From Gemmatimonadales bacterium (GTDB lineage: Bacteria > Gemmatimonadota > Glassbacteria > GWA2-58-10), in contig JAJRTS010000029.1 of assembly GCA_024278175.1 (NCBI GenBank), forward strand, positions 1 to 64,000: a stretch of DNA of 64,000 bases, written 5' to 3'. The notes under the pieces were generated by a model, which made no database searches, was not told where the DNA came from, and saw only the letters and a list, made by a program, of their open reading frames with translations. This document shows, piece after piece, positions 1 to 64,000 of this stretch. Made by a program: the position numbers and the translations under genes. Every line of letters starts with the position of its first letter. The stretch's first letter is position 1.

Positions 1-119
1 GTGCTTTCGGTTCGGGCGGTGATCTCGCTCTCACTCTGAATTTCAAAGAATTCCCATTGAGCCTCATCTCCACCCCCAATTGAAAGTAAACGGAGCATTA
101 ATGTTTGTTGCGTCATCAT
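1..119 (-). CDS. Possible partial gene at left edge, unknown
   Basis: An open frame of 39 codons starts at tandem ATG codons (119 and 116) on the minus strand and runs off the left edge without a stop; it begins MMTQQTLMLRLLSIGGGDE. No clear Shine-Dalgarno sequence precedes it. A competing plus-strand frame (3-83) would be the last 26 codons of a protein entering from the left. Only one can be real and I cannot decide between them. No family is recognisable. Confidence 0.2.
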   Translation of the reverse strand, partial: MMTQQTLMLRLLSIGGGDEAQWEFFEIQSESEITARTES

Positions 120-604
120 GCGTACGATTCAATGTTTTCTCAAATATCTATGAGGTGTGCAGCTAAATATGACTTATGGGGAATATTTCTTTGATTGAGA
201 ACAAACGAAAAAATGCCACAACCCCTTGTAACTTAAAGAAGTTGCGGCAATAAAACTGGATCCACCACGCAGACCTAATCATTACGACAGAACCAAGCTG
301 CCAAAAATCTCGGCAATTTACCTGAATCATCGTGAGGCCGATTATCAGTTGGTATGCCCCACTTTTTCTCATTCTCCTTCAGCTAATTTTTCGCCAGCAG
401 AAGCGCTTGGATTTCTTCTAACTACCTTAAGGTTCGTTTTGGTCGACTTTGGGCGAAACCTCAACTGCTTCGGGTGATATCATGAGACAGAAGAGGACTC
501 AATTTAGCTTGCCTCCCCCCCACAATCCCATCCTAGTTATATCCGACTACTGCTATCATTTAATACCCGATTTCATCCGATTTCATCCGATATAGCTAAA
601 AATA
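120..604. other. AT-richer stretch without a convincing gene
   Basis: About 480 bases with visibly lower GC than the operons to the right. Short frames here have no ribosome binding site and no recognisable motif. The only structure noted is a short tandem repetition of TTTCATCCGA around 569-590. It borders the 3' end of tRNA-Asn, a common integration site, but no integrase or duplicated tRNA end is visible. Confidence 0.5.
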
Positions 605-650
605 AAAAAAGGCCGCATTCCCTTTGTCTTCAAGGAAATACGGCCTTTAT
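605..650 (-). terminator. Rho-independent terminator of tRNA-Asn
   Basis: Read on the minus strand, AAAGGCCG and CGGCCTTT form the base of a stem (with inner GTATTTCC/GGGAATGC partial pairing), and the 3' arm continues into a run of T. It lies directly after the CCA end of the tRNA, as expected for a monocistronic tRNA terminator. Confidence 0.75.
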
Positions 651-652
651 AT

Positions 653-728
<76 letters not shown>

Positions 729-880
729 TCGGTATTCGTTGCATGATTCGGCCTTTTTTGTACTCACGACCGAAATCAGGTCAGAAAAAATAAGGCTAAC
801 CCGTCTGGATGTCAAGAGCTTGAGTTTGTTTTTTCACTCTCTGCCTTTTCACGCCCGTCCGCCGGGGTGCGGAAATGGCG

Positions 881-909
881 TTGACAAAAGTTCGGCCCCT
901 CTCTATGTT
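881..909 (+). promoter_or_regulatory. Sigma-70 promoter of sugar-oxidation operon
   Basis: TTGACA (881-886) is followed after 17 bases by TATGTT (904-909). This gives a leader of about 60 bases before the ATG at 975. The first gene has a GAGGT ribosome binding site. The -35 matches consensus perfectly and the spacing is optimal. Confidence 0.7.
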
Positions 910-974
910 GGATTAATACTACCGAAATGCTCTCCGGCTAAGTCTCTCAAAATAATTACATTGTGAGGTAAAAT

Positions 975-2156
975 ATGTCTGACAGGGATATCAACGGCCG
1001 CAAGCTGAGGATGGGTATGGTCGGCGGGGGCGAGGGCGCGTTTATCGGTGCGGTCCATCGGCGGGCGGCGCTCATGGACGGCCAGATCGAGCTGGTGGCC
1101 GGTGCGTACGATGTCGACCCGGAAAAGGGCAGGCGCTATGGCGTGGACGTTCTCTACCTCGATCCCTCGCGCTCCTACGGCTCGTTCAAGGAAATGGCCC
1201 GGGCGGAGGCGGCGCTGGGCGAGGCAGGTGGGGCGATCGATTTTGTCAGTATTGTCACCCCCAACCACGTCCATTTCCCCGTGGCCAAAACTTTCCTTGA
1301 GGCCGGTTTCCACGTGGTCTGCGAGAAGCCGATGACGATCAGTCTGGACGAAGCTCAGCAGCTCAGGGAGATCGTGGAGGAAACCGGCAAAATATTCTGC
1401 CTGACCCACACCTATACCGGCTATCCGATGGTTAAGCAGGCCAGGCACATGGTAGCCGCCGGTCAGCTTGGCGAGGTGATGAAGATCGTTGTGGAGTATC
1501 CCCAGGACTGGCTGCTTACCCGTGTGGAGCTCGAGGGCGTGGCCCAGGCTGTCTGGCGCACCGATCCCAGGCAGAGTGGCCCCGCCGGCTCGCTGGGCGA
1601 TATCGGTACCCACTGCGCCAACCTGGTGCATTATATCACCGGTCTGGAAGTGGTGGAGCTCTGCGCCGACGTGCGTGTCTGCCTGCCCGGCCGTCAGCTC
1701 GATGATGACGTGACGGTGATGATGAAGTACAACAACGGCGCCCACGGCGTCCTGATGATCAGCCAGGTGGCCGCCGGCGAGGAAAATCACCTTAAAATCC
1801 GGGTCTACGGCGACAAGTGCAGCCTGCACTGGGACCAAGAGCACCCCAACCACCTCACGGTCAAAACACCCGGCGAGCCGGTGAAAATCTACAGCCGCGG
1901 CCAGGACTATCTCTGTGAGCAGGCCCGCACCGCGTGCCGCGTTCCCCCCGGGCACCCTGAAGCCTTTATCGAGGCGTTCGGCAATATCTATCTCGGCGCG
2001 GCCAGCGCGATCCGCAGGGCCGAAAGCGGCAGGGAACAACCGCCAGCGCCGGACTATCCGGACGTGATGGACGGTGTGCGCGGGATGGCGTTTATCGAAT
2101 CCGTTATCGAAAACGCCGGCGGCGAGTGCAAGTGGAGCCCGTTTTTTAAATGCTGA
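975..2156 (+). CDS. Gfo/Idh/MocA family oxidoreductase
   Basis: This 393-residue protein is a predicted cytoplasmic NAD(P)-dependent sugar dehydrogenase. Near the N-terminus (about residues 13-20) lies a glycine-rich Rossmann segment, GMVGGGEGAF. The family signature CEKPM, whose lysine is catalytic, follows at about residues 116-120, and an alpha/beta C-terminal domain contains GDIGTHCANL with the conserved histidine. The start has a GAGGT ribosome binding site 6-7 bases upstream. It leads an operon with a TIM-barrel isomerase, a ThuA-like protein and a second Gfo/Idh/MocA enzyme. This set is familiar from bacteria that oxidise sugars or inositol-like polyols through keto intermediates. The exact substrate cannot be read from sequence. 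Confidence 0.93.
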   Translation: MSDRDINGRKLRMGMVGGGEGAFIGAVHRRAALMDGQIELVAGAYDVDPEKGRRYGVDVLYLDPSRSYGSFKEMARAEAALGEAGGAIDFVSIVTPNHVHFPVAKTFLEAGFHVVCEKPMTISLDEAQQLREIVEETGKIFCLTHTYTGYPMVKQARHMVAAGQLGEVMKIVVEYPQDWLLTRVELEGVAQAVWRTDPRQSGPAGSLGDIGTHCANLVHYITGLEVVELCADVRVCLPGRQLDDDVTVMMKYNNGAHGVLMISQVAAGEENHLKIRVYGDKCSLHWDQEHPNHLTVKTPGEPVKIYSRGQDYLCEQARTACRVPPGHPEAFIEAFGNIYLGAASAIRRAESGREQPPAPDYPDVMDGVRGMAFIESVIENAGGECKWSPFFKC

Positions 2157-2224
2157 TATAAATGGCCGTTGAACGTTTTCCCAACACATTTATAAATGGC
2201 GGGATAATAAAGGAGGAAGCCAGC

Positions 2225-3217
2225 ATGCCCAGACCAGTAACCCTGTTCACCGGCCAGTGGGCCGATCTCGATATCGAAACCATGTGCGAAAAGGCCAGGT
2301 CGTTCGGCTACGACGGGCTGGAACTGGCCTGCTGGGGCGACCACATGGAGCTGGACAAAGCCCTCGAGGACGACAACTACTGTGCCGACAAGCGCAGACT
2401 GCTGAATAAATACGACCTCAATGTCTGGGCGATCAGCAACCATCTCTCCGGCCAGCTTACCCTGGACCCCAATGACGACGAGCGGAGCGACGGGTTCGCG
2501 CCGCCGGAGTGCAAGGGAAACCCCGAGGCCAAGCGCGCCTGGGCTATCGAGCAGCAGGTCAAGGCCGCCAAAGTGGCCAAAAAACTCGGTGTCGAGGTGG
2601 TCTGCGGGTTCACCGGCAGCCCGATCTGGCACCTGATCTACTCTTTCCCGCCGGTGTCGAAAAAGATGATTGACGACGGGTTCGCCCGTTTCGCCGAAAT
2701 CTGGAACCCGATTCTGGATGTTTACAAGGCCGAGGGGATCAGGTTCGCCCTCGAAGTGCACCCCACCGAGATCGCGTTCGACCTGCTGACCGCACGCATG
2801 GCGCTCGACGCACTCGATAACCGCCCCGAGTTCGGTTTTAATTTCGATCCCAGCCACCTGGAATGGCAGGGTGTGGACCCGGTCAAGTTCATCCAGGAGT
2901 TCCCGGACAGGATTTACCACGTGCACATGAAAGACGCGATTGTCACGCTCGACGGCCGCACGGGGATTCTGGGCAGCTATCTCAATTTCGATCAGCCCGG
3001 CCGCGGCTGGAACTTCCGCAGCCTCGGCCGCGGCTCGGTGGATTTCGAGGGCATCATCCGCGAGCTGAACATGATCGGCTACGACGGGCCGCTCAGCGTG
3101 GAGTGGGAAGACGCGCTGATGGACCGCGAGCACGGGGCCGCCGAGGCCTGCGAGTTCGTTCGCGGTGTCGATTTCCCCCCCAGCGACCGCGTATTCGACG
3201 AGGCTTTCAGCGACTGA
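2225..3217 (+). CDS. Sugar phosphate isomerase/epimerase family protein
   Basis: A 330-residue xylose-isomerase-like TIM barrel (AP endonuclease 2 superfamily, IolE/hydroxypyruvate-isomerase type). Metal-ligand motifs are visible: [18 protein letters not shown] and YHVHMKD, ending with GPLSVEWED. The ATG at 2225 is preferred because AAAGGAGGAAG lies just upstream; an in-frame codon at 2162 would add 21 residues that do not fit the fold. It lies 68 bases after the first oxidoreductase and 28 bases before the ThuA-like gene. It probably isomerises or epimerises the keto product of the neighbouring dehydrogenases; the substrate is unknown. Confidence 0.92.
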
Positions 3218-3245
3218 TTCTTAACTAACCGGAGGGAACGGAGCC

Positions 3246-4004
3246 ATGAGCACTGCATTACGCTTGAAATCATTGCTGGCCGCTGTTCTGCCGGTCTTTC
3301 TGGCCCTCGGCGTTCTGGCCGCCGCCCAACAGGAGAAAAAAACCACGGCGGGCAGGCTGCTGATCATCACCGGCGTGGACCGCTACCACGACTGGAACGC
3401 CAACAGCGAGAAAGTGCGGCGGATTTTGCAGGCAGGCGGGTTCGAGGTGGTGATCAGCGAGGACCCCTGGGTGCTGACCACGCCGGGTATGGAGCGTTAT
3501 GACGGGATCGTGCTGGTGCTCAATACCGATGACCGCTGGCCCGCGAGCGTGGAACAGGCCCTGGTAAAACTTGTCCGCGGCGGGAAAGGGATCGGGATCA
3601 TCCACTCGGCGAACAACTGCTTCCCCGGCTGGGACGAGTTCGAGGAGATGGTGGGCCTCCTCTGGCGGCGGACCGGTGAGGGCAACAGGGCGGACCACGA
3701 CCACTACGGGCCTTACACGGTGGAGATTGTCGACAAGAAGCACTTTATCACCGAGGGGATGGAGGATTTCCCGGTAGCAGACGAGCTCTACCGCGATTTG
3801 ACGAAGTACTCTGACTTCCACGTACTGGCCGAGGGGTTCAGCCGCGACAAGCAGGCCCGCTACCCGCTGATCATGACCAAAACATACGGCCGGGGCCGCG
3901 TGTTCCACACCGCACTGGGCCACGATGTGAACAGCATGAGCTCCGAGGGTTTCCAGCGCACAACCCTGCGCGGGATGATCTGGGCCGTGGGCGGAGACAG
4001 GTAA
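3246..4004 (+). CDS. ThuA-like domain protein, exported
   Basis: A 252-residue protein with an N-terminal hydrophobic signal segment (about residues 8-27, ending near LAAAQQ) followed by a ThuA-like glutamine-amidotransferase-type fold: LLIITGVDRYHDW, YDGIVLVLNTDD, GKGIGIIHSANN and GRGRVFHTALGHD. ThuA-like proteins cluster with Gfo/Idh/MocA enzymes in disaccharide and polyol use, with a role in 3-keto-sugar metabolism proposed for ThuAB. A GGAGGGAACGG ribosome binding site precedes the ATG. Export suggests that part of the pathway is periplasmic, in line with the Tat signal of the next gene. Confidence 0.88.
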   Translation: MSTALRLKSLLAAVLPVFLALGVLAAAQQEKKTTAGRLLIITGVDRYHDWNANSEKVRRILQAGGFEVVISEDPWVLTTPGMERYDGIVLVLNTDDRWPASVEQALVKLVRGGKGIGIIHSANNCFPGWDEFEEMVGLLWRRTGEGNRADHDHYGPYTVEIVDKKHFITEGMEDFPVADELYRDLTKYSDFHVLAEGFSRDKQARYPLIMTKTYGRGRVFHTALGHDVNSMSSEGFQRTTLRGMIWAVGGDR

Positions 4005-4044
4005 GCGTTCTTCCGGCTACCGAACTTACTGAAAGGTATCAGCA

Positions 4045-5403
4045 ATGAGCCAACAGGAAAACGGCAAAAAAATATCGAGACGTAAGGTTTTCTCCTCGGC
4101 GGCGCTGGCGCTGGCTGCCGCGGGCGTGGCCCCGTCGATTGCTGTCGGCCACTCCGGAGCCGCCGGGGCCAACGACGCGATCAACGTGGGTGTGATCGGC
4201 ACCGGCAGGATGGGCCGCTCCAACATGCGTGCGTTCGCCCGGGAGGATGGTGTGAGGATCGCCGCCCTCTGCGATGTCTACAGGCCCAACCTCCAACTTG
4301 CGCTCGACGATCTCAAGGAAGCCGAAAAACCCGCGCCCAGGGAGTTCAAGGACTTCCGCCGGCTGCTGGATATGAAGGAGATAGATGTCGTTGTCGCGGC
4401 CACCCCCGATCACTGGCACCCGGTCAACACCGTGATGGCCTGCCGGGCCGGCAAGGACGTCTACGTGGAAAAACCGGTCAGCGTGGTGGTGGAGGAAGGG
4501 CGGATCATGACCGAGGTAGCCCGCGAGACAGGCCGTATCGTGGGCGTGGGCACCCAGCAGCGAAGCGGGGAGCATTTCCAGCGCGCGGTGGAAATTGTCC
4601 GCGGCGGACAATTGGGCAAGATCACCAAGGTCTCCACCTGGAACTATGAGAATGAGTACCCGGAGGGTATCGGTTACCCGGCCGACTGCGCGTCCCCCGC
4701 TGACCTGGACTGGGACATGTGGCTTGGACCCGCGCCAAAAGTGCCGTTCAACTGGAACAAGTTCGGGGTTGTCGACGACGGGCGCTGGAGCAGTTTCCGC
4801 TGGTTCTGGGACTATGCCGGCGGCATGATGACCGACTGGGGCACCCACCTGCTGGATATCGTGCTCTGGGCGATGGATGTGAGGGGGCCGAAACATGTGA
4901 CGGCCTGGGGTGGCAAGTACGGCCTGCTCGATAACCGCGATACCCCGGATACGATGACCGCGATCTGGGATTTCGGCAAGTTTATCTGCACCTATGAGAA
5001 CCGTAAATGCTCGCGCCACAGCGCCGACAACCGGGGTTACGGGATTATTTTCCACGGCTCGGAGGCCAGCCTGTTTGTCGACCGGAGCGGATACTCGCTG
5101 GAGCCGGAGCTGGAAACGATAGGCAAGGAAACCCGGCCGCGAATGGTCCCGGCCACCAGCAGAGGCAGTAAGCAGCACCAGACCCACGTTAAAGCTTATC
5201 TTGAGTGTATCAAAACCCGCAAGCGCTTCGTCTCGGATATCGAGGACGGCCACCTGGCCTCGGCCACACCCCACCTGGCCAATGTGGCTATGCGCCTGGG
5301 CCGTACCCTGCAATACGACCCGGACAAGGAGCGCTTTGTCGGCGACAGCGAGGCTAACGCCATGCTCCGCCGCCAGTACCGCGCCCCCTGGACGCTCTCG
5401 TAG
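4045..5403 (+). CDS. Tat-exported Gfo/Idh/MocA oxidoreductase
   Basis: A 452-residue enzyme whose N-terminus carries a twin-arginine signal (KKISRRKVFSSAALALAAAG, residues 9-28), so it probably folds with its cofactor before export. The Rossmann motif VGVIGTGRMGRSN follows, then ATPDHWHP, the catalytic YVEKPVS, and GGMMTDWGTHLLD with the conserved aspartate and histidine. Its length and signal match the glucose-fructose-oxidoreductase-like exported subgroup. It ends the operon at 975-5403 and is followed by a hairpin. It likely oxidises a sugar in the periplasm, making a keto-sugar substrate for the ThuA-like protein; this is inference from context. Confidence 0.92.
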   Translation: MSQQENGKKISRRKVFSSAALALAAAGVAPSIAVGHSGAAGANDAINVGVIGTGRMGRSNMRAFAREDGVRIAALCDVYRPNLQLALDDLKEAEKPAPREFKDFRRLLDMKEIDVVVAATPDHWHPVNTVMACRAGKDVYVEKPVSVVVEEGRIMTEVARETGRIVGVGTQQRSGEHFQRAVEIVRGGQLGKITKVSTWNYENEYPEGIGYPADCASPADLDWDMWLGPAPKVPFNWNKFGVVDDGRWSSFRWFWDYAGGMMTDWGTHLLDIVLWAMDVRGPKHVTAWGGKYGLLDNRDTPDTMTAIWDFGKFICTYENRKCSRHSADNRGYGIIFHGSEASLFVDRSGYSLEPELETIGKETRPRMVPATSRGSKQHQTHVKAYLECIKTRKRFVSDIEDGHLASATPHLANVAMRLGRTLQYDPDKERFVGDSEANAMLRRQYRAPWTLS

Positions 5404-5416
5404 AAACGCCGGCAGC

Positions 5417-5445
5417 GAGGGAGGGCGGTGGCACGGCCCTCCCTC
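5417..5445 (+). terminator. Hairpin after sugar-oxidation operon
   Basis: GAGGGAGGG (5417-5425) pairs perfectly with CCCTCCCTC (5437-5445) around an 11-base loop, 14 bases after the operon stop codon. There is no T tract after it, so it may be a terminator only in a loose sense or an mRNA-stabilising 3' hairpin. Confidence 0.45.
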
Positions 5446-5667
5446 GAGGGGCGTTGAAATAAAGCGTTCAACGCCTTGGAATGAAAAATTCCGCTCTGGC
5501 AAGTTGACAAGGGTAAAACAAGCAGTTCCTTTTTATAACGCTGCCAGTTGTGTTATACCAAGCAGTTAGATTGCTCCCTCCGACTTTCGGCCGGCAACGG
5601 CGGGGAACGGCCCTTGACAACCGTTATCTCCATTTTTCGTATATTTCAACACGCTGCTCATCCGGTT
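5446..5667. repeat. Dispersed palindrome-headed repeat, copy A
   Basis: This starts with the hairpin GGCGTTGAA/TTCAACGCC (5450-5475), continues with TGGAATGAAAAATT, AAGCAGTTAGATTGCTCC and GGGGAACGGCCCTTGACAA, and ends near TTTCAACACGCTGC. The same ordered blocks recur at 25389-25558 and 36775-36975. It does not encode anything recognisable. The CCCTTGACA block contains a perfect -35-like hexamer (5614-5619) but no convincing -10. Confidence 0.6.
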
Positions 5668-5813
5668 CGGATTATCCCACCTCCTTTTGCGCACGCAGAT
5701 TGAGAATGATAACGACCTCAGCGGGCGGCGAGAGTTTTTGGGAGCGTTCCTTCAGGCTTTTCACTACTTTTCGCAACCCGGGCAAACCTGTTAGAAGGCA
5801 ACTGGAAGCGCGG

Positions 5814-5981
5814 TTGTCCACAGTATATCCACAGGCGGGCGGTGGCGGGAATGGATAAATGCCGGCGAATGGGCGTCTTGCGCTAACGTGTTTATAGAGA
5901 ATGAATTGGGCGCTTCCGTGTCAAATTATCAAACAGGTTTTAACTGCGGGAAATCCTATTAAAGTGCTACTCTGTGGATAA
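5814..5981. other. Cluster of DnaA-box-like 9-mers
   Basis: TTGTCCACA (5814-5822) and ATATCCACA (5825-5833) each differ by one base from the consensus TTATCCACA. TGTGGATAA (5973-5981) is a perfect consensus box in the opposite orientation. They lie in the middle of a 1-kb gene-free, AT-richer interval. No dnaA, dnaN, gidA or rpmH is nearby, so this may be a DnaA-titration or regulatory site, an origin, or chance. Confidence 0.4.
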
Positions 5982-6310
5982 GTTGTGTGTATTCCGTTAA
6001 CCTCTTATCCGGTGGTTAAAGCTAGTAAAATCGGATAACTTCCAGAATAACGGAACCTACGCCCGAATATTTGTCTAACTACCAATTTCAGGATGTTGAA
6101 AGTTTGAAAACAGAACTCTTATTGTCAGGAAAAAAGAGTTGTGTCTGTTGCCTGCGACGTGATGAATAAACCCTAAATCAATCCCGTAGTTTGACCGATA
6201 TTAAAGAGCAGGGGACAGTCGTTCCATCGTTATTCGCCGTCCATCAATTGCGTGGCCGTTTTAATCCCGCACAGATGAGGGCGCGCGCGTTTTTATTTAT
6301 CAGGATTTTA

Positions 6311-6358
6311 GCGGGCCGTTGAAAAAATCAACGGCCCTGAAATATTTTATTTTTTTCA
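6311..6358. terminator. Palindrome with T-rich tail, partial repeat copy
   Basis: GGGCCGTTGA (6313-6322) pairs perfectly with TCAACGGCCC (6328-6337), followed by TGAAATATTTTATTTTTTTC. The head and the following TGAAATATTTT match the start of the repeat copy at 25389, so this looks like a truncated member of the same family that can also act as a Rho-independent terminator on the plus strand. No plus-strand gene ends close by. Confidence 0.5.
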
Positions 6359-6441
6359 GCTATCATCCGGCCTTTGGCTGACCCTTGAGAAGTTAAGTCC
6401 CCGGGACTGCCTTTTTTCTACACACCTTTAGTGGGAGTACC

Positions 6442-8067
6442 ATGTCCGCGGACATTTCCACATTGATCTCCAACCTCAAGTCGCTCAGGAGCAGTTACCC
6501 GGCCATACATCGTCAGTTGAACCAAAAGATCGTCAGCAACGTGCTCGATGGTTTATATCGCTGCGATGACGGGCGCTATGCCTACCTGGTGAAGGATGAG
6601 AAGGGCCACAGCATCCTGATCAAGGAGTCGTTCCGCCAGGTGGAATTCGGCGAAAAAAGGGTAGTGGTACTGCTTGGCGTGGGACTTGGCTACCAGTTGT
6701 TCGATATTTTCGACCGCCTGACGGACGACCAGTTCCTGATCGCCGTGGAAACCCGGCCCGACCTGCTCTGCAAGTCCCTCTATGTCCACAACTGGCGTCC
6801 CCTGCTCACCTCCGGCCGCTTCCGCCTCTTTCTCGGCTCGGACAGGTCCGCTCTGGATGAGCTGGCCCGCACGCTGGCCCCGGCCCCCACGCGAGAGTCG
6901 ATGAAAGTGCTGGACAACAAGGTGCTGGTCACGATTGACCAGAAACCGTACGCCTGGTGGAATATCTATTTCTTCCTGATCGCCGGGCTGCCGCTCGACG
7001 GGATCCGGGCGATCAACGCGATCACCGGCGGGTTCAACATCTGGGACCCCGACAGCCTCTATCTCAACCTTCCCTCCGCCCTGCTGGGCCGCAGCGTGGG
7101 CGAGTTGTCCATCGAGGAAATCTACGGACGGTTCAAAACCCTGGCCCGGGTGATCGCTCCCGGCCTGGAATCATTGCGCAACGGGGACCTGGGTGAGATC
7201 AAGAGCGTCGCGCCCGCCGGCCGCAAGGACCGGGTCTCGGTGGTGCTGCTGTGCTGGAACAAGCAGGATTACACCCGCCGCTGCCTCGACAGCCTGCTGG
7301 GCCGCACCGACTACCCCGACATGCAGGTGGTGGCGGTCGATAACGGCAGCAGCGACTCCACCCCGGAGATGCTCACCGAAATTGCCGCCCGCGACAGCCG
7401 GCTCGTGCCGGTGCTGCTGGATAAAAATCACGGGATTCCCGGCGGCAGGCAGAAGGGGCTGGAAGCGGCCGATGGCGAATACGTGCTGTTTCTGGACAAC
7501 GACACGGAGATCGAGCGCGAGAATTTCCTGCGGGTGATGGTCAACGCGATGAAAGCCCATCCCAACGTGGGTTCCACCGGGGCGTTCCTCAACACCTATA
7601 CCAGTGACAACGACGACAGCCTGATCCAGTGTGTCCACGTGCCGGGAATGGCCGTGCCCGTGGCATGGTGCAGCGGTTACTGCCTGATGGTGCGGCGCAG
7701 CGCCCTGGAGGAGATCGGCGGGATCGATGCCGGCGAGTTCGCCTCCTACGGCTCGGAGGATGTCTACCTGGGCTACAAGCTTCGCCAGCACGGCTGGATC
7801 ACTGTCACCACCAGCGACCTGGTGGGTGTGAGCCACCACATTATCCACGGTCACAACCACTACGACTACGACTGGAAAAAAACCGGCAACAAAAACAGCG
7901 AGCTGTTCCACAAAAAGTTCGGTCCCCGCCGTCTCCTCACCGACCCGGTCCGCTCCAACGAAACAGCCGGCGGAATCTGGGACAGCCGGCGGCAGGAGTT
8001 TATCGAACCGGACGTTACGCTTGCCGCCGGCGCAAAAGAGACCTCCCTTGCCTCAAATGAGGCGTGA
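6442..8067 (+). CDS. Family 2 glycosyltransferase with extra N-terminal domain
   Basis: A 541-residue protein. Residues about 255-500 form a GT2 GT-A domain: VSVVLLCWNKQDYTRRCLDS, VVAVDNGSSDSTPEM, the metal-binding FLDNDTEIE, and GSEDVYLGYKLRQHGW near the acceptor site. Residues 1-200 form a separate domain with VVVLLGVGLGYQLFDIF and DQFLIAVETRPDLL, resembling the N-terminal part of MAF/DUF115-type proteins that act on nucleotide sugars or flagellin glycosylation; that resemblance is by eye. GGGAG lies just before the ATG. It probably transfers a sugar to a surface glycan or protein; donor and acceptor are unknown. It is monocistronic and ends before a terminator. Confidence 0.85.
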   Translation: MSADISTLISNLKSLRSSYPAIHRQLNQKIVSNVLDGLYRCDDGRYAYLVKDEKGHSILIKESFRQVEFGEKRVVVLLGVGLGYQLFDIFDRLTDDQFLIAVETRPDLLCKSLYVHNWRPLLTSGRFRLFLGSDRSALDELARTLAPAPTRESMKVLDNKVLVTIDQKPYAWWNIYFFLIAGLPLDGIRAINAITGGFNIWDPDSLYLNLPSALLGRSVGELSIEEIYGRFKTLARVIAPGLESLRNGDLGEIKSVAPAGRKDRVSVVLLCWNKQDYTRRCLDSLLGRTDYPDMQVVAVDNGSSDSTPEMLTEIAARDSRLVPVLLDKNHGIPGGRQKGLEAADGEYVLFLDNDTEIERENFLRVMVNAMKAHPNVGSTGAFLNTYTSDNDDSLIQCVHVPGMAVPVAWCSGYCLMVRRSALEEIGGIDAGEFASYGSEDVYLGYKLRQHGWITVTTSDLVGVSHHIIHGHNHYDYDWKKTGNKNSELFHKKFGPRRLLTDPVRSNETAGGIWDSRRQEFIEPDVTLAAGAKETSLASNEA

Positions 8068-8131
8068 TTTTTCCTCTCTCCCCTTGCCTGACCATCTTAC
8101 TCCTTGTATTTTCAATACTTTGATTATCGAT

Positions 8132-8158
8132 AACAGCGGGCACGCTGTTTGCTTTATT
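8132..8158 (+). terminator. Terminator after glycosyltransferase
   Basis: AACAGCG (8132-8138) pairs with CGCTGTT (8143-8149) around the loop GGCA, followed by TGCTTTATT. It lies 65 bases after the glycosyltransferase stop. Confidence 0.55.
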
Positions 8159-8192
8159 CCAATCTCAGCCAGGCGATACAAACCCAGGTAGC

Positions 8193-8768
8193 ATGGAGGT
8201 GGTTACGGAGCGCCAGCAGGCATACGCGCTGCTCATCGAGTATACGAAGGGGCGGAACCTGATCCGTCATTGCCTGGCGGTGGAGGCGGCGTTGCGCGCC
8301 TACGCGCTCAAGTACGGCGAGGACGAGCAGTTCTGGGGCGCGGTGGGCCTGATCCACGATTTCGACTACGAGCAGCACCCCGGCCCGGACGAGCACCCGC
8401 AGGTGGGTGCGCGGATCCTTCGCGAGCGGGGTTGGCCGGAACCGGCGGTGCGCGCCGTGCTCAGCCACTCCGATACCACGGGAGTGCCCCGTGAGTCCAG
8501 GCTGGAAAAAGCGCTCTACGCTGTCGATGAACTGAGCGGATTTATCACTGCCGTGGCGCTCGTGCGGCCATCGAGGTCTCTTGACGACCTTAAGGCCAAA
8601 AGCGTTAAGAAAAAAATGAAGGATAAAAGATTCGCCGCGGCCGTGAGCCGCGAGGAACTTCGCCGGGGAGCCGAGGAGCTGGGCGAGGACTTCAGCGCTC
8701 ATGTCGATTTCGTGATCGCCGCCATGGGCGCTATCGGCCCGGAACTGGGATTCGAGCGGCTTGACTGA
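8193..8768 (+). CDS. HD-domain (HDIG-type) hydrolase
   Basis: A 191-residue protein with a phosphohydrolase HD fold. NLIRHCLAVE supplies the first histidine, GLIHDFDYEQHP the HD doublet, and RAVLSHSD a third histidine, with YAVDELSGFI supplying a further aspartate. This small family is usually annotated as HDIG-domain hydrolase; substrates (nucleotides or phosphomonoesters) are not assigned. A lysine-rich stretch (KAKSVKKKMKDKRF) follows the core. Its stop overlaps the region upstream of the DUF1961-like gene, suggesting co-transcription. A weak CAGG ribosome binding site precedes the ATG. Confidence 0.85.
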   Translation: MEVVTERQQAYALLIEYTKGRNLIRHCLAVEAALRAYALKYGEDEQFWGAVGLIHDFDYEQHPGPDEHPQVGARILRERGWPEPAVRAVLSHSDTTGVPRESRLEKALYAVDELSGFITAVALVRPSRSLDDLKAKSVKKKMKDKRFAAAVSREELRRGAEELGEDFSAHVDFVIAAMGAIGPELGFERLD

Positions 8769-8799
8769 GTTGAAAATATCGACCGCCGGAAGGTTGCAA

Positions 8800-9558
8800 A
8801 TGAAAGCGTTTGTTTTTATTATGGTTGCCGCTTTGGGGTTGCTGTCGTTGGATGGCGAAGCACAAGCTGAGCAACAGCAAAAAAACTGGCGGCGCGGCGA
8901 ACTGCTGGCCTCCGAGGATTTCAGCGGCGACCTGCGCGACTGGATGGCCGAGGGCGACGTGGACGCGCGTGTTCAGGACGGCCGCCTGCGGCTGGAGGCC
9001 ACCGAAAGGACCGGGATAAAAAAAGGTAACATCTGGTGGCGGCAGCGCTTTAGCGGCCCCGTGCTGATCGAGTTCGACTACCAGAGCGCCACCGACTACG
9101 GCTTGAGCATGTTCTGGTTCAATGCCCACGGCCGCGGCGGGGCGGACCTGCTGAGCATCGGGCGCAACGGCCGCTACGACGACTACGTTAAGGGACCGAT
9201 CAACGGCTACCACGTTTCGTTCCACCGTTTCAGCTCCGGGGTGAGCAACCTGCGCAAGTCATACGGGTTCCACATGCTCTCGAGCAGCCCGGACCCGGTG
9301 CGGGCCGCGGACCTGGACCGGCACAAAGTCCGGGTCTATTGCCGCGATGGCCACATCCGGGTGCTGGTGGACGGCCAGGTGGTGCACGATGTGGTGGACG
9401 ACGGCAAGCTTTGCATCGAGGGCGACTCCTGGCTTCACGACTATCCCTGCCAGGGTACCGGCGAGATTTTCCGCGGCGGATACGTGGGTATTCGTCACAC
9501 CCAGCAGCAGGTGGCTTTTTACGATAATTTCAAGGTCTATCGTCTGGTGGAGCCTTGA
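8800..9558 (+). CDS. Exported DUF1961-like protein
   Basis: A 252-residue protein. MKAFVFIMVAALGLLSLDGEAQA is a typical signal peptide ending in an AQA cleavage box. The mature part is a beta-sandwich-like domain with FSGPVLIEFDYQS, SMFWFNAHGRGG, GYHVSFHRFSSGVSNLRK and GEIFRGGYVGIRHTQQQVAFYDNFKVYRL, which matches DUF1961 proteins often found beside polysaccharide-degrading genes. The ATG at 8800 is chosen because it gives a clean signal peptide; an earlier in-frame codon at 8761 would overlap the HD gene. Likely a periplasmic carbohydrate-binding or carbohydrate-processing protein; activity unknown. Confidence 0.75.
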   Translation: MKAFVFIMVAALGLLSLDGEAQAEQQQKNWRRGELLASEDFSGDLRDWMAEGDVDARVQDGRLRLEATERTGIKKGNIWWRQRFSGPVLIEFDYQSATDYGLSMFWFNAHGRGGADLLSIGRNGRYDDYVKGPINGYHVSFHRFSSGVSNLRKSYGFHMLSSSPDPVRAADLDRHKVRVYCRDGHIRVLVDGQVVHDVVDDGKLCIEGDSWLHDYPCQGTGEIFRGGYVGIRHTQQQVAFYDNFKVYRLVEP

Positions 9559-9710
9559 TCGCCGGGGCCGTTCGCTGAAAGATTGATTTGTTGGAAGCAT
9601 CAATATTAGTTTGTCATTCCTGAATTCTGACTTAATGTTCTCCCGGGCCGTATTTGACGAGCGATTGCGCGGCGCCGGTAAACCTCAAACCCGGAACCTT
9701 AGTCACTGCC

Positions 9711-10652
9711 ATGATCAAAGTTGATGACCTGACGAAATACTACGGAGCCACCCTGGCGGTGGACCGGGTCAGCTTCGAAGTGCAAAAGGGCGAGGTGGTG
9801 GGATTTCTCGGGCCAAACGCCGCGGGCAAGACCACCACGATGCGGATGATCACCTGCTACCTGGAACCCTCCGGGGGCAACGTGGAAGTGGCCGGACACA
9901 ACGTGTACGACCACCCCCACGAAGTCCGCAACTGTATCGGCTATCTGCCCGAGAGCTGTCCGCTCTACCCGGAAATGAACGTGGTCGACTACCTGACCTA
10001 TATCGCCGAGTTGCGCCAGGTGCCGTCCCCGGAGCGACGCGGCAGGATTAGCGAGATGGTGGAAGTTACCGGCCTGGCCAGCGTGCTGTACAAGGATATC
10101 GGTGAGCTGAGCAAGGGTTTCCGCCAGCGCGTGGGTCTGGCCCAGGCGATGGTGCACGACCCGGATATCCTGATTCTCGATGAGCCCACCAGCGGGCTCG
10201 ATCCCAACCAGATCGTGGAAATCAGGCGGCTGATCCGCGATATCGGCCGCGAGAAAACAATTATCCTCTCCACCCACATTCTGCCCGAGGTCAGCGCCAC
10301 CTGTAACCGCGTGCTGATTATCAACGATGCAAAGCTGGTGGCCAGCGGCACAACCGATGAGTTGATCAACAGCGCCCAGGGCGGCGATGTGGTAACAGTG
10401 TCCGTCCAGGCTGATCAGGACGCGTTGTACGAGGCCATGCGCGAGGCGCCCTTTGTCAGCGAGTTCAACAAGGTGGGCGAGGAATCTGTCGATGGCCGGG
10501 CCTGGATCGCGCTGGAGATCAAAAGCGGCGAGAGTGCGATCGGTGAGCGGTTATTCCGCCTGGTGGTGGACAAAGGCTGGAGCCTTCGTGAGCTGAGGAC
10601 CGAGAAGATGAGCCTGGAGGAAGTGTTCGCCAGGCTGACAACGGCCGGATAG
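9711..10652 (+). CDS. ABC transporter ATP-binding protein (GldA-like)
   Basis: A 313-residue ATPase with Walker A GPNAAGKTTT (about residues 35-44), the signature LSKGFRQRVGLAQA and Walker B ILILDEPTSGLDP, followed by the H-loop STHILPE. A C-terminal domain of about 80 residues is typical of the ABC-2 / GldA subgroup. ATG 9711 begins the conserved MIKVDDLTKYYG; an in-frame extension from 9654 looks non-coding. It is the first gene of an ATPase / permease / GldG-like / DUF4340 operon. The operon resembles Bacteroidetes gldA-gldFG but also occurs widely in non-gliding bacteria, so motility should not be assumed. Confidence 0.93.
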   Translation: MIKVDDLTKYYGATLAVDRVSFEVQKGEVVGFLGPNAAGKTTTMRMITCYLEPSGGNVEVAGHNVYDHPHEVRNCIGYLPESCPLYPEMNVVDYLTYIAELRQVPSPERRGRISEMVEVTGLASVLYKDIGELSKGFRQRVGLAQAMVHDPDILILDEPTSGLDPNQIVEIRRLIRDIGREKTIILSTHILPEVSATCNRVLIINDAKLVASGTTDELINSAQGGDVVTVSVQADQDALYEAMREAPFVSEFNKVGEESVDGRAWIALEIKSGESAIGERLFRLVVDKGWSLRELRTEKMSLEEVFARLTTAG

Positions 10653-10704
10653 ATTATTCCTTTACGAGTCGCAACGTTAACTCAAGCCAGGTTTACGGAC
10701 TAAA

Positions 10705-11421
10705 ATGAAAAACGTGTGGACAATCACCCGCAAGGAGTTCCGCGCCTACTTCGATTCGCCGATAGCCTATATTTTTATCACGGCTTACCTCCTGCTGGTA
10801 AATTTCCTTTACCTCTGGACGTTCTTCGTGGTGGGCCAGGCGGACATGCGGCCTTTCTTCGGGTTAATGCCCTTCGTACTGCTTTTCTTCGTGCCCTCGA
10901 TCAGCATGAGGCAGTGGGCCGAGGAGCGTAAGATGGGCACGCTGGAAATTCTGCTCACCACTCCGGTGCGCGAGGTGGAGGTGGTGTTGGGTAAGTTTAT
11001 GGCCAGCATGGGGTTGTTGGCTGTGATGATACTGCTCACGTTCAACATACCCGTGCTGCTCGGTTATCTGGGAAGCCCCGACTGGGGCGTGATTATCTGC
11101 GGGTACCTGGGCAGCCTGCTGCTGGGAGCCAGTTACATGGCTATCGGTCTGTTCGCCAGCTCACTTAGCGAAAACCAGATTGTCGCTTTCATCATCTCGA
11201 TCGCCATCTGCACGCTGATGCTGATCCTGGGCGAGTGGTTTTTCCTGATGCTGGTGCCGGACATTTTCGTGCCGGTGTTCGACTACATCGGCCTCGGCAC
11301 CCATTTTGAGAGCATGGGCCGCGGCGTGGTCGATAGCCGCGATATCATTTATTACCTGTCGGTGATCGGCGTTTTTCTCTACCTGAACGTCAACACCGTC
11401 GAAAACAGGTCCTGGGTCTGA
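10705..11421 (+). CDS. ABC-2 type permease (GldF-like)
   Basis: A 238-residue integral membrane protein with about six transmembrane segments. It starts MKNVWTITRKEFRAYFDSPIAYIF, the characteristic N-terminus of this permease family. The conserved cytoplasmic segment SMRQWAEERKMGTLEILLTTPV precedes the third helix. It lies 52 bases after the ATPase gene and 38 before the GldG-like gene. It should form the membrane channel powered by the upstream ATPase; the transported substrate is unknown. Confidence 0.92.
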   Translation: MKNVWTITRKEFRAYFDSPIAYIFITAYLLLVNFLYLWTFFVVGQADMRPFFGLMPFVLLFFVPSISMRQWAEERKMGTLEILLTTPVREVEVVLGKFMASMGLLAVMILLTFNIPVLLGYLGSPDWGVIICGYLGSLLLGASYMAIGLFASSLSENQIVAFIISIAICTLMLILGEWFFLMLVPDIFVPVFDYIGLGTHFESMGRGVVDSRDIIYYLSVIGVFLYLNVNTVENRSWV

Positions 11422-11459
11422 TAACCGATTATCCAAAACGGACGCAAGGGTTGCAAACC

Positions 11460-13001
11460 ATGGAGCGCAGCAAAACTACCAAAAGAGTGTCGAACGCCGC
11501 CTACGTGGCTATTATCGTGGCTATCGTGCTGGTGGCGAACCTGCTGGGCAGGAATTTTTTCGGCCGGCTGGACCTGACCGATAACAAGCTTTACTCGATC
11601 AGCCCGGTGACCCGGGAGATCCTGGGCGAGTTGGACGACGTGGTGATGGTAAAGGCGTATTTCAGCGAAAAACTGCCCGTCCAGCTCAGCCGCCTTTCCA
11701 GTGAGATCGACGACATGCTGGAGGAGTACAGCATCTACTCCGGCGGTAATATCCACTATGAGCGGATCGATCCGGCCGACGACGAGGACCTCAAGCAGAA
11801 ACTGGCCCAACTGGGCGTGAGGCCGGTGACGATGACCATTATCGAGAAGGATGAGCGCCAGCAGATCAACGGCTACCTGGCGATGACGGTCAGTTACGGC
11901 GAGAAAGTGGAGCCGGTCCCCGTGGTGCAGAATACCGAGGACCTGGAGTACGAGCTGACCAGCCGCATTTACCGGGTCACTCATGAACCGGCGGGAGTCG
12001 GGTTCATGTCCAGCCAGACCAGGCACGACCTGCAGGGCGACTACGCCACGGTGGCCAACGAGATCCGCAAAATCCACGACATCCAGCCCGTGGACCTCTC
12101 CGCCGATAACGCCCGCGTGCCGGATAACCTGAAGGCGCTGATCGTGGCCGGTCCCACCGACTCGCTCTCGGAGCGGGCCAGGTTCGCAATCGACCAGTTC
12201 CTGATGCGCGGCGGCAAGGTGATGTTCCTGCTCGATAACCTGATAATCGGCCCCAACCGCCAGCCGATGCTGGTCAACCACGGGTTGGGCGGCCAGCTTC
12301 AGAGCTACGGTATCCGTCTGATGGGCGGCATCGTGCGCGATAACAAAAGCCATTCGCCCGAGAGGGTGCAACAGGGACTCTTCTCGTTCAACCAGCCCAA
12401 TCCGTTTTTCCCCCGCGTGGTCAGCGGGCAGTTCGGCGAGCACCCGCTGGTGAGGCGTCTGGATCAGATGACCCTGCCGTGGTGCGACGCCATGGAGCGC
12501 ACTGCCCGCGACAGCAGCTCCGAGTACACCGTGCTGGCCTCCAGCAGCGATGAAGGCGAAGTGCTGGTGCCGCCGCAGTTCCAGGTGTCGGGATTCAAGA
12601 ACGCCAAGGCGCTGGCGATGTTGGCCACGGGTAGCTTCCAGAGCCATTTCCAGGCGCGGCCGGACCTGGTGGCCGATGGTGACAGCCTGCTCAAGTACAG
12701 CACCGACGACGCCGAGATTATTGTCGTGGGCAGCTCGACGTTCCTGGAGAGCAAGTACCTCTACCAGGGAAATATCGAATTCATGCTCAACGCGGTGGAC
12801 TATATGACCATCGGCGACAGGCTGATCTCGATCCGCTCACGGCCCACCACGGACAGGCCGCTCAAGACGATCAGCCCGGAAGCGAAAAACTTCTTGCGGG
12901 TCGTCAATATTATCGGTATCCCGATTTTCGTCATTATTTTCGGCGCCATGCGGTTCTACCTCCGCCGCCGCGACAAGGCTATCCGCTCGCGGGTGCTGTA
13001 A
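11460..13001 (+). CDS. GldG-like ABC transport auxiliary protein
   Basis: A 513-residue protein with an N-terminal membrane helix (about residues 14-34) and a C-terminal one (about 480-500), bracketing a large extracytoplasmic domain. It begins with the family feature RLDLTDNKLYSISPVTREIL and contains a ThuA/GATase-like part with LIVAGPTDSLSERARFAIDQFLMRGG and a VGSSTFLESKYL segment. ATG 11460 is preferred over a TTG at 11451 because the CAAGGG ribosome binding site is then spaced correctly. It sits between the permease and the DUF4340 gene, its usual partners. Confidence 0.9.
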   Translation: MERSKTTKRVSNAAYVAIIVAIVLVANLLGRNFFGRLDLTDNKLYSISPVTREILGELDDVVMVKAYFSEKLPVQLSRLSSEIDDMLEEYSIYSGGNIHYERIDPADDEDLKQKLAQLGVRPVTMTIIEKDERQQINGYLAMTVSYGEKVEPVPVVQNTEDLEYELTSRIYRVTHEPAGVGFMSSQTRHDLQGDYATVANEIRKIHDIQPVDLSADNARVPDNLKALIVAGPTDSLSERARFAIDQFLMRGGKVMFLLDNLIIGPNRQPMLVNHGLGGQLQSYGIRLMGGIVRDNKSHSPERVQQGLFSFNQPNPFFPRVVSGQFGEHPLVRRLDQMTLPWCDAMERTARDSSSEYTVLASSSDEGEVLVPPQFQVSGFKNAKALAMLATGSFQSHFQARPDLVADGDSLLKYSTDDAEIIVVGSSTFLESKYLYQGNIEFMLNAVDYMTIGDRLISIRSRPTTDRPLKTISPEAKNFLRVVNIIGIPIFVIIFGAMRFYLRRRDKAIRSRVL

Positions 13002-13083
13002 GTTACGACTACCGTACCGCCCCTCCTTCCGGGGCGGCGCGGCACGGCCCCGAGCCTGCTAAACTCAACCTTTCAGGGTCAAG

Positions 13084-14094
13084 ATGAACAAGTTCGCCAA
13101 ACCATTGATCGTATTGCTCGTCCTGCTGGCCGTCTGGGTGGCGGTTAAAGCTTTCCGCCGCGATCCCGCCCGCCCGGACGCGGACAAGGCGCTCGTGGTC
13201 AATGTGGATACCAGCGGGATCAGCCGGATCGAAATTGTCCGCGGAGCCGATACGGTCAGCGTGGAGCACGGAGCCAGCGGCTGGATGGTCGCCACCCGGT
13301 ACGGTCTCAAGCCGGCCGAAGACGAGGCGGTGGCCTCGGCGCTGGCTAACCTCAACGGCATCAGTTCAACCGATGTGGTCAGCCATAACCCCGGCAAACA
13401 GCAGGAGTTCATGGTCGACGACGCCGGTGGAACCCACGTGAGCCTGTACGGCCCCGGCGGCACGGTGATTGAGGGGCTGATTGTCGGCAAGCTGGGCGGT
13501 TTCGAATCGCAGCAGACCGCTATCGCCCAGGGCAGGATCAACGAGAAGCAGTTTCACTCTTATATCCGCCGCTCCGGCAGCGACAGGGTTTTCAAGGTCC
13601 AGGGATTTTTCGGCGGTCTGCTGAGTACCGACTCCGAGCAGTGGCGCGAGCACGACATTATCAAGTTCCATCCGGCGCAGCTTAAAAGCTTCACCACCAC
13701 CACGCCGGACCATGAGTTAAGTATGCGGCTCAACGCGGAGAACACCTGGGAGATGGTCAGCCCGGCCGTGCCCGATAGCATGCAGGTCGATTCGACTGCC
13801 GTGTTCCGGCTGATTACGGCGCTGGGCAGTTTCCGCGCCAGCGGCCTGATCGACACCACCGTGGCAAATACCGGCCTGGAGCAGCCCGTGCTGACTATCG
13901 AGGCGGAGCTGTTCGACGGCACCAGCTACAAAGTGGCCGTGGGCGCCGAGGCTCCCGAGGAGCAGAACCTGCACTACTGCCGCCGCGAGGGCAACGACCA
14001 GCTTTTTACCGTGGCCGAGTTCAGGATGGATCAGGTAAACAAGCCGCAGGAGGAGTTGCTGATCGAAAAGGCGCAGGAGAGTGAGTCGCAGTAA
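13084..14094 (+). CDS. DUF4340 domain protein
   Basis: A 336-residue protein with a single N-terminal membrane anchor (PLIVLLVLLAVWVAVKAF). It then has the DUF4340 pattern: ISRIEIVRGADTVSVEHG, GWMVATRYGLKPAEDEAVASALANLNGI, and repeated beta-rich segments. DUF4340 proteins nearly always follow GldG-like genes and are probably periplasmic parts of the transporter. It is the last gene of the operon and is followed 33 bases later by a strong terminator. Confidence 0.9.
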   Translation: MNKFAKPLIVLLVLLAVWVAVKAFRRDPARPDADKALVVNVDTSGISRIEIVRGADTVSVEHGASGWMVATRYGLKPAEDEAVASALANLNGISSTDVVSHNPGKQQEFMVDDAGGTHVSLYGPGGTVIEGLIVGKLGGFESQQTAIAQGRINEKQFHSYIRRSGSDRVFKVQGFFGGLLSTDSEQWREHDIIKFHPAQLKSFTTTTPDHELSMRLNAENTWEMVSPAVPDSMQVDSTAVFRLITALGSFRASGLIDTTVANTGLEQPVLTIEAELFDGTSYKVAVGAEAPEEQNLHYCRREGNDQLFTVAEFRMDQVNKPQEELLIEKAQESESQ

Positions 14095-14127
14095 GCCGCG
14101 GCCGCGGGATAATTGACACCGGTGAGG

Positions 14128-14163
14128 CGCCCCTCCCGCCAATAGCGGAAGGGGCGTTTCTTT
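14128..14163 (+). terminator. Terminator of ABC/DUF4340 operon
   Basis: CGCCCCTCCCGC pairs with GCGGAAGGGGCG (one mismatch) around a CAATA loop at 14128-14156, followed by TTTCTTTG. Confidence 0.75.
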
Positions 14164-14175
14164 GTTTGATGTGAT

Positions 14176-14305
14176 GCGGGGGCAAGGTATGTCTCGCCTG
14201 CGTGGTTATATGCAATAATAGTTGTATGGGCGAGGCATGCCTCGCCCGCAAAGGATACAGCAGGCGCACAGCTTTGACGGGCGAACACGAGGTTCGCCCC
14301 TACGA
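14176..14305. repeat. GC-rich intergenic palindromes
   Basis: Two perfect palindromic units lie 31 bases apart: GGGCGAGGCATGCCTCGCCC (14228-14247) and the hairpin GGGCGAAC/GTTCGCCC (14279-14299, loop ACGAG). Both resemble REP-like intergenic units scattered in many environmental genomes. They sit between convergent operons. Confidence 0.55.
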
Positions 14306-14410
14306 TATTCTACGAACGACGGAAGTTTTTCCGTACCATTCTCAGGATTTTCTTTCCCTTTGCAAAAAGACAAAACTTTCGAGAAACACTATAACACCGG
14401 TGAGGCCTCC

Positions 14411-14444
14411 TGATAAAAAGTTTTGGAAAAAGAGTGGGGGAGTG
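14411..14444. repeat. 34-nt dispersed element, forward copy
   Basis: A 34-base element beginning TGATAAAAAGTTTTGG and ending GTGGGGGAGTG is repeated with one mismatch in inverted orientation at 31818-31851. Both copies are intergenic, lying beyond the ends of genes. Confidence 0.6.
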
Positions 14445-14490
14445 GCTATTCTTTCATTTTTTCGATTAAATCAAAGGTTTCTCTATAATG

Positions 14491-14526
14491 AAAAGGGCGG
14501 CGAACCATCCGGTTCGCCGCCCTTTT
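14491..14526 (-). terminator. Terminator of pilus operon (16-bp stem)
   Basis: A perfect 16-base-pair stem, AAAAGGGCGGCGAACC with GGTTCGCCGCCCTTTT, surrounds a four-base loop. It lies 30 bases after the stop of the minus-strand Ig-like protein gene and is flanked by A/T runs on both sides, so it may act in both directions. Confidence 0.8.
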
Positions 14527-14555
14527 CTAGTTGTAGCCGCGCTGCTTTCCGTGCT

Positions 14556-17126
14556 TTATGGCGCGGTAACTGCCAGGGTGAACGTGACGCTGGCGGCTGC
14601 TCCGCCGATGGTGGTGGTGGCGGTGACGGTGACCACGCCGCCGTTGGCGGTCTCGTCGTTGGGCGTACAGTTTGTCGAGGCCAGGCCATCGGCATCCGTG
14701 AACGTGGATTCAGTCTCCAGCGCGGCGTCGCCCCCCGTGACCGCGAACGTCACCAGTGCGCCCGGAACCGGGTTCAGGTACTGGTCGGATACCAGCACGC
14801 TGAGCGGCAGAGTGTATGCCGTTCCGGCCTTGCTGGTCTGGGTGTTCCCGCCGCCCCTGACCATCTGCGCGGCGGGTCCGGCGCTGACAGTTATCGTGAA
14901 CGTGACCGGTGAGCCGCTGAGCGTCCCGGAGGAGGCCGCCACTTTCATCTCGCCCACTTTGGTACTCACCTGGCTGACATCCACGCTGGCGTTGCCGTAG
15001 GAACTGGTCACCACGGCGGTGGGCGCGGCCAGGGTGGCCGAGCCGCCGGGGGGAATCGCGCTGATAGCGAAGCTGACCCCCGCGCCGGCAACCTGGTTGC
15101 CGCTGGCGTCGACAACATTCACGCCCAGAGCGCTCAGGGAAGCTCCGGCCGTGGCCGTCCGGTCGGTGAGGCCGCTGGCGGCGATAGTGGACGGGGCGCT
15201 GGGCACTGCCGTGGCGCGGAAGGCCACCGTGTCCTGGCTGCCATCGGCGAACACGGCCACCGCGATCACCGTGTTGTTGTCACGCAGCACGGCCAGGTCG
15301 TCGGGGCCGCCGGTGCGCGAACCCAGGGACAGGCGGATCGCCGCCAGCCCGTCGGCATCCGTCAGCGCTTCCAGGCGGCCCGTACCGCCCGGACCCGGAG
15401 AGGCCTGGCTGCTCACCTGGCCGTCACCGCTGGGGCTGAACGACTGGAACAACACCGGGAAGTTGGATATCGGTGCGCCAAGCGTGTCTCCGTCCACACC
15501 GGTGCGGGTGGAATCGAGCACGCGGACCACCAGCGGCAGCGGCAACTGGCTGCCCACGGCGTACTCGCCGTCGTAGCCCTGGTTGTTGCCGTACATGATT
15601 ACCAGCCGGTTGGCCGTGTCCGGGTTGGGCAGGGCCCGGGCCGAGAGGGTCGTTCTCACAGAGGCCCCGTCCTCGCGGGTCACTTCGGCCACCACGGTCA
15701 TATCCAGGTCGGGTCCGGGGCCCATCCTCATGCTGATCCCGGCCTGGCCGCGGGTGTCGGTGGTGATGATGATCGAGTTGGTGACAGCGGGGTCGCGCTC
15801 TTCCTGGGCGCCGATAAAGGGGCTGCCGCCGGTTACGGTGAACTTGACGTCCACTCCTGCCATCGCCTCGCCGGTAGTATCGAGCACTCTGATCACCAGC
15901 GGCTCGGGCAGCAGGGTATTGACCTCGCCGATCTGGCTGCCGCCGCTGACTATCTCGATCGTGTCTGCCATGATCGGGTTAGCGGGGGCCGCGCCCCAGA
16001 CATCGAAGAACGTGCTCACCGGCTGGCCGTCCATCCTGATCACGGTGGCCCGGAGGCGGTTCAGTCCCGCCCTGGTGCCCAGGGTGAAATTGGTCATCGC
16101 CAGCCCTTCGCTATTGGTGGTGCCGGTGCCGCTGGAGAGTCCGGAGCCCATGAAGCCGTTGTTTTCCTCGACCAGGAAAGTCACGATCTGCCCGGGCGAA
16201 CCCTTGCCGAACGTGTCGGTAACAGCCACCACCAGGGGTACGGGGTAAAGCTCGCCCGCCGTGCCGACCAGGCTGTCCTGGGAGGTAACTATCCGGATAT
16301 CCCAGGCGTTCTGCCGTACGTCCGGATCGCGCCGGGACACAAGGCGCCATTTGGCGATACCGACTTTGCCGTTGGGCAGGATGGCGGTTGCCTGGACTTC
16401 CACCGGTCCGGGGTCTAAACCCAGACGGCAGGCGTTGGAGGCCACGCCGAACTGGTTGGTCGGTTTCTCGGCGATATCGAACACGCCGCCGCCTACCGGC
16501 GAGCTGAAAAACACGTCAAGCGCGCTGACTCCCTGACCCAGCGAGTCGAGTATCTGTACGGCGAACGGGATCGGGAACATCCGCCCCACGCTGCCCACGG
16601 TGTCCGCGCCCAGGCTGAAACCGGTCAGGGTATAGCCGCCGGTCGATGGCGGCGGGGCACCTGCGCCGGAGGTGTCCGATCCGGAGACCAGAAAGGCGGT
16701 AAACATCACCGGCGAGCCGGAAAGGCGGCTGCCCGTGGCCCCCGCGGCGGTGGCGGTAACCGCGTAGGCGCTGTCGTTGCCGAGCACCAGATAGGCGCTG
16801 GTGTAACCGGTTGCGCCTGTTATCACTTCGATGCTGCGCTCGTTCACCCCGGAAATGGTGCCGCCGGGACTCGTTACCTCGAATGTCACTTTATGGCTCG
16901 GCACCGGGTTGTCGTCGCTGTCGAGCACCTGGACGGTGAACGGCTGCGCGAGTCTGGTCTGCGGGCTGCCGTACTGGTTGTTGCCGGAAATCATCCTGAT
17001 CTTGTCCGGCCGGGCCAGGCTGCCGGTGGGGATGTTCTCGTTGTCGTTGCAGGTGACCGAGAGCAGCCCGGTCAGCAGCAGCGCGGCCAGCAGTACAACC
17101 GGCCTGCTCTGACGGATGGCTCTCAT
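14556..17126 (-). CDS. Ig-like (Big_1) repeat lipoprotein
   Basis: An 856-residue predicted outer-surface lipoprotein. Its signal peptide ends in the lipobox LLSVTC (Cys about residue 26). The mature part consists of about seven tandem beta-domains of 100-120 residues, each with a pattern like PFTVQVLDSDDNPVPSHKV...FEV...G...TDADGLA, characteristic of bacterial Ig-like domain 1 (invasin/intimin-type). It is the last gene of the pilus operon and overlaps the secretin gene by 4 bases (ATGA type), so it is surely co-translated. It may be an adhesin or a scaffold around the secretin; that is inference. Confidence 0.85.
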   Translation of the reverse strand: MRAIRQSRPVVLLAALLLTGLLSVTCNDNENIPTGSLARPDKIRMISGNNQYGSPQTRLAQPFTVQVLDSDDNPVPSHKVTFEVTSPGGTISGVNERSIEVITGATGYTSAYLVLGNDSAYAVTATAAGATGSRLSGSPVMFTAFLVSGSDTSGAGAPPPSTGGYTLTGFSLGADTVGSVGRMFPIPFAVQILDSLGQGVSALDVFFSSPVGGGVFDIAEKPTNQFGVASNACRLGLDPGPVEVQATAILPNGKVGIAKWRLVSRRDPDVRQNAWDIRIVTSQDSLVGTAGELYPVPLVVAVTDTFGKGSPGQIVTFLVEENNGFMGSGLSSGTGTTNSEGLAMTNFTLGTRAGLNRLRATVIRMDGQPVSTFFDVWGAAPANPIMADTIEIVSGGSQIGEVNTLLPEPLVIRVLDTTGEAMAGVDVKFTVTGGSPFIGAQEERDPAVTNSIIITTDTRGQAGISMRMGPGPDLDMTVVAEVTREDGASVRTTLSARALPNPDTANRLVIMYGNNQGYDGEYAVGSQLPLPLVVRVLDSTRTGVDGDTLGAPISNFPVLFQSFSPSGDGQVSSQASPGPGGTGRLEALTDADGLAAIRLSLGSRTGGPDDLAVLRDNNTVIAVAVFADGSQDTVAFRATAVPSAPSTIAASGLTDRTATAGASLSALGVNVVDASGNQVAGAGVSFAISAIPPGGSATLAAPTAVVTSSYGNASVDVSQVSTKVGEMKVAASSGTLSGSPVTFTITVSAGPAAQMVRGGGNTQTSKAGTAYTLPLSVLVSDQYLNPVPGALVTFAVTGGDAALETESTFTDADGLASTNCTPNDETANGGVVTVTATTTIGGAAASVTFTLAVTAP

Positions 17127-18508
17127 TTTTCACCTCCGTCCCAGTCTGGTTCATCCAGCATCAGGCCGCCGCTCTGCTCACCGGAAGGGATAATCCTGGT
17201 GGTGATGATGATCACCAGCTCTTCTTCCTTGGTAAGCTCCTTCTGGTAGCTGAACAGCCTGCCCAGCAGCGGGATGCTGCGCAGGCCCGGAACGCCGATA
17301 GAGATTTTGCTGTTGTTGACCACTGTCAGCCCGGCGATAACCCCCGTGGCCCCGTCATCGAGGAGCAGCCGTGTGCTGGCCTCCTGGGTGCGGAAGAAGA
17401 CACCGTCGGGGCCGTTGTCGGCATCCGAGTTTTCGGCCAGTAACTGGACCAGCACCTTGTTGTTTTGGGTGATCTGGGGGGTGACCTCCAGCTTTACTCC
17501 GGTCTCGACCATCTGAATGGTGGCCCTCGCGCCAGTACTGGCTCCGCCCAGGGAGCCGTAATCGACCACGCGCAGGGGCGTACGCTGACCCACCAGCACT
17601 TTGGCGGGCAGGTTGTTAAGGGTGGTGATTACCGGGTTGGCCACGGTGCGGGCTTTTTTCTGGTCCTCGAGCATCCGCAGCACGGCGGTGATATTGACCC
17701 CCTTGCGCACGGTGCCCACGGCCAGTTCGGTATGGGGGCTGAGCACGTTGGTCGCGCTGGCCACATCCACGCCGAAACGGGTATCGGTAAGCGGGTTGTT
17801 CTGGTTGGTCGTGCGCCAGTCGATACCCATCTCGCGCAGGGAGCTTTTGTTGACGAATGTCAGCTTGACGCTGATTTCAACCTGGCGGGTCTCGTGGTCC
17901 AGCTCAGCGAGCACCTCGCCTACCTTATCGATGCGGTCGGGGATGTCGATCACCAGCAGGCTGTTGCTTCCGGGGTCGGCCTGCAGCTTGCCGCGATCCG
18001 AGAGCAACGCCGCGACGGTGGGGGCGATCTCTTCGGCTTTCTGGAAATTGAGCCTGAATATCCGGCTCATCAGGTTTTCAAGCTCCTCGTTGGCCCGGAT
18101 GCTTTCAATCGTGTCCACGTTGAGGATCCCGTGGTTCTCGCGCACGGCCAGGCCGTTGTTCTCGAGTACGGAGTACAGGGCCCGGTCCCAGGGCTGGTCG
18201 GCGATCCTGGCGGTGACGCGGCCGGTCACGTTCTTGCTGGCCACGATACTCACGCCGCTGAACTCGCTGAACGCCAGCAGGACGCTACGGATGTCCGCGT
18301 CGTGGAAGTCCACGCTGATATTGCGCGCGGCGCTTTGCAGGCCGGGCATTTGCGCGGCGGCAGGGGCCGGAGGCAGCGCGACCGTAAGCACGGCCGCCAG
18401 CAGGCAGAGTTTAATAGTCCTCAGGAGATCCCTCCCGGGCGTTCTCCGCCTCGCTTTCGCTCTCCCCTCGCCGGCCACCGTTTCAGGCATTTGCAGGAGA
18501 TTTGCCAT
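17123..18508 (-). CDS. pilQ: Type IV pilus secretin PilQ-like
   Basis: A 461-residue secretin with a signal peptide (about residues 30-55, ending APAAAQ). An STN/AMIN-adjacent N-terminal domain (NISVDFHDADIRSVLLAFSEFSGVSIV) follows, then an N0/N1-type domain (NFQKAEEIAPTVAALLSDRGKLQADPGSNSLLVIDIPD). The C-terminal secretin core has VANPVITTLNNLPAKVLVG and the signature VPGLRSIPLLGRLFSYQKELTKEEELVIIITTRII. It lacks the extra AMIN domains of longer PilQ proteins. ATG 18508 is chosen because GGAGGG stands five bases upstream; the gene overlaps pilP by 26 bases. It forms the outer-membrane pore for the pilus. Confidence 0.93.
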   Translation of the reverse strand: MANLLQMPETVAGEGRAKARRRTPGRDLLRTIKLCLLAAVLTVALPPAPAAAQMPGLQSAARNISVDFHDADIRSVLLAFSEFSGVSIVASKNVTGRVTARIADQPWDRALYSVLENNGLAVRENHGILNVDTIESIRANEELENLMSRIFRLNFQKAEEIAPTVAALLSDRGKLQADPGSNSLLVIDIPDRIDKVGEVLAELDHETRQVEISVKLTFVNKSSLREMGIDWRTTNQNNPLTDTRFGVDVASATNVLSPHTELAVGTVRKGVNITAVLRMLEDQKKARTVANPVITTLNNLPAKVLVGQRTPLRVVDYGSLGGASTGARATIQMVETGVKLEVTPQITQNNKVLVQLLAENSDADNGPDGVFFRTQEASTRLLLDDGATGVIAGLTVVNNSKISIGVPGLRSIPLLGRLFSYQKELTKEEELVIIITTRIIPSGEQSGGLMLDEPDWDGGEK

Positions 18509-19004
18509 CGTTTCCCTCCGCAAGAGGTTTCAATTCTATTGTGTAATCACGGACGCGGCCGAATTCGGAGATGCTGAACATCACGTATTTCTTTTCGATC
18601 AGCACCAGTTCGGCCCCGCCTATTCTATCGCCCTCGTGGAGCAGGAAGCTTTCCCCGGTGGTCAGTCCCAGAATGGCGATTCGCGGCCCGTCCGGGGTGT
18701 AGAGCACGCCGGTCAGCAACAGGTCCGAGAGCGAGGGACCCAGGATTTCCCCGCCCGCCTGCCCCAGGGGCAGGTTGAACGGATCGGAACGCCCCGTGCG
18801 GGGATAGCTGAACCGTTCGCGGCCGGCCAGGTAGCTCTCCCCGGCGCTTCCGCTCTCAAGCACCATCGCGCTGTCCACCGCGGCCAGGCCGGAGTCGGCC
18901 CGCGCGGCGGTGGTTTTGTCCGCTTGCGCCTGCTGCGCCAGGGCGAGAGCAGGGAGCAGTAAAGTTATCATCGCCAGAGTCGCCGGCCGGGAGACCATCC
19001 TCAC
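18483..19004 (-). CDS. pilP: PilP-like pilus assembly protein
   Basis: A 173-residue exported protein with the signal segment PATLAMITLLLPALALAQQ, a disordered linker and a C-terminal beta-domain: RSDPFNLP, LLLTGVLYTPDGPRIAILGLTTGESFLLHEGDRIGGAELVLIEKKYVMF. This is the PilP fold that links PilNO to the secretin. The GTG at 19004 overlaps the pilO stop by four bases; an ATG two codons later is an alternative. Although PilP is often a lipoprotein, no lipobox is evident here. Confidence 0.85.
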   Translation of the reverse strand: MRMVSRPATLAMITLLLPALALAQQAQADKTTAARADSGLAAVDSAMVLESGSAGESYLAGRERFSYPRTGRSDPFNLPLGQAGGEILGPSLSDLLLTGVLYTPDGPRIAILGLTTGESFLLHEGDRIGGAELVLIEKKYVMFSISEFGRVRDYTIELKPLAEGNDGKSPANA

Positions 19005-19603
19005 TGTCCTTTCTGCTCACCGGTGCTCTGGGCCGGTGCGGGGATCAGCAGGTAGGTTGTCAGTGTCATTTCCGCGGTCAGGGTCCCGCCGCCGGGAATG
19101 TTATCCCGGGTGTCGCGCACCATGCTCAGGCCGGTGGGCTTGATAATCATGTCCAGGCCGGCCACGTCACTCAGGAAGCGGGCGGTCTGATGGTAGCCGC
19201 CGCGAACTGTCACCTTGAACGGGCGTTCCTGGTAGAGCGGGTGCTGGATCGGCGCCTGGGGCTCGAACAGGGCGAAATCGAGGTTGTTGAGCTCGCCGGT
19301 GCGGGTGACGTTGCGCAGAAGCACGGGCAGATTTTCTTTTTCCGGCAGCAACTGTCTGGCCAACTCCAACTGGCGCTGGCGCTGCTCAAGCTCCAGGCGC
19401 AGGGCCGCCGTGTCGGAAGCGGCCACCAGGGCGCGTGCGTTCTCGACGCTGCTGCTGACTGTGGCCAGTTCCTGCTCCGCCCTGGCCACGGCCTCGTTCT
19501 TGGGCCCCAGGATGTACATCCAGTATCCGTAGCAGCCGCCGGCCAGCACCAACATCACCAGCAGGGCTTTCTGCACTTTGGGATCACCGGTATTGAGCGC
19601 CAT
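19001..19603 (-). CDS. pilO: PilO-like pilus assembly protein
   Basis: A 200-residue protein with one membrane helix (about residues 12-32), a coiled-coil stretch rich in E/Q/R/L (about 36-85) and a ferredoxin-like domain containing GGYHQTARFLSDVAGLDMIIKPTGLSM. This layout is standard for PilO, which dimerises with PilN in the inner membrane. The start GTG-ATG is preceded by GGAGAAGG. It lies between a small lipoprotein gene and pilP. Confidence 0.9.
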   Translation of the reverse strand: MALNTGDPKVQKALLVMLVLAGGCYGYWMYILGPKNEAVARAEQELATVSSSVENARALVAASDTAALRLELEQRQRQLELARQLLPEKENLPVLLRNVTRTGELNNLDFALFEPQAPIQHPLYQERPFKVTVRGGYHQTARFLSDVAGLDMIIKPTGLSMVRDTRDNIPGGGTLTAEMTLTTYLLIPAPAQSTGEQKGQ

Positions 19604-19618
19604 CACAAACCTTCTCCG

Positions 19619-20137
19619 CTATTTAGCTGCCAGCTGGCCGAAGTCAGTCAGGAACACGGGCCAGATATCGTAGCGTTTGCCGCTCTGGAACGTGAAGCCG
19701 CTGCCGAGGTCGAAAAACTTGCTTTCCGGACTGACCATCAGAATCCGCATACTTTCCTCGAGGACCTGAGGTACGGGGGTGAACGGGTCGCCGCCGCCGG
19801 CAGGCTGCTGTGTGCCGCTCTGGCCCGAGCTACCGCCAGTGACAGCGCTGCCGCCGGTTGTGTAACCCAGGGTAAACCGGGCCTCGTAGCGGCCGTTCTG
19901 GTCGGTGTGGACGATAATGTCCGGGATGATAGTGGCGCTGCTGCTCTCCTCGCTTTTTTCGATCACCACGGTCACGTCGGCCACACCCACGCGGACCTCG
20001 GACGACTGGTAGACGTAGCCCGTTACGGTGACCAGGTTACCGGCATTAACGTTGCGCTCGTTGTCGCACGAACCGGCCAGCAGGGGGAGCAGCACGGCCG
20101 CCAGCACCAGCGTTACTCTGCCGATTCTGCCTCTCAT
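19619..20137 (-). CDS. Small lipoprotein inserted in the pilus operon
   Basis: A 172-residue lipoprotein with lipobox LAGSC (Cys about residue 24). A carboxypeptidase-regulatory-like beta-domain (VTVTGYVYQSSEVRVGVADVTVVIE...TDQNGRYEARFTLG) is followed by a glycine/serine-rich linker and a C-terminal segment of unknown fold. GAGGTCAAG precedes the ATG. It sits between pilN and pilO, where pilMNOPQ normally has no gene. The post-lipobox sequence CDNERNVNAGNL resembles CNDNENIPTGSL of the Ig-like lipoprotein at the operon end, hinting at a shared targeting signal. Function unknown. Confidence 0.8.
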   Translation of the reverse strand: MRGRIGRVTLVLAAVLLPLLAGSCDNERNVNAGNLVTVTGYVYQSSEVRVGVADVTVVIEKSEESSSATIIPDIIVHTDQNGRYEARFTLGYTTGGSAVTGGSSGQSGTQQPAGGGDPFTPVPQVLEESMRILMVSPESKFFDLGSGFTFQSGKRYDIWPVFLTDFGQLAAK

Positions 20138-20188
20138 CTTGACCTCATCGGTGTTTGGTTAAAACCGCCGCCGCCGCGTTCGCCCGGC

Positions 20189-20851
20189 TTATCGGGACTG
20201 GGCCACCCGGGCGGTCGTATCCGGCGGCTGGTTAAAAGCCGATGCACATTCGATTACGAAATACTTGGTATCGTAGCCGCCCAGCAGCCGCTCTGTAGAG
20301 CTGATCAACCGTACGTCGGCAAACGTTGCGCTGCGCTCCAGGTTATCGAGCAGCTCACTGAGCAGGATATTGCTCATCGTGTGGCCCTCCACGCGCAGCA
20401 CCAGCTCGGGGAACGGGCTGAGCTCGCTGATCGTATTGAGCCAGGTGTAGCGCGGCAGGGCGGAACTGATTTCATCGAGCGTCCTGGGCCAGAGGAAACG
20501 ATTGCGGTCCACACTGACAATTATTTCCATCCGGTTGACTACATCTGCGGTATGCTCCCTGAGCTCGTCCATGCGCAGGATCACCCGGTTGAGCGTGTTC
20601 AGTTCCACGCGCAGAGAGTCGCGGCGCTCTTTAATGCTGCTCGCGCGGTGGCCGAGCCAGAAGAACGAGCCGGCGACAAACAGCACTGTCAGCGCGGCCA
20701 CGGTCACGGGCAGGGCAACCACCAGGTCGTATTTCCTCGTCGGCAGCGACAGTGAGCGTCCGGTTTTTGCAGCTTTGCCGGGCTTGGCCGCCGGCGCGGC
20801 GCGGCGGGCTTTTTTACGCTTCTCCGGCGGCAGCAGGTTAATCTTGATCAT
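20189..20851 (-). CDS. pilN: PilN-like pilus assembly protein
   Basis: A 220-residue protein starting with the hallmark MIKINLLPPEKRKK, the short cytoplasmic tail that binds PilM. A basic Ala/Lys-rich linker and one membrane helix (about residues 50-68) follow, then a periplasmic coiled coil and fold (SSIKERRDSLRVELNTLNRVILRMDELREHTADVVNRME). It belongs to the minus-strand pil operon, 47 bases after pilM. Confidence 0.92.
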   Translation of the reverse strand: MIKINLLPPEKRKKARRAAPAAKPGKAAKTGRSLSLPTRKYDLVVALPVTVAALTVLFVAGSFFWLGHRASSIKERRDSLRVELNTLNRVILRMDELREHTADVVNRMEIIVSVDRNRFLWPRTLDEISSALPRYTWLNTISELSPFPELVLRVEGHTMSNILLSELLDNLERSATFADVRLISSTERLLGGYDTKYFVIECASAFNQPPDTTARVAQSR

Positions 20852-20898
20852 CGCACCACATGCTCCCCGCGCCGGCGGTTGCCCCCCCGGCGATCAAC

Positions 20899-22011
20899 TC
20901 ATTCAGGCAGGCGAAGCCCGAGGCCGATAGCCAGCATCAGCGTGGCGGCGACTTTTTCGGCGGGCTCGGCCTGGAACAGCTCGTTCTTATAAGATATCTT
21001 GCTCAGCGGGTTGGCGACCGAAGTGGGAATTCCCACCTTGCCGGCGAACTTCGTATCGAGCCCGGGGATGTTGGCGCAGCCGCCACTGAGGTATACGTTG
21101 GTGATCGTGCCGCTTTCCTCTGTACTTTCCAGGAAGGCCGCGGCGCGGTTAACCCCGATCGCTATGTCATCGATAATAGCGTCGACACACGGGGAGATGT
21201 CCACTGTGGAATCCGGGGCGCTGGTTGCGGGTGCGGGCAGGCCGGAACCGGCGGCACTCAGCGGCTCCTCGCCACCGGTGCCATAGAGGGCCATGTAGGC
21301 CTGGTCCTCGTCCACTCCCAACTGGCTTTGGATAATATCGACCAGCTTGCGTCCACCCACCGGCAGGTTGCGGGTCAGGATCGGCAAGCCGTTGCGTACC
21401 AGGCCGAGGTGGGTGCTTTCGTTGCCGAAATGGACGATACAGTGGCAGTTGTCGGGCTGGGGGGTAAAATTGGCTTCGAGGGCGTTGAGCAGGCAGAACG
21501 TGTCCACGTCCAGCAGCAGCACATCGATCCCGGCTTCCTCGAGCAGGCTCATGCGCTCGTCGATCAGATCGCGCTTGGCGGCCACCAGCAGGATATTCAT
21601 CTGGGCGTCGTCGCCCTCGGGGTCGAGCACCTGGTAGTCCATGCTGATTTCATTCAGCGGAAACGGGACCTGCTGCTCGGCCTCCCAGGTGATCGCCTTG
21701 GCCAGCTCCTCGTCGTTCATCCTGTCGGTCCTGATCGTCTTGACAATCACGTCAGCGCCGTTGAGGGCGATATTGACCTGTCTGCCCGCGATCTGGCAGG
21801 TGTCGAACAACATACTGATCGCTTCCAGCACAGCCTGGCGATCCTGGACCTGGCCGCCTACCACGGCGCCCGGCACCAGTTCGGTGATCCCGTAATTGAC
21901 CAGCAGGGGCGATTTGCCGGAATGGTCCATTTCAACCACTTTGATCGAGTGGCTGCCCAGATCGAGGCCCACCACGGAGGACATTCCACGCTTTCCAAAC
22001 CCGAAAACCAT
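20899..22011 (-). CDS. pilM: PilM-like actin-fold ATPase
   Basis: A 370-residue cytoplasmic protein of the FtsA/PilM family. VVGLDLGSHSIKVVEMD is the phosphate-1 motif, and TDRMNDEELAKAITWEAEQQVPFPLNEISMDYQVL is strongly conserved in PilM. DNCHCIVHFGNESTHLGLVRNG and VYLSGGCANIPGLDTKFAGKVGIPT form the second phosphate and adenosine regions. AAGGGAC precedes the ATG. It heads the pil operon and has a strong promoter 46 bases upstream. It binds the PilN N-terminus at the inner membrane. Confidence 0.95.
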   Translation of the reverse strand: MVFGFGKRGMSSVVGLDLGSHSIKVVEMDHSGKSPLLVNYGITELVPGAVVGGQVQDRQAVLEAISMLFDTCQIAGRQVNIALNGADVIVKTIRTDRMNDEELAKAITWEAEQQVPFPLNEISMDYQVLDPEGDDAQMNILLVAAKRDLIDERMSLLEEAGIDVLLLDVDTFCLLNALEANFTPQPDNCHCIVHFGNESTHLGLVRNGLPILTRNLPVGGRKLVDIIQSQLGVDEDQAYMALYGTGGEEPLSAAGSGLPAPATSAPDSTVDISPCVDAIIDDIAIGVNRAAAFLESTEESGTITNVYLSGGCANIPGLDTKFAGKVGIPTSVANPLSKISYKNELFQAEPAEKVAATLMLAIGLGLRLPE

Positions 22012-22056
22012 CGTTAGTCCCTTAGCATTCTATAGGTTAGACTTCGGTGCGTGGCA

Positions 22057-22086
22057 ATTGTACCACGGCGCGGTGATTATTGTCAA
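22057..22086 (-). promoter_or_regulatory. Sigma-70 promoter of pilus operon
   Basis: On the minus strand TTGACA (22086-22081) is followed after 18 bases by TACAAT (22062-22057), giving a leader of about 40 bases to pilM. Confidence 0.7.
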
Positions 22087-22239
22087 GCGTGTCCGTTTCT
22101 GGATTTTTCGAGAAATGTGTATCAATCTCGATTTACGGATAATCCATTGATTCATTACTAAGAAACATGCTGAGAGCTAAAGTAGATTATAGCTGAATTT
22201 CGCTGACAGTTCACTCTGGTTGGCGGGGAGCCGGGGAAG

Positions 22240-22267
22240 AGCGCCGCATCAAGGGTGATTCGGCGCT
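22240..22267 (-). terminator. Hairpin downstream of sigma factor gene
   Basis: AGCGCCG pairs with CGGCGCT around a 14-base loop, about 80 bases after the sigma-factor stop. There is no clean T tract, so termination is uncertain. Confidence 0.35.
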
Positions 22268-22344
22268 GTTTGAAAACATCCGCGATGATTATACCACGGA
22301 ATTGTGCTGTTTGTCAAGTTTTGACCACCCGAGCGTGGCAAGGA

Positions 22345-23280
22345 TCAGGAAAAATAGGTTTCCAGCAGCTTGTCGCGGTTGGCCAGCTTGAGCTGCTTGA
22401 TCGCTTTCTCCTTGATCTGGCGCACGCGCTCGCGGGTAACGCCGAAAATCTCGCCGATTTCCTCCAGGGTCATCGGTTCGGTGTTGTCCAGCCCGAAATA
22501 GAAGCGCAGGATGCGGGCCTCGCGTTCCTTGATCGTGCTGAGCATGGCCTCGATCGCTTCGTTCAGGTCTTTTTTGAACACACCGTCCATCGGGCCGGGA
22601 GTCTTCTCGTCGGGGATCGAGTTGAGCAGGATGATGTCGTCCTGGGGGTTGGAACTGGAATCCAGCGAGTACTGCGGATGGTAGAGGGGAAGCATCTCGT
22701 TGATGTCATCGGCCGACATGTCGATCCCCTGCATGATCTCCTGGGTGGTGGGCGCGCGTCCGAGTTCCTGGGCCAGGGTGTTGAGCATTTTCTCCATCTT
22801 GAACATGGCGCTGGCCTTGTTGAGCGGGATCCGCACGATCCGGCTCTGCTCGCTCAGGTACTGAATAATCGCCTGCCTGATCCACCAGACGGCGTAGGTG
22901 ATGAAGCGTACGCCCTTGGTCTCGTCGAATTTGCGGGCGGCGCGGATCAGGCCGATATTGCCCTCGTTGATCAGGTCCGAGAGCGAAACGCCCAGGTTCT
23001 GGTATTTTTTGGCGATACTGACCACGAAGCGAAGGTTGCAGAGCACCATGCGCTCGATAGCGCTCTGTTCCCCGGCTTTGAACGCCTTGGCCAGCGAGAC
23101 TTCCTGGTCCGGGGTCAGCAGGGGATAATTGCTGATCTCCTTGAGGTAGAGCGAGATCGAGTCCTCGTCGAACCGGGCGCCCTTGAGCGCCATCCGGCCG
23201 AGCTTACCTGTCTTGCTGTTCCCGGTTTTCCTGCTGGCGGCGCTTTTGCCGGTCTTCTTTTTTTTCTCGTTGCCGCTCAA
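22345..23280 (-). CDS. RpoD/RpoS-type sigma-70 factor
   Basis: A 311-residue sigma factor of the primary/near-primary group. After a Lys-rich tail come region 1.2 (DSISLYLKEISNYPLLTPDQEV), region 2 (LCNLRFVVSIAKKYQNLGVSLSDLINEGNIGLIRAARKFD and FITYAVWWIRQAIIQ), region 3 (RIVRIPLN) and the region 4 helix-turn-helix (MTLEEIGEIFGVTRERVRQIKEKAIKQLK). It lacks the long region 1.1 and non-conserved region of E. coli RpoD, as is common outside Proteobacteria. The start is TTG, with GAGAGGTG upstream; the ATG nearby is out of frame. It is probably the housekeeping sigma, but a second group 2 factor cannot be excluded. Confidence 0.92.
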   Translation of the reverse strand: MSGNEKKKKTGKSAASRKTGNSKTGKLGRMALKGARFDEDSISLYLKEISNYPLLTPDQEVSLAKAFKAGEQSAIERMVLCNLRFVVSIAKKYQNLGVSLSDLINEGNIGLIRAARKFDETKGVRFITYAVWWIRQAIIQYLSEQSRIVRIPLNKASAMFKMEKMLNTLAQELGRAPTTQEIMQGIDMSADDINEMLPLYHPQYSLDSSSNPQDDIILLNSIPDEKTPGPMDGVFKKDLNEAIEAMLSTIKEREARILRFYFGLDNTEPMTLEEIGEIFGVTRERVRQIKEKAIKQLKLANRDKLLETYFS

Positions 23281-23387
23281 TTCGCCATCACCTCTCGTGT
23301 TCGATACAGGTCTGAGAAGCAGGATTTACAGTATAACTACTAACCCCGCTCCCAAAGAAGGGTTCCTTCCCGGCGGAGGCGGGAGTA

Positions 23388-24101
23388 TCAGCCGAACATG
23401 CCAAACTGTTTGAGGATATCATCGGCCCGAACCAGGCTGGCCTCGTCGGTGCAGTTGGCGCACAGCCGTGAGTCGTCCGGGTAGAGGCAGAACGTGGCTT
23501 TGCACTTGATGCAACTGAACAGCTTGGCATCCTTCTCCATGGTGAAATCGGGGTTATGCTGAATATCCTGGATCTGGTGGGCCAGCTCACTGAGCACGTC
23601 GAAGTCGAGAGTTTCCAGCGCGGCCTTGTTCAGCCGTCCGCTGATCTCGTCCTCCATCTGCCGGCGGCGATCTTCCAGCTTTTCCTTGAGATTTTGCTGC
23701 TGCTGTGCGGAGACCTCCTCGGGTGTAAGCGCGCCGCCTTCCGCCTGTGCACCATCGGATTGTTGATTTTCGTCCATCTGGCCGGTTTCTTGCGCGGCGT
23801 GGTCCTGCTCCTCTGCTGTAACAGAGGAAGGCGGCCTTTCCGTGCTTTCGTTCTGTCCGGCGGACGGCCCCGGCTCCTGCGCGACGGGTTGTTCCTGTTC
23901 TGGCACAGGTTGCGGAGTTTCCGCGGTGGTGGGCGACATAGTCCCGGGCGGTTCTTCCCGGGTGGGAGCTTTGGCCGCCGCCGGGGGGTTTACCAGCAGC
24001 ACCGTGCCGCAACTTTTGCACTTGAAACGCTTGGGTCCGCCCGCCACCAGATCGTCACCGATCCGGTAGCGGGCTCCACAATTCGAGCATTTGATAATCA
24101 C
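23388..24101 (-). CDS. Zinc-ribbon (MJ0042-type) domain protein
   Basis: A 237-residue protein with an N-terminal zinc ribbon (CSNCGARYRIGDDLV...FKCKSCG, residues 5-33). A long disordered Glu/Gln/Pro-rich middle contains a helical segment EEVSAQQQQNLKEKLEDRRRQMEDEI. A C-terminal second Cys cluster (CIKCKATFCLYPDDSRLCANC) follows. N-terminal MJ0042 fingers are common in delta-proteobacteria-like genomes in proteins of unknown function. The GTG start is preceded by GGAGGCG. It may share a transcript with the next Cys-rich gene and with csrA upstream. Confidence 0.75.
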   Translation of the reverse strand: MIIKCSNCGARYRIGDDLVAGGPKRFKCKSCGTVLLVNPPAAAKAPTREEPPGTMSPTTAETPQPVPEQEQPVAQEPGPSAGQNESTERPPSSVTAEEQDHAAQETGQMDENQQSDGAQAEGGALTPEEVSAQQQQNLKEKLEDRRRQMEDEISGRLNKAALETLDFDVLSELAHQIQDIQHNPDFTMEKDAKLFSCIKCKATFCLYPDDSRLCANCTDEASLVRADDILKQFGMFG

Positions 24102-24169
24102 CGTCCGCCTCCGGTAAATAGCATCATCGTGCCGGTAGTTGATACGGTAGAATCACTTCAAGGCTGCAC

Positions 24170-24718
24170 TCACTCGTGGAGCGGAAGAAATCCCAGACAA
24201 AGCATCCTGTTGAGCTTGGTGGTTCGCTGTTTGCAGCTTCGAGAGCAACGGCGGCAGGTTTCATTGATTTTCTCGATCCCCATCGCGCCCTGGCTGGCGG
24301 CCACCTGGTTCGGAGTCTGGTTCCCGTGGTGCGGCTTGCTTTGCGTGGCAAGCCTGCAACGGTCGATAATGAACTGTCCGGCCGGCTGGGGGCAGTGATA
24401 GCGGCAATCGGCGCAGACCTCGTTTACCGCGCTCCGAGGGCCCTGCGCGTCCGGGAGCGGGGACTCCGGCATGTCCACTTCCTCGAGCGCCGCCGAACCC
24501 AGGCTCCCCCCGTTTTCGTGCTTTTCAACCACCGGAAAACTCAGACTACCCTCGACTTTTTCCCCGGCAGCCGGTTCATCCGATCCGGATTCGGGAGTTT
24601 CCTCCGGCCCATCCCGATCTTCCCTCCGCCGGGACTGCCTGTCCGCCTCCTCGTCGCCGTAGAGACGGTTCAGCTGCTGCCACAGGTTGAGCTGGTCTCG
24701 CTCCAGGGAGTCGTCCAT
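24170..24718 (-). CDS. Cys-rich protein of unknown function
   Basis: A 182-residue protein with no recognised family. The first 110 residues are acidic and disordered. The C-terminal half has two Cys groups, CADCRYHC...DRC and CRRCSRSCK, separated by a histidine-containing segment, suggesting a metal site. GAGGGAGC lies 4 bases before the ATG, which supports this strand over a 205-codon overlapping plus-strand frame. It lies between csrA and the zinc-ribbon gene in the same orientation. Confidence 0.6.
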   Translation of the reverse strand: MDDSLERDQLNLWQQLNRLYGDEEADRQSRRREDRDGPEETPESGSDEPAAGEKVEGSLSFPVVEKHENGGSLGSAALEEVDMPESPLPDAQGPRSAVNEVCADCRYHCPQPAGQFIIDRCRLATQSKPHHGNQTPNQVAASQGAMGIEKINETCRRCSRSCKQRTTKLNRMLCLGFLPLHE

Positions 24719-24877
24719 AACTGCTCCCTCTTCAGGAGACTGAATTACCGAGATGGCAACCCACGGGCCGAAGCGAGTGGTCCGCGGAAGTAGTCTGTTT
24801 GCCGGAAAACGGCCCGCAGTGGCCGATGGTTACACTGTATTTAATTATATTTATATTGGCTGGCGGGAGTGTCTGGG

Positions 24878-25135
24878 CTAGTCCCGTTTTTTTTCTTCAT
24901 CCTCGCTTTGGCCGCCCGCCGCTTTTTTGAGGTCGGACAAATCGAAATCATCGACCTGCGAGGCGCGGATATTTTCCTGCTGAATCTTTTCGTAGATTTC
25001 CTGGCGATGCACCGACACTTCACGCGGGGCCTGCACTCCCAGCTTGATCTGTTTGCCCTGGATCTCGACAACGGTTACCTGGATATCGTCGCCTATCGCT
25101 ACAGACTCGCCCTGTTTCCGGGTCAGGATCAGCAT
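24878..25135 (-). CDS. csrA: Carbon storage regulator CsrA
   Basis: An 85-residue RNA-binding regulator. [51 protein letters not shown] is the canonical CsrA sequence, including the RNA-contacting LTRK and the VHR segment near residues 42-44. A charged 30-residue C-terminal tail ([14 protein letters not shown]...EDEEKKRD) is longer than usual. AAGGAGG stands 5 bases before the ATG. CsrA binds GGA motifs in mRNA leaders and controls carbon flow, motility and biofilm. No FliW or flagellar gene is in the window. Confidence 0.97.
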
Positions 25136-25388
25136 CCATGCCTCCTTGTCGCTGCTGGTGCGAGTTCCATCCGCCCGTCGTGGACAGGCCGATTCGGCGA
25201 AAACCCCCCAAATAAACAGACTCTAAAAAGCCAAAATAGTACAGCCCCACAACAAACACAAGCCAAAATTCACCGTTATCTGAAAGAATGTTGAAAAAAC
25301 GGTCGCCATTTGGAAGCTGGCTGTCAATGATCGGCCCGAGAGGTGATTTGCATGTCGTTGACAGCAAAAACAGTAATGAATTTGTTTA

Positions 25389-25558
25389 GAGGGCCGTTAA
25401 AATAAAACTTTCAACGCCCCTGAATGAAATATTTTGCTTGGGCTGGTTGTCAAAGACAAGACAGGCAGTTACATTGCTCCAGCCAGGTTTCTGCCGGGCT
25501 AGCGGGGAACGGCCCTTGACAACCCTGTTCCCTTCGTTTTTTTCAGCGTGTTTTCAGA
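25389..25558. repeat. Dispersed palindrome-headed repeat, copy B
   Basis: Same ordered blocks as copy A: GGGCCGTT...TTTCAACGCCCC, TGAATGAAATATTTTGCTTGG, GGCAGTTACATTGCTCC, CGGGGAACGGCCCTTGACAACC, and a T-rich end with CAGCGTG. It lies in the gap between csrA and the PHP-UvrD gene, both read leftward. The head palindrome is imperfect in this copy. Confidence 0.6.
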
Positions 25559-25607
25559 TGGTCGTTGAATGTTTTTTTGGTCCCTCTGAACAACGGAGAA
25601 GCCAGGG

Positions 25608-28600
25608 CTAGAGCAGGTCGAGTTGCTTATCGCCGGCGGTGCGTGGCAGCCTGGGAGAGTACTCCACCCGGCAGCCGGTCGGGATAGCCGTCAGCAGCGG
25701 AGACCACTCGCCGCTCAGCCGCCGTCCCCAGAGTGTTCTGCTTGATGCGCTGGTAAGGTAGAGGCGGCCCGCTGCGCGGGTCATGGCCACGTACAGCAGG
25801 CGGCGCTCCTCGTCCGGGTCGCCCGGGCGAAGGGTGAACGGAACCAGCTCCCGCTCGGCCGCCGCCACGAACACCACCGGAAATTCAAGCCCCTTGGCCG
25901 CGTGCATGGTCATCAGGGTGACAGCCTCGGGGCTGCCGCTGCCCGAACGGCGCTCGATATCCGCCTGACGGGCCAGGGTGAGGCGCCCCGCGAACGCGGC
26001 CACGGTTGGATGGGCCTCGGCGGCGGAGCGAAGGTGGCCGAGTTCGATGATGCCGCGTTTGTCCGTCGGCACGAAAGTCTTTATTATCTCGTCCAGTATC
26101 TCCACGGGCGCACTGTCGGCGGTGCGGCGGCGGAAAGTATCGTGGGCGGCCAGGAACCCGGCTGCCGGGCGGGCGGCGTCCGAGAGCGGCACCTCGCGGC
26201 TGATCCTGTGTTTGAGCAGCTCCAGCAGTGGCCGTCCAGTTTCGATAGCCCGGTCCCTGAGCTCCAGCAGAAACCCGCCTTCCACGTCCAGCCCCGCCAG
26301 GCCCATCGCTTCCAGTGCCCGCAGGGTGTCGCCGGGGTTGATCAGCAGCCGCAGCCAGCCTGCGCAGCCGCGTGCCAGCGGATGTGTCAGAAAACTCCGT
26401 CCCCCGCGAAGGCGGCAGGGGATCCCCTCGGTTACCAGCGCCGCTTCCAGGGTGCCCAGCAGGGCGGCTGTACGGGCGATCACGGCCATTTCCGCGAAAC
26501 TGAACAACTCCTGCGCGCTATCGGACGCGACTGAGCGCCGCTGGCCGTGGGCCTCCAGCATCCCGGTGCCGCCGGCCAGGCTGCCGATCTCGCGCACGAT
26601 AGCCAGGGCCTCGGAGGTTTCGCTCACCGCGCGAATCATCCGTACCGGCTCGAACGCTGCTCCCACCGGGACCGGCGGGGCGCTCTGCTCACCGCTTACC
26701 GGCGCGATCACCGCCTCGGCGGCGTCGGCAATCCCGGCGGGGACACGATAGCCCCGCTCCAGCCGCAGCAGGTGAAGACCGGGGTAGTCCGCGCCGAGGC
26801 TGCCGAAAATACCGCTGTCCGCGCCGCGGAAGGCGTAGATCGACTGGTTGGGGTCGCCGATAACGAACAGCCCGGCTCCGCTGCCGGGCAGCAGCAGGCG
26901 CAGCAGGCCGTACTGGGCGGGATTCAGGTCCTGGAACTCGTCGACCAGCAGGTGCTCCAGGTTTTTTACCGTGTTTGCCCGCAGGGTGTTATCGCTTTTA
27001 AGCAATGCCGTCGCCTCGGCTATCAGGTCGTCGTAGTCCAGCACTCCCAGGCGGCGGCAAAGGTTGCGATATGCGGTCCAGGCCCGGCGGATATCCTCGC
27101 TCCCGGAATAATCATCGGCGCTCTGGCCTCTGGCCCTGGCCCGGCTGATCGCTTCGCTAATCTCCCGCAGGCGGCCGGCGGTTTCGTTCCCTCCGCCGGC
27201 GCGCAGCAGCAGCACGGCGCGGTCGGTCTCGTCGGCCACGCTGACGGCCCTACCCGTGGCGCGGGTAATGAAATCGAGACAGAAGCGGTGCAGGGTCATC
27301 GCCCGCACCGGGATTTTCGCCGGGGTTTCGCCGCCGGGAAGCCCGGTTATCCGCCGGCGCATTTCCGCGGCGGCCCGGTTGGTGAACGTCAGCGCCAGCA
27401 CGTTAGAGGGTTCCACGCCCCGTTCGTTCACCAGCCAGGCGGCCCGCGCGCTCAGACAGCGGGTTTTGCCCGTGCCCGGCCCGGCAATCACCGCCAGCGG
27501 AGTGTGGCCGGATGAAGCGGCGGCGGCCTGATCCTCGTTGAGCGCTATCCCGGAAATTTTTATTGTGGCGGGGATTTTAGTGGCAGGGCTGGGAGCGATG
27601 CCGGGTTTCGGGTCAGGTATGGGCAGGGGTTCATGGGTTCTCAGCGGGATTTTTACCGCTTCAGGCTTTGTTTTTTCAAATTCATTTGAGTCAAAGAAGA
27701 ACATCTGGCCGCTGGAGGTTTGCCGCTCCCCCGCCTCGAAAATTTTTACCGTTCCGTACTGGCCATCATAGCCGGGCTCTATTTTGACCTCGCCCTCACG
27801 GTTGCGCCGCACGGCCTCGGCTATCAGTTCTCCCCCCGTGCGCACCACCTGCTCCAGCGCTGCGGTGCGCAGGATGTGCAGTTCGCTGCCCACGTTGCGC
27901 AGCAGGCTGTCGCGCTGGGCACGCACTTTTTTAGTTGCCGGTCCCGCGCCCAGGCTTTCGGCGATAACCTCGCTCAGCGGAATCAGCCGCTGGAAGTCTT
28001 TGGCGCTGCCGGGCCGTGCCCCGTCGGGACGGTCCGCCAGTCGCTCCACCCGGGCCAGAACGCCCTCGGTGAGCCTGCCGCCGCAGACCGGGCAGCGGCC
28101 CTTGTGCGGGGCGGCCTGCTCCGGGGAGAGCCGCACGTTGCAGACGCGGTGCCCGTCGTAATGGTACTTGCCTTCCTCCGGGTAGAACTCCACGGTTCCC
28201 AGAAATTGATTCCCCGGACTGCCTTTCAGCGCGCCGATCAGGCCTTGATAAGAAAATTCGCCCTCGATCAGGTTGGCCTCGCGGGCCAGTTTTTCCGGGC
28301 TGTGGGCGTCGGAGTTGCTCACCAGGGTGAAGTTATCCAGCGCGCTGACCCGCCAGTTCATCGCCGGGTCGGAGCTGAGGCCGGTTTCCACGGCGCAGAT
28401 CTGCCCTGTCAGGTCGCCATAGCAGTGTTCCAGGGTGTCGAACCCGCTGCGCGAGCCGAACACGCTGAAATGGGGCGTCCAGATATGGGCCGGGATAAAG
28501 CAGGCCTCCGGGTTGCTCTCGAGGGTCATCGCCAGCAGCTCGCGGCAGTCCAGCCCCAGGATCGGGCGGCCGTCGGAGCGGATATTGCCCACCTCCTCAA

Positions 28601-28982
28601 GCTTCGCGCTCAGGCGCTCGGCGGCAGCCAGCGAGGGCAGCAGGACCACGTTGTGTACCTTGCGCACGCGGCCGTCTTTTTTGTAGATCGAGCTGATCTC
28701 GCCGCTGAGCACGAAGCGCACGGTTGCAGCGGCGCAAGCTCCGGGCAGGGTTTTGCGCAATTGCCGCTCCAGGTCGGGACGGAGGCGCAGCAGGCCGGTG
28801 TCGTCATCGGGCGTCAGCTTTTCCGCCAGCTCCGCGCGCCAGCCGGGATGAGTCAGGTCGCCGGTACCCAGCAGGGTGATTCCCTTGGCGACGGCGGCGG
28901 CGAACAGGTGCTCGGGGTCAGCGTGCTTGCTGGTGGCGATCGAGTAGTGCGAGTGGATATGGAGGTCGGCCACGTAGCGCAA
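25608..28982 (-). CDS. PHP domain - UvrD helicase fusion
   Basis: A 1124-residue two-enzyme protein. Residues 1-400 are a TIGR00375-type PHP domain with metal ligands DLHIHSHYS (6-14), GTGDLTHPGW and SNSDAH, and a small zinc-knuckle-like RCPVCGG near residue 298. Residues about 480-1124 form a superfamily 1 helicase: Walker A AGPGTGKTRC (about 497-506), VLALTFTNRAAAEM, HLLVDEFQDLNPAQY, VIGDPNQSIYAFRGA, MTMHAAKGLEFPVVFV and LLYVAMTRA. It probably unwinds DNA coupled to a phosphoesterase in repair. It is transcribed alone; the following plus-strand gene is divergent. Confidence 0.9.
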   Translation of the reverse strand: MRYVADLHIHSHYSIATSKHADPEHLFAAAVAKGITLLGTGDLTHPGWRAELAEKLTPDDDTGLLRLRPDLERQLRKTLPGACAAATVRFVLSGEISSIYKKDGRVRKVHNVVLLPSLAAAERLSAKLEEVGNIRSDGRPILGLDCRELLAMTLESNPEACFIPAHIWTPHFSVFGSRSGFDTLEHCYGDLTGQICAVETGLSSDPAMNWRVSALDNFTLVSNSDAHSPEKLAREANLIEGEFSYQGLIGALKGSPGNQFLGTVEFYPEEGKYHYDGHRVCNVRLSPEQAAPHKGRCPVCGGRLTEGVLARVERLADRPDGARPGSAKDFQRLIPLSEVIAESLGAGPATKKVRAQRDSLLRNVGSELHILRTAALEQVVRTGGELIAEAVRRNREGEVKIEPGYDGQYGTVKIFEAGERQTSSGQMFFFDSNEFEKTKPEAVKIPLRTHEPLPIPDPKPGIAPSPATKIPATIKISGIALNEDQAAAASSGHTPLAVIAGPGTGKTRCLSARAAWLVNERGVEPSNVLALTFTNRAAAEMRRRITGLPGGETPAKIPVRAMTLHRFCLDFITRATGRAVSVADETDRAVLLLRAGGGNETAGRLREISEAISRARARGQSADDYSGSEDIRRAWTAYRNLCRRLGVLDYDDLIAEATALLKSDNTLRANTVKNLEHLLVDEFQDLNPAQYGLLRLLLPGSGAGLFVIGDPNQSIYAFRGADSGIFGSLGADYPGLHLLRLERGYRVPAGIADAAEAVIAPVSGEQSAPPVPVGAAFEPVRMIRAVSETSEALAIVREIGSLAGGTGMLEAHGQRRSVASDSAQELFSFAEMAVIARTAALLGTLEAALVTEGIPCRLRGGRSFLTHPLARGCAGWLRLLINPGDTLRALEAMGLAGLDVEGGFLLELRDRAIETGRPLLELLKHRISREVPLSDAARPAAGFLAAHDTFRRRTADSAPVEILDEIIKTFVPTDKRGIIELGHLRSAAEAHPTVAAFAGRLTLARQADIERRSGSGSPEAVTLMTMHAAKGLEFPVVFVAAAERELVPFTLRPGDPDEERRLLYVAMTRAAGRLYLTSASSRTLWGRRLSGEWSPLLTAIPTGCRVEYSPRLPRTAGDKQLDLL

Positions 28983-29089
28983 TTTTTGCGATGTCCGGTT
29001 TGAGTGTTCGTTAAAGACAGTCTTATCAAAATAACCCGGCGTGGCGCACTGTCAAATAGATAACAACACATCTTCCCGGTCTGATTTAA

Positions 29090-29119
29090 TTGACAAGGCT
29101 GCTCGCAAGGCCCTACTTT
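29090..29119 (+). promoter_or_regulatory. Sigma-70 promoter of Nramp-like gene
   Basis: TTGACA (29090-29095) is followed after 18 bases by TACTTT (29114-29119), about 50 bases before the start codon. Confidence 0.5.
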
Positions 29120-29174
29120 TGCCCAACGTTGACGTCGCCCGGAATCATCCCGCCCAACAGGAGGTTTTTTTATC

Positions 29175-30446
29175 GTGAACACCCAACGCACAGGTTTCTG
29201 GAAAAAGATCGGCATCGCACTGACGGCAGTGGGACCGGGGCTGTTTCTGATCGGTTACAATATCGGCACCGGCAGTATCACCACCATGGCCAGCGCAGGC
29301 AGCCGCTACGGGATGACATTGTTCTGGGCGGTGGTGCTCTCCTGCCTGTTCACGTTCGTGATGCTGGTGGCCTACGGCAGGTACACGACAGTTACCGGCC
29401 AGACGGCGATGAGGGCGTTCCGCGAGAAGATAGTGCTGGGCAAGCCGCTGGCGCTTTATTGTATCGTGGCGCTGTGTATCGGCGAGCTGACCGCCCTGGC
29501 GGGAGTAACCGGGATTGTCACCGACCTGGTCCGCGAGTGGACCAGCTACGCGTTTGGCGGCGAGGGCATGAGCCGGTTGACCAGCGCGATAATCATCATA
29601 ATCGGCTGTTTCGCGCTGCTCTGGAACGGCCGTTACCAGGTGTTCGAGAAATTTCTGACAGTGCTGGTGATGGTGATGGGCACCAGCTTCCTGCTGACCA
29701 TGTTCCTGGTGGTGCCCCAGCCGGCGGAACTGCTGGCCGGGCTGGTGCCGGGAATTCCCGATGATCCGGATGCGTTCCTGATCGTGGCCGGAATAGCCGG
29801 GACCACGTGTAGCGCGATGGTGTTTATCATGCGCAGTATCGTGGTGGCCGAGAAGGGCTGGAGCAAAAAGGACCTGCGGCAGGGCAATATCGACGCGGCG
29901 GTCTCCAGCGTGATGATGCTGCTGCTCTCGGTGTCGGTGATGGCCTGCGCGGCCGGAACGCTTTATAAGATCGGCAAGCCCGTGGAGGCGGCGGTGGACA
30001 TGGTGCAGACCCTGGAGCCGCTGGCCGGACGGTTCGCGATCACGATTTTCGTGCTGGGAATAGTGGGTGCGGGAATCAGCACCCTGTTCCCGATCGTGCT
30101 GGTGGCCCCGTGGCTGATCAGCGATTACCGCGGCACGCCGCGTAATATCCGCAGCCCGCTGTATCGCGTACTGGGCGGTCTGGGGCTGTTGATCTGCCTG
30201 ACAGTGCCGATTTTCGGCGGGCGGCCGGTGTGGATCATGGTCGCCAGCCAGGCGTTCCAGGCTATTTTGCTGCCGGTGATCACGGTCCCGATCCTGATCC
30301 TGATCAACAACAAGGCGGTGATGGGCGAGGACCGGGCCGGCTTCTGGCTCAACGCGGGTCTGATCGCCACGCTCATTTTCGCTCTGGTGACAACCTACAC
30401 CGGTGTGCTGGGCCTGGTGGACACGCTCAGGGGCGTGCTGGGCTGA
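29175..30446 (+). CDS. Nramp-like metal ion transporter with altered motifs
   Basis: A 423-residue, 11-helix membrane protein of the Nramp/MntH superfamily (GPGLFLIGYNIGTGSITTMASAG in helix 1; helix 6 near GTTCSAMVFIMRS). The canonical helix 1 metal motif DPGN is replaced by IGTG, and the helix 6 MPHN-type motif is absent. Such changes occur in the Nramp-related Mg2+ transporter group and in uncharacterised divergent members, so the substrate is probably not Mn2+/Fe2+ in the usual way. Its promoter is strong. The YIP1-like gene downstream may be co-transcribed (93-base gap). Confidence 0.82.
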   Translation: MNTQRTGFWKKIGIALTAVGPGLFLIGYNIGTGSITTMASAGSRYGMTLFWAVVLSCLFTFVMLVAYGRYTTVTGQTAMRAFREKIVLGKPLALYCIVALCIGELTALAGVTGIVTDLVREWTSYAFGGEGMSRLTSAIIIIIGCFALLWNGRYQVFEKFLTVLVMVMGTSFLLTMFLVVPQPAELLAGLVPGIPDDPDAFLIVAGIAGTTCSAMVFIMRSIVVAEKGWSKKDLRQGNIDAAVSSVMMLLLSVSVMACAAGTLYKIGKPVEAAVDMVQTLEPLAGRFAITIFVLGIVGAGISTLFPIVLVAPWLISDYRGTPRNIRSPLYRVLGGLGLLICLTVPIFGGRPVWIMVASQAFQAILLPVITVPILILINNKAVMGEDRAGFWLNAGLIATLIFALVTTYTGVLGLVDTLRGVLG

Positions 30447-30539
30447 GGATAGCGCCAACCGGTTCGCTGAAAAATTGTCACCACATAAGGTCAGCAATTT
30501 TTGTCAGGTTACTATCCGACTTTAACGGCGGAAGCAATC

Positions 30540-31073
30540 GTGGCCTCTTTTTGTAAGCGCCTGGTGCGTGCGATCAAGTTGGACAAGGAGCTTTACGAGG
30601 AAGTGGAGGCTGACCGCGACGCCACGCGTCAGGCGGTGAGCGTGGTTGTGCTGGCGGCGCTGGCCGGCGCAGTAGGGATGAGCGGCCGGGGTGGCCCGGG
30701 GATGGTGGCCGGGGTGCTGGTCGCTCTGGGCGGCTGGGTGATAGCCGCGCTGATTATTTTCGTGGTCGGCACCAGGCTGCTGCCCCAGCCGCAGACCCGC
30801 TCTAACCCGGGGGAGTTGCTGCGTACACTCGGGTTTGCCAATGCGCCGGGGCTGCTTTACGTGTTGTCGGTTATTCCGCCGCTGGGCAGGCCGGTCCGGC
30901 TGGTGGTGAGTGTCTGGCTGCTGATCGCCTGGGTGATAGCGGTGCGCCAGGCGCTGGACTACGACAACACGGGCCGGGCGGTGCTGGTCTGCGTTATCGG
31001 CTGGCTGGTTTACCTGGGTGGTATTTTCATGCTCTCACTGATGATGGGCGGGTTATCGGCGCTGATGGGGTAG
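30540..31073 (+). CDS. YIP1-family-like membrane protein
   Basis: A 177-residue membrane protein with about five helices and a short amphipathic N-terminus (FCKRLVRAIKLDKELYEEVEAD). The pattern RSNPGELLRTLGFANAPGLLYVLSVIPPLG in mid-protein is typical of bacterial YIP1/DUF1282 proteins. GTG 30540 is preferred because CGGAAG lies upstream; a TTG at 30501 would add 13 residues. Function unknown. It is followed by a terminator. Confidence 0.75.
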   Translation: MASFCKRLVRAIKLDKELYEEVEADRDATRQAVSVVVLAALAGAVGMSGRGGPGMVAGVLVALGGWVIAALIIFVVGTRLLPQPQTRSNPGELLRTLGFANAPGLLYVLSVIPPLGRPVRLVVSVWLLIAWVIAVRQALDYDNTGRAVLVCVIGWLVYLGGIFMLSLMMGGLSALMG

Positions 31074-31104
31074 TTTTTACCGGATGCAAGATAAATGGCA
31101 AGAG

Positions 31105-31138
31105 AAAAGGGCTCGTCCTTAAATGGGCGAGTCCTTTT
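31105..31138 (+). terminator. Terminator after YIP1-like gene
   Basis: AAAAGGGCTCGTCC pairs with GGGCGAGTCCTTTT (two G-T wobbles) around the loop TTAAAT, ending in the T run. Confidence 0.75.
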
Positions 31139-31231
31139 TATCTGAGGCAATCTCCTGGGTAACTGCGGGGTACCCGATTACCCATACCTACACATTACAA
31201 TCTCGGGGGCAACTGCGCGGTAAGCTAAAGA

Positions 31232-31251
31232 GCAGCCACCGGGGCGGCTGC
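31232..31251 (-). terminator. Hairpin after HU/IHF gene
   Basis: On the minus strand GCAGCC pairs with GGCTGC around an eight-base loop, followed by TCTTTAG. It lies 18 bases after the HU/IHF stop. Confidence 0.5.
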
Positions 31252-31268
31252 GGAGAAAAATACCGGAG

Positions 31269-31541
31269 TCAGTTCAGGCTCTTGTTCATTTCCTTGGAGA
31301 CCTTGAAGAAAGCTTTCCTGCGCTCCGGTACCATTACTTCCTGGTTGGTCCTGGGGTTGCGCGCCTTGCGCGCCTTGTGTTTTTTGACCTTGAACGTTCC
31401 GAACCCGCGGATTTCAATATGCTTGTCTTCGGTCAGCGCTTCCTTCACTTCATCGATAAAACCTTCGACCACGACCTTGATGTCTTTGATGGTGAACCCG
31501 GTTTTCTCGGCAATAAGTTCGATAATGTCCGCTTTGGTCAT
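31269..31541 (-). CDS. HU/IHF-family nucleoid protein
   Basis: A 90-residue DNA-bending protein: MTKADIIELIAEKTGFTIKDIKVVVEGFIDEVKEAL, then HIEIRGFGTFKVKKHKARKARNPRTNQEVMVPERRKAFFK, with the intercalating proline arm (RNPRTNQ). It belongs to the HU/IHF superfamily; sequence alone does not decide between HU and IHF-alpha-like roles. It has its own strong promoter and a downstream hairpin. Confidence 0.95.
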   Translation of the reverse strand: MTKADIIELIAEKTGFTIKDIKVVVEGFIDEVKEALTEDKHIEIRGFGTFKVKKHKARKARNPRTNQEVMVPERRKAFFKVSKEMNKSLN

Positions 31542-31620
31542 GGTGAAAGACTCCTTTCAAACCGATTGAAGCGACAAGAGAACTTGATTTTTTAACAAGA
31601 AGCTTAGAGCGAACTTCTTT

Positions 31621-31649
31621 GTATTATTATAATTACTTGCGGAAGTCAA
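31621..31649 (-). promoter_or_regulatory. Sigma-70 promoter of HU/IHF gene
   Basis: On the minus strand TTGACT (31649-31644), a 17-base spacer and TAATAC (31626-31621), within a very AT-rich tract that also contains TATAAT. The leader is about 75 bases. Confidence 0.65.
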
Positions 31650-31765
31650 GAAAAAAATCAGAGGTAAGTTCAAAGGCCGGTGAAAAAACCTTTCAACAGC
31701 CGCTAAAATCGAATCAATTACCTTGTTTGCTGTCAGTGGCGGTTGCCGGGCATATTCGAAAAATT

Positions 31766-31851
31766 GTGAGGGGGAGAGACAAAACCTTTTAAAAAAGGTT
31801 CTTTTCTCTCCCCCTCACACTCCCCCACCCTTTTTCCAAAACTTTTTATCA
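31766..31851. repeat. Long hairpin plus inverted 34-nt element
   Basis: GTGAGGGGGAGAGA (31766-31779) pairs with TCTCTCCCCCTCAC (31805-31818), and inner AAAACCTTTT pairs with AAGGTTCTTTT, forming a stem of roughly 25 base pairs. Directly abutting it, 31818-31851 is the reverse complement of the 34-nt element at 14411-14444. No gene is evident between 31650 and 32009. Confidence 0.6.
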
Positions 31852-32009
31852 AGGGGGCTATCTTTAATAAGAATATGCAGTTACGGCTAAGAGGCCTGAA
31901 TTTTCCTTTGATCCGCAAAAATGAGTGAACTGAAAAACTTCCTCATCCCAATTCAGTCAGCCGATTTTTCAAAGGTCTCGGTACCATTAAAAGGCGCATC
32001 TTCGCACAG

Positions 32010-34010
32010 TCAGCTATTGGGGAGAAGCTTCTTCAGCAGGCCCTCGGCCTCCTCCAGATACTGCACGGCCAGCATGTAATTATGCGCCCCCCGGCTCCCA
32101 TCGGCAACGAACACCTGCCTGATTCGCCGGGCTTTTTCAAGGTTGCCGCGTTGCTCGGCGGTTAGCTCCAGGCTCTCGGCCGAGGTTATCAGGCTCTCCA
32201 GCCGGGCCAGCAGAGCGGAGGTTTCCTCTGTCCACTCGGTCAGTATTTCCGCGTAGCCCTCGTCGTGGCAGGTTACGCAAACAGCGGCCTCCGGGAGCAC
32301 TATTTTATCGTTGTCGTCCAGGTGGCACTGGCTGCACTCCAACTCCGCCTCGAACATCACATCCGGCATCGCCGCATCCAGAGCCCTCCCGCTGAGCACG
32401 TCCACCTGTGCTTGATGGCAGCTTTCGCAGGTGGCTCCCTGCTCAAGCGCCTGTTGCTCGTGATGGCAGCTCAGGCAATTCTCGCGCGGCATCACCAGTT
32501 CTCCGTGGCGGCGCATATTGGAGTGACAGTTGCGGCAGGAGAGGCTGTCGATTTTAAGATGCGCTCCGTGGTCGAATTCCAGCCCATCCGAAGTTTCGAT
32601 CTTGTGCCGGTCGATGTCTTCGTGGCAACTGGCGCACTCGCCGGGCACGACCTGGCTGCTCCAGGGGTAGGGAGGCAGGCGGTAGCGCGAGCCGGCCATG
32701 TCCAGCGCTCTGGTCAGGCTGTGACGGGTCTGCTGGAGCAGGCGGTCCGCGTAGGTGATATTATGCACGCTCTTGCCGTATCGGACAAGATTGTAGTTAT
32801 ACCTGGCGTCGTTTAACGCCTGCCGGGCCTGGCGGCCCGCGGCCGATGTGGTGTCGATCCCGCGTAGCTCGCTCTCCACGCTCTCCAGCGAGCTTTCGAT
32901 TATCTTCAGGCGTGTCTCTGTCGAGTCCTTCCAGGCCTCCACCAGGTCGCTGTAACCCGGTCCGTGGCATGGCTCACAGGATTCCCTGCGGGCCACCACG
33001 CTCTCGCCTCCGGCCTCGAACCCCGGTGAGCTCTGGTGGAAGATATGACAGCCCTGGCAGTTGAGGCCGCCGGAGAACATCGGGCTGGGGTGGTCGGGCA
33101 CGCCCCGGCCGCCCTCGCCACGGAAGAGCATCATCTGCACCTGGTGGGAGTCCAGGTGGCAACTGTTGCAGTCGGGCTCAATGTCCTGGCTGCGTGAGAC
33201 GCTTTTGTGCTGAACCTGAAGGTGGCAGCGTTGGCATTCTATCTTGTGGTCGGTGATGTGGATGTTGTGCATTGTCTCGGTATCGTCGTACTGCGCCAGA
33301 TAATCACGTTCAAAATGGCAGTCCTCACAGTTGTCCAGGGGCACGGCGCCATCGCCTACCACCATCTTCCCGTGGCATTTCTGGCACTCGACGCCGCGCT
33401 CGACGATTACGGTATGGTCGTAGCTGACCGGGGTTTCGGCGGTGGCCACCGGGGCATCGTGACACTGGGTGCAACTGGGCGAGGCCTCGGCGCCCAGGCC
33501 CTTGAAATGGCAGAGAAAGCAGGTGCTGGCCGTTACCGTGATATGCTCGCCCTGCACTACCTGGCTGTGGCAACTGGTGCAGCGCAGTTTCTTGCCGCGG
33601 CGCAACTGGTTCAGGTGGGGAGTATGATCGAAAATTATCCCTTCCTTGAACTCGGTTTTACCTTTGAGCAGACGCTGTTCGTGGCAGCCGGAGCGAAGGC
33701 AACTGGCATCGGGGATTTCCGCCCAGGGTTTGCTGCGAAGGTAGCTGCGGGTGGCGTACTTGAAGAGCTGCTCGAGCCCCGCGAGCTTGCCGCGGATCTT
33801 GGAAGCTAACCCCGGCTCGTAGTGGCAGGTGACGCAGTCGACATCCTTGTGGGAGCTATGCTGCCAGGCGCGGTAGAACGGTTCCATGTAGTGGCAGGTG
33901 TTGCAGAACTCGGAGCGGGACGTCCACTCCATGGAGGCGAAAATGAGGACAATCATCCCGGCGAATGCCAGAGCGGCGATTGTGAGTCTTTTTTTTATTT
34001 TGGCGTTCAT
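32010..34010 (-). CDS. NapC-anchored 18-haem cytochrome c
   Basis: A 666-residue protein. An N-terminal membrane anchor (residues 10-27) leads into a NapC/NirT-like start, EFCNTCHYMEPFYRAWQHSSHKDVDCVTCHYEPG. I count 17 CXXCH motifs and one CXXXCH (CLRSGCH, about 104-110), i.e. up to 18 c-type haems. Two helical segments, RYNYNLVRYGKSVHNITYADRLL (in two parts near 405-427) and GAHNYMLAVQYLEEAEGLL at the C-terminus, look like duplicated elements, suggesting the protein arose by tandem fusion. It should sit in the inner membrane with haems in the periplasm and pass electrons from quinol or from the neighbouring b-type subunit. It lies 118 bases downstream of the 11-haem/cyt-b gene. Confidence 0.88.
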   Translation of the reverse strand: MNAKIKKRLTIAALAFAGMIVLIFASMEWTSRSEFCNTCHYMEPFYRAWQHSSHKDVDCVTCHYEPGLASKIRGKLAGLEQLFKYATRSYLRSKPWAEIPDASCLRSGCHEQRLLKGKTEFKEGIIFDHTPHLNQLRRGKKLRCTSCHSQVVQGEHITVTASTCFLCHFKGLGAEASPSCTQCHDAPVATAETPVSYDHTVIVERGVECQKCHGKMVVGDGAVPLDNCEDCHFERDYLAQYDDTETMHNIHITDHKIECQRCHLQVQHKSVSRSQDIEPDCNSCHLDSHQVQMMLFRGEGGRGVPDHPSPMFSGGLNCQGCHIFHQSSPGFEAGGESVVARRESCEPCHGPGYSDLVEAWKDSTETRLKIIESSLESVESELRGIDTTSAAGRQARQALNDARYNYNLVRYGKSVHNITYADRLLQQTRHSLTRALDMAGSRYRLPPYPWSSQVVPGECASCHEDIDRHKIETSDGLEFDHGAHLKIDSLSCRNCHSNMRRHGELVMPRENCLSCHHEQQALEQGATCESCHQAQVDVLSGRALDAAMPDVMFEAELECSQCHLDDNDKIVLPEAAVCVTCHDEGYAEILTEWTEETSALLARLESLITSAESLELTAEQRGNLEKARRIRQVFVADGSRGAHNYMLAVQYLEEAEGLLKKLLPNS

Positions 34011-34128
34011 CGAAACACACTCTGCACAGTGGAGGTGAGCGAACTGCCCGGGCCGCCTTTTCTTAAAAGGGGGGGGGCGGGGCTACGATAAATTGCCGAT
34101 TTTAATTATCGCCGGGGCCGGGAAAAGC

Positions 34129-36240
34129 TCAGTTTATGATCAACCGCACGGCCATCGCACCGAAAATGCCCAACGCCAGCAGGATACCCGTGCCGAAAGC
34201 CAGGAAGCCGAACGTCTTGGCGATCGGCCGCCAACTGTCCCACTCATCCCCGCTGCGAATTGTTTCCAGCTGGCCGCTGTCGGAGAGGCGGTCGTACCAC
34301 TTGCCGCGCTCCTCAATCAACTCGGCCTTGCTCATTTTACCACTGAAGACCACCGTGTCCATCGGGAACTTCTCGATTCTGAAATGGACGTTGAAGAAGT
34401 GGAAAGTGAAGATGAATCCGGCCGCCAGCAGGGCCTCGTCGCTGTGGATAATCAGCGCCACGTTTATCACCCAGCCCGGCAGGAACGTGGTGAAAAATAT
34501 CGGGAACCACATGATCAGTCCCGACCCGCCGATAATCACCACGCCCCAGAACACGGCGAAGTAGTCGAATTTTTCCCAGTAAGTCCAGCGCTCGAAACGC
34601 GGTTTTTCTCCCTTTCCGAAGAACCACAACTGGTGGTTCCAGAAATCGCGCACATCGCGCCAGTGGGGGATCAGCGAATCGGGGCGGAACATATAGCCCA
34701 GCAGGGCTTTGAACGTGAACCTGCCTGTTTGCGGATCCTTGATCGTCTTGAGCTGCGGAATGAACTTGCGCAGCAGGTTGATCACGTGGACCGCGAACAC
34801 CGCCACCAGGATCACCGCGGCGGTGCGGTGAAGGTAGTTGGCGATCTCCACGCCGCCCAGGACACCCATCAGCGTGCCCGCCCAGTGTGCGTAGAAGAAT
34901 TTCAGCGGCAGGCCGGTAACCGCCAGGGTAATAAAACTGATGATCAGCAGTACGTGCAGCATCCGCTGAATCGGGGTAAAGCGGGTGTAGGCCAGTTCGT
35001 CCCTGAGCACATTGGTTTTAGCCTGGCGGAACGACTTGCTGTCGCGAAGGAACAGGGCCACCGAGCGCACCAGCCAGAGCAGGGTATGCAGGCCGAAAAA
35101 GAGGAACACGCTCACCAGCAGGATCGTCATGCACCAGAATGCATAGAAGAGCTGCGGATAATTCTTGCGGTCCATGTGGTTGGCGTGGGTGATATAGCTG
35201 GCGAACCCCTTGTTGGCCCCCTCGTGGCATTTAGCGCAGGTTTTCACCTTGTTGGCGGGGTTGATCGGCGATGACGGGTCCTCGGTGCGCGTTATGTCGT
35301 GGTAGCCGTGGCAGTCGTAGCAGGCGGCCACTTTGGTGGCGCCCAGGGCCATCGCCTTGCCGTGGAATGTTTCCCGGTAGCGCTCCAGTTGCTGTTCGTG
35401 GCAGTGGCCGCAGCGCTCGTCGGAGTACTGCTTGTAGGTGGTTCCCTCGGGCGAGATAATCCGGTGGCTCTCGTGGCAGTCCGTGCAGACCGGCCCCCGT
35501 TGGTCGCCTTCGGCCACCAGTTGGCCGTGGATGCTGCTGCGATATGTTCCCTCCACCTTCGTGTGGCACACACCGCAGGTTTTGTAGACATTGCGCCGGT
35601 TCACGGGCGAGGCCGGGTTGGAGCTTTGCTGGATGTCGTGGGAACCGTGGCAGTCGTTGCAACTCGGAGCCACAATCAGGCCGTCACGAAGCAGGCCCTT
35701 GGCATGCACACTTTCGTAGAAACGGGGCAGGGCGTCGGGATCGCCCATCTGGCGTTTGTCCTGCATTTTCTTGTTCTGGTGGCACTTGGCGCAGGTGTAC
35801 ATCAGGTTGAACTTGTTGACCGTGCTGTTGGGGTCCGTGGCGGGCAGGATATTGTGCTTGCCGTGGCAGGATGCGCAGTTCGGCACGTCGGTATCGCCCA
35901 TGCCCAATAGCTGTCCGTGGATACTGGTCGCGTACACCTCGCTCTCATCCGCGTGGCAGAGCGAGCAGTCCACCGGTTCAACGGGCACGTCGTGGGCGCC
36001 AGTTTCCTCGGTGTCCACCAGGTCCGTGTGGCAGTCCGTGCAGCCTAATTCTCCGTGGATCGAGCCGGAGTACTGCTTGTGGTCCACGTAGATGGATACT
36101 TCCTCGCCTTTTGCGTTGGTGGTGGTCAGCCCTTGCTCGCCGTGACAGGTCAGGCAGACGTTCTCTTCCTGGGCCAGCCCCGTGGCGGCAAACGCCATGA
36201 TTGCGGCGGCGACCAGTATTGTGTTGAATGCTCTCATCAT
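34129..36240 (-). CDS. 11-haem cytochrome c fused to cytochrome b
   Basis: A 703-residue fusion. A signal peptide (ending GLAQ) leads to a periplasmic domain of about 340 residues with 11 CXXCH motifs (first CLTCHG, last CAKCHEG). Residues about 350-700 form a b-type membrane domain with helices containing LLWLV, RMLHVLLIISFITLAVTGLPL, NYLHRTAAVILVAVFAVHVINLL and IIHSDEALLAAGFIFTFHFFNVHF; histidines there are likely haem b ligands. This layout resembles CbcL of Geobacter, an inner-membrane quinol oxidase for extracellular electron transfer, but with more haems. GGGAG lies just before the ATG. It is the promoter-proximal gene of the leftward pair. Confidence 0.88.
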   Translation of the reverse strand: MMRAFNTILVAAAIMAFAATGLAQEENVCLTCHGEQGLTTTNAKGEEVSIYVDHKQYSGSIHGELGCTDCHTDLVDTEETGAHDVPVEPVDCSLCHADESEVYATSIHGQLLGMGDTDVPNCASCHGKHNILPATDPNSTVNKFNLMYTCAKCHQNKKMQDKRQMGDPDALPRFYESVHAKGLLRDGLIVAPSCNDCHGSHDIQQSSNPASPVNRRNVYKTCGVCHTKVEGTYRSSIHGQLVAEGDQRGPVCTDCHESHRIISPEGTTYKQYSDERCGHCHEQQLERYRETFHGKAMALGATKVAACYDCHGYHDITRTEDPSSPINPANKVKTCAKCHEGANKGFASYITHANHMDRKNYPQLFYAFWCMTILLVSVFLFFGLHTLLWLVRSVALFLRDSKSFRQAKTNVLRDELAYTRFTPIQRMLHVLLIISFITLAVTGLPLKFFYAHWAGTLMGVLGGVEIANYLHRTAAVILVAVFAVHVINLLRKFIPQLKTIKDPQTGRFTFKALLGYMFRPDSLIPHWRDVRDFWNHQLWFFGKGEKPRFERWTYWEKFDYFAVFWGVVIIGGSGLIMWFPIFFTTFLPGWVINVALIIHSDEALLAAGFIFTFHFFNVHFRIEKFPMDTVVFSGKMSKAELIEERGKWYDRLSDSGQLETIRSGDEWDSWRPIAKTFGFLAFGTGILLALGIFGAMAVRLIIN

Positions 36241-37174
36241 GAGTCTCCCAGTTTGCTGCCTGCCCGGATGAATCAGTCAAGATTCCAGCCGGGAGAATCG
36301 ATGCGGGGAATCTCCCTCGCCCCCCCCTTTTTTCAAAGTGGGAACGTAACATGCCCCTTGGCGGAAAAGCCGGTTCTCTCCCCTTGCGCAAAAGATGGGA
36401 AGGAATGACAGTAATTCCGCGAGTGATTATGATCCCTGGCTGTATTAGGGTGCCACGAACTGCAAAACGGTAGGTAAATATAATACTTCATAATTGAAAC
36501 ACCAGTCTCATTCTGTACTGCGGAGTTTTTAGCGGAAAACTGTTTTCAACGCTCCGAAGCAGCGGAATTAAAATTGGATTAACGAAGTGAAAACGCGCAT
36601 AATATATTGTCCGTGTTACGGTTCACGAACATCTGCAGGCATTAATGCCGAACCAGTTGCCAGAAGCTGGCTGGGCGTATTATGTTTAAAATGATATAAA
36701 ATAGTCAAACTATTTCAGTGGGCAAGATTTTTCACTCAAGTTACTTGTAAACAGCATACTTCTGCCTTTCTTAAGGGGCGTTGGCAACGCCCCGGATGAA
36801 ATGTTTTGCTTGGTTGGCCGCCCGGGGGCAAGGCAAGCTGTTTCTTTTACTGATCTCGCTATTTATGTTATCCCAAACAGTTACATCTTTCCCGCCTGCT
36901 TTTGTAAAGGACAACGGGAAACGGTCCTTGGCAGCCCCACTGCACGTGCTTCCGTTATTCTTCAACATGCTGCTAAAAGAGTTACCCGGATTTTTTGCCT
37001 GCCGCCTGACGCGTGGCACGGGCGGCGACCGTGAAAGTTCGGGGGAGCGCAACCAGTTTGAAAAAATCCTGCCCTCGGCGGGAATATGCAGTCCCGGTCG
37101 GAAACTCAGGCCGGGAGGAAGTCCTGTAAGGATTGTGGATACCATTACAAGTATCGATTGAAGGAAGGTGGTTA
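36241..37174. other. Divergent intergenic region of the redox cluster
   Basis: 930 bases between divergent redox operons. It includes an AT-rich part (36420-36760), a partial repeat-like GTTTTCAACGCTCC near 36541, and repeat copy C at 36775. A plus-strand frame of 126 codons (36781-37161) lies on the repeat and has no supporting features, so it is not called. Regulatory sites are likely but no regulator-binding consensus is recognised. Confidence 0.55.
36775..36975. repeat. Dispersed palindrome-headed repeat, copy C
   Basis: It starts with the palindrome GGGGCGTTGGCAACGCCCC (36775-36793) and continues with GGATGAAATGTTTTGCTTGG, AAACAGTTACATCTTTCCC and CGGGAAACGGTCCTTGGCA. It ends TTCAACATGCTGC, matching copies A and B in block order. 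Confidence 0.6.
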
Positions 37175-37954
37175 ATGGAAACGCTCGGAATGCTGATTGA
37201 CTTTACCGAATGCATCGGGTGCGGAGAGTGCGTCAAGGCATGCCAGCAATTTAACAGCCTGCCGCCCAACCCCGATCCGGAGCACCTTTCGGACCGTAAT
37301 TACACGGTGGTGCTCAGGTACGAAGAGCAGTACTACCGCAAGTTGTGCATGCACTGCCAGGATCCCACCTGCGCCTCGGTCTGTCCTGTTGGTGCGTTTA
37401 CCAAGACCGAGCAAGGGCGGGTGCTCTACAATGCGGACAAGTGCATGGGCTGTCGCTATTGCATGATGGCCTGTCCGTTCGGCGTACCGCGCTATCAGTG
37501 GAGTAAAGCGATCCCGGTGATCAAGAAGTGTGTTTTCTGCATCCACGAGGTCAATGGCGGCAAAGAGACCGCCTGCTCGTGGGTCTGCCCGATGGGCGCT
37601 ACGCGGCTGGGCAGGCGTCATCACCTGCTGGATATAGCCTGGTCAAGGATCAGGCGCCATCCGGACCGGTACGTACCATATGTCTACGGCGAGAACGATG
37701 CTGGCGGGACTTCGGTGCTGCTGCTCTCCGGCGTACCGTTCGAGCAACTTGGTTACCGGATGGACCTGCCCCAGGGTCCGATGCCCCAGTTGACATGGCA
37801 GGTGCTGAGCAAAATCCCCAGTATCGTGCTGACCGGTGGCGTGTTGCTGGGAGGCCTGAGCTGGATTATCAATCGCAGGATTCAGATTGAGACGGGAGAC
37901 TTGAAGGAAAACGAACTGGCGGGCGACAAGGAAAAGGAGGTCGGCGATGAGTAG
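37175..37954 (+). CDS. HybA/DsrO-like ferredoxin with C-terminal anchor
   Basis: A 259-residue iron-sulfur subunit with four Cys clusters (ECIGCGECVKAC, CMHCQDPTCASVC, CMGCRYCMMAC, CVFC...CSWVC), enough for four [4Fe-4S] clusters. It ends with one membrane helix (IPSIVLTGGVLLGGLSWII). Related HybA, HmcB and DsrO subunits usually carry a Tat signal; this one has none, so the clusters may face the cytoplasm. ATG 37175 follows GAAGGAAGGTGG; an upstream in-frame codon at 37133 would add 14 poor residues. The gene overlaps the NrfD-like gene by 8 bases. Confidence 0.9.
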   Translation: METLGMLIDFTECIGCGECVKACQQFNSLPPNPDPEHLSDRNYTVVLRYEEQYYRKLCMHCQDPTCASVCPVGAFTKTEQGRVLYNADKCMGCRYCMMACPFGVPRYQWSKAIPVIKKCVFCIHEVNGGKETACSWVCPMGATRLGRRHHLLDIAWSRIRRHPDRYVPYVYGENDAGGTSVLLLSGVPFEQLGYRMDLPQGPMPQLTWQVLSKIPSIVLTGGVLLGGLSWIINRRIQIETGDLKENELAGDKEKEVGDE

Positions 37955-39101
37955 CGCGAGCGGCGGTTTGAGTTTCGACAGGCCCCGCCTGTGGATGCCG
38001 GTCGGGATGGTTATTTTCCTGCTGGGGCTCGTGCTTACCTTCCAGCGTTTTTATTTCGGGCTGGGCGCGGTCACCAACCTGACCGACCGGCAGCCTTGGG
38101 GGTTGTGGGTCGGTTTCGACGTGCTCTGCGGCGTGGCGCTGGCGGCCGGCGGTTTCGTCCTGACCGGTATTGTTCACCTGCTCAATTTCGAGCGCTACAA
38201 GAGCGTGCTGCGACCCACGGTACTCAGCGCGTTTCTGGGCTACATCCTGGTCAGCGTGGGTCTGCTTTACGACCTGGGCAAGCCGTGGAACATTTGGCAT
38301 GCGATGATCATGTGGAACCCCCACTCGGTGATGTTCGAGGTGGCGTGGTGCGTGATGTTGTATTCCACCGTGCTGGCTCTGGAATTCAGCCCGATCGTGC
38401 TGGAGAAACTGGGACAGGACAAGGCCCTGCGAGTAATGCGGGCGTTCACTCTGCCGCTGGTGATTGCCGGGATCCTGCTCTCCACACTGCACCAGAGCAG
38501 CCTGGGCACCGTGTTCCTGATTGTCCCGGGAAAGCTGCACCCGTTCTGGTACACTAATCTGCTGCCGATACACTTTTTCCTCAGCGCGGTCAGCGTGGGG
38601 TTCGCAATGGTCATCCTGGAGAGTTTCGTCAGCGGCTGGTTGTTCAGGAAGAGCCTGGAAACGCGGGTGATAGCGGATCTGGGGCAGTTCATGGTGGTGG
38701 CGCTGATGCTGTATCTGATCGTGCGCCTACAGGACCTGAACTTCAAGGTGGGACTGTTGAATATTTTCGACGGTTCGATCGAAAGTTGGTTTCTGGTCTC
38801 CGAACTGTCCCTGTTCCTGCTGCCGCTGCTACTGGTGTTTCTTTTCCGTAACAGGATGAAAGCCGGTGTGCTGGCTATATCGGCCGCCTCCACGATGGGA
38901 GCGGTGGTGCTCAACAGACTCAACGTCGGGATCGTGGGCATGGCCCGCAGCGGCGGATTCAGCTACTTCCCGTCATGGCGAGAATTTGCCCTGTCGCTGT
39001 TTTTGGTCACCGGCGGTGTGACAGTATTTATTCTTTGTGTAAAATACCTGCCGATTTTCCCTGAATCAGGGCAGGAAGCGATTTCCGAAAAAGTCGAATA
39101 G
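37947..39101 (+). CDS. NrfD/HybB-like membrane quinone-interacting subunit
   Basis: A 384-residue protein with about ten transmembrane helices. The N-terminal region FDRPRLWMPVGMVIFLLGLVLTFQRFYFGLG, then PWGLWVGFDVLCGVALAAGGFVLTGIVHLL, LYDLGKPWNIWHAMIMWNPHSVMFEVAWCVMLYSTVL and STLHQSSLGTVFLIVPGKLHPFWYTNLLPIHFFLSAV (read in parts) match the HybB/HmcC/NrfD family. These subunits exchange electrons with the quinone pool and need an iron-sulfur partner, here the preceding gene. AAAAGGAGG lies before the ATG within the overlap. Confidence 0.93.
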   Translation: MSSASGGLSFDRPRLWMPVGMVIFLLGLVLTFQRFYFGLGAVTNLTDRQPWGLWVGFDVLCGVALAAGGFVLTGIVHLLNFERYKSVLRPTVLSAFLGYILVSVGLLYDLGKPWNIWHAMIMWNPHSVMFEVAWCVMLYSTVLALEFSPIVLEKLGQDKALRVMRAFTLPLVIAGILLSTLHQSSLGTVFLIVPGKLHPFWYTNLLPIHFFLSAVSVGFAMVILESFVSGWLFRKSLETRVIADLGQFMVVALMLYLIVRLQDLNFKVGLLNIFDGSIESWFLVSELSLFLLPLLLVFLFRNRMKAGVLAISAASTMGAVVLNRLNVGIVGMARSGGFSYFPSWREFALSLFLVTGGVTVFILCVKYLPIFPESGQEAISEKVE

Positions 39102-39135
39102 TCAACCAGGTTCTGAAGCAAGGAGGTATCCGGCG

Positions 39136-39504
39136 ATGAAGATGAAACTGCTCGTAGTAGCGATGGTGTTGCTTACGGTAGTAAATATAGTGATTATACG
39201 GGCCAACATGAGCCTGGGCTACGATCTTGAGGCCAAGAGCAAGCAACCGCCTGAACTGCACGTATTTCAGACCCAGTATAACGAAGGTACCCAGGTCGTG
39301 TTCAATCACCGGGAGCATACGGATGGATATGGGCTTGAGTGTATAGAATGCCACCATGTCGAAAGCTGCAGTCACTGCCATCAAAAAGAAATTATCCAGG
39401 TGGAATTGGTGGAAAGCAAGGTAGCCCTGCACAAAAACTGCCTGAATTGCCACATGGGGATGGACGTAGGGCCACAGGAATGTGACGAGTGCCACAAACG
39501 TTAG
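39136..39504 (+). CDS. Tetrahaem cytochrome c3-like protein
   Basis: A 122-residue protein with an N-terminal signal anchor (KLLVVAMVLLTVVNIVIIRANM) and four CXXCH motifs (CIECHH, CSHCHQ, CLNCHM, CDECHK). FNHREHTDGYGLECIECHH resembles class III cytochromes, and VALHKNCLNCHMGMDVGPQECDECH supports that. AAGGAGG precedes the ATG. As the third gene of the FeS/NrfD operon it is a natural periplasmic electron carrier between the membrane unit and the large cytochromes encoded divergently. Confidence 0.9.
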   Translation: MKMKLLVVAMVLLTVVNIVIIRANMSLGYDLEAKSKQPPELHVFQTQYNEGTQVVFNHREHTDGYGLECIECHHVESCSHCHQKEIIQVELVESKVALHKNCLNCHMGMDVGPQECDECHKR

Positions 39505-39536
39505 CTGTGGTACAATTAAAATTTACTTTGATCAAA

Positions 39537-39567
39537 GCGGGCCGGTACCGGACAAGTACCGGCCCGC
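39537..39567. terminator. Bidirectional terminator between convergent genes
   Basis: GCGGGCCGGTAC (39537-39548) pairs perfectly with GTACCGGCCCGC (39556-39567) around a seven-base loop, between the convergent cytochrome c3-like and PepSY-type genes. AT-rich flanks are present on both sides. Confidence 0.7.
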
Positions 39568-39575
39568 TTCCTGAA

Positions 39576-40163
39576 TTATTTCGTCAACATCAGATACAGA
39601 ACCATCGCCAGCGTAAATCCCACCCCCGTCGCCAGCATCGCCCAACTCACCCTGTCACGCTCGCGGGCGGTGGCCCAGATCCAGACTCCGCTGACAGCGA
39701 ACAGGATGCACCCGGCGCTGGCCAGATCGTACATCAGCCCCCAGAGCAGCCAGACAATATTGCCGCGGTAGCCGTGAATCCGGTGGTAGCCAATCATCGT
39801 GCGGCGGAAATCCAATTTGGCCGTTTCAATCTGAACGCTGCGCTTGTCCGCGTTCAGCACGGCTGTCAGGTTGGCGCCGGGACGGAAAAAACGGTAGCGC
39901 ACCCGGCCGTCATCGAGTTTTTGCGGCGGTTGGGGCTGGCCGCCCAGGCTGAAACGGTCCGCGATCCATGCGCCGGTTTCGTCCACGTCCAGCGCGGCGG
40001 GAATGCGCACCTGTTCCACCCTGGTGTTTTTGTCCGGGTCCTTGTCCGGAAACCAGTCGTGTTTGATCAATACGAGACCGGTGAAAAAATACATCAGGAC
40101 GAACGTGAGCAGGCCGAGGCCGGTGTAGAGGTGGATTTTCTGCATCAGTTTTTTCATCTCCAT
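39576..40163 (-). CDS. PepSY-associated TM protein
   Basis: A 195-residue membrane protein with an N-terminal helix (IHLYTGLGLLTFVLMYFFTGLVL), a soluble PepSY-like segment (RVRYRFFRPGANLTAVLNADKRSVQIETAK) and two C-terminal helices. This layout matches PepSY-TM proteins that accompany flavin/ferric reductases and cytochromes. Its ATG overlaps the upstream stop (TGATG), so it is translationally coupled with the next gene. It lies next to the cytochrome cluster, but a direct electron-transfer role is inference. Confidence 0.75.
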   Translation of the reverse strand: MEMKKLMQKIHLYTGLGLLTFVLMYFFTGLVLIKHDWFPDKDPDKNTRVEQVRIPAALDVDETGAWIADRFSLGGQPQPPQKLDDGRVRYRFFRPGANLTAVLNADKRSVQIETAKLDFRRTMIGYHRIHGYRGNIVWLLWGLMYDLASAGCILFAVSGVWIWATARERDRVSWAMLATGVGFTLAMVLYLMLTK

Positions 40164-40753
40164 CACCCCCGTATCCAGGCGAAAATCATCAGCAGCAAGC
40201 TGCCGCCGCTAACTCCGGCCAGCAATAGCCACCCGATAAGAGTCTCATTCCTGCTTCTGCTCCAGAAATAAACACCGCTGCCGCCGGCGAAGAGCACGAA
40301 CAGCACGGAGATATAGGTATAATAGCTCCAGAACTTCGTAAACGGTTTGCCGGGCACAGATCCCAGCGCGTGCAGGCTGTTGAGAACCACAAGCGGTCCC
40401 TGGCGCGCTTCCTCCACGCTGGCGTGGGTGCGTGCGGGGTTGACTCGAACCTTGTACCGTTTGGCCGGGCGGTCGACCTGGAACCGGAAGCTGTTGTCAT
40501 CGCCACGCTTATAGAGCCACCACGGAATCCAGCCATCGAGATCGAGCGCCAGGCGTACGCGCTCTGCCAGCGCACCGTCGTCGGTCGTATCGGCAACGGC
40601 GTCGAGTTGCCGCTCCCAGCTTACCGTGTATTCGCCGGCGTCGATAAAGCTGAAATCGTGGCTGAAGTGCAGGCTGCTGAAGCCGAAGATAATCATGTAG
40701 GGAGCACAGAGCAGCCCCAGCCAGATATGGATTTTCGAGAGAGTTTTTCTCAT
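40163..40753 (-). CDS. PepSY-associated TM protein, first of pair
   Basis: A 196-residue protein with the same build as its partner: N-terminal helix (KIHIWLGLLCAPYMIIFGFSSLHF), a soluble part with SFRFQVDRPAKRYKVRVNPARTHASVE, then HALGSVPGKPFTKFWSYYTYISVLFVLFAGGSGVYFW and a last helix. ATG 40753 is preferred over an in-frame codon 33 bases upstream because GGAG stands close and the helix then begins normally. The two probably form a heterodimer, each supplying half of a larger PepSY-TM unit. Confidence 0.75.
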   Translation of the reverse strand: MRKTLSKIHIWLGLLCAPYMIIFGFSSLHFSHDFSFIDAGEYTVSWERQLDAVADTTDDGALAERVRLALDLDGWIPWWLYKRGDDNSFRFQVDRPAKRYKVRVNPARTHASVEEARQGPLVVLNSLHALGSVPGKPFTKFWSYYTYISVLFVLFAGGSGVYFWSRSRNETLIGWLLLAGVSGGSLLLMIFAWIRG

Positions 40754-40778
40754 GCACGCTCCGGGGTTTAAGTGACCA

Positions 40779-42413
40779 TCAATCAATTCTGGTAATTAAC
40801 GCAGCCAGGTCCTCGGTAAATTCCCGCGATTCGAACACCAGGGCGTTACCCCTGCTCTGGATTGTTTCGGTATGGACCCATTCGCCGGAGGATGGGTCGT
40901 ACCAGCGCACCTCGAACGTGCCGGGCCAGCTCCAGAGGTAAATGCCGCTACGGGTGGCGCTGTCGTAGGTAGCGTAATGGTGAAGGTACAGTACGCTGGT
41001 GTTGCCGTTTGACAGAGCGTAACGCGCCACGCCATCGCCCTGGTTGTAGCCGCTCATCGCGGGTCTCATGTCCGCGGGAAGGTCTTTAGTGAAGGTATGG
41101 AAGTTACGGAAGTAGCTCCGTGCCTCCCGGCCCAGGTACGCATTCGCGTTGCCGGCGTCCGTGCGGGGCAGCGTGACTATTCCGCCCATGCTCCAGAACG
41201 TTACTGCGCTCTCGTGCATGAAAGAGATCCAGACAGCCACACGCCACTTGTCCGGGTCGCGGTTGGAAAGCGTGCCCTTGTTGCCGAACTCGGTAAACAG
41301 GACGGGTTTGCCCCAGCTTTTAAGGCGGGCGAACTGGCGTCCCAGAATAAAACCCGTTTCGTTGGCCGGGACCCGGACGTAAAGGTGTGGCGTAACCAGA
41401 TCGCACCACCCGGCGTAGGGGCGTTCATAGTTGGTGGTCATCAGGTGAGCGTAAGGATCGCGCTCACGCACGAAACCGGCAACCTCTTCCAGCCACTCGT
41501 CGGGTGTGTAAACGTCCTCGTTGAAAAACTCCCAGATATCCGTATAAACGGCGTAACGGGCAATAATGTAGCGCAGGTAGTGTTTTATCGCGGCCATCGA
41601 CTCCCGGTTGGAGCGGTCTTTCCAGCCCTCCATGGTCCTGTTGGTGCCGAATACGGTGGAGTCCTCCGCCCAGAGGCTCATGTCCTGGAACGGGATCAGG
41701 ATCGTGGCGAACCCGCGCTGGCCCAGCAGACGGTATGTTTCGTCCAGCAGAGTGCAGGCCTCGAGATTGTAGCGGTAGAGGCCCAGCGAGTCAGTCATGA
41801 TCTCGCGGGCGCAGCCCTTGCGCGTGCCCGTGCCCAACTGGATCCGGAACAGGTTGGCCGCTCCCTGCATCTCGTCCAGGTACCGGTCCATCGGCAGGGT
41901 GCGCCAGGGTCCCTCTGCCCGCAGCGGCCCGTCCAGGCCGGCCCCGGCCGCGCCGCAGGGCTGGATGCCCACGGCGTAGAACGGGCTGCCGTCCTCGAAA
42001 GCCAGCCTGTACGGGTTATCCTGGTTGACCTGAAGAAACCCGCGGGAGCGCAACGGGTCCTCGCCATCGCACCGGATTCCCACCCGGTTGTAGGCCACTG
42101 TCCGGCAATCGCGCTTCAGGCGCAGCTCGGCTGTCCAGAGACCCTCGGCATCCGGAGAGAAACGGAAACGCCAGGTGGAGTCGCCGTCGTAGAACCCGTC
42201 CACATGGGAGCGGCGGCCCGAGCCGGGATGGCTGAACGTGGCGGTGGCCTCGATATCGGCAAAGGGATTGCTAAGCGGAGCCGAGTAGTGCAGCGCCAGT
42301 TCGGCCACCCCGTTGCGGCCCACGCCAAGCTCAACCGGCAGTGAGTCGAACCCGCAGGAAAGGGCCAGGCAGAGCGGGAGTATCAGCACCAAAAGCCGGG
42401 ACAGGCTGGTCAT
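40779..42413 (-). CDS. DUF5060 glycoside-hydrolase-like lipoprotein
   Basis: A 544-residue lipoprotein (lipobox LALSC, Cys about residue 20). Residues 25-110 form a DUF5060 beta-domain (ATFSHPGSGRRSHVDGFYDGDSTWRFRFSPDAEGLW). A GH5/GH-A clan-like TIM barrel follows with NLFRIQLG, WEFFNEDVYTPDEW (likely acid/base Glu after Asn) and KPVLFTEFGNKG (likely nucleophile Glu). A C-terminal beta-domain has WSWPGTFEVRWYDPSSGEWV. It is a probable outer-membrane-anchored glycosidase acting on plant or algal polysaccharides; substrate unknown. GAGG precedes the ATG. Confidence 0.85.
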   Translation of the reverse strand: MTSLSRLLVLILPLCLALSCGFDSLPVELGVGRNGVAELALHYSAPLSNPFADIEATATFSHPGSGRRSHVDGFYDGDSTWRFRFSPDAEGLWTAELRLKRDCRTVAYNRVGIRCDGEDPLRSRGFLQVNQDNPYRLAFEDGSPFYAVGIQPCGAAGAGLDGPLRAEGPWRTLPMDRYLDEMQGAANLFRIQLGTGTRKGCAREIMTDSLGLYRYNLEACTLLDETYRLLGQRGFATILIPFQDMSLWAEDSTVFGTNRTMEGWKDRSNRESMAAIKHYLRYIIARYAVYTDIWEFFNEDVYTPDEWLEEVAGFVRERDPYAHLMTTNYERPYAGWCDLVTPHLYVRVPANETGFILGRQFARLKSWGKPVLFTEFGNKGTLSNRDPDKWRVAVWISFMHESAVTFWSMGGIVTLPRTDAGNANAYLGREARSYFRNFHTFTKDLPADMRPAMSGYNQGDGVARYALSNGNTSVLYLHHYATYDSATRSGIYLWSWPGTFEVRWYDPSSGEWVHTETIQSRGNALVFESREFTEDLAALITRID

Positions 42414-42483
42414 GATGGACCTCGCGGGCAGAGTGGGGGGGCAGTGTATGTTAACCGGGTGAGTCCTGTTTTGTCGCTGAATC

Positions 42484-42977
42484 TCACCGGCTCTCTCCTG
42501 TGCCGGATGGTTCTTCGGGTGCTGAATCGGGCATCAGGCTGCGGAGCCGCTCGATAAAACGCTCCGGGTCGCCGGGGCTGAGCAGAGCAGTGTCACCTTT
42601 CAATTCCAGCCGGACAAGGTCCGTAAATCGGTTGCAGAACCGCTGGCGGCGGAAAACGGGAGAGGTCAACTCTTTCCAACTACGAGCGCGTTTTACTTCC
42701 AGAATTTGGTTTAGCCTGATTTTTTATAGGTTAAACCGCAACGGAGTTCAAGCGTATCTGCGTTGATCATGTAACTGGTCCGGTAGATGCTATTCAGTGC
42801 TATCCAGTAAACCAGGGCAAATATTATAACTCCCAGGATAGCTCCTGTTATTGTCTGGGGATCATTTAAGCCAACAGCGATAACCCGTTGCAGTATCAGC
42901 AGAAATGAACTGGCCACAACAACGTTAAGGAACAGCAGAAAACCCCTGCCGGGCGCTGGTTTGTCCTTGTACGTCAT
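42484..42977 (-). pseudogene. Bacterial PH domain gene with frameshift
   Basis: Two frames together make one bPH protein. Residues 1-88 (42977-42711) contain two helices (FLLFLNVVVASSFLLILQ, ITGAILGVIIFALVYWIA) and the PH start MINADTLELRCGLTYKK, then stop four codons later. In the -1 frame the sequence continues IRLNQILEVKRARSWKELT and ends with RLELKGDTALLSPGDPERFIERL, the typical PH C-terminus (stop at 42484). The break lies in a run of six A (about 42720-42725); one extra A would restore a continuous protein of about 164 residues. It may be a sequencing or assembly slip, a true mutation or frameshifting. CGGAGG precedes the ATG. Confidence 0.75.
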
Positions 42978-43074
42978 TGGCAGCCTCCGTGAGTGAGGCC
43001 GGCCTTACAGTTTGTCCGGGTCCGGGAGCCTGTCCAGATACCCTGTTTCCTGCGGTGTTTCACTGCAAAAAAAC

Positions 43075-44040
43075 TCAGGCGCCTTCTCCGTCAAAACGTA
43101 CCTCTCGGGTAGAACGTTCCCTGCCGGTTTTTTGGGCCAGACTGCCGTAAAGCTCCGGGCGCCGGGTCTGTATCCAGCGGTTGCCGGTGTTGCGCTCCAG
43201 CAGCACCGGGTCCAGTTCGGCCACAACCATCTCATCGCCCGCTTTCCACGTTTCGGCCAGCACGCGGCCGTAAGTGTCGAGAACCATCGCGTTGCCCGTG
43301 CGGATCTCGTCGTCGTCCGCGCCCACGCCGTTGGAGAACACGTAGAACACGCCGTTATCGTGGGCGCGCGAGGGCAGCCAGCGCAGCAGCCAGCCCCGAC
43401 CCTTGTCGCCCTTGAATTCGGCTTCGATTGCAGCGGGGTCGGACTGGCGGCGCTCCCAGAGTTTTCTATCTATCAGGCCCATGGTGTGCGGGTCGGGCGA
43501 GCGCACGCCGCCGGTCTGATGGGGGGCCAGGATAACCTGTGCGCCCAGCAGGGCCGTGGCCCGCGCGTTTTCGATAATGTTGTTGTCGTAGCAGATCAGC
43601 ACGCCCATGCGCCAGCCCATCGGGGTGTCGAACACGGTAAAAGAATCGCCGCTGTCCATGTGCTCGCTGACAAAGCAGTGCAGTTTGCGATGGCGCTCCA
43701 CCCGGCCATCGGGCAGGACCAGCGCCCAGGTGTTGTACAGCCGACCGTCGCCGGCCAGTTCCACCAGCCCCGCACCGACCATCAGATTGTGTTTTTTTGC
43801 CAGCTTTATTAATTCCTGCACCGACGGTCCAGCGGGGACAGGCTCGGCCAGTGCGGTCAGTTGTTCCCTGGAGAGGTGGCGCAGGAAGTAGTAGCCGCTG
43901 ATGCAGCATTCGGGGAACACCACCAGATCAGCCCCATGCTTTGCGGCCCCGGCGGTGAACCGGCGGATTTTATCCAGGTTGGCCTGCTTGTCCCCGGCGG
44001 CGTGCTCGAACTGGACTGAAGCGACTGTGATCGGCTGCAT
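43075..44040 (-). CDS. Carbon-nitrogen hydrolase (nitrilase family)
   Basis: A 321-residue enzyme with the nitrilase Glu-Lys-Cys triad: VVFPECCISGYY (Glu about residue 43), ERHRKLHCF (Lys) and MGVLICYDNNI (Cys), plus VILAPHQTGG. It hydrolyses or condenses amide or carbamoyl bonds in the cytoplasm. The insertion with SRAHDNGVFYVFSNGVG is as in beta-ureidopropionase/N-carbamoyl-amidase-like members. Several downstream residues beyond 300 form a charged tail. Neighbours are a PH-domain gene and a GH4 gene, both read the same way; substrate unknown. Confidence 0.92.
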   Translation of the reverse strand: MQPITVASVQFEHAAGDKQANLDKIRRFTAGAAKHGADLVVFPECCISGYYFLRHLSREQLTALAEPVPAGPSVQELIKLAKKHNLMVGAGLVELAGDGRLYNTWALVLPDGRVERHRKLHCFVSEHMDSGDSFTVFDTPMGWRMGVLICYDNNIIENARATALLGAQVILAPHQTGGVRSPDPHTMGLIDRKLWERRQSDPAAIEAEFKGDKGRGWLLRWLPSRAHDNGVFYVFSNGVGADDDEIRTGNAMVLDTYGRVLAETWKAGDEMVVAELDPVLLERNTGNRWIQTRRPELYGSLAQKTGRERSTREVRFDGEGA

Positions 44041-44181
44041 ATGGAGCAGACTCCCCGGTTCGGTTCCCTGTTAAGAAGTGTGTTTTAAACAGGTTACAAT
44101 AATATCCCGCCACGGGCAAGGCTGATGTGGGTGACGTTTCCCTGTTTGATATGTGAGACCTACATCCGATGATAAATCATT

Positions 44182-45591
44182 TTATGGCAAATGGATAGCG
44201 CTCAAACGTTTCCCCCGTACCACGGCCCACGGTAAAAATTCCTGCTGGGCCTCCAGCAGCTCATCGGCCAGTACTTCCGCGCCGGCGCAGCTCTGAACGG
44301 CTCCGTCAAGCACCAGCGCCTGCACGAATTTTGCCCTGCTGCCCTCCAGCGCGGCCTCAACCGTCAGGTTCACCACCTCCAGCCGGTTGCGGATCACCGC
44401 CGCCTGAGCGCCGGAGAGTTGCGCGGGACGGATCGGCCGCATGCCCTCGGCGGACGCTGTTGCCGGGGATTCCAGCACCGCGTCCTCGGCAATATTATCC
44501 ACTTGGCCGCGGTTGGGAAGGTTGGCCGAAAAGACCCCGCCGCGGTTGCCGCGGATATTGCCGAGAATCTCAATCACCTGCTCGTGCTCGCCGTCGCTGT
44601 GGCGGAAGAAATCCTCGTCCAGAGCCTTGCCGCTGTGGGCCTGTTCGCGCATGATCTCGTACTCGCGGTCCCCGGCGGCTATCGTGCGCTCGAAACTGTA
44701 GCTGTCAACGCCCAGGGTGCGGCCGTAGTAGGCTCCCTCTCTCAGGTACTGCAGGCCGAAAAACTCTGTCACGTGACGGTCCATCGCGGCGGGGAACGCG
44801 CCGAAAGAGAGCATCAGCCGCCAGCTAAGCGGGTTCAGCTCCTCCGGCTCGCCGGGCGGGCGCCGCCACTGCCGGTTGTCCAGAAAGTTCTCGGCCAGGT
44901 TGCCCCGCACCCATTGGCATTCAAGCTTGTCCCGTGCAATCTCCGCCAGGCGGCCGCTCATGTCCCGGCCGCCGGTTTCAACTTTGGTGAACCAGGTCAG
45001 ATGGTTCAGTCCCACGGCCTGCCAGTCCAACTCGTTGTGCCGTACTCCCAGTTGGGCGGCAAGGTATTTCGCCACCTCGCTCACCCCGTGGCAGAGGCCG
45101 ACCACGTTGGCCCCGGTGGCCCTGCGGACAGCCGTGCAGATTGCCGTCATCGGGTTGGAGTAGTTGACAAACAGCGCCCGCGGGCAAAGCTCCAGCACGT
45201 CCCGGGCAATCGCCACCATCACCGGGATCATCCGCAGCGCGCGGCTGGTGCCGCCCGGACCGGCAGTGTCGCCCACGGGCTGAAAGATGCCATGCCTGCG
45301 CGGGACGAACACGTCCTGCTCCCAGGCCCGCCGCCCGCCCACGCCCACCGTGCAGATTACCGCCGTGGCGCCGGGCAGCGCCTGCGTTCGGTCCGTGGAG
45401 GCGGTTACGCTCACGCCCGCGCCGTGGGAGGCCACCATCTTGCCCGCGATATTCTCCGCCACGGCCAGCGCCTCCGGGTCGATATCCACCAGCGCCAGTT
45501 CCGCGTCCATCCCGGCCGAGAGCAGGTCGGCCACCAGCCCGATAGTGAACATCGCGCTGCCCGCGCCGATAATAACCACTTTTTCTTTCAT
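44182..45591 (-). CDS. Family 4 glycoside hydrolase (NAD-dependent)
   Basis: A 469-residue GH4 enzyme. KVVIIGAGSAMFTIGLVADLL is the NAD-binding Rossmann start; ALVDIDPEALAVAENI, FVNYSNPMTAICTAV, VGLCHGVSE (metal-binding Cys/His) and VGLNHLTWF are GH4 signatures. These enzymes use NAD+ and a divalent metal and cleave alpha- or beta-glycosides by an oxidation-elimination route. Unlike most phospho-glycosidases of the family, no PTS gene is nearby, so an unphosphorylated alpha-galactoside or galacturonide is likelier; this is inference. GGAGACAG precedes the ATG. Confidence 0.93.
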   Translation of the reverse strand: MKEKVVIIGAGSAMFTIGLVADLLSAGMDAELALVDIDPEALAVAENIAGKMVASHGAGVSVTASTDRTQALPGATAVICTVGVGGRRAWEQDVFVPRRHGIFQPVGDTAGPGGTSRALRMIPVMVAIARDVLELCPRALFVNYSNPMTAICTAVRRATGANVVGLCHGVSEVAKYLAAQLGVRHNELDWQAVGLNHLTWFTKVETGGRDMSGRLAEIARDKLECQWVRGNLAENFLDNRQWRRPPGEPEELNPLSWRLMLSFGAFPAAMDRHVTEFFGLQYLREGAYYGRTLGVDSYSFERTIAAGDREYEIMREQAHSGKALDEDFFRHSDGEHEQVIEILGNIRGNRGGVFSANLPNRGQVDNIAEDAVLESPATASAEGMRPIRPAQLSGAQAAVIRNRLEVVNLTVEAALEGSRAKFVQALVLDGAVQSCAGAEVLADELLEAQQEFLPWAVVRGKRLSAIHLP

Positions 45592-45760
45592 GGGTGAACT
45601 GTCTCCTGAACCGGTAAGCCAAACCGAGGGTGTAATTAATTCGCAAAAAGAGTGTTTGCAAGCGGAGCTCTCTTACGTTCTGATGCATTGAGAAATTTGC
45701 TGCATAGCGCCAGGGTGGGCAAGCGAAAAAACAATCCTATCGATAAAGGTAGAAAAATTA

Positions 45761-45799
45761 TTGATAAACGATAAAGAATATGCATATATTCAATATGCA
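45761..45799 (+). promoter_or_regulatory. Promoter with palindromic candidate operator
   Basis: TTGATA (45761-45766) and TATATT (45785-45790, 18-base spacer) form a promoter about 50 bases before the DUF2975 gene. Overlapping the -10, TGCATATATTCAATATGCA (45781-45799) is a perfect 7-base inverted repeat with a 5-base spacer; AATATGCA is also directly repeated. The HTH protein encoded two genes downstream is the obvious candidate to bind here. Confidence 0.55.
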
Positions 45800-45845
45800 G
45801 GCAAGCGAAAGCGTTCTTTTCCACCGTTAACTAAGGAGTAATCAG

Positions 45846-46334
45846 GTGACTGAGGCGAAGGAAGTGCAGAAACCGTTGTATGCGCGTATCGCATGGGTAG
45901 CGACTAGATGGTTTTGGTACGGCTCAATTGCGCTACTAGTTGGTTATGTTGTTGCTGGGGTGATGGCTGCATTTAGCCCTTCAGAAAGCAAGCACATTAT
46001 GGTGGGTTTTATGGCTAAACCAATTTTGCTGGCTCTGATATCTTATCAGCTGCGCGGGCTGGTTCGTTCGGCCTATGGCGGACGGCCTTTTACGTTTGAC
46101 AATGTCCGCAGGTTGAGGCTGATCGGGTTGTGTACGCTAATCTACGGACCGCTTAACGTGTTGGCAAAATGGATCCAATTGTACAGTAGTCACAAAGGTG
46201 ATTTCCTTGATTTGTCGATAAGATTAGGAGTTGATTCAGCGGATACGATTTTTCTCGGCCTGCTTATTCTTGTCCTGGCCCAGGTTTTCGACATGGGCGT
46301 GCGCCTGCAGACAGACAATGACCTGACAGTGTAA
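45846..46334 (+). CDS. DUF2975 family membrane protein
   Basis: A 162-residue protein with four transmembrane helices and the DUF2975 feature RSAYGGRPFTFDNVRRLRLIGLC between helices two and three; FLGLLILVLAQVFDMGVRLQTDNDLTV ends it. These proteins are almost always paired with a YozG-like Cro/C1 regulator, as here (19-base gap). The start is GTG with AAGGAG. Function unknown; possibly a membrane sensor that controls the regulator. GC content is visibly lower than in neighbouring genes. Confidence 0.85.
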   Translation: MTEAKEVQKPLYARIAWVATRWFWYGSIALLVGYVVAGVMAAFSPSESKHIMVGFMAKPILLALISYQLRGLVRSAYGGRPFTFDNVRRLRLIGLCTLIYGPLNVLAKWIQLYSSHKGDFLDLSIRLGVDSADTIFLGLLILVLAQVFDMGVRLQTDNDLTV

Positions 46335-46353
46335 AAGAGGATAACCGCGTACA

Positions 46354-46578
46354 ATGCCTATATTAATCAATCTCGACCTGATGCTGGTGCGCAGGAAAAT
46401 GAGCCTCACCGAGCTTGCCGGGCGCGTGGGGGTCACAATCGCCAACCTCTCGGTGCTCAAAACCGGCAAGGCCCGGGCCGTGCGTTTCTCCACCCTGGAG
46501 GCGATCTGCCGCGAGCTGGACTGCCAGCCCGGCGATATTCTGGAGTATGCGCCGGAAGAAAGCCAGTCCGGGGATTGA
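46354..46578 (+). CDS. Cro/C1-type HTH regulator (YozG-like)
   Basis: A 74-residue DNA-binding protein: INLDLMLVRRKMSLTELAGRVGVTIANLSVLKTGKARAVRFSTLEAICRELDCQPGDILEY, which is one HTH_XRE domain with almost nothing else. It partners the upstream DUF2975 protein, and probably represses their shared promoter through the palindrome at 45781-45799. Confidence 0.9.
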   Translation: MPILINLDLMLVRRKMSLTELAGRVGVTIANLSVLKTGKARAVRFSTLEAICRELDCQPGDILEYAPEESQSGD

Positions 46579-46667
46579 TTTTTACCCCCCACCTGCCTTA
46601 ATTTACTTCCTGCAGATTAATCCTGAGTATTCGCGAAGCCTGCCCTGAGCCGGAGGAAATACCCGCT

Positions 46668-48407
46668 ATGTTTCGTAAATTAGCACTTGTTGCCATATTA
46701 CTCCCAGCCATCGCCCTGCTTTCCTGCGGAGGTGGAGCGTCCCGCCTTGAGATGCCCTCCGGCGGCGCACTCCGAGTGCCGCTCTACGGCCTGTTCGAAA
46801 CCTCGGTGACCAACGACAAACATTACAAAAACCCGTTTTCCAGCGTGATGCTCGAAGCACAGTTCACTTCGCCCTCGGGCCGGATGGTGAAGTTCTGGGG
46901 CTTCTACGACGGGGGCACCCTCTGGAGGCAACGGTTCATGCCAGATGAACTCGGCACGTGGTTCTATTCGCTCAGTTTCAGCGATGGCGCGCTCGGAGCC
47001 GTGGGCAGTTTCGAGTGCGTGGAGCAGGGTGCGCTGCCCGGGCCGTGGAAGCAGAACCCGCACAACCCCCGCTGGCTGACAGACTCCCGTGGCGCTAACT
47101 TTTTGCCGCTGGCCGTGTTCGCCGACTGCAACATTACGCCTCTCGACTGGCGCGAGGCGATAGAGTGGTGCAAGCAACGGGGTTACAACACGCTGGTTGT
47201 GCCCAATTTCAACGCGACTGTCTGGGGTGACGGCTGGGGCAACAGGACAGCTTGGGCTACACAACCGGCTGAAAAGCTGATCCGTATCGACGCCGCTACG
47301 TACAAGGAAGTCAACTACGAGCGTTACAATCTGGAGATGTGGCGGCAGTGGGACGATATGATCCGCCTGGCCGGAGCGGATGGAATCTATCTCGGTTCTT
47401 TCCAAGGGCCCAGCGGCAAGTACGGCGGCCAGAAAAATGGCAAGTACCCGCCCGCTGAGCTCGCTTTCAAGCCCGCTCTGCGCGACCGGTTCGACAGCGA
47501 GTTAAACCTCCCGTTCATGCGTTACATGCTGGCCCGCCAGGCCGCGTTCTGGAACGTGGCCTACTGGTCGCTGGGCAACACGGAGGTATTCGACTACGCA
47601 GTGGCTGATAAGGAAGAATTCCTTGCCTATGGTAAAAAATTCGCCTCGATGGTCCCGTTTGGCAGGATGATCACCGCCCAGGACTGCGAGCAGCGGCACA
47701 ACGGGAACCGCCGCTGGCTGAGCGAACTGGCTATCCCGGACAGCCGCAAGCTCAACACCGTGCAGACCGCGGCGGGTAACTACAGTAATCCCGACTGGCG
47801 GAAAGCCTCGCTCAACAACGCGCTGGCCCTTGAAGCCTGGGGTTCTCCGCCCGCTGGCGGCGGTTTTCCCGTGATAACCACCGAGGGACTCTGGGAGGGC
47901 CAGCCCAGGGCCGAAAAACCGCTGAGCATTATCTGGGGCTTTTACGCCGCCGGGGCGCACACTGTCTGGGCTGACTGGCGTTACGAGAACGACGACCACA
48001 CCTTCGGCTCGATCGGCCGCAACTGGGTGCCGGTCAAGTCGCTGGATCGCAATCTTTTCGCCCACGACATGCTGGGCGCCGACTGCGTGGGCGACGAGCA
48101 ACTGGCGATTGCCTGGGAGCACATGACCGGCTACGAGTACTGGAAGATGGAGCCGCACAACGAGCTGGTGGCCGCGGGAGCGGAAGCCTACTGCCTGGCC
48201 GAACCGGGCCGTCAGTACATGGTCTACGCGCCCGCCGGCGGACGGGTCGTCCTTGACCTGTCCGCTGTAGAGGGAGAACTCCTTGCCCGCTGGTTCAACC
48301 CCCGCGACGGCGGCTACGGCGAACCATTTACTATCACGGGCGGCCGTAGCGCCGGAGTGACCGCGCCCGGCCGGGACGACTGGGTGCTCAGTATCCGTGG
48401 CGACTGA
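46668..48407 (+). CDS. DUF5060/DUF4038 glycosidase lipoprotein
   Basis: A 579-residue lipoprotein (lipobox ALLSC). An N-terminal DUF5060 domain has SVMLEAQFTSPSGRMVKFWGFYDGG...RQRFMPDELGTW. A TIM-barrel (DUF4038-like) domain begins at PRWLTDSRGANFLPLAVFAD and contains NVAYWSLGNTEVFD (possible acid/base Glu) and FPVITTEGLWEGQP (possible nucleophile Glu). A C-terminal collagen-binding-like domain (YMVYAPAGGRVVLDLSAVEGELLARWFNPRDGG) ends it. It has the same layout as the DUF5060 protein at 40779 but is clearly divergent. A probable surface glycoside hydrolase. Confidence 0.85.
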   Translation: MFRKLALVAILLPAIALLSCGGGASRLEMPSGGALRVPLYGLFETSVTNDKHYKNPFSSVMLEAQFTSPSGRMVKFWGFYDGGTLWRQRFMPDELGTWFYSLSFSDGALGAVGSFECVEQGALPGPWKQNPHNPRWLTDSRGANFLPLAVFADCNITPLDWREAIEWCKQRGYNTLVVPNFNATVWGDGWGNRTAWATQPAEKLIRIDAATYKEVNYERYNLEMWRQWDDMIRLAGADGIYLGSFQGPSGKYGGQKNGKYPPAELAFKPALRDRFDSELNLPFMRYMLARQAAFWNVAYWSLGNTEVFDYAVADKEEFLAYGKKFASMVPFGRMITAQDCEQRHNGNRRWLSELAIPDSRKLNTVQTAAGNYSNPDWRKASLNNALALEAWGSPPAGGGFPVITTEGLWEGQPRAEKPLSIIWGFYAAGAHTVWADWRYENDDHTFGSIGRNWVPVKSLDRNLFAHDMLGADCVGDEQLAIAWEHMTGYEYWKMEPHNELVAAGAEAYCLAEPGRQYMVYAPAGGRVVLDLSAVEGELLARWFNPRDGGYGEPFTITGGRSAGVTAPGRDDWVLSIRGD

Positions 48408-48478
48408 ACCTGCGTGCGAAGCAATCACACTCCATCAGGCCGGTTGAGCTTTGCGCCGGCCCCGGACACTACTGGCCG

Positions 48479-51400
48479 ATGAATACTTTCAGCAGCGCAC
48501 TCGCCCGGCTCTGCCACTCGTGTCCGGTTACGGAGAAATGGCTGATCGCTCCCAACCGGCGGGTCGGCTACCAGTGGATCGACACGCTGGCCGCCGGCGG
48601 CCAGCCGGTGCTGAACCTTCACGTCCATACCCTGCGCTCGGCCGCCACCTCGCTGGCGCTCCCGGAGCTTGAGCGCACGGGTTCGGCCGTGCTCTACTCA
48701 CGCGGCTCACTGTTTCTGGCCGGAAAGCTGTTCCGCTCCCTGCGTAAAGAGTCCGGCGGCTACCTGCTTTCCCTGCGCCCCACCCCCGCGCTCATCCAGC
48801 GTCTGGCCCGCCTTGTCGAGGAACTCCGCCTGGCGGGATTGTCCCCGCAAAACCTTATTGGACGTGCGTTTGAACATCAGCTTAAGGCGGACGAACTGGC
48901 CCGCGTGCTGAGGGGCTACACCGATTTCCTGCGGCAACAGAAGCTGGCGGACTACGCCACGTTGCTCAGGCTGGCAACGGCGGCGGCAGAGGGAGCGGGC
49001 AACAGCGACAGCCCGTTGGTTATTCTCCCCGCAGCCCTGGAAGTCTCCCGGCTGGAGCGCGAACTGCTGGACTCGTTCCCGGCGGGCCGCGTCCATCGCC
49101 TGCCTGTCGATCAGCCGGAGGAGGGCTACGGCTGGCAGCGCGAGAATGGCAGGGATTGCCGGTTCGCCAACCCCTCGCCCACGGACCGGGGAGCCGAAAT
49201 CGTGCGGGCCGTGGGCGAGGTCAACGAGATCACTCACGCGCTGCGCCGGATAATCGAGGACTGCCGGCCGCTGGAGCAGGTGGAGCTGGTCCACACCAGC
49301 CGGGAAACCTACCTGCCGCTGATCTACGAGTTGCTCCAGGCCGCCCTGCCCGGGGAGCTGCCGGGTGGCCCAGAGCTGCCGGTTACGTTCGCGGAAGGGG
49401 TACCCTCGCGCTTTACCCGCCCCGGCCGCGCGCTGGCCGCCTGGCTGCGCTGGTTAGAGGCCGGGCTCGACCGGGCGGGCGCCGTGGCGATGATCGGCCA
49501 GGGGCTGCTGGCTCTGCCGGAGGAGGCGGATGTAAAGCACCCGGCTCTGCTGTCTCTGCTGGCGGAACTGCCGGTGGGTAAGGGACGTGAGCGCTGGCGG
49601 TGGGCATTGCGGGAAAAAGTTGAATCGCTGGCGCGCAGGGCCGGAGCGGACGAGCGCGACGAGGACGGGGAGAAGATCGGGGGCGGCCAACGCAAACTGG
49701 CTGCCGCCAGAGTGCTGCGCGAGCGGATGGAGAGCCTGCTGGAAATCACCCCGGACCCCGGCTGCGATGACGCCGCCCTGATCGAGGGCGCGCGCCGTAT
49801 GCTGGAAGATTTTGCCGCCTATCCCAACGAACTCGACTCTTTCGCCCGTCGCGCCCTGCTGGACCTGGTGAGGGATTTGCAGAACTGGACACAACTCCAC
49901 GGCAGCAGTGGTTTCTCCGCCGCCGATTACCTCTCCGATCTGGCCGGGAGCGTGCCGGTGATGGGGATGTCGCCCCAGCCGGGCAAGCTCCACGTGTCGC
50001 CGCTGGCCGAGGGTGGACATTCGGGACGGCCGCTGACGATAATAGTCGGTCTTGAGGACGGGCGCTGGCCCCGGCGGGGAGGGCAGGACCCGCTGCTGCT
50101 CGATAACGAGCGGGCCAGGCTGAACGATGAGCTGGCGCTCTCCGGCGACAGACAGCAGCGCGATGAGCGCGAGTTCGGCCTGCTGCTGGCCCGTGTGCGC
50201 GGACGGGTAATCCTTTCTTTCGCCTCCGTGAACCCCGCAGACGGCAGCGAGTTGTCCCCCAGTCCGCTGCTGCTGCCTGTTTACCGCGGTCTCGCCGGCG
50301 GAGAGCAGCTCAATCGACGGCGGTTTCCGGACTCGTTCCCTTCGCCGTGCTCGTTCGCGCCTGCGTCCGTGGCCCTGGCCTGCCGGGAGTCCGGCCGGTG
50401 GCTGGCCTCGATGCTGTCCCTGCCGCCGGAGGAGGCCGCGCCGCTACTGGCCCGGCAATATCCCCACCTGGAGCGTGGCCAGTTGGCCGCCCGTCTGCGC
50501 GACTCGGACGAGTTCGGGGAGTACGACGGTTATCTTGCCGGGGCCCCGGATGCCACGAACGTGCTCGACCCGTTCGCCCCGGGGGCTGCGGTTCTTTCGG
50601 CCAGCCGTCTGCAAGCTGCCGGTGCCTGCCCGCGTCGTTATTTCTATCATTATGTGCTCGGACTGCAGGAGCCGGAGGAGCCACCCCCGCCATCACAATG
50701 GCTGGATGCCGCCGCCGCTGGCCAGTTACTCCATGAACTGCTCCAGCGCCTGCTGGAGGTCCTGCTGCGCGAGGATAAGCTGCCTGAAAATACACCGGAG
50801 CAGCTAGAACTGGCCGGGGGAATCGCGGAAAAACTGCTGGAAAAATACCGGGCGCTGTATCCCGTGCCGGGCGAGGCGGCGTTTGGCGCCCGCAGGCGCT
50901 GGCTGTTGCGGGCTGTCCGGGTGTTCCTGGCCCAGGAAGCACAGTTTTGCCGGACCCACACTCCGCGCTGGCTGGAGGCCTCTATCGGGATGAAAGCCGA
51001 TGCCCCGCGTGCGGGGATCGGTTGTGAGCAGCCGCTGAGTCTGCCGCTGGGCGCTGGTGCGGTCAGGGTCCGCGGCAAGATCGACAGGATCGACAGCCGG
51101 GAGGACGGGAGCTACGTGATTACCGACTACAAGTCAGGCAAGGCGGGCCGCTACGTGCGGAGCAAGCCGTTCGACGGCGGACGCAGGGTGCAGCACGCGC
51201 TGTACCTGGCGCTGGTGCAGGCCCGGCTGGACAGGATCGATCCGGGGGCCGAAGCCGTGCGCTTTCGCTACTTTTTTCCCGCGGGAGCGGAGCGCGGCGA
51301 GCAGGTGGAATGGTTGAGCGATGACCTGGCCGCGGGCAGCGACTTGATCGGCGAGTTGTGCGCGCTGATCAGCCGGGGCGCGTTTATCGCCACCGACAAG

Positions 51401-51541
51401 GCCGACAAAGATTGCCGTTACTGCCGGTTCAGGGTTGTCTGCGGCGATGTGGATACCCAGGCCGAACAGGGAGTGAACAAAAGGAACAATCCGGCCAATA
51501 CCATGCTGCGCAACGTAATCAAGGTTCGGGAATATGACTGA
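48479..51541 (+). CDS. AddB-like PD-(D/E)XK nuclease
   Basis: A 1020-residue protein of the AddB/RexB type. The N-terminal helicase-like part (EKWLIAPNRRVGYQW) lacks a Walker A GKS/T motif, so it is probably not an ATPase. The C-terminal nuclease has VRVRGKIDRIDSREDGSYVITDYKSGK (catalytic D and K near residues 880-885) and an iron-staple Cys set: C in AGACPRRYFYH (about 717) and CRYCRFRVVC (about 978-987). It overlaps the AddA-like gene by 8 bases. Together they should form an ATP-dependent end-resection complex for recombination. Confidence 0.87.
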   Translation: MNTFSSALARLCHSCPVTEKWLIAPNRRVGYQWIDTLAAGGQPVLNLHVHTLRSAATSLALPELERTGSAVLYSRGSLFLAGKLFRSLRKESGGYLLSLRPTPALIQRLARLVEELRLAGLSPQNLIGRAFEHQLKADELARVLRGYTDFLRQQKLADYATLLRLATAAAEGAGNSDSPLVILPAALEVSRLERELLDSFPAGRVHRLPVDQPEEGYGWQRENGRDCRFANPSPTDRGAEIVRAVGEVNEITHALRRIIEDCRPLEQVELVHTSRETYLPLIYELLQAALPGELPGGPELPVTFAEGVPSRFTRPGRALAAWLRWLEAGLDRAGAVAMIGQGLLALPEEADVKHPALLSLLAELPVGKGRERWRWALREKVESLARRAGADERDEDGEKIGGGQRKLAAARVLRERMESLLEITPDPGCDDAALIEGARRMLEDFAAYPNELDSFARRALLDLVRDLQNWTQLHGSSGFSAADYLSDLAGSVPVMGMSPQPGKLHVSPLAEGGHSGRPLTIIVGLEDGRWPRRGGQDPLLLDNERARLNDELALSGDRQQRDEREFGLLLARVRGRVILSFASVNPADGSELSPSPLLLPVYRGLAGGEQLNRRRFPDSFPSPCSFAPASVALACRESGRWLASMLSLPPEEAAPLLARQYPHLERGQLAARLRDSDEFGEYDGYLAGAPDATNVLDPFAPGAAVLSASRLQAAGACPRRYFYHYVLGLQEPEEPPPPSQWLDAAAAGQLLHELLQRLLEVLLREDKLPENTPEQLELAGGIAEKLLEKYRALYPVPGEAAFGARRRWLLRAVRVFLAQEAQFCRTHTPRWLEASIGMKADAPRAGIGCEQPLSLPLGAGAVRVRGKIDRIDSREDGSYVITDYKSGKAGRYVRSKPFDGGRRVQHALYLALVQARLDRIDPGAEAVRFRYFFPAGAERGEQVEWLSDDLAAGSDLIGELCALISRGAFIATDKADKDCRYCRFRVVCGDVDTQAEQGVNKRNNPANTMLRNVIKVREYD

Positions 51542-54500
51542 GCAAAAGCCGCAGCTCCGCGATGCCGATGGCCGCCGGTTGATCCTGACCGCCCTGGAGA
51601 CCAACCTGCTGGTGGAGGCCGCCGCCGGTACGGGCAAAACCACCAGTATGGTCGGCAGGATGGTGGAACTGGTGGCCGGGGGCTTCTGCGAGCCGGAGCG
51701 GGTCGCGGCGGTTACGTTTACCCGCAAGGCCGCCGGGGAACTCAGGACCCGCTTCCGCGAGGAACTTGAGCGGCGGCTGGAGCGAGGCGAGCAGAGCGAA
51801 AAGCGCACAGCGCGGCTGACACAGGCGCTGGAGCGGCAGGGCCTGGGTTTTATCGGCACCATCCACTCGTTTTGCGCCAGGTTGCTGCGCGAGCGTCCCG
51901 TGGAGGCCGGAATCGATCCGGATTTCAGCGAGCTGGAGGACGAGGAAAACGAGCAGTGGCGGATGGATGTCTGGCTGGAGTTCGTGGCGACCCTGAGCGC
52001 CGGAGATGACCCCGTGCTGGTGGAACTGGAGCGGATGGGGATCGAAATATCGGAGTTGGAGGACGCCTACGCCCGCTTCTGCGACTATCCCGATGTGGAC
52101 CTCTGGGCGCTGCCGGAGGATATCAAGCCGCCCGCCGCCGCCGAGCTCGACGCGTTGCTGGCGCCCCGGATCGAGCGGATTGGACAGCTCCTGCGGGACC
52201 TTCCCGATGATCCGGGCAATGACGAGCTGATCCCGCTGCTGCGTCAACTGGCCAGAATGTACGCCCAGGCCGATAAAAGCTCCAACGCCGAGTTGGCCGG
52301 AATCCTGGAAGTCTGCAAGCCAAAAAAAGTGATCCAGAAAATCTGGGGCGCTTCGCCGGAGCGGAAAAAATTCGCCAGGGAGCAGCGGGATGAGTGGGAG
52401 GATTTCTGCCGGCAAGAGGTGGAACCGCTGCTGGCGCGCTGGCGCGCGGCGCGCTACGCCCTGTGCCTGGACGTGCTGCGGCGTGGGGCGGACCATTACC
52501 GCGGGATCAGGATCGAGGCGGGACGGCTCAATTTTTCCGATCTGCTGATCGCGGCCCGCGACCTGCTGAAAAACAGCGCCCCGGCCCGGGCTTATTTTGC
52601 GCGGCGGTATACTCATCTGCTGGTCGATGAGTTCCAGGACACGGACCCGGTGCAGGCGGAAATTATGATGCTGCTCAGCGCCGAGAGCGTGGACTGCGAT
52701 GACTGGACCCGCTGCCGTCCCCGGCCCGGTTCCCTGTTCGTGGTGGGAGACCCCAAGCAGTCGATCTACCGTTTCCGCCGGGCGGACATTATCACCTACG
52801 AGAACGTGCGCGCAATGATAGTGGGCGGCGGAGGTCGGGTTGTGCGCCTGTGGTCGAATTTCCGGACGCGCCCGGAAGTTGTGGAGTGGATCAACGGCCG
52901 GTTCGAGGGTATGTTCGGCGGCGAGGGTTACTCGCCGGAGTATGTGGCGCTCGAAGCCGCGCGCCCCGGCGGGGGCGGAAGCGTGGAATGCCTGTGGCTG
53001 GACAAGGCCGGCTCGGCCAACAACGCGGCTGTTTTTCGCAGTGAACCCCGCATGATCGCCGCGGCGGTCCGCGACCTGCTGGCAAACTCCCCGGCCGACC
53101 AGACCCCGGACGTGCTGGTGCTCACCTGTGGGCGCAAGAACCTGGGCCGCTACAGCGCCGCGCTCGACGCCCTGGGGATCCCCAATCAGGTTACGGGCAG
53201 CAACTCGCTGGGCACGCTGCCCCAGATACGCCTGCTTTATCTGGCCGCCCGGACCGCCGCAAACTCCGAGGACCCGCTGGCGTTGGTGGCTCTGCTGCGC
53301 AGCGAGGCGTTCGGTTTCAGCGACCCGCTGCTCCACGAGCTTATTCGCGGCAATGGTGAGTTTAACTACGATCGCGCCTTGCCGGATACTCTGGGCAGCG
53401 AAGTGGCGGAACGATACAACGATGTGTTCGGCCGCCTGAGGCGCTATGCGCTCTGGCTGGAAAAACTGGGGCCTGTGCCCGCGCTGGAGCGAATCGCCGC
53501 GGACATGGGGCTGTTCGCCCAGGCGGCGGTCGGCAGTGGAGGCAACCAGCGCGCGGGCGGGCTGGCCCGCGCGCTGGAGTTGGTGCGCGCCCGCTCCGGG
53601 GCCCGCCACTCGCTGCCGGAGGCGCTGGAAGTGCTCAGGCGGCTGGCCGAGGGAGAGCTGGAGGCGGACAGCATGGAAGCCAGGCCGGGGACCACGCCGC
53701 CGGTACGGGTGATGAACGTGCACAAGGCCAAAGGCCTTGAGGCCGACATTGTGTTTCTGGCCGATCCGACCGGAAGTGGGGGCAAGCATCCGGTGAAAGT
53801 TCATGTGGACCGCGCTCAGGGCCGGAGTACGGGCTATCTGGCCGTGACGCGTACGGACCGGTTCGGCAGGGGCGGCCTGCTGGCCTGCCATCCGCACTGG
53901 AGCCGGCTGGAGGAGGAGGAAGTAAAGTTCCTGGAAGCGGAGCGGGTGCGTCTGCTCTACGTGGCCGCCACCCGCGCCCGCAACCGGTTGGTGGTCTCGA
54001 TGCGGGAGAGTTATCGGAATAAAAATCCCTGGAAGGATTTTCATGCGGCGCTGGAAAACGCCCCGGCTTTGGATTTCGGTCCGCTGGAAGAGCAGTGGAG
54101 CCGGAGCGCCCCGGCGGAGGGCGGCGTGGCCGCAATGCGCAGCCCTCTGGAGCTGGCCACGGTCTGGCGGGCGGTTTGTGAGCAGCGATATGCCGTGGGG
54201 CAGGCCAAGCAGGTGGCGCTCAGCGGCCACCTGGCCGTGCCCGGCGCAACCGGTGAGCACGGCACGGAATGGGGCAGCGCGGTGCATGCCCTGCTGGAGG
54301 CGGGCGCCCGCGACCCCGGCGCGGATTTGTTACTGTTAGCCGGGCGAATCCTGGACCCGCAGCAGTGTGGAGCTTTCGGCATCCCCGCCGTTGTGGATAC
54401 GGTGGCCTCGGTGCTGGCCAGCGAGATCTGGGCGCGGGCCGGGCGGGCGCGGAAGGTACTGGCCGAGGTGCCGTTCGGGTTTGTCCGCGAGCTGGACGGA

Positions 54501-54734
54501 CGCAAGACGCTGCTGCGGGGTTCGGTGGACCTGGCGTTCCTTGAGGACTACGGCTGGGTGCTGGTGGACTATAAGACCGACAGCGCAGGCGGCGGCCGCC
54601 TGGAGGAGCTGGTGGAACACTACGCGCCCCAGCTTAAGCTGTATGCCGGGGCCTGGGAGGCGGCAAGCGGGGAGAAAGTTAAGGAAATCGGACTGCACTT
54701 CACGGGCCCCGGGTTGTATGTCGCGGTACAATAA
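51534..54734 (+). CDS. AddA-like helicase-nuclease
   Basis: A 1066-residue helicase-nuclease. Helicase motifs: AAAGTGKTTSMV (Walker A, about 30-40), VTFTRKAAGELR, IGTIHSFCARLLRERP, HLLVDEFQDTDPVQ, VVGDPKQSIYRFRRAD, NVHKAKGLEADIVFL and RLLYVAATRARNRL. The C-terminus carries a PD-(D/E)XK nuclease with LLRGSVDLAFLEDYGWVLVDYKTD (about 995-1012). It pairs with the overlapping AddB-like gene to resect double-strand ends before RecA loading; Chi recognition cannot be judged. Confidence 0.9.
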   Translation: MTEQKPQLRDADGRRLILTALETNLLVEAAAGTGKTTSMVGRMVELVAGGFCEPERVAAVTFTRKAAGELRTRFREELERRLERGEQSEKRTARLTQALERQGLGFIGTIHSFCARLLRERPVEAGIDPDFSELEDEENEQWRMDVWLEFVATLSAGDDPVLVELERMGIEISELEDAYARFCDYPDVDLWALPEDIKPPAAAELDALLAPRIERIGQLLRDLPDDPGNDELIPLLRQLARMYAQADKSSNAELAGILEVCKPKKVIQKIWGASPERKKFAREQRDEWEDFCRQEVEPLLARWRAARYALCLDVLRRGADHYRGIRIEAGRLNFSDLLIAARDLLKNSAPARAYFARRYTHLLVDEFQDTDPVQAEIMMLLSAESVDCDDWTRCRPRPGSLFVVGDPKQSIYRFRRADIITYENVRAMIVGGGGRVVRLWSNFRTRPEVVEWINGRFEGMFGGEGYSPEYVALEAARPGGGGSVECLWLDKAGSANNAAVFRSEPRMIAAAVRDLLANSPADQTPDVLVLTCGRKNLGRYSAALDALGIPNQVTGSNSLGTLPQIRLLYLAARTAANSEDPLALVALLRSEAFGFSDPLLHELIRGNGEFNYDRALPDTLGSEVAERYNDVFGRLRRYALWLEKLGPVPALERIAADMGLFAQAAVGSGGNQRAGGLARALELVRARSGARHSLPEALEVLRRLAEGELEADSMEARPGTTPPVRVMNVHKAKGLEADIVFLADPTGSGGKHPVKVHVDRAQGRSTGYLAVTRTDRFGRGGLLACHPHWSRLEEEEVKFLEAERVRLLYVAATRARNRLVVSMRESYRNKNPWKDFHAALENAPALDFGPLEEQWSRSAPAEGGVAAMRSPLELATVWRAVCEQRYAVGQAKQVALSGHLAVPGATGEHGTEWGSAVHALLEAGARDPGADLLLLAGRILDPQQCGAFGIPAVVDTVASVLASEIWARAGRARKVLAEVPFGFVRELDGRKTLLRGSVDLAFLEDYGWVLVDYKTDSAGGGRLEELVEHYAPQLKLYAGAWEAASGEKVKEIGLHFTGPGLYVAVQ

Positions 54735-54775
54735 CTCCGGCTCAATGGTGTAATAATCTATAATCGGGAGTGAGG

Positions 54776-55684
54776 ATGAGGGATATTTCACGCAAGTTCG
54801 AGACCCTGAGAACGGCCGAAGCGGTCTCTTCTCTGCGGCTGTCGAAGAGTACCGTGGCGCTGATCCGCGAGGGAACGCTGCCCAAGGGCGACCCGTTGCC
54901 CGTAGCGAAAGTGGCCGCTGTCCAGGCCGCCAAGGAGACCTCGCGGCTGATCCCCTACTGCCATCCGGTGGCGGTGGATTTTGTGGGCGTGGAGTTCGAG
55001 GTTCTCGATCAGGAAATCGAGTGCCGGGTGCGGGTCAAGGCGATTGCTCGCACCGGTGTGGAGATGGAGGCGCTCTCTGCGGCGTCGGTGGCCGCGCTGA
55101 CGATTTACGATATGGCCAAGATGGTGGATGATTCGCTGGAACTCGGCCCGGTGCGGCTGGTGGCCAAGCGAGGAGGCAAATCCGACTACGACCCGCCGCT
55201 GGAAGGGATGCCCGCGGTGGCCGTGCTGACAGTGAGCGACCGCTCGGCCGCGGGCCATCGCGAGGACGTATCGGGTAAGCTGATTACCGAGCGGCTCGAG
55301 CGCGAGGGTTTTCGGCTTCAGGACTACCGGGTTGTCTCCGACGACAAGGCTGAAATAGAGCAAGCCCTGCTGGAGTACGCCGATACGCGCAAACTGGACC
55401 TGGTGCTGACCACCGGCGGTACCGGGTTTGGCCCCAGGGACAATACGCCGGAGGTGACGCGCGGCCTGTTGGAACGCACCGCACCGGGAATCGAGGAGGC
55501 CACGCGCGCCCACGGCCAGTTGCGCACTGTCAGGTCGATGCTCAGCAGGGGAGCCGCCGGACTCCGGGGGCGCACGCTGATTGTCAACCTGCCCGGTTCG
55601 CCCACGGCCGTGGCGGAATATCTCGACTGCCTGCTGCCGCCGCTCAAGCACGGCTTTCGGATGATAGCCGGGGCGGATCACTGA
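54776..55684 (+). CDS. MoaC-MoaB molybdenum cofactor fusion
   Basis: A 302-residue bifunctional protein. Residues 1-150 are MoaC (cyclic pyranopterin monophosphate synthase): SRLIPYCHPVAVDFVGVEF, VKAIARTGVEMEALSAASVAALTIYDMAK. Residues about 155-302 are MoaB/MogA-like (molybdopterin adenylyltransferase fold): VAVLTVSDRSAAGHREDVSG, VLTTGGTGFGPRDNTPEVT and NLPGSPTAVAEYLDCLLPPL. Such fusions are known. ATG 54776 follows GGGAG; a GTG two codons earlier is possible. No other moa/moe/mob gene is in the window. Confidence 0.92.
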   Translation: MRDISRKFETLRTAEAVSSLRLSKSTVALIREGTLPKGDPLPVAKVAAVQAAKETSRLIPYCHPVAVDFVGVEFEVLDQEIECRVRVKAIARTGVEMEALSAASVAALTIYDMAKMVDDSLELGPVRLVAKRGGKSDYDPPLEGMPAVAVLTVSDRSAAGHREDVSGKLITERLEREGFRLQDYRVVSDDKAEIEQALLEYADTRKLDLVLTTGGTGFGPRDNTPEVTRGLLERTAPGIEEATRAHGQLRTVRSMLSRGAAGLRGRTLIVNLPGSPTAVAEYLDCLLPPLKHGFRMIAGADH

Positions 55685-55844
55685 TTAACGCTTCCGAGAA
55701 CGGTTGTATAGCGTTAATCTTGATATTGGGCATACCGGTTAGCGGTTGCGAATTCCGCCATCATTTGTTAACGAGTAATGTCATCGACAAATTCTCGGCC
55801 AGCGTCGGTTTTACCGCAAAAGGCGATGCGCCAGGGAGAGAATC

Positions 55845-57173
55845 TTGCGCCTCTTGAGTTTGCTCTATATTTCGTTGGCGGTATTGTTGGTTCCACCGGT
55901 AGCCGTCAAATTATTAACCAACGATAACACAATCAGCAGCGGATTTTATCTTACCGTTCTCTGGACCGCGGCCGCCGGTTTTGCAACGTTCGGAGCCGCT
56001 ACATTCCTGCTTCACGATAAACCATTCGTGAAAAAACTCAATCTGCTGGTGTGGGCCATGGGGGCGGTATTACTGTGTACCGAGCTGGCCCTTCGCCTGT
56101 TCATGCCGCAATACGCCGATTCAGACCACGATACGCTGTTCCGGTTCCATCAGGTTTACGGCTGGGAGTTTGTACCCGGTGCGGAGGCTGTCGTCAATCT
56201 GGAAAAAAATCGCGGTAGACGGATTAGAATCAACGCCGATGGGATGAGGGACAGGCAATACTCCCGCAATAAACAAGCGGGAGTGACCAGGATAGCCGTA
56301 GTGGGAGACTCGTTTGTTTCCGGCCTGGAAGTGGACCGCCGATGCCTGTTCACCAAGTTACTGGAGGACAGCCTCCTTACGGGCGCGGAGGTGATGAATT
56401 TTGGGGTCAACGGCTACGGGCCGGCTCAGGAATACCTGTTACTGCGTGATAAGATAGCCGCTTTCAAGCCCGACCTGGTCGTTATGCTGCTCTATCTCAG
56501 AAACGATCTCGACGACCTGTCGGGGGCGGTCGAATGGGTGCGGGGATTCACCAGGCCACACCTGGCCCTAAGCCCCGATGGTGCTCTGATCTGGCCCGAA
56601 GCGCCGTTGATTGCCGCTTTCGATTCTGACCGGGAGCGCGAGGGGAGAGGGCCGGGTTCGCTTTATCTGCTCAAACTGATTACCGACAGGCTGGATACCA
56701 GGTACGGTCTTTACAGCCAGCCGCAGGAACTCAGGCTTTGCCGCACGGAGCAGCCGGAGGATATGAACAGGGCTTACCGGTTGCTGGAGCCGTTGTTAAG
56801 CGCAACGGACTCGCTGGTGCGCTCCTGGGGCGGACGGTTCGCGCTGGCGATTGCACCGTCGATTGTGCAGGTCTACCACGACAAGTACTGGCGCCGGCTG
56901 CTGAGTTATCGTGACCTTGACCCCGGTGATTTCAATCTGAATCTTCCCCAGCAGAAGATAAAACAAATCTGCCAAAGGTTGAATCTGGCCTGTTTAGATC
57001 TGACCCCGGGGCTGAAAAAAGAGGCCGCCAGGGGAACCGAACTCTATTTCCCCGTGAATAAGCATTGGAACGAGGCCGGACACAGGATAGTCGCCGGGCT
57101 GTTCGATAGTTTTATTCGCGCCGGGGCTGACGGTGCTTGTGTGGACAGGCCGCAAGCGGCTGAAAGGAACTGA
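55845..57173 (+). CDS. Membrane-anchored SGNH-hydrolase-like protein
   Basis: A 442-residue protein with three N-terminal membrane helices, then a periplasmic SGNH/GDSL-like domain: IAVVGDSFVSGLEV (block I Ser), NFGVNGYGPAQEYLLL (block II Gly), YLRNDLDD (block III Asn) and PVNKHWNEAGHRIV (block V His; the usual Asp is Asn). The build resembles AlgX/AlgJ-like O-acetyl-transferring proteins. The TTG start follows AGGGAGAG. It is followed 3 bases later by a methyltransferase and then a glycosyltransferase, so surface glycan modification is likely. GC is slightly lower at its start. Confidence 0.75.
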   Translation: MRLLSLLYISLAVLLVPPVAVKLLTNDNTISSGFYLTVLWTAAAGFATFGAATFLLHDKPFVKKLNLLVWAMGAVLLCTELALRLFMPQYADSDHDTLFRFHQVYGWEFVPGAEAVVNLEKNRGRRIRINADGMRDRQYSRNKQAGVTRIAVVGDSFVSGLEVDRRCLFTKLLEDSLLTGAEVMNFGVNGYGPAQEYLLLRDKIAAFKPDLVVMLLYLRNDLDDLSGAVEWVRGFTRPHLALSPDGALIWPEAPLIAAFDSDREREGRGPGSLYLLKLITDRLDTRYGLYSQPQELRLCRTEQPEDMNRAYRLLEPLLSATDSLVRSWGGRFALAIAPSIVQVYHDKYWRRLLSYRDLDPGDFNLNLPQQKIKQICQRLNLACLDLTPGLKKEAARGTELYFPVNKHWNEAGHRIVAGLFDSFIRAGADGACVDRPQAAERN

Positions 57174-57176
57174 CAA

Positions 57177-57902
57177 GTGAGCGAACTGCGCAGACTGCTT
57201 TTCAAGCGGTACGACAGCCATCACTCGCGGGTGAACCTTAACATGGACCCGCGCGGGATGTCTAATATCATCCTGGGCGAACTCGAGCTTACTTACGGCC
57301 ATTTGCTCGACGGCCTGAGCGCCGGGTCGAAAGTGCTGGACATGGGCTGCGGGGCCGGGTTTCTGCTCTATTGGCTGTCAGAGTGTAAAAAGCTCTCGGT
57401 TATGGGCGTGGATATTTCCTCTTCGCAGATTGAGTCGGTCCGCTCCAACGTCAGTTCCGCGGAAGTGTACTGCGCGGACGGTCTGGAATTCACCCGCGGG
57501 TACAGAGATCATTTCGATGCGATCTTCTGTTTCGACGTCCTGGAGCACCTGGAGGACGAGGACTCCTGCCTGCACTGGATCCAGGCGGCCCGCAAGGCGC
57601 TCAGGCCCGGCGGCTTTCTGGTATGCCGCGTACCTAACGCCGCCCATCTTACCGGCGCTTATATGCGCTATAACGACCTGACTCACCGCCGCAGTTTCAC
57701 CGGCTTGTCGCTGCTGCAGCTGATGGAGGCCGGTAGAATGACCGGCTGCCGCAGCCTGCCGGTGCGGGTTCCACATTTGAAAGGCAAAATCAGGCTGTGG
57801 CTGGAGTCCACTCTGCACAGGGTTTTGTTCCGCTTGAGTTGCCATCCTCCGGAAGATATATTCACCTACAATGTCAGCGCCGTGGGTTTTCGCAGGGATT
57901 AG
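57177..57902 (+). CDS. Class I SAM-dependent methyltransferase
   Basis: A 241-residue enzyme. SKVLDMGCGAGFLLYWLSE is the SAM-binding motif I, VMGVDISSSQIESVR motif II, and DAIFCFDVLEHLEDEDSCLHWIQAARKALRPGGFLVCRVPNA motif III onward. The start is GTG, four bases after the SGNH-like stop. It probably methylates a sugar or lipid in the same pathway as its neighbours; substrate unknown. Confidence 0.88.
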   Translation: MSELRRLLFKRYDSHHSRVNLNMDPRGMSNIILGELELTYGHLLDGLSAGSKVLDMGCGAGFLLYWLSECKKLSVMGVDISSSQIESVRSNVSSAEVYCADGLEFTRGYRDHFDAIFCFDVLEHLEDEDSCLHWIQAARKALRPGGFLVCRVPNAAHLTGAYMRYNDLTHRRSFTGLSLLQLMEAGRMTGCRSLPVRVPHLKGKIRLWLESTLHRVLFRLSCHPPEDIFTYNVSAVGFRRD

Positions 57903-57937
57903 CCGGTAAGTGGTCAGGTTCTTATGCAGGGGACGCC

Positions 57938-59002
57938 GTGAAGCTGTTCGTATTGTCAGAGGGCACCAGGGTTACCCCCGCCAGCCGCATCAGGGTCTAT
58001 GAGTTGTTCGATCTGATGGCGGGCCGGGGTGATGAGCCCCAGGCGACCATCGTCAGCTATACATCCGACAGTTACTGCCGCATGGTGATGCGCGGACAAC
58101 GGATCGGCGCTGTCAGAAACCTGCTGGAAAAGTTTTACCACATCTATGCGCTGTTGCGTTTGCTGGCGGGCGCGGTGCTGGGCGATGTTGTCTGGATTCA
58201 GCGTGTTCTGCTGCCCGCTCCGCTGCAGGTGATTCTGCAACTGCTGAACAGGCGGGTTGTCTACGACTTCGACGATGCTGTTTACTGCTACAGCCGCCGT
58301 TGCGAACGATTGTTTCGCAGGCAGGTCGCCAGCGCTGCCAGGGTAGTGGCGGTAAGCAACGTGGCGGCCGGGCGAGCTGCAAGCTGTGGGGCGGAGAGGG
58401 CTGTTGTCAATGTGGTCTACACACCCGTGGACTGCGCACGTTTGCGGCCGGTCGAGAAGCCGGCCGGCCGGTTTTTTACTGTCGGCTGGATCGGTTCGCT
58501 CTCGACCTCCCATTACCTCGAGAGTATCTGGCCGGAGCTGGCCGGTTTCGCCGGGTGCAACGAGGACGTCCGGTTCGTGTTTATCGGTTGTCCGCCGTTC
58601 GACACCGGCGCTCTGGCGGCTCGCGTGCGCTTTGTCGACTGGTCGCCGGAAGCCGAGCGGCGGGAGCTGCCGCTGCTCGATATCGGGCTGATGCCGCTAC
58701 GCGACACCCAGTGGGAGCGGGGCAAGGGCGGATACAAGCTGATCCAGTACATGGCCGCGGGTGTGGCCACTGTCTCCAGCCCGGTGGGCGCCAATCTGGA
58801 GCTGGTTGTTGACGGAAAAACAGGGTTATTTGCTGCCGATACAGGGGACTGGCAAAAATGCCTGGAGCGTCTGCTGGCCGACAGGGAGCAGTGCCGCGCG
58901 ATGGGCCGGGCCGGGCGCGGGCGGGCCGAAACCATGTTCGATCATGAGGTGGCTGCCGACAAGTATCTGCAAATACTGGCCGGGATTGAAAAACATGACT
59001 GA
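57938..59002 (+). CDS. GT4-like glycosyltransferase
   Basis: A 354-residue GT-B glycosyltransferase. The N-terminal half has VVWIQRVLLPAPLQVILQLLNRRVVYDFDDAVY; the C-terminal half has FTVGWIGSLSTSHYLESIWPEL, the donor-binding region FVDWSPEAERRELPLLDIGLMPL and YKLIQYMAAGVATVSSPVGANLELV. GTG 57938 with AGGGG upstream begins MKLFVLSEGTRVTPASRIRVYEL; an in-frame extension into the methyltransferase gene is unlikely. It is the last gene of the three-gene glycan cluster. Confidence 0.88.
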   Translation: MKLFVLSEGTRVTPASRIRVYELFDLMAGRGDEPQATIVSYTSDSYCRMVMRGQRIGAVRNLLEKFYHIYALLRLLAGAVLGDVVWIQRVLLPAPLQVILQLLNRRVVYDFDDAVYCYSRRCERLFRRQVASAARVVAVSNVAAGRAASCGAERAVVNVVYTPVDCARLRPVEKPAGRFFTVGWIGSLSTSHYLESIWPELAGFAGCNEDVRFVFIGCPPFDTGALAARVRFVDWSPEAERRELPLLDIGLMPLRDTQWERGKGGYKLIQYMAAGVATVSSPVGANLELVVDGKTGLFAADTGDWQKCLERLLADREQCRAMGRAGRGRAETMFDHEVAADKYLQILAGIEKHD

Positions 59003-59070
59003 ACTGGATGAATGTCTGTCGTGTCGTTTGCCGGTCGACTCGGTTTTCCCCTTCCAGATGCGCCTTTCCC

Positions 59071-59099
59071 TTGCCATAAATCGCTTATATTTATATTAT
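59071..59099 (+). promoter_or_regulatory. Sigma-70 promoter of sugar kinase gene
   Basis: TTGCCA (59071-59076) is followed after 17 bases by TATTAT (59094-59099), with a leader of about 110 bases to the kinase start. Confidence 0.6.
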
Positions 59100-59213
59100 T
59101 AAGCCCCGGAAAACCCGGCCAGGCATGGGCCTCTTCCGGCAGGCTATATCCCCACTCGATTTCAAGCCTATTATTTTTAAGATCATTCAGAGCCTTTGAT
59201 GACGGGAGGAACC

Positions 59214-60314
59214 GTGAGCAATATCACTCCGAAAAGTGCAGCTAGCTGCAAGTACGACATCGTGTCCCTGGGCGAAATCATGCTTCGCCTCGATCCCGGC
59301 GATATCCGGATCCGCACCACCCGTAATTTCCGGGTCTGGGAAGGCGGCGGAGAGTATAACGTGGCCCGGGGCCTTCGCCGCTGCTTCGGCCAGCGCGCCG
59401 CCGTGGTCACTGCTATCGCCGACAACGAGGTCGGCCACCTGCTCGAGGACCTGATCCTGCAGGGCGGAGTGGACATGGGCTATGTTGAGTGGATGCCGTT
59501 CGACGGGATCGGCCGTGATGTGCGCGTAGGACTGAATTTTACCGAGCGTGGCTACGGCGTGCGCGCGGCCCTGGGTTGCAGCGACCGCGCCACGAGCGCC
59601 GCCAGCCAGCTTAAGGCCGGCGATATCGACTGGGAGAAGTTGTTCGGCTCCGACGGCGTGCGCTGGTTCCACACCGGCGGGATTTACGCCGCGCTGAGCG
59701 AGACCACCAGCGATGTGATTATCGAGGCCCTGGAATGCGCCAAAAAGTACGGCACGTTCACCAGTTTCGATCTCAATTTCCGGCCCAGCCTGTGGAAGAA
59801 CGCCGGCGGCACCGAGAAAGCCAAGCGGGTCAACCGTAAAATAGCCCCGCTGGTGGATGTGATGATCGGCAACGAGGAGGATTTCACCGCCGCGTTCGGC
59901 TACGAGGTTCCGGGAGTGGACCAGGGACTATCCAAGCTGGACCCGCAGGGATTCAAGGCGATGATCTCCGAGGTGGTCAGGGATTTCCCCAACTTCAAAG
60001 GCGTGGCCACCACTCTGCGTAACGCCAAAACCGCCTCCACCAACGACTGGGGCGCGATCCTCTGGACCGGCGGCGAGTTTCACGAGGCTGTTGCGCGGCC
60101 CGACCTGGAGATCTACGACCGGGTCGGTGGCGGCGACTCTTTCGCCAGCGGCCTGATCTACGGCTTCCTGGCCGGCAAGACCCCGGCAGAGGCTGTCAAC
60201 TACGGCGCGGCCCACGGAGCGCTGGCCATGACCACCCCGGGTGACACCACGATGGCCACTCTGGGCGAGGTGGAAAAAGTGATGAAAGGCGGCGGCGCCC
60301 GGGTCGCACGCTAG
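59214..60314 (+). CDS. PfkB-family sugar kinase (KdgK-like)
   Basis: A 366-residue ribokinase-family enzyme. YDIVSLGEIMLRLDPGD, EGGGEYNVARGLRRCFGQRAAVVTAI and the C-terminal signature YDRVGGGDSFASGLIYGFLAG (Asp of GGGDS catalytic) are clear; NFRPSLW is seen in 2-keto-3-deoxygluconate kinases. GTG 59214 is preferred because GGGAGGAACC stands just before it; an in-frame ATG at 59196/59199 is upstream of that signal. It probably phosphorylates a keto-deoxy acid or a related sugar from glycan breakdown. Confidence 0.9.
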   Translation: MSNITPKSAASCKYDIVSLGEIMLRLDPGDIRIRTTRNFRVWEGGGEYNVARGLRRCFGQRAAVVTAIADNEVGHLLEDLILQGGVDMGYVEWMPFDGIGRDVRVGLNFTERGYGVRAALGCSDRATSAASQLKAGDIDWEKLFGSDGVRWFHTGGIYAALSETTSDVIIEALECAKKYGTFTSFDLNFRPSLWKNAGGTEKAKRVNRKIAPLVDVMIGNEEDFTAAFGYEVPGVDQGLSKLDPQGFKAMISEVVRDFPNFKGVATTLRNAKTASTNDWGAILWTGGEFHEAVARPDLEIYDRVGGGDSFASGLIYGFLAGKTPAEAVNYGAAHGALAMTTPGDTTMATLGEVEKVMKGGGARVAR

Positions 60315-60338
60315 CAAAGCAAGCTGCCAATTAGCGCA

Positions 60339-60367
60339 GGGGGCGGGACCATCACGAACCCGCCCCC
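60339..60367 (+). terminator. Hairpin after sugar kinase
   Basis: GGGGGCGGG (60339-60347) pairs perfectly with CCCGCCCCC (60359-60367) around an 11-base loop, 24 bases after the kinase stop; no long T tract follows. Confidence 0.5.
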
Positions 60368-60599
60368 GGTTTGCTCCCCGGCCGGATCGTTCGGCTTCGT
60401 GTCAGTGGAATTAATCTGATGCGTAAAAAGTCCGCCTTGGCCGATGGCAAAGTAAAAAGCTTCATATACGAGGCGCATGGATGCACGATGAATGAAGCGT
60501 ACTTGCGCCTGCGCTGCCCCTGACGAGATAATCTAAAGCAACGTGGTAGATGGACTTTTTACGAAGCCATCAAATCTCACATTCGATCCCGGATCAGCC

Positions 60600-61682
60600 A
60601 TGGACTCCAAAGAGCGCGTAAACCTGGCCCTGCGGCGGCAAGTTCCCGACCGCGTCCCGTTCGACCTGAGCTACGGCTTTGTCGGCGAGGCCCAGGCCAC
60701 GTTCGAGCGCATGAGCGGCAGCAGGAACCATTTCGATTATTTTGGCACCGATGTTGAATATTACGAGCTGCTCGAACCGGTAAAAAATTTCGACTACGCC
60801 GGAGCTTACTACAGCGGTCGCCTGCCTGTCGACAAGGAATACCATTTCGACCGCTACGGGGTGCTGCACGAGCACGCCGAGGGGGTCCATTTTACCAAGA
60901 TGATCCCCCCTCTATTGGAGCATCAGCACACTGTGGTGGATGTGCAAAAGTTCCCCATGCCCGACTACCGCGACGAGGACCTTTACCGCCAGGCCGCGAA
61001 AGTTATTGCTGATATCGACAGTCGCGGGCGGGCCAGCGCCCTGGCCATGGGCGGAGAGACCATTTTCGAGGTGAGCTGGCCACTGTACGGGATCGAGGAG
61101 TTCCTGATCATGCTGCTCACAGAGGTCGAGCTCTGCAACGCCGTGTTCGACCGCTGGGTGGACTGCAGGCTCTGGCAGCTTGAGACCTACGCCAAGCATG
61201 GTCGCTACGACATCCTCTGGCTGGGCGACGATATCGCCAACCAGCACTCGATGCTGCTGCCGCCCGATCTCTGGCGGGCCACTCTAAAACCCCGGATGAA
61301 AACCATTATCGAGGCGGCTAAGCACTTCCAGCCCGACGGCCTCGTGTTCTACCACACCGACGGCAAGGCCACCGAGGTGATCGAGGACCTGATCGAGATC
61401 GGCGTGGATATCCTCAACCCCGTCCAGCCAGAGTGCGTGGACCCGGCCGAGTACAAGCAAGCCTACGGCGACAGGCTCTCTTTCTGGGGCACGATTGGGA
61501 TCCAGCATACGCTGCCGTTCGGCACCCCGGAGGACGTGCGGGAAGAGGTGAAAACCCGGATCGAGACAGTGGGCGACGGCGGTGGGCTGCTGGTGGGACC
61601 CAGCCACGTTATCGAACCCGAAGTGCCCTGGGAGAACGTGCTGGCGCTGGTGGAAGCGGTGCGGGAGTTTGGGGGGTATTGA
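60600..61682 (+). CDS. URO-D superfamily protein
   Basis: A 360-residue protein of the uroporphyrinogen-decarboxylase superfamily. MDSKERVNLALRRQVPDRVPFDL is the typical start; DILWLGDDIANQHSMLLPPDLWRATLKPRMK and YHTDGKATEVIEDLIEIGVDILNPVQPECVDP, FWGTIGIQHTLPFG and LLVGPSHVIEPEVPWEN follow the core. True HemE residues for porphyrin binding are not evident. Members of this type in sugar gene clusters are of unknown function or act as methyl-transfer proteins. ATG 60600 is used; an in-frame codon at 60543 would add 19 residues. Confidence 0.85.
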   Translation: MDSKERVNLALRRQVPDRVPFDLSYGFVGEAQATFERMSGSRNHFDYFGTDVEYYELLEPVKNFDYAGAYYSGRLPVDKEYHFDRYGVLHEHAEGVHFTKMIPPLLEHQHTVVDVQKFPMPDYRDEDLYRQAAKVIADIDSRGRASALAMGGETIFEVSWPLYGIEEFLIMLLTEVELCNAVFDRWVDCRLWQLETYAKHGRYDILWLGDDIANQHSMLLPPDLWRATLKPRMKTIIEAAKHFQPDGLVFYHTDGKATEVIEDLIEIGVDILNPVQPECVDPAEYKQAYGDRLSFWGTIGIQHTLPFGTPEDVREEVKTRIETVGDGGGLLVGPSHVIEPEVPWENVLALVEAVREFGGY

Positions 61683-61709
61683 GGGGGGGAGATACTATAT
61701 TTATAAGCA

Positions 61710-62795
61710 TTAAGGTGATTGCAAAAAATTGCTCAAATTGACCGTTTGCATTTTCTCGTTTATATAAGACTTTAATTCAGGATTGTGAATGGAAAGAATT
61801 TGATGTTTGTAATCGAACTTTTTTGAGAGAAGCTGGCAAATTTCTTTTACCCAATAAGCCATACTCATCTGGACAATTGATCCATTTATTCTTTTCGCCA
61901 TCTCGACAATACTACTTCTATCACCAATCCGGTCAACGATTACAATTGTCGACATAAAATGACGTTGACTCCCGCGCTCCATTTCACGCTCAAACCTGGA
62001 AACCTTATCTAAAGAAATTTCTGTATTACCTGGGCCAATAAAACCTATATCGAACCTAATACCCACACCAGGACGGAGTAATAAAGTTGCATCACTTTCT
62101 CTTTTACTTCCCCGTGAAGATAACCAAAATACACCTGATGTTTTCTCATTGTCGTCAGGACTTATATAAGTAAATCCAAGCAAAGAAAGCAATGAACCCA
62201 AAATTAAGCGCTCAAATAATTTTCCATAAAGAGATTTTTCAGATCCTCTTATTGAAAGGGTCTGAGCACCAATAGCTGAAAATAAGTACTGAAAAAAGGG
62301 CCAGCTTACTGTAGATTCTAACTCGCCAAGACTCAATATAGCTTCTAAATCTCCCAATTCTTTTTTGCACGTTACGATTGATTCATCAATGGCTTTCTCA
62401 AATTCTTGGATATACTTTTTGACCTCTTTCTCTTCACCTCTAAGTACATTTTGTGCTGATTTCCCAGTAATTCCCACAAGCCAGCCAAGAAATTTATTTA
62501 CTTCAATAGGTAATTTTTCTCTTAATTCTTTATGAACAAGCTGTGGTAGTTGAGGAATAAAATTTTCTATATTTTTATTAGCGTCTAAAAACATTTTTAG
62601 CATGGCTGCATTGGACAGTGCCAACCTTCTTCTTGTTAAACCTTCTGTTAAAGAGCGCACATTTTCACCGCAAAGGATAGAAATTACTACATCCTTAATT
62701 ATGCTTTCACCTAACTTCTCTACTACTTCTTGACCACTATACTGTACAAGAGAGAGCCCTATAAGGGGTATTTTAGATTGTAAGTCACCAGACAT
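61710..62795 (-). CDS. CfrBI-like type II restriction endonuclease
   Basis: A 361-residue protein. Its sequence (SWPFFQYLFSAIGAQTLSIRGSEKSLYGKLFERLILGSLLSLLGF; SRGSKRESDATLLLRPGVGIRFDIGFIGPGNTEISLDKVSRFEREM) fits the CfrBI family, with a PD-(D/E)XK-like core near SKRESDATLL and RFDIGFIG. CfrBI cuts CCWWGG; that specificity for this enzyme is inference. It is AT-rich, starts 15 bases after the methyltransferase stop and is read leftward with it, a classic restriction-modification operon order. Confidence 0.7.
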   Translation of the reverse strand: MSGDLQSKIPLIGLSLVQYSGQEVVEKLGESIIKDVVISILCGENVRSLTEGLTRRRLALSNAAMLKMFLDANKNIENFIPQLPQLVHKELREKLPIEVNKFLGWLVGITGKSAQNVLRGEEKEVKKYIQEFEKAIDESIVTCKKELGDLEAILSLGELESTVSWPFFQYLFSAIGAQTLSIRGSEKSLYGKLFERLILGSLLSLLGFTYISPDDNEKTSGVFWLSSRGSKRESDATLLLRPGVGIRFDIGFIGPGNTEISLDKVSRFEREMERGSQRHFMSTIVIVDRIGDRSSIVEMAKRINGSIVQMSMAYWVKEICQLLSKKFDYKHQILSIHNPELKSYINEKMQTVNLSNFLQSP

Positions 62796-62809
62796 TCGGA
62801 AACCTTCCC

Positions 62810-64000
62810 CTATAAATTAAAAAATTGTTCTTCAATGACTGGCGGAGAACTATTAATCCAATTGATATCATGTACATCTTTTTGTAGCCAATTTTTAATT
62901 TTACTTTTTATTATTTTTATATATTTGGGATTAATATCAAATAAGACAAATCTACGCTCTAATTTTGCAGCAGCTTCACCTACCGTACCAATGCCGCAAA
63001 ACGGATCCAATATTACATCATTTAGAAAAGAGTAATATTTAATTACTTTTTTTGCTAAATCGAGAGGGAAAACCGCAGGGTGATTTTTATTATTTGCCGG
63101 ATGTATTTTCCACACATTTGTAACTTCATAGCCGTCCTCAATTTTTGACTTTTTTACAATTTTTTGATCGGGATGTTTTCTTATGTGCCAATCAATTAAT
63201 TTGTCCGTTTTTTTTCTATAAACCAAAACATATTCTGTGACTGGTACGGGTTTGTACTGTAAAGGATTCCTATCCGCAGAAAATCTTCTACCTCTTCCCG
63301 TTGCCCATCCTGCTCCTTCTGGCTTAACCCAAATAATATCGTCAATAAATTCAAAGCCTTCATCAATAAATATACTATGGAAGTCAAAGGGAACTGCAAT
63401 CCTCCTTGATGATTCACTTCTGCTGGCTCTTCTGAGTAACACTGGAGAAATATTAATTACAAAAAATCTCCCCTCGTTCAATACTCTGTAACACTGATGT
63501 ATTATCTTACGAATTTTCAAAAGGTAGTCTTCATAATTAATATAATCAGAGTATTCTGGTCTTGCATTGAAATATGGAGGTGAAGTAAAAATTAAGTCTA
63601 TCGACTCGTTTGGTGTTTCCCTGAGTAAATCTTCGCTATCTCCCAACCCAATTGTATTACGTAAGCAGGATACTTTTGGAGTTGAATTGTTATTATTAAT
63701 TTTCTTTTTACTTTTATTGTTTCTCCCAAGCAATCTTGCTTCAAGTAAATCTTTAGTTGTCGTTTTCTTTTTTAGAATGAGACTACTATATGCATCAATT
63801 ACTATTTCCCCTGCTTTTTCTTTTTGTTTGTCTACTATAGGTACTCTCCAAATGTGGTATCTATCATCAACTTCTGGGAGTCCAAAGCCCACAGCGTTTT
63901 CTAGTTCAACATTTTTCAAGAATTCAAAAGCAATTTCTTTCGCTTGCTTAACATCAGTAACGCGGTAATTTCTCTTATCTGCAACTCTTTTTCTTCTACT
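62810..64000 (-). CDS. DNA methyltransferase of R-M operon, partial
   Basis: 396 visible residues; the frame stays open to the right edge, so the true start lies beyond the window. Sequence beyond the in-frame TTG at 63919 (VTDVKQAKEIAFEFLKN) reads on naturally. It has TSPPYFN (catalytic motif IV, SPPY, typical of N4-cytosine enzymes), GLGDSEDLL and DPFCGIGTVGEAAAKLERRFVLFDI (SAM motif I), in the beta-class order with motif IV before motif I. NPLQYKPVPVTEYVLVY follows. It should protect the target of the downstream endonuclease. AT-rich, unlike the rest of the window. Confidence 0.88.
   Translation of the reverse strand, partial: SRRKRVADKRNYRVTDVKQAKEIAFEFLKNVELENAVGFGLPEVDDRYHIWRVPIVDKQKEKAGEIVIDAYSSLILKKKTTTKDLLEARLLGRNNKSKKKINNNNSTPKVSCLRNTIGLGDSEDLLRETPNESIDLIFTSPPYFNARPEYSDYINYEDYLLKIRKIIHQCYRVLNEGRFFVINISPVLLRRASRSESSRRIAVPFDFHSIFIDEGFEFIDDIIWVKPEGAGWATGRGRRFSADRNPLQYKPVPVTEYVLVYRKKTDKLIDWHIRKHPDQKIVKKSKIEDGYEVTNVWKIHPANNKNHPAVFPLDLAKKVIKYYSFLNDVILDPFCGIGTVGEAAAKLERRFVLFDINPKYIKIIKSKIKNWLQKDVHDINWINSSPPVIEEQFFNL

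Follow-up and report, generated by a model that had tools for sequence, protein, structure and literature searches.

A single uninterrupted open reading frame in the window (the whole 64,000-nucleotide stretch of DNA that was analysed) encodes a 666-residue protein with 18 haem sites, which is probably an NrfH-type anchor extended into an inner-membrane electron wire between the quinone pool and periplasmic or outer carriers. According to this proposal, a quinol-dehydrogenase anchor of the NrfH/NapC type, with one transmembrane (TM) helix, a CXXCHXM motif at haem 1 and a CX4CH motif at haem 3, would hold the protein at the inner membrane, and the same chain would continue with c7/c3-like haem clusters and two bundle modules of the OcwA/MccA/NrfA type. 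Haem 1 would be the entry point, receiving electrons either from menaquinol or from the CbcL-like and HmcBC-like membrane complexes encoded nearby, and the haems would relay them to carriers in the periplasm or outer membrane; the flow may also run the opposite way. The computed modules, motifs, conservation and gene neighbourhood are presented in Table 1 and below, and from them we infer haem ligation, the direction of electron flow, the partners and the physiological role.

Table 1. Features of the 18-haem cytochrome gene and of its neighbours (positions in the window)
Feature	Position	Strand	Basis
18-haem NrfH/NapC-anchored cytochrome, 666 aa	32010..34010	-	ORF, motif count, Pfam/NCBIfam
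One TM helix and NrfH/NapC-like haems 1-3, aa 1-118; haem 1 CXXCHXM (Met42)	33657..34010	-	
CX4CH haem site 3, CLRSGCH, aa 104-110	33681..33701	-	motif; 33/33 rows
c7-like haems 4-6, aa 119-190	33441..33656	-	hhalign vs aa 466-536; motif-rich
c3/c7-like haems 7-10, aa 191-292	33135..33440	-	PF14537, best stretch aa 204-285
Unit 1: haems 11-12 and three-helix bundle, VHN (His416), invariant Met311, aa 295-442	32685..33128	-	
Haem 13 and c7-like haems 14-16, aa 455-536	32403..32648	-	A3 profile matches c7-type cytochromes
Unit 2: haems 17-18 and three-helix bundle, AHN (His643), Met552, aa 541-664	32019..32390	-	
11-haem cytochrome with cytochrome b561-type membrane part, CbcL/MtrH/MtoC-like, 703 aa	34129..36240	-	PF01292, c7/c3 families
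HmcB/HybA-like 4Fe-4S protein, divergent operon	37172..37954 (longest ORF from 37133)	+	PF13247
NrfD-family membrane subunit, HmcC-like	37947..39101	+	PF03916
Tetrahaem c3/c7-like cytochrome, 122 aa, one hydrophobic segment	39136..39504	+	4 CXXCH, one TM (hydropathy)

Haem sites and the NrfH/NapC-like anchor

The 18 sites comprise 17 CXXCH motifs and one CX4CH motif, in agreement with the number given in a preliminary description of the sequence, and all 36 cysteines of the protein fall within them. In 5000 residue shuffles of the protein, CXXCH arose with a mean of 0.11 and a maximum of 2 and CX4CH with a mean of 0.10. A motif scan of the protein found no CXXCK; every CXXC is directly followed by histidine. 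Along the chain, haems 1-3 are followed by the c7/c3-like haems 4-10, a dihaem with a bundle (haems 11-12), haem 13, the c7-like haems 14-16 and a second dihaem with a bundle (haems 17-18). Pfam matches of the protein to MtrC domain II/IV and to c3/c7 families were set aside as motif-driven. The full-length AlphaFold2 model has a mean pLDDT of 62.4 and a pTM of 0.35, and the pLDDT of most haem regions is under 50 or barely over it. Because this model is weak, we only infer the haem path and the pairing of ligands with haems.

The third site, CLRSGCH, had been described as CXXXCH with three residues between the cysteines. This was a miscount, as leucine, arginine, serine and glycine make four, and a comparison with the CX3CH of ImcH was dropped because the motif is CX4CH. 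The site had also been suspected of lacking haem, and a lack of conservation in homologues had been named as an outcome that would contradict the description; it is present in all 33 aligned family members, which indirectly argues that haem is bound. Since it is kept in every row, like the other sites among the first 12, site 3 is very likely functional, as judged by conservation. Two genes were found in a PF01578 search of the genome, which is 97% complete: the first scores 218 bits against TIGR03144 CcsB (cut-off, 187.6) and has a partly visible ResB gene alongside, and the second scores 124.6 bits, below the cut-off. The dedicated haem lyase that had been suggested for site 3 is therefore not indicated, since CX4CH is known in cytochrome c3, where it is reported to occur twice (PMC10454114), and no second complete lyase set was seen in the PF01578 search of this genome. 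Two paralogous NapC-type proteins encoded elsewhere in this genome carry CXXCH only, so the CX4CH motif marks the family of the 18-haem protein rather than NapC proteins generally. In two further loci (L010 and L013, from genomes G037 and G042), large open frames of 938-945 aa match the protein from its residue 96-97 onward; their N-terminal part is long and different, and it is followed by a CX4CH close to the aligned position.

The similarity of the N-terminus to NapC/NirT proteins, noted in the preliminary description, was borne out by Pfam PF03264, which matches aa 11-98 with 31.2 bits (cut-off, 24.1). The best NCBIfam match is NrfH (TIGR03153, aa 16-151) at 58.2 bits, below the equivalog cut-off of 134.2. 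The NrfH structure 2j7a_C matches the anchor by sequence (E 7.8e-6), and Foldseek returns it as a weak row (E 0.056). Hydropathy places one TM segment in the protein, and the AlphaFold2 model has a helix at aa 3-30. The anchor thus resembles NrfH, NapC and CymA in its single N-terminal helix, its CXXCHXM haem 1 and the sequence around the first haems, but those proteins hold 4-5 haems instead of 18, and the protein studied here differs further in its CX4CH haem 3, in the glutamine at the equivalent of Asp89 and in a score far under the NrfH equivalog cut-off.

The residues of the NrfH quinol site are partly retained. Met42 of the CXXCHXM motif is kept in 33 of 33 aligned rows, and Lys75, which aligns with NrfH Lys82, described as a quinol-site residue (D. 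vulgaris numbering), is kept in 32. The position of NrfH Asp89 is occupied by Gln81 in one pairwise alignment, in which a shifted acid is possible; across the rows, this position holds glutamine in 27, methionine in five and serine in one. Both Met49 and Asp89 of NrfH are called essential for menaquinol oxidation (PMC10654088). As far as the alignments indicate, the retention of Met42 and Lys75 would speak for direct quinol oxidation by the 18-haem protein, and the apparent replacement of Asp89 by glutamine would be a real point against it.

Repeated bundle modules and candidate haem ligands

Two helical segments with VHN and AHN motifs had been noted in the middle and at the end of the protein, and both are evident as three-helix segments from the sequence as well as from the AlphaFold2 model, with VHN at aa 415-417 and AHN at aa 642-644. 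Alignment of aa 300-442 (32 rows) with aa 541-664 (six rows) by hhalign gave a probability of 99.6 and an E value of 1.4e-23. When only the cysteine-free helices were compared (351-442 versus 584-664), the probability was still 96.9 (E 1.5e-10). Their score of 54.8 was not reached in any of 100 column shuffles, the best of which scored 17.8. The two halves are thus similar, where an absence of similarity had been named as the outcome that would contradict a duplication. In addition, blastp of aa 1-450 against aa 451-666 yielded E 4e-15, although this value is motif-driven, as is the match between the c7-like haem groups 4-6 and 14-16 (aa 118-190 versus 466-536; hhalign probability 97.7, E 1.6e-12), such groups being common. 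Haems 7-10 and the anchor are without a counterpart in the second half, and the repeat is one of modules, namely a c7-like trihaem and a dihaem with a three-helix bundle. The suggestion of two fused cytochrome units therefore holds for the modules but not for two equal nine-haem cytochromes.

The obtained profiles for units 1 and 2 (A2 and A3, respectively) both match the same stretch of OcwA in hmmsearch against solved structures, with E values of 6.7e-14 and 1.3e-15. Weaker profile matches of the modules were to the Carboxydothermus undecahaem cytochrome (6qvm) and MccA, and the unit 2 profile reached NrfA (1oah) with E 0.0023; the A3 profile also matches c7-type cytochromes such as 3ov0, 3ouq and PpcA. 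In the full model, unit 2 superimposes on OcwA with Z 13.9 (135 aligned residues, 2.1 A), with MccA next, and the best Foldseek match of the full model is OcwA (E 9.7e-4). A model of unit 1 by itself (mean pLDDT 64.8, pTM 0.59) aligns with OcwA at Z 10.7 (136 residues, 3.0 A) and with MccA likewise at Z 10.7, values in a range, below about 13, that may reflect a mere common arrangement of helical bundles. The first 17 rows of the unit 1 realignment all belong to the OcwA/MccA/NrfA superfamily. Foldseek with the unit 1 model returned nothing at E <= 0.001 (best, NrfA 2j7a_D at 0.016), and the assignment of unit 1 hence rests on the sequence profile and the realignment. The structural matches are credible because they agree with the sequence profiles, and both units appear to match the C-terminal dihaem and three-helix bundle of the OcwA/MccA/NrfA superfamily. 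The C-terminal bundle of OcwA has itself been described as reminiscent of NrfA, HAO and MccA (PMC6703420).

Like OcwA from Thermincola (PDB 6I5B) and like NrfA, MccA and the octahaem reductases, the protein combines a dihaem with a three-helix bundle, a GVHN-like motif and an aligned methionine, and it does so twice. This kinship raises the alternative that the protein is a one-chain reductase of the NrfHA or OcwA kind, in which the NrfH part would feed a catalytic haem of the NrfA superfamily acting on a small nitrogen or sulfur substrate. NrfH pairs with NrfA in PDB 2j7a, both repeat units are modules of that superfamily, and OcwA is reported to reduce nitrite slowly (PMC6703420). However, the resemblance covers the C-terminal dihaem and bundle and does not demonstrably extend to an active-site haem, and the catalytic CXXCK haem of the NrfA/OcwA/MccA superfamily is without a counterpart in the 18-haem protein. 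OcwA, moreover, is described as a nine-haem cell-surface protein with two open haems (PMC6703420), whereas the protein here would be membrane-anchored, with two bundles and no open haem predicted from its sequence.

The candidate haem ligands argue in the same direction. For haems 1-12, exactly 12 invariant candidates lie outside the motifs, namely Met42, Met311 and the ten histidines 54, 129, 132, 156, 199, 248, 251, 268, 289 and 416 (the last in 32 of 33 rows and masked in the remaining one); His255, found in 28 of 33 rows, is an extra, variable candidate. For haems 13-18, there are six candidates, His481, His484, His502, His517, His643 and Met552, each present in all six 18-site forms. The motifs of haems 11 and 17 begin seven residues after Met311 and Met552, respectively, and OcwA carries a methionine at the aligned place. 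Haem 9 of OcwA is reported to be His/Met-ligated (PMC6703420), and the aligned methionine is presumably its ligand. All 18 haems could therefore have a sixth ligand. Because these candidates would suffice for every haem, under a pairing that is itself putative, and no CXXCK is present, no open haem is predicted, suggesting a conduit rather than a reductase; we regard the latter as quite unlikely. With a candidate sixth ligand for each of the 18 haems, a long electron wire is the most likely reading. Only tentatively do we suggest that this wire is a self-contained conduit, in which one polypeptide would collect electrons from the quinone pool and pass them along its 18 haems over a large part of the periplasm or its full width. 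It would replace the usual combination of a small quinol dehydrogenase with soluble shuttles, the NrfA-type bundles serving as struts and not as catalytic parts.

Conservation and gene neighbourhood

The alignment comprises 33 rows, the window's protein and 32 relatives. Sites 1-12, CX4CH included, are present in every row, and sites 13-18 in 29-31 rows. The unit 2 profile finds the central module in all 33 rows (only partly in L020 and L021) and the terminal module in six, and the complete 18-site form with the second bundle is likewise confined to six rows, the window's included. Another 24 rows form a separate group. In 22 of them, 4-8 additional CXXCH take the place of the second bundle in the tail; of the other two, one ends in a short tail containing two CXXCH and one is truncated at a contig end. 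Nineteen of the 24 total 22 sites. Three rows (L018, L020 and L021) are shorter or masked. A sample of 395 genomes from the phylum of the window contained 29 with a match at E <= 1e-30, and seven loci lie in named genomes assigned to Ca. Glassbacteria, the FCB group, Ignavibacteriales, Neomarinimicrobiota (two), a 'Bacillota' MAG and a Zixibacteria MAG.

The restriction of the terminal bundle to six rows, with different haem-rich tails in most of the others, would fit a fusion that arose recently or by accident, or an error of assembly, with the NapC part alone being functional. Such an origin is very improbable and is already contradicted by conservation, since haems 1-12 are kept in 33 of 33 rows, with MAGs of several phyla among them, and five other genomes encode the 18-site form with 38-70% identity.

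The gene next to that of the 18-haem protein encodes a CbcL/MtrH/MtoC-like protein with about seven TM segments by hydropathy and 11 motifs, in a family for which 3 to 23 haem motifs are reported (PMC6295460). Out of 33 loci, 27 distinct ones were examined for a relative of its membrane part; one lies no more than 6 kb away in 17 of them and at 8.5 kb in one, and a CbcL-type cytochrome b gene was not seen in nine of the 27, some of them on short contigs and three with 20 kb in view. This membrane part was found as a single copy in the genome at E <= 1e-5, so its pairing with the 18-haem gene here is unlikely to be due to chance, and the CbcL-like protein is a likely partner of the 18-haem chain, not a homologue of the whole chain. 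Separately, five loci (L052, L053, L055, L056 and L061) contain a giant 19-haem gene (935-966 aa, about 5-6 TM segments) that matches the CbcL-like protein and is located near a 22-site or 25-site relative.

The divergent operon encodes proteins that score 243 bits against NCBIfam HmcB (cut-off, 420) and 313 bits against HmcC (cut-off, 550), both below, followed by a tetrahaem cytochrome that is also below the cut-offs for PF14522 (22.3 versus 24.8 bits) and NCBIfam TmcA (38.8 versus 114 bits). Three candidate quinone-linked modules, as classified by sequence, sit together at the locus. This arrangement bears on another explanation, in which the 18-haem protein itself would not react with quinone. 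That step would fall to the CbcL-like cytochrome b or the HmcBC-like complex, and the 18-haem protein, tethered to the membrane, would act as an acceptor wire or would store electrons. In its favour are the glutamine at the place of the NrfH quinol-site acid, a residue called essential (PMC10654088), the proximity of CbcL-like genes in the 17 loci and the divergent position of the HmcBC-like operon. However, the full retention of CXXCHXM and the near-complete retention of the quinol-site lysine would be odd for a mere tether, and we consider this explanation unlikely, though less so than the reductase. Against the wire itself count the weak model, the replacement of Asp89 by glutamine, the nine of 27 loci without a cytochrome b, the second bundle in six of 33 rows and the lack of an MtrB/PioB porin, no member of that family having been found in this genome.

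Several other genes were observed in the window and elsewhere in the genome. Two small adjoining PepSY_TM-like membrane proteins are encoded beside the haem cluster (39576-40786, minus strand), the second just below the Pfam cut-off, and genes for a secretin, PilM and a Big_1-domain protein (14556-22011, minus strand) apparently form a type IV pilus or secretion operon. On contig C59 of the same genome, a 526-aa frame (L003:454-2031) carries an unusual fusion of a NapC/NirT tetrahaem cytochrome (PF03264, 2e-30) to an FGE-sulfatase/SUMF1-type domain (PF03781, 5e-38). Contigs C45 and C51 encode eight-motif Multi-haem_cyto cytochromes (PF13447; L072:1150-2652 and L075:1039-2583), which look HAO-like.

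Relation to known systems and significance

ImcH of Geobacter shares with the 18-haem protein NapC-like haems that are extended by further haems, as well as a quinone-linked role. In contrast to the one TM segment and 18 sites found here, with no CX3CH, ImcH is described as having three TM segments (one in two homologues), an atypical CX3CH beside the membrane domain and seven haems (PMC6295460). The periplasmic PCC3 cytochromes of Gallionellaceae, compared by their description, are likewise long many-haem proteins (21-27 haems) proposed to span the periplasm, but they are part of a predicted porin complex, and the available text on them mentions no NapC anchor (PMC10734462). The idea of a periplasm-spanning many-haem cytochrome is therefore not new, having been proposed before for PCC3. 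A NapC/NrfH anchor and OcwA-type modules on one chain were not found described among the titles and abstract starts of the open-access papers that were searched.

If the electron-wire reading is correct, a small quinol dehydrogenase of the NrfH type can be extended to form a long wire, and the NrfA/OcwA bundle, so far familiar from reductases, has a further use as a repeating element in a conduit for electrons. Relatives are encoded in MAGs from several groups that have received little study, among them Glassbacteria, Neomarinimicrobiota, Ignavibacteriales and Zixibacteria, and the combination of a NapC start, a CX4CH third site and a VHN bundle would provide a marker for respiration in uncultured bacteria.
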